9,446 bases of DNA from Candidatus Atribacteria bacterium (lineage in GTDB: Bacteria > Atribacterota > JALVIU01): NCBI GenBank assembly GCA_027028665.1, contig JALVIU010000281.1, forward strand, positions 1 through 9,446. Reading direction: 5' to 3'. Below the pieces are notes generated by a model. The model was not told the DNA's origin. It made no database searches and saw nothing but the letters and a program-made list of their open reading frames with translations. The position numbers were made by a program, and so were the translations under genes. Positions 1-9,446 of the stretch are shown piece after piece (the stretch's first letter is position 1; every line of letters begins with the position of its first letter).

Positions 1-2270
1 TTTATCCTGGAGGAGGAGAAATTGCTTTTACTCCACGTGCAAAAAAAGTATTAGAATATGCATTGGATGAGGCAAGGCGTCTTCAGCATAATTATGTGGG
101 TACAGAGCATATTCTCCTTGGTCTAATCAGAGAAAAAGGTGGAGTTGCAGCACATATTTTAAGTGCTATGGGTGTAGATATAGATACAGCGAGAATTCAG
201 CTTATACAGCTTTTTTCTGGTGAAGGCATGGGATTTGTGCATGTAATGAGTTCTACTGGGTCTACACAACCTATAAATACCGATCAAGAAAGAACGCCTG
301 TGCTTAATGGTTTTGCCATTGATATAACAGAACTTGCAAGAGAAGGAAAGTTGGACCCTATTATTGGTCGAGAAAAAGAGACTCAACGTATCATTCAGAT
401 ACTTTCTCGTAGAACAAAAAATAATCCAGTTTTAGTAGGAGAAGCAGGTGTAGGTAAAACAGCTATTATTGAAGGTCTTGCTCAAAAGATTATAAAGGGT
501 GAGGTTCCGGATATCCTGAAAGATAAGCGCCTTGTTTCTTTAGATCTTGCATCTATGGTTGCAGGAACAAAATATAGGGGAGAATTTGAAAAGAGAATAA
601 AGAAAATATTAGAAGAAATAAAAAAGTCGAAAAATATAATATTATTTATAGATGAGATACATACACTGATAGGGGCAGGTAGTGCAGAGGGCACATTAGA
701 TGCTGCAAATATTTTGAAACCTGCACTTGCAAGGAGCGAAATCCAGGCAATTGGAGCAACTACATATGATGAATATAGGAAATATATAGAGAGAGATTCT
801 GCACTTGAGAGAAGATTTCAACCTATATATGTAGAAGAGCCTTCTTTAGAAGATACTATTAAAATATTGAAAGGTTTAAAGGGACGTTATGAGGAATTTC
901 ATAAAGTAGAGATTTTAGATTCTGCCATTTATGCAGCCTCCAGACTTGCATCTCAATATATTATCGGAAGGTATCTTCCAGATAAGGCTATAGATATAAT
1001 AGATGAAGCATCTGCTCGCGTGAAGATTGATAATATAGAAACTTCTCCTAAGATCTTAGACTTAGAGGAGAAGTTGAGAAAGATTAAAAATAAAAAGGAA
1101 GATGCTATAAAGTATCAAAATTTTGAAGAAGCAGCTATTTATCGGGATGAAGAAGAAAAGCTTATTATAGAGCTTACAAGAACAAAGGAAGAACGTTTAG
1201 CTGATGCAGATAAATATAAACCTGTAGTATCAGAAGAAGATGTGGCAAAAGTAGTTTCTTCTTGGACTGGTATACCACTTTCAAGGTTAGCTGAGGAAGA
1301 GACACAAAAACTTTTAAAGATGGAAGAATATCTTCATAAGCAGATAGTGGGCCAAGATGAAGCGATAAAAGCTATCTCCAAGGCGATACGCCGTGCCCGT
1401 GCAGGGCTTAGAGACCCGAAGAGGCCTATAGGATCTTTTATTTTTCTTGGTCCTACAGGAGTAGGAAAAACCGCTTTAAGTAAAGCAATCGCAGAATTTT
1501 TATTTGGCAATGAAGAAGCATTAGTGAAAATAGATATGTCAGAATATATGGAGAAACATTCTGTCTCTCGATTAATAGGTTCTCCTCCTGGTTATGTAGG
1601 TTATGAAGATGGGGGACAATTATCTGAAAGAATAAGAAAAAGACCATACTCTGTAGTTTTATTGGATGAAATAGAAAAGGCTCATCCTGATGTTTTTAAT
1701 CTTTTACTTCAAATATTAGAAGATGGTAGACTCACAGACTCTCGTGGTAGAAAAGTGAATTTTAAAAATACTATTCTTATAATGACTTCAAATCTGGGTA
1801 TAAAATATCTTCAGCACAATACATTTGTAGGCTTCAAAAAAGCCTTATCTGAAGGTGGAGAGTTTTCTTATAATGATATGAAAAAAAGGGTTACAGATGA
1901 GATTAAAAAACTATTTAGGCCAGAATTTTTAAATCGTATTGATGAGGTAATTATATTCAAACCCTTAACTAAAGAAGAGATAGGACAAATAATGGAGATT
2001 ATGTTAAGAGATATTAAAGAAAGACTTGCTCATCAGGGAATTATTGACCTTATAATTACTGAAGAGCTAAGAAAATTTTTAATAGATAAGGGATATAATC
2101 CTTTATATGGTGCTAGACCTTTGCGGAGAGTTTTAGAAAGATATATAGAAGATCCTATTGCAGAACAAATTCTGAAGGGAGAAATTGGAGAAGGAGATAT
2201 TGTAATAGGAGAGATAAAGGATAAGAAGCCTGTATTTATGAAAAAGGAGCTTTCTTCTATTAGTGTCTAA
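1..2270 (+). CDS. clpC: ClpC-type AAA+ unfoldase, 5' end cut by the window
   Basis: Hsp100 ATPase that unfolds proteins and feeds them to the ClpP protease in the cytoplasm. The frame is already open at base 3, upstream of the TTG at 63, and the first visible residues match the second Clp_N repeat (TPRAKKVLEYALDEARRL), so roughly 75-80 N-terminal residues are missing. Order: Clp_N repeat 2; D1 with Walker A GEAGVGKT (438-461) and Walker B IDEIH (around 651); a UVR-like coiled middle segment (about 1050-1165) that separates ClpC from ClpB; D2 with Walker A GPTGVGKT (1449-1472), pore loop GYVGY (1590-1604), Walker B LDEIEKAH (around 1665) and sensor-2 GARPLRR (2109 on). A VGF tripeptide (1827-1835) sits where ClpC carries its ClpP-docking loop, which supports a ClpP partner. 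The stop overlaps the radA start by 8 bases, so the two are cotranscribed. Any CtsR operator or mcsAB genes would lie outside the window. Confidence 0.96.
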   Translation, partial: YPGGGEIAFTPRAKKVLEYALDEARRLQHNYVGTEHILLGLIREKGGVAAHILSAMGVDIDTARIQLIQLFSGEGMGFVHVMSSTGSTQPINTDQERTPVLNGFAIDITELAREGKLDPIIGREKETQRIIQILSRRTKNNPVLVGEAGVGKTAIIEGLAQKIIKGEVPDILKDKRLVSLDLASMVAGTKYRGEFEKRIKKILEEIKKSKNIILFIDEIHTLIGAGSAEGTLDAANILKPALARSEIQAIGATTYDEYRKYIERDSALERRFQPIYVEEPSLEDTIKILKGLKGRYEEFHKVEILDSAIYAASRLASQYIIGRYLPDKAIDIIDEASARVKIDNIETSPKILDLEEKLRKIKNKKEDAIKYQNFEEAAIYRDEEEKLIIELTRTKEERLADADKYKPVVSEEDVAKVVSSWTGIPLSRLAEEETQKLLKMEEYLHKQIVGQDEAIKAISKAIRRARAGLRDPKRPIGSFIFLGPTGVGKTALSKAIAEFLFGNEEALVKIDMSEYMEKHSVSRLIGSPPGYVGYEDGGQLSERIRKRPYSVVLLDEIEKAHPDVFNLLLQILEDGRLTDSRGRKVNFKNTILIMTSNLGIKYLQHNTFVGFKKALSEGGEFSYNDMKKRVTDEIKKLFRPEFLNRIDEVIIFKPLTKEEIGQIMEIMLRDIKERLAHQGIIDLIITEELRKFLIDKGYNPLYGARPLRRVLERYIEDPIAEQILKGEIGEGDIVIGEIKDKKPVFMKKELSSISV

Positions 2271-3621
2271 AAAACATACTATATATAGATGCCAAAATTG
2301 CGGATATATATCTTATAAATGGTTGGGAAAATGTCCTGCTTGCGGAGAATGGAATACATTTGTAGAAGAGAGGGAAGAGGTTGTTCACCCTTCCAGACTG
2401 GTAAATAAAGAGCAAAACAAGATCCTTCCAATAAATGAAGTAGATATAAAAGATGAAGAAAGAATACCTACAGGTTATAGTGAATTTGATAGGGTTTTAG
2501 GTGGTGGGGTTGTTCCTGGTTCCCTAATTCTTCTGGGCGGAAGCCCTGGTATTGGAAAATCCACATTGCTTCTTCAGACTGCAAATTATATCTCTACTTA
2601 TGAAGGAAAGGTTTTATACATATCTGGTGAAGAATCTCAGAACCAAATAAAAAGAAGAGCAAATCGTATAGGTACATATAGTAATAATCTTTATCTATTT
2701 TCTGAAACGAATATAAACTTTATAAGAGAGGCTATTTTAAATATATCTCCTCAAGTAGCTATAATAGATTCTATCCAAACCCTTTACTCTCCAGAGTTAG
2801 AAAGTGCTCCAGGAAGTGTAGCTCAGGTTAGAGAGTGTGCGAATATTCTTATGATTATTGCTAAAAATTATAATATTTCTATTTTTATAATAGGTCATAT
2901 TACTAAAAGTGGAAATATAGCAGGTCCTAAAGCATTAGAACATATAGTAGATACGGTGCTTTACTTTGAAGGTGAAAGTTATTATTCATATAGAATATTA
3001 AGGGCTATAAAAAATAGATTTGGTTCTACAAATGAAATAGGGGTATTCGAGATGAGAGGAGATGGATTAGAGGAAGTAAAAGATCCCTCAAGCATTTTTT
3101 TGAGTGGGAAGCCAGAAGAGCTTTCAGGATCAATTATTGTAGCAAGTATAGAAGGAACAAGACCTATACTTCTTGAAGTTCAGGCCCTTGTAAGTTACAC
3201 AAATTTTTCTACTCCAAGGAGGATGTCTATAGGATTTGATCTTAATAGATTACTACTTATATCTGCTGTGTTAGAAAAGAAATTAGATATACCTCTTAAT
3301 AATTATGACATTTATGTAAATATTGTAGGAGGACTCAAGGTTTCAGATCCTGCACTTGATTTGGGAGTAGCTGTGGCTATTGCCTCAAGTTATCATGATG
3401 TCCCTATACACTCTAAGACTTTAGTAATAGGAGAATTAGGTCTTACAGGCGAAGTAAGAAGTGTGCAGGGAATAGAAAAACGAATAAAAGAAGCAGAAAA
3501 ACTGGGATACGAGCAGATAATAATACCCTATTATAATCTAACCGAAGACTTAAGTAAAAATTCAAAGATTATTGGAGTGGAGACTTTGAAAGAAGTATTT
3601 AGATTGATGTCATTAGAGTAA
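2263..3621 (+). CDS. radA: DNA repair protein RadA (Sms)
   Basis: RadA is a RecA-like, DnaB-type hexameric helicase that promotes branch migration in recombination and repair. The 452 residues match the usual family length. An N-terminal C4 zinc finger is visible (C10, C13, C24, C27, with the WLGKCPACGEW signature). The RecA-like core has Walker A GSPGIGKST at 93-101, a Walker B-like AIIDSIQTL stretch and the RadA-specific KNRFG motif at 250-254. The C-terminal third is the Lon-protease-like domain (GSIIVASIEGTRPILLEVQ onward). The GTG start at 2263 fits the family N-terminus (SKKHTIYRCQNCGY). Its AAGGAG (2244-2249) is 13 bases upstream, rather far, and the start overlaps the clpC stop as GTGTCTAA, so translational coupling is likely. 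clpC-radA adjacency is common in Firmicutes, where disA often follows; here the next gene is rpsU. Confidence 0.97.
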   Translation: MSKKHTIYRCQNCGYISYKWLGKCPACGEWNTFVEEREEVVHPSRLVNKEQNKILPINEVDIKDEERIPTGYSEFDRVLGGGVVPGSLILLGGSPGIGKSTLLLQTANYISTYEGKVLYISGEESQNQIKRRANRIGTYSNNLYLFSETNINFIREAILNISPQVAIIDSIQTLYSPELESAPGSVAQVRECANILMIIAKNYNISIFIIGHITKSGNIAGPKALEHIVDTVLYFEGESYYSYRILRAIKNRFGSTNEIGVFEMRGDGLEEVKDPSSIFLSGKPEELSGSIIVASIEGTRPILLEVQALVSYTNFSTPRRMSIGFDLNRLLLISAVLEKKLDIPLNNYDIYVNIVGGLKVSDPALDLGVAVAIASSYHDVPIHSKTLVIGELGLTGEVRSVQGIEKRIKEAEKLGYEQIIIPYYNLTEDLSKNSKIIGVETLKEVFRLMSLE

Positions 3622-3652
3622 GGAATAATTATACAAAAGGGCAAAAATAAGC

Positions 3653-3681
3653 TTGACCTTTTTTAGAAGTTATTATATAAT
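3653..3681 (+). promoter_or_regulatory. Vegetative (sigma-A/sigma-70 type) promoter of the rpsU operon
   Basis: TTGACC at 3653-3658 and TATAAT at 3676-3681 are separated by exactly 17 bases, which is five of six and six of six consensus matches at optimal spacing. Transcription would start near 3688, giving a leader of about 43 bases before the rpsU ATG. It lies in the 109-base gap between radA and rpsU (3622-3730), the largest gap in the window. I see no other gene or clear terminator in that gap. The inference is that rpsU and the genes behind it form their own transcription unit, possibly with read-through from clpC-radA. Confidence 0.85.
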
Positions 3682-3730
3682 TAAACAGAAATAAATTGTA
3701 AAAAACATATAAAGAAGGGAGGGATAATTG

Positions 3731-3913
3731 ATGGCTGAAGTCGTAGTAAAAGAAAATGAACCTTTTGATCAGGCCCTAAAAAGATTCAAAAGAAAATTTC
3801 AGCAAAGCGGTATACTTGCTGAAATAAAGAAGCACGAATATTATGAAAAACCAAGTGAAAGAAGAAAAAAGAAAGCAAGAGCGGCTAAGAAAAAAAGGAA
3901 TAGAAGAGGTTAA
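3731..3913 (+). CDS. rpsU: Small ribosomal subunit protein bS21
   Basis: S21 is a small basic 30S protein near the platform and the 3' end of 16S rRNA that helps mRNA binding at initiation. The product has 60 residues, within the family's usual range. It shows the expected pattern: an N-terminal acidic/hydrophobic stretch ([20 protein letters not shown]), the [14 protein letters not shown] signature, and a very basic C-terminal tail (residues about 44-60). The ATG at 3731 is preferred over the TTG directly before it at 3728 because family members begin with M followed by a short A/S-containing segment, and the purine-rich site GAAGGGAGGG (3714-3723) is well spaced for it. It is first behind the promoter at 3653-3681 and is separated by one base from yqeY. 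Confidence 0.96.
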
Positions 3914-3914
3914 T

Positions 3915-4358
3915 ATGTCTATAGAGGGAAAGATTGATAATGATTTAAAAAAAGCCCTCAAAAAAAGGGAGAAGGTAAGACTTTCTACGCTTAGAATGTT
4001 GAAATCTCAATTAAAAAATGAGGCGATTGAGAAAAGAGATAAGCTTACAGAGGAAGAAGAGTTCAAAGTAATAGGCTCTTATCTTAAGAAATTGAAGGAT
4101 TCTTTAGAAACGTATGAAAAATCAGGTAGAAAAGATCTGGTTAAGCAGTTAGAAGAAGAAATAAGTATTGTAGAGGCTTATCTTCCTCCCTCGTTAACCT
4201 CTCAAGAATTAAGAGTAATAATAGAGGAAGTTGTAGCTGAAGTAGGAAAGGATAAGAAAAATATGGGTAAAATAATGAAAGAAGTAATGGGTAAAGTAGG
4301 CTCTCGTGCAGATGGAAGAAGGGTAAAAGAGATTGTTGATGAAATTTTACAGAATTAA
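3915..4358 (+). CDS. yqeY: GatB/YqeY family protein
   Basis: Product of 147 residues, the normal size for stand-alone YqeY proteins. The fold resembles the C-terminal tRNA-binding domain of GatB, the amidotransferase subunit that makes Gln-tRNA or Asn-tRNA by transamidation; the role of free YqeY is not well established, and a tRNA-related function is inferred from the fold. Family signatures are visible: a helical N-terminus with STLRMLKSQLKNEAI, the EAYLPPSLTSQEL region in the middle, and GSRADGRRV at about 129-137 near the C-terminus. The frame stays open upstream inside rpsU, but ATG 3915 is chosen because it gives the family length and N-terminus (MSIEGKIDNDLKKAL) and lies one base after the rpsU stop. 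Only a short GAGGT (3906-3910) precedes it, so coupling to rpsU translation is likely. The rpsU-yqeY pair is widely conserved. Confidence 0.93.
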   Translation: MSIEGKIDNDLKKALKKREKVRLSTLRMLKSQLKNEAIEKRDKLTEEEEFKVIGSYLKKLKDSLETYEKSGRKDLVKQLEEEISIVEAYLPPSLTSQELRVIIEEVVAEVGKDKKNMGKIMKEVMGKVGSRADGRRVKEIVDEILQN

Positions 4359-4410
4359 TCTTTATCCTCAATTTTTTATTTTCCCTCTATTTATCTTCTA
4401 TAATTTCATC

Positions 4411-4418
4411 AAGGAGGT
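4411..4418 (+). promoter_or_regulatory. Strong ribosome binding site that fixes the phoH start
   Basis: AAGGAGGT is an 8-base exact complement to the usual 16S rRNA 3' end. It lies in the 69-base gap between the yqeY stop and phoH. Nine bases after it, in the phoH frame, is ATA (4428-4430). No ATG, GTG, TTG or CTG lies at a usable distance in the phoH frame, so this site is the main evidence for the ATA start. Confidence 0.75.
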
Positions 4419-4427
4419 AGACCAAAG

Positions 4428-5387
4428 ATAAAGAAAATAGAGATAAATTCAGTAGGTAGTGACGAATTAAGAGAAATTTCAGGAAAATGGGATGAAAATC
4501 TAAAATTAATTGAAGAAGAATTTGAAGTAAAGATAAGAATAAAAGATGGAAGTTTTATTATCTTTGGGAAAAATCACCTTACAGATCAGGCTGCAGAATT
4601 AATTACAGAGTTATTAAATACAGTGAGAAAAGGAAAGTCAGTTTCTTTTTCTCTTATAAAGTATGGATCTGCCCTACTTAAATCCGGAAGTCATTTTAAT
4701 CATGAAACCTACTCAGATATTATTCAAATTACCAGAAAGGGAAAGGAGATAAGGGCAAAGACTCCTGGACAGCAACGATTTGTAGATGCAGTGAAAAAGA
4801 ATGATATAGTTTTTGTCATAGGGCCTGCAGGTACAGGGAAAACATATCTTGCTACAGCAATGGCCGTAGCCTATTTTAAAGAAAAAAAAGTTTCAAGGAT
4901 TATTTTAGTACGTCCTGCAGTAGAAGCAGGAGAAAATCTAGGATTTTTACCAGGTGATCTTTTGGAAAAAGTTTCTCCTTATCTTAGACCCCTCTATGAT
5001 GTTCTATTTGAATTGATAGGTATAGATAAATTTGAAGGATATCTTGAAAAGGGTTTGATAGAAGTTGCTCCTCTTGCATATATGCGAGGAAGAACCTTAA
5101 ATGATTCTTTTATTATATTAGATGAGGCACAAAACACTACTCCAGAGCAGATGAAAATGTTTCTTACACGATTTGGTTTTGGTTCAAAAATTATAGTCAC
5201 TGGAGACATTACTCAGATTGATCTTCCAGGTGGAAAGGCTTCAGGACTTGTAAAAATTCAAGAGATTTTAAAAAATATCGAAGGAATATCTTTTATATAT
5301 CTTAATGAAACAGATGTAGTAAGGCATAAATTAGTTAAAAAGATTATAAAGGCTTACGAGATCTACGAAAATCCTCAAAATGAGTAA
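4428..5387 (+). CDS. phoH: PhoH-like ATPase, probable AUA start codon
   Basis: PhoH-family cytoplasmic P-loop ATPase, related to superfamily 1 helicase cores and linked to RNA metabolism; its gene commonly neighbours ybeY. From ATA 4428 the protein has 319 residues, the normal length. The N-terminal part (about 1-65) contains a KH-like segment (LIEEEFEVKIRIKDGSF...) seen in PhoH proteins. The ATPase core has Walker A GPAGTGKT at 132-139 and Walker B ILDEAQN (DEAQN at 232-236), with the conserved RPAVEAGENLGFLPG and TGDITQIDLP stretches. The frame is open from 4404, after a TAA at 4401. Its first conventional start is GTG at 4623, which would remove 65 residues including the KH-like segment and has no well-placed ribosome binding site. 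Codon-like, family-like sequence continues upstream of 4623 to the AAGGAGGT, so an AUA start is the best reading; an ATG-to-ATA sequencing error is the main alternative. The stop overlaps pgpH by 8 bases. Confidence 0.9.
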   Translation: MKKIEINSVGSDELREISGKWDENLKLIEEEFEVKIRIKDGSFIIFGKNHLTDQAAELITELLNTVRKGKSVSFSLIKYGSALLKSGSHFNHETYSDIIQITRKGKEIRAKTPGQQRFVDAVKKNDIVFVIGPAGTGKTYLATAMAVAYFKEKKVSRIILVRPAVEAGENLGFLPGDLLEKVSPYLRPLYDVLFELIGIDKFEGYLEKGLIEVAPLAYMRGRTLNDSFIILDEAQNTTPEQMKMFLTRFGFGSKIIVTGDITQIDLPGGKASGLVKIQEILKNIEGISFIYLNETDVVRHKLVKKIIKAYEIYENPQNE

Positions 5388-7314
5388 ACTTAAGATAAAA
5401 AAGGAAAATATCAAGCTCTATTTCAGTTTTTTAATCTCCTATATTATTATAGCCACTCTGTTGAGCTTTTCTTATTATAATGAATATACCTTCTGGAAAT
5501 CCGGAGACATAACACCGAACGATATTGTTTCATCAAGTTTTCTACAAATGAAAGATTCTTGGAAGAGTTCACAGATAGGAGTAGGAAAAGATATATTAAA
5601 CGCAAAAAACAAGAGTTTTGAAGACTTTTTGAATACTATAGATGAATATTTTTCTTCTTTAAAGCTTGATCCGTCGCAGCACATTTTTCCAGAGGAGAAG
5701 ATAGATGAAATCAGACTTATAGTGAATGAACTTTTACTTACCGCCTTTAATAAGACGAAAAATTCAAAAAGTCTAAGAGATATTTTTAATTATTTTTATA
5801 ATGATTTAGAATTAGTAAATGGACTTTCTTCCGAGGAAAAAGATAAAATAAAAAAGATTATAGTAAAGTTGTCAAGCAAATTTTATCTCCAGAAAAAGCT
5901 CAAGTTTATCTCATCTACATTTACACCACGGAAGTCCTCTATTAAGCCAGGCGAGATCGTTATAAAAAGTGGTACAAAGCTTACGAATAAAGATTTAAAA
6001 TTGTTGCGAAAATTACATGTAAAGAAGAAAAACATTCCTATTTTTAATTTTGTATCCCTTTTTCTTCTTTCATTTATTATATATTTACTTTTCTTTTTTT
6101 ATTTTCTTTTATTTGCAAAAGAATTTTTAAAGAATCTTAAAAAAGTTTATTTACTATTAACTATTTTGATATTCGGTGTTTTATTGGGAGTAGTTATATT
6201 GCCTACTTATTTTTATATATTCCCCATACCTTTTTTTGCTATAATTATAGCTATATCAATAAATTTAAACATTGGGATTGCTTATGTATTTACTCTAACC
6301 CTTTTGCTTTCTTTTATTATTGGTGGTAAAATATTTTATTTTATGACTATTATGATGTTGTCTGGGATTACTTCTGTATTTTTGGTAAATAATCCTAAAG
6401 GGAGGTCTGTTTTTACAAAAACAGGTGTAGTCGTAGGCACCTTAAATTTTTTTCTTATAATCTTTTTAGACATCTATAAATTTAATTTTTCTATAGCTAC
6501 TGCAAAAATTGCTCTTTTAGGATTTTTTACAGGCTTTTTTTCTCCTATTATGGTTTTAGGAATACTTCCTATAATTGAGGATATCTTTACCATTTCTACT
6601 TCTATAAAACTACTTGAACTATCTGATCCCTCTCACCCTCTTCTTAAGAGACTATTAGATGAGGCACCAGGTACATATCAACATAGTGCTATAGTTTCTA
6701 ATTTAGCAGTAGCAGCGGCCTCTACTATAGGTGCTGACCCCCTTCTTGCGAGAGCTGGCGGATTCTATCATGATATAGGAAAGTTGAAAAGGCCTTATTT
6801 ATTTATAGAGAATCAGATGTCAAATAAAAATATACATGATGAAATTCAGCCTACTTTGAGTACACTCGCTATAATCTCACACGTCAAAGATGGGGTAGAA
6901 TTAGCAAAAAGGTATAATCTTCCAGAAGAAGTTATAAATATAATAAGAGAACATCATGGTACAAGTCTTGTATCATATTTTTATTTTCAGGCAATTAAGA
7001 AGCCTTCTAAAAAGGATGAACTGTCTGAAGAGGATTTTAGATATCCTGGACCGAAACCACAATCTAAAGAAGCAGCAATAGTTATGTTGGCAGATGCGGT
7101 AGAGGCAGCATCGAGAACTCTTACAAATCCTACTGCTACAAAGATAAGAAATTTTATCAAGTCGATTATTCAAAAGATTGTAGATGATGGGCAACTGGAG
7201 GAAAGTCCTTTGACTTTTAGGGACATAAATCTAATTGAAGAGACATTTGAGAAATTTCTCCTTTCTCTTTTTCATACCAGAATTGAATATCCAAAAATAA
7301 AACAGAAGGAGTAA
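5380..7314 (+). CDS. pgpH: 7TM-HD family cyclic-di-AMP phosphodiesterase PgpH
   Basis: Membrane HD-domain enzyme; characterised relatives (Listeria PgpH, B. subtilis YqfF) hydrolyse cyclic di-AMP to pApA, controlling potassium and osmotic balance. The 644 residues show an N-terminal membrane anchor (about 14-32), a long extracytoplasmic domain (about 33-217) ending with the IKPGEIVIKSGTKLT signature, a block of about seven hydrophobic helices (about 222-405), and a cytoplasmic HD domain (about 425-635). Metal ligands are visible: H435, the H464-D465 pair in FYHDIGK, H501 and H525-H526 in EHHGT, followed by YPGPKPQSKEAAIVMLADAVEA. Overlap with phoH as ATGAGTAA and the lack of a good Shine-Dalgarno site indicate translational coupling. 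No diadenylate cyclase gene is in the window. c-di-AMP specificity is inferred from the family. Confidence 0.95.
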   Translation: MSKLKIKKENIKLYFSFLISYIIIATLLSFSYYNEYTFWKSGDITPNDIVSSSFLQMKDSWKSSQIGVGKDILNAKNKSFEDFLNTIDEYFSSLKLDPSQHIFPEEKIDEIRLIVNELLLTAFNKTKNSKSLRDIFNYFYNDLELVNGLSSEEKDKIKKIIVKLSSKFYLQKKLKFISSTFTPRKSSIKPGEIVIKSGTKLTNKDLKLLRKLHVKKKNIPIFNFVSLFLLSFIIYLLFFFYFLLFAKEFLKNLKKVYLLLTILIFGVLLGVVILPTYFYIFPIPFFAIIIAISINLNIGIAYVFTLTLLLSFIIGGKIFYFMTIMMLSGITSVFLVNNPKGRSVFTKTGVVVGTLNFFLIIFLDIYKFNFSIATAKIALLGFFTGFFSPIMVLGILPIIEDIFTISTSIKLLELSDPSHPLLKRLLDEAPGTYQHSAIVSNLAVAAASTIGADPLLARAGGFYHDIGKLKRPYLFIENQMSNKNIHDEIQPTLSTLAIISHVKDGVELAKRYNLPEEVINIIREHHGTSLVSYFYFQAIKKPSKKDELSEEDFRYPGPKPQSKEAAIVMLADAVEAASRTLTNPTATKIRNFIKSIIQKIVDDGQLEESPLTFRDINLIEETFEKFLLSLFHTRIEYPKIKQKE

Positions 7315-7318
7315 AAAT

Positions 7319-7780
7319 ATGGAAGTAGAAATAATAAATAAAATGGACTCAGGGCTACCTATTGATTGTATAAGATGGTTTGTAACTCTTTTGTTGGAGA
7401 GAGAAGATACTGATGAAGAGACTGAGATATCCATTTTATTCACAGATAATGAAAATATAAGAATTCTTAACACTGCCTATAGAAAGAAAAATAAACCTAC
7501 GAATGTATTATCTTTTAGTATGAGAGAGGGTACTCCTGTACCTTTTAATAATATATTAGGAGATATTGTAATTTCTGTAGAATATGCTAAAGAGGAGGCT
7601 AAAGACTTAGAGATAGATATGCGAGACAGGATTATTCAATTAGTCATTCATGGGACTTTACATTTGTTGGGTTATGATCATATAAAAGATGAAGACTATG
7701 CAAAAATGAAAGAAAGAGAAGATACATATTTTGAACTTTGGCTAAAGGAGAAAGATAAATGTATGAAAATGAGAAGTTAG
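7319..7780 (+). CDS. ybeY: YbeY endoribonuclease / rRNA maturation factor
   Basis: Zinc-dependent single-strand RNase family (UPF0054) involved in 16S rRNA 3'-end maturation and ribosome quality control. The 153 residues match the family. The metal motif HGTLHLLGYDH is intact, with H111, H115 and H121 as the three zinc ligands. The RKKNKPTNVLSFSM and ILGDIVIS stretches are also typical. The ATG at 7319 lies 7 bases after AAGGAG (7306-7311) and 4 bases after the pgpH stop, so it is in the same operon. phoH-pgpH-ybeY is a conserved order, and phoH-ybeY linkage supports a shared RNA-processing role. The 3' end overlaps the next gene by 22 bases and contains that gene's ribosome binding site. Confidence 0.96.
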   Translation: MEVEIINKMDSGLPIDCIRWFVTLLLEREDTDEETEISILFTDNENIRILNTAYRKKNKPTNVLSFSMREGTPVPFNNILGDIVISVEYAKEEAKDLEIDMRDRIIQLVIHGTLHLLGYDHIKDEDYAKMKEREDTYFELWLKEKDKCMKMRS

Positions 7781-8274
7781 ATATTCTCATGGCTTTGAGA
7801 AACGGTCTTTCTCATCATTTTAATATACTTGAAGATCACAAATTTTATATATATGGATTTGATATAGTAGCGAAAGCCATACTTGAGAACTATAGAACAA
7901 TTTTTGGGGCAATAAAATTTGATAGATTTTATAGTTTTGAATTTGCTCTTGTAAAATTTTTGGGTAGGTATAATTTAGCAGAAATCGAGAAATATATAGA
8001 GCTGGTAAAAGATAAATATTTTGAACTTTTTACTCCTTCTTCAGACGTTATGGGTACAATGATTACTTTTATTTTTATAGCACCGGGGATAGATAAAAGA
8101 GGTATATCATTTTTGGATAGATTTCGTTATCAGAAGAGTTTCTTGTTGGGGCTAAAAGGAAAATATGAAATGAGAATAATTTTTTTTGACAGAAAGAATA
8201 AAATTATATATACTAATAAAAATGCAAAAGTACTCAAGAATTACTACGAGAAATTATTAAAAGAAAGGAGGTGA
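7759..8274 (+). CDS. Unrecognised 171-residue protein coupled to ybeY
   Basis: I cannot assign a function. The frame is well supported: AAGGAG (7745-7750) lies 8 bases before the ATG, and the gene overlaps ybeY by 22 bases. The product is soluble-looking, mixed helical and beta, with no cysteine, no signal peptide and no clear membrane helix. Visible segments are an N-terminal helix with SHHFNI, a central pair of helices (FALVKFLGRYNLAEIEKYIE, then VKDKYFELFTP), a beta-like MGTMITFIFIAPG, then RYQKSFLLGLKGKYEMRIIFFD, and a C-terminal IIYTNKNAKVLKNYYEKLL. From memory, this last pattern (KSF..GLKG, then ..TNK.) resembles uncharacterised clostridial proteins filed as DUF8052. That is an unverified recollection. 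The position corresponds to where dgkA/era/recO follow ybeY in Bacillus, but none of their motifs is present. The stop codon lies inside a strong Shine-Dalgarno sequence. Confidence 0.85.
   Translation: MYENEKLDILMALRNGLSHHFNILEDHKFYIYGFDIVAKAILENYRTIFGAIKFDRFYSFEFALVKFLGRYNLAEIEKYIELVKDKYFELFTPSSDVMGTMITFIFIAPGIDKRGISFLDRFRYQKSFLLGLKGKYEMRIIFFDRKNKIIYTNKNAKVLKNYYEKLLKERR
8264..8274 (+). promoter_or_regulatory. Perfect Shine-Dalgarno overlapping a stop codon
   Basis: AAAGGAGGTGA is an 11-base exact complement to the usual 16S rRNA 3' end. Its last three bases are the TGA stop of the preceding gene. No ATG, GTG, TTG or CTG follows at a normal distance. The ATA at 8277, five bases after GGAGG, is the only candidate initiator nearby. 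The site is too far (about 70 bases) to serve the cstA ATG directly. Confidence 0.6.
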
Positions 8275-8276
8275 AG

Positions 8277-8333
8277 ATAAGAAGGATTTTACTTATTATA
8301 GTATTACAAAGTTTTTATAAAAAAAGGGGGTGA
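8277..8333 (+). CDS. Possible 18-codon leader peptide before cstA
   Basis: A short frame begins with ATA at 8277, directly after the perfect Shine-Dalgarno at 8264-8274, and ends at TGA 8331-8333. The peptide would be M(I)RRILLIIVLQSFYKKRG: basic ends around a hydrophobic centre, like many small leader or membrane-active peptides. Its stop codon lies within the Shine-Dalgarno sequence of cstA, so its translation could couple to cstA. The same frame contains a GTG at 8271, but that codon lies inside the Shine-Dalgarno itself and has no ribosome binding site of its own. A frame this short can occur by chance, and an ATA start is rare, so this is a tentative call. The alternative is that the gap is a non-coding leader. 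Confidence 0.3.
   Translation: MRRILLIIVLQSFYKKRG
8323..8333 (+). promoter_or_regulatory. Ribosome binding site of cstA
   Basis: AAAGGGGGTGA differs by one base from the full anti-Shine-Dalgarno complement and ends 7 bases before the ATG at 8341. It therefore fixes the cstA start. I see no convincing promoter in the 66 bases between the preceding gene and cstA. Confidence 0.8.
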
Positions 8334-8340
8334 CATTAAC

Positions 8341-9446
8341 ATGTCTACAGCAACACTTTTGTTAACTGGAGTAATTGCCTTTATCTTAGGCTACATTTTT
8401 TATGGTGGATATGTAGCACGACTTGTTAATCTTGATCCAAATAAAAAGACACCAGCTCATACATTGACAGATGGGGTTGACTATGTACCTGCTAAAGCAC
8501 CAGTATTGTTGGGACACCATTTTGCCTCTATCGCAGGAGGAGGTCCTATAGTAGGCCCTATTAAGGGGGCCATGTTTGGCTGGCTACCTGCTGCAATTTG
8601 GATTGTTTTAGGCTCTATATTTATAGGTGGAGTCCATGACTTTATGTCTCTTATATCTTCTGTAAGACACGAGGGGAAATCTATAGGTGAAGTTATTAAT
8701 GAGCATATAGGAAAATCTGCAAAAACCTACTTCCTTATATTTGTATGGGCAGCATTAGTATTGGTAATTGCTGTATTTGCTATTCTTGTTGCAAAAACCT
8801 TTGCTGCTGTTCCAGCTGCGGCTACAGCATCTATTTTATTTATGATAATAGCTTTATTTATGGGCTATTTCTTATATCAAAAGGGTGCCTCATTAGGTAT
8901 GGTAACTGTAATTGCGGTAATTTTACTATTCTTATCTATATGGATAGGAATAAAAGCACCTCTTCATATTGGAGTACAACCATGGATCTGGATTTTGATA
9001 GTATATATTGTTATTGCATCAGTTACCCCAGTTTGGGTACTTTTGCAACCAAGAGATTATTTAAATTCCTTTTTACTTTATACAGCCCTTTTGGGAGGAT
9101 TCATAGGGATTTTGGTAGGACATCCTGCTATCTCTTATCCAGCATATATAGGCTTTAATATAAAAGGTTCTATGCTATTTCCATTACTTTTTGTTATAAT
9201 TGCATGTGGTGCTATATCTGGGTTCCATTCTCTTGTGGCCTCTGGCACCACATCTAAGCAGTTGGATAAAGAAACAGATGCAAAGATGATCGGTTATGGA
9301 GGCATGCTTATTGAGGGAGTATTAGCACTCATAGCCACAGCCACAGTTGCTGTTCTTACAAAAGAGGCTTATGCGCAAACTTTAGGTAGTGGCGGTCCTG
9401 TAGCCCTCTTTGCAAAGGGACTTGGACAATTTTTGGGCTATCTTGG
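8341..9446 (+). CDS. cstA: Carbon starvation protein CstA family transporter, 3' end cut by the window
   Basis: Multi-pass inner-membrane protein of the CstA family; characterised members (E. coli CstA and its BtsT/YjiY relative) take up peptides or pyruvate. The 368 visible codons are open to the window edge, so the length and C-terminus are unknown. Family landmarks are present in order: a first membrane helix at about 4-24 followed by FYGGYVAR, a DYVPAKAPVLLGHHFASIAG stretch with GHHF at 58-61, then GGGPIVGP, the GGVHDFMSLISSVRHEGKS loop, and SGFHSLVASGTTSKQL (starting at residue 293). About nine or ten hydrophobic helices can be counted. The start is supported by AAAGGGGGTGA just upstream. 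It lies 66 bases behind the unknown gene on the same strand, so cotranscription is possible. The substrate cannot be decided from this sequence. Shorter cysteine-rich reading in another frame (8745-9158) is a shadow of this gene. Confidence 0.95.
   Translation, partial: MSTATLLLTGVIAFILGYIFYGGYVARLVNLDPNKKTPAHTLTDGVDYVPAKAPVLLGHHFASIAGGGPIVGPIKGAMFGWLPAAIWIVLGSIFIGGVHDFMSLISSVRHEGKSIGEVINEHIGKSAKTYFLIFVWAALVLVIAVFAILVAKTFAAVPAAATASILFMIIALFMGYFLYQKGASLGMVTVIAVILLFLSIWIGIKAPLHIGVQPWIWILIVYIVIASVTPVWVLLQPRDYLNSFLLYTALLGGFIGILVGHPAISYPAYIGFNIKGSMLFPLLFVIIACGAISGFHSLVASGTTSKQLDKETDAKMIGYGGMLIEGVLALIATATVAVLTKEAYAQTLGSGGPVALFAKGLGQFLGYL

Follow-up and report, generated by a model that had tools for sequence, protein, structure and literature searches.

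On its forward strand, the DNA analysed here (the window, all 9,446 nucleotides of a stretch from a Candidatus Atribacteria MAG, designated G000) carries the phoH gene, for which we propose the coordinates 4428–5387 (319 residues; Pfam PF02562, 4e-96; best PDB match 3b85), followed by a gene for a YqfF/PgpH-type 7TM-HD protein (5380–7314; Pfam PF07698 and PF01966) and by ybeY, which encodes the rRNA maturation RNase (7319–7780; TIGR00043, 1.6e-38). The PF02562 domain, together with the nearby ybeY, identifies the phoH product as an ATPase of the YbeZ/PhoL type. The phoH-yqfF order is conserved throughout the phylum. Beginning with an ATG, yqfF shares its first 8 bases with the end of phoH (ATGAGTAA), and ybeY starts after a gap of 4 bases, an arrangement which allows translational coupling. 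Past ybeY there is a further open reading frame of 171 amino acids (7759–8274, forward strand) with no match in Pfam or NCBIfam.

The phoH frame follows a TAA stop (4401–4403) and, as an earlier note on this DNA had stated and our reading of the sequence confirms, it is open from 4404, running to 5384 with its own stop at 5385–5387. It begins with the codons TTT CAT CAA GGA GGT AGA CCA AAG ATA, the last of which occupies 4428–4430. In agreement with the same note, no ATG, GTG, TTG or CTG occurs in frame between 4404 and the GTG at 4623–4625, which is the only conventional in-frame start ahead of the core of the ATPase domain. A Shine-Dalgarno sequence was sought before this GTG and none was found. 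The 8-base Shine-Dalgarno sequence AAGGAGGT lies at 4411–4418, with the ATA nine bases 3' of it as previously described, and is complementary to the usual 16S tail, which was taken as the reference and may not be that of this MAG. No other start-like codon fits the position determined by this element, so that ATA is, as had been proposed, the sole codon in the initiation position. The full conserved protein cannot be obtained from any ATG, GTG or TTG in phoH: translation from the GTG would give 254 residues versus 319 from the ATA, which is the loss of 65 residues calculated before. Folding of the RNA at the phoH start gave nothing exceeding shuffled sequences, and a regulatory RNA fold at this site was rejected.

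The absence of a conventional start is weak evidence when taken alone, since a run of 73 codons devoid of ATG, GTG and TTG is expected by chance about 5% of the time under the codon usage of this window. Codon usage was also scanned over 491 kb of the MAG, in 369 genes having an upstream stop. Ahead of the first conventional start, phoH showed a coding signal of 30.2 bits, the highest of all these genes (the next one reached 9.8 bits). The family-like sequence reported upstream of the GTG was also found, as residues 1–65 match the proteins of a related family, f5, with 23–28 identities over 54–62 positions. An AlphaFold model of PhoH, built from 36 sequences (mean pLDDT 87), contains a compact domain up to residue 67 (4428–4628, forward strand; block pLDDT 90–94), composed of a strand (residues 2–6), helices (11–32), strands (35–47) and a helix (49–67), and its first strand begins at residue 2 as counted from the AUA. 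According to this model, the AUA start is predicted to yield the complete N-terminal domain, which initiation at the GTG would delete. The segment had been called KH-like; its loss with the GTG start holds, and the resemblance is limited to the modelled order of strand-helix-helix-strand-strand-helix, with no family match.

The phoH starts were then compared among 49 genomes of the same phylum, which represent six families other than that of G000 and do not include its own genus or family; the nearest relatives compared share at most 61% protein identity, and one scan of genome contigs for named close relatives returned nothing above 60% identity. The f5 family comprises 14 genomes, in 11 of which phoH was found. 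ATA GAA is present at one aligned codon in 10 of these 11 genes, from four genera, and none of the ten has a usable ATG, GTG or TTG (in one of them, L008, a non-conserved TTG lies more than 20 codons upstream). The eleventh gene (G041) has ATG GAA at the aligned codon. The upstream DNA is not conserved in f5, and the alignment becomes tight abruptly from the Shine-Dalgarno-like GAAAGTAGGGA just before the ATA, an onset that looks as at a translation start. As ATA is a common isoleucine codon in this family (8 of 33 isoleucine columns are at least 90% ATA), its constancy here proves little alone. The persistence of ATA in four genera, and the presence of ATG at this position in a fifth, speak for initiation at AUA and against an assembly slip. 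The starts read as ATG in f2 and, as far as they could be read, as TTG in f3, f4, f6 and f7. The earlier note had looked to close relatives for ATA at 4428, or for ATG as evidence against it; those available come from other families and are split, with ATA in 10/11 f5 genes, ATG in f2 and G041, and TTG in the remaining four families. In the phoH tree G000 is sister to f2 plus f5, its placement being less sure because it forms a long row. Given the ATG of f2 and G041, the AUA has either a single origin, with loss in both, or several origins. In G000 it may be an event separate from that of f5, since f2, the sister of f5, uses ATG and G000 belongs to neither family.

Agathobaculum desmolans (L077), a named isolate from a second phylum, also possesses a phoH gene without any conventional start. 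The usual pattern in 21 Agathobaculum phoH genes is AAGCAAGGTG, about 6–8 bases, and ATA GAA; the codon in the start region is ATA in 20 of 21 species and ATC in one, whereas ATA accounts for only 16 of 408 other isoleucine codons of the same genes. A GTG within the Shine-Dalgarno-like motif lies in frame in 14/21 genes; in the other 7 it is either missing or in another frame. In sister genera of the same family an ATG is found close to that place in 20 of 20 phoH genes, and in the nearest of them it stands exactly one codon ahead of the codon homologous to the one preceding GAA. Most likely, then, an ancestral ATG was lost in Agathobaculum and the former codon 2 turned into the start. It is rather likely, judging from these alignments, that the phoH of this genus also starts at AUA; GTG could serve as a start in 14 species, in L321 a GTG immediately precedes the ATA, the ATC before the ATA could serve in A. 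desmolans, and A is abundant in the first codons of these genes in any case. A rumen Clostridia MAG (L065) has a phoH with no ATG, GTG or TTG before the conserved region, the likely start being CTG or ATT.

Other genes of G000 were inspected for similar starts. Its infC, encoding IF3, starts with AUU (L142); in the other genomes of the phylum that were read (loci L112–L149) infC starts with AUU in f5, AUC in most of f4 and f6, and AUA in f2 and some of f4, so f2 has AUA where f5 has AUU. For infC of f5, an ATA start was discarded and the ATT two codons further on preferred, the ATA being missing in two genomes. AUA is the most plausible start of hisIE (L162, G000:C1, 1848–2483, reverse strand), where it overlaps the preceding stop as ATAA, and of comEC (L283, G000:C111, 8376–10628, forward strand), where it does so as ATAG and 105 codons lack a conventional start. 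In birA (G000:C1, 1201–1848, reverse strand) an overlapping AUA is less clear, as CTG fits too. Such overlaps are a non-AUG counterpart of the ATGA overlap. The hisIE and comEC starts indicate that G000 tolerates AUA. There are 36 genome-wide sites with a strong Shine-Dalgarno sequence and ATA, 30 of which were inspected; phoH fits, and perhaps one MFS gene (L223), in which a GTG overlapping the Shine-Dalgarno sequence competes with the ATA. The remaining inspected sites are intragenic, belong to short frames or are followed by ATG or GTG, and the idea that genes of G000 commonly start at AUA was rejected. phoH is the clearest AUA start with a strong Shine-Dalgarno sequence in this genome. In samples of G023 (239 genes) and G062 (345 genes) no further AUA start was prominent, which indicates that the codon is particular to phoH there. 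Three flags raised for G062 by the upstream-coding scan appear to be antisense frames close to the edges of chunks, and one for selD of G023 (L189, 7690–8676, forward strand) reflects an in-frame stop within the conserved N-terminal part, which is probably a TGA for selenocysteine.

We consider it highly probable, on the evidence of the sequence comparisons, that phoH of G000 genuinely starts at AUA 4428, which is much the best reading. An error of consensus or assembly would need only a single base (ATG to ATA), and G000 is a 413-contig MAG of 90% completeness and the one genome for its species in the comparison; however, ATA occurs in the same role in ten other assemblies, all from f5, and AUA is the sole plausible start of further G000 genes (hisIE, comEC), which makes a true ATG at this site improbable. 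Even less probable is a PhoH truncated to 254 residues: GTG can legitimately initiate and leaves the Pfam ATPase domain complete, but this codon is without a Shine-Dalgarno sequence, the coding signal and homology upstream of it are strong, and a well predicted domain would be cut at its last helix. Several AUA starts would be accounted for at once if ATA were reassigned to methionine or if there were a special initiator tRNA carrying the anticodon UAU, and a CAT-anticodon tRNA was not found on the incomplete MAG. Many other tRNAs are missing as well, which points to incompleteness. ATA is the commonest isoleucine codon of this genome (5.2% of codons) and aligns with conserved isoleucine columns, while ATG aligns with methionine. 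Reassignment was therefore rejected as hardly credible: ATA is plain isoleucine inside genes and the genetic code is unchanged.

The very probable AUA start of phoH looks like a low-strength setting that was kept, rather than a sequencing slip, because it recurs in related bacteria and probably in one gut genus unrelated to them. A different matter is whether it has any regulatory meaning. The AUA starts of f1, f5 and Agathobaculum could have drifted from ATG under a strong Shine-Dalgarno sequence; this is a real prospect, falling somewhat short of an even chance, and it rivals the mechanism proposed below and not the start itself. The other AUA starts of G000 overlap upstream stops and are explicable without regulation, and f2 and G041 manage with ATG. 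Retention of the phoH AUA across several genera, and the lack of other prominent AUA starts in G023 and G062, argue against drift.

If the AUA is used, the ordinary initiator tRNA would translate phoH from it, and the long Shine-Dalgarno sequence nine bases upstream would anchor the mRNA to the 30S subunit, permitting low-rate initiation at the mismatched codon. Ribosome profiling in S. aureus revealed AUA starts preceded by long Shine-Dalgarno sequences, which give approximately 10–30% of the AUG output (PMC13009471). The weak codon would be kept for limiting PhoH synthesis and for its responsiveness to IF3; the same may apply to yqfF and ybeY, which begin within or just after the gene ahead of them. 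Sensitivity to IF3, as suggested in the earlier note, seems reasonable because the IF3 gene is encoded in the G000 MAG and is itself AUU-initiated. In Streptomyces, IF3 represses a GTC start (PMC5472188). YbeY is a binding partner of YbeZ/PhoH, and E. coli ΔybeY cells carry more IF3 on their 30S subunits (PMC5101352). A loop can be envisaged in which accumulating immature 30S subunits would tie up IF3 and lower discrimination against AUA, after which more PhoH and YbeY would be made and 16S maturation completed. That phoH is the second gene of 30S biology, after infC, with recurrent and retained weak AUN starts, through which IF3 on the 30S subunit feeds back on the PhoH-YbeY pair in 16S maturation, is a tentative proposal which we regard as rather unlikely.

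With its very probable AUA start, phoH would join a known but very small class of genes with weak starts, including infC, pcnB, sigR and S. aureus ccpN. Similarly to infC, which starts with AUU in E. coli, AUC in Streptomyces and AUA in S. aureus, phoH is tied to 30S function and has a rare AUN start conserved over genera; whereas IF3 represses its own gene, PhoH is a different protein, over which this factor could exert at most an indirect control. The AUA of phoH with its extended Shine-Dalgarno sequence resembles the starts of S. aureus ccpN (AUA, conserved), citZ (AUA) and cvfC1 (AUU) (PMC13009471), although those belong to other genes in another phylum and are experimental, while that of phoH is known from sequence alone. 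Streptomyces sigR shares a non-canonical start overlooked by annotation, but this is GTC, the product is a sigma factor, and repression by IF3 is proven there (PMC5472188). In E. coli pcnB a weak start also limits a protein of RNA metabolism, but the codon is AUU and the gene is different. A literature search for phoH with an AUA start found no description, and as far as the papers searched show, its recurrence in this gene is undescribed. Such starts are known for very few bacterial genes, most of them discovered singly, whereas the AUA of phoH is kept over genera, lies in an operon with the RNase maturing the 16S 3' end and probably occurs in the culturable Agathobaculum, which opens a connection of IF3 with ribosome maturation to direct testing. 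In such genomes, gene callers will report a truncated PhoH.
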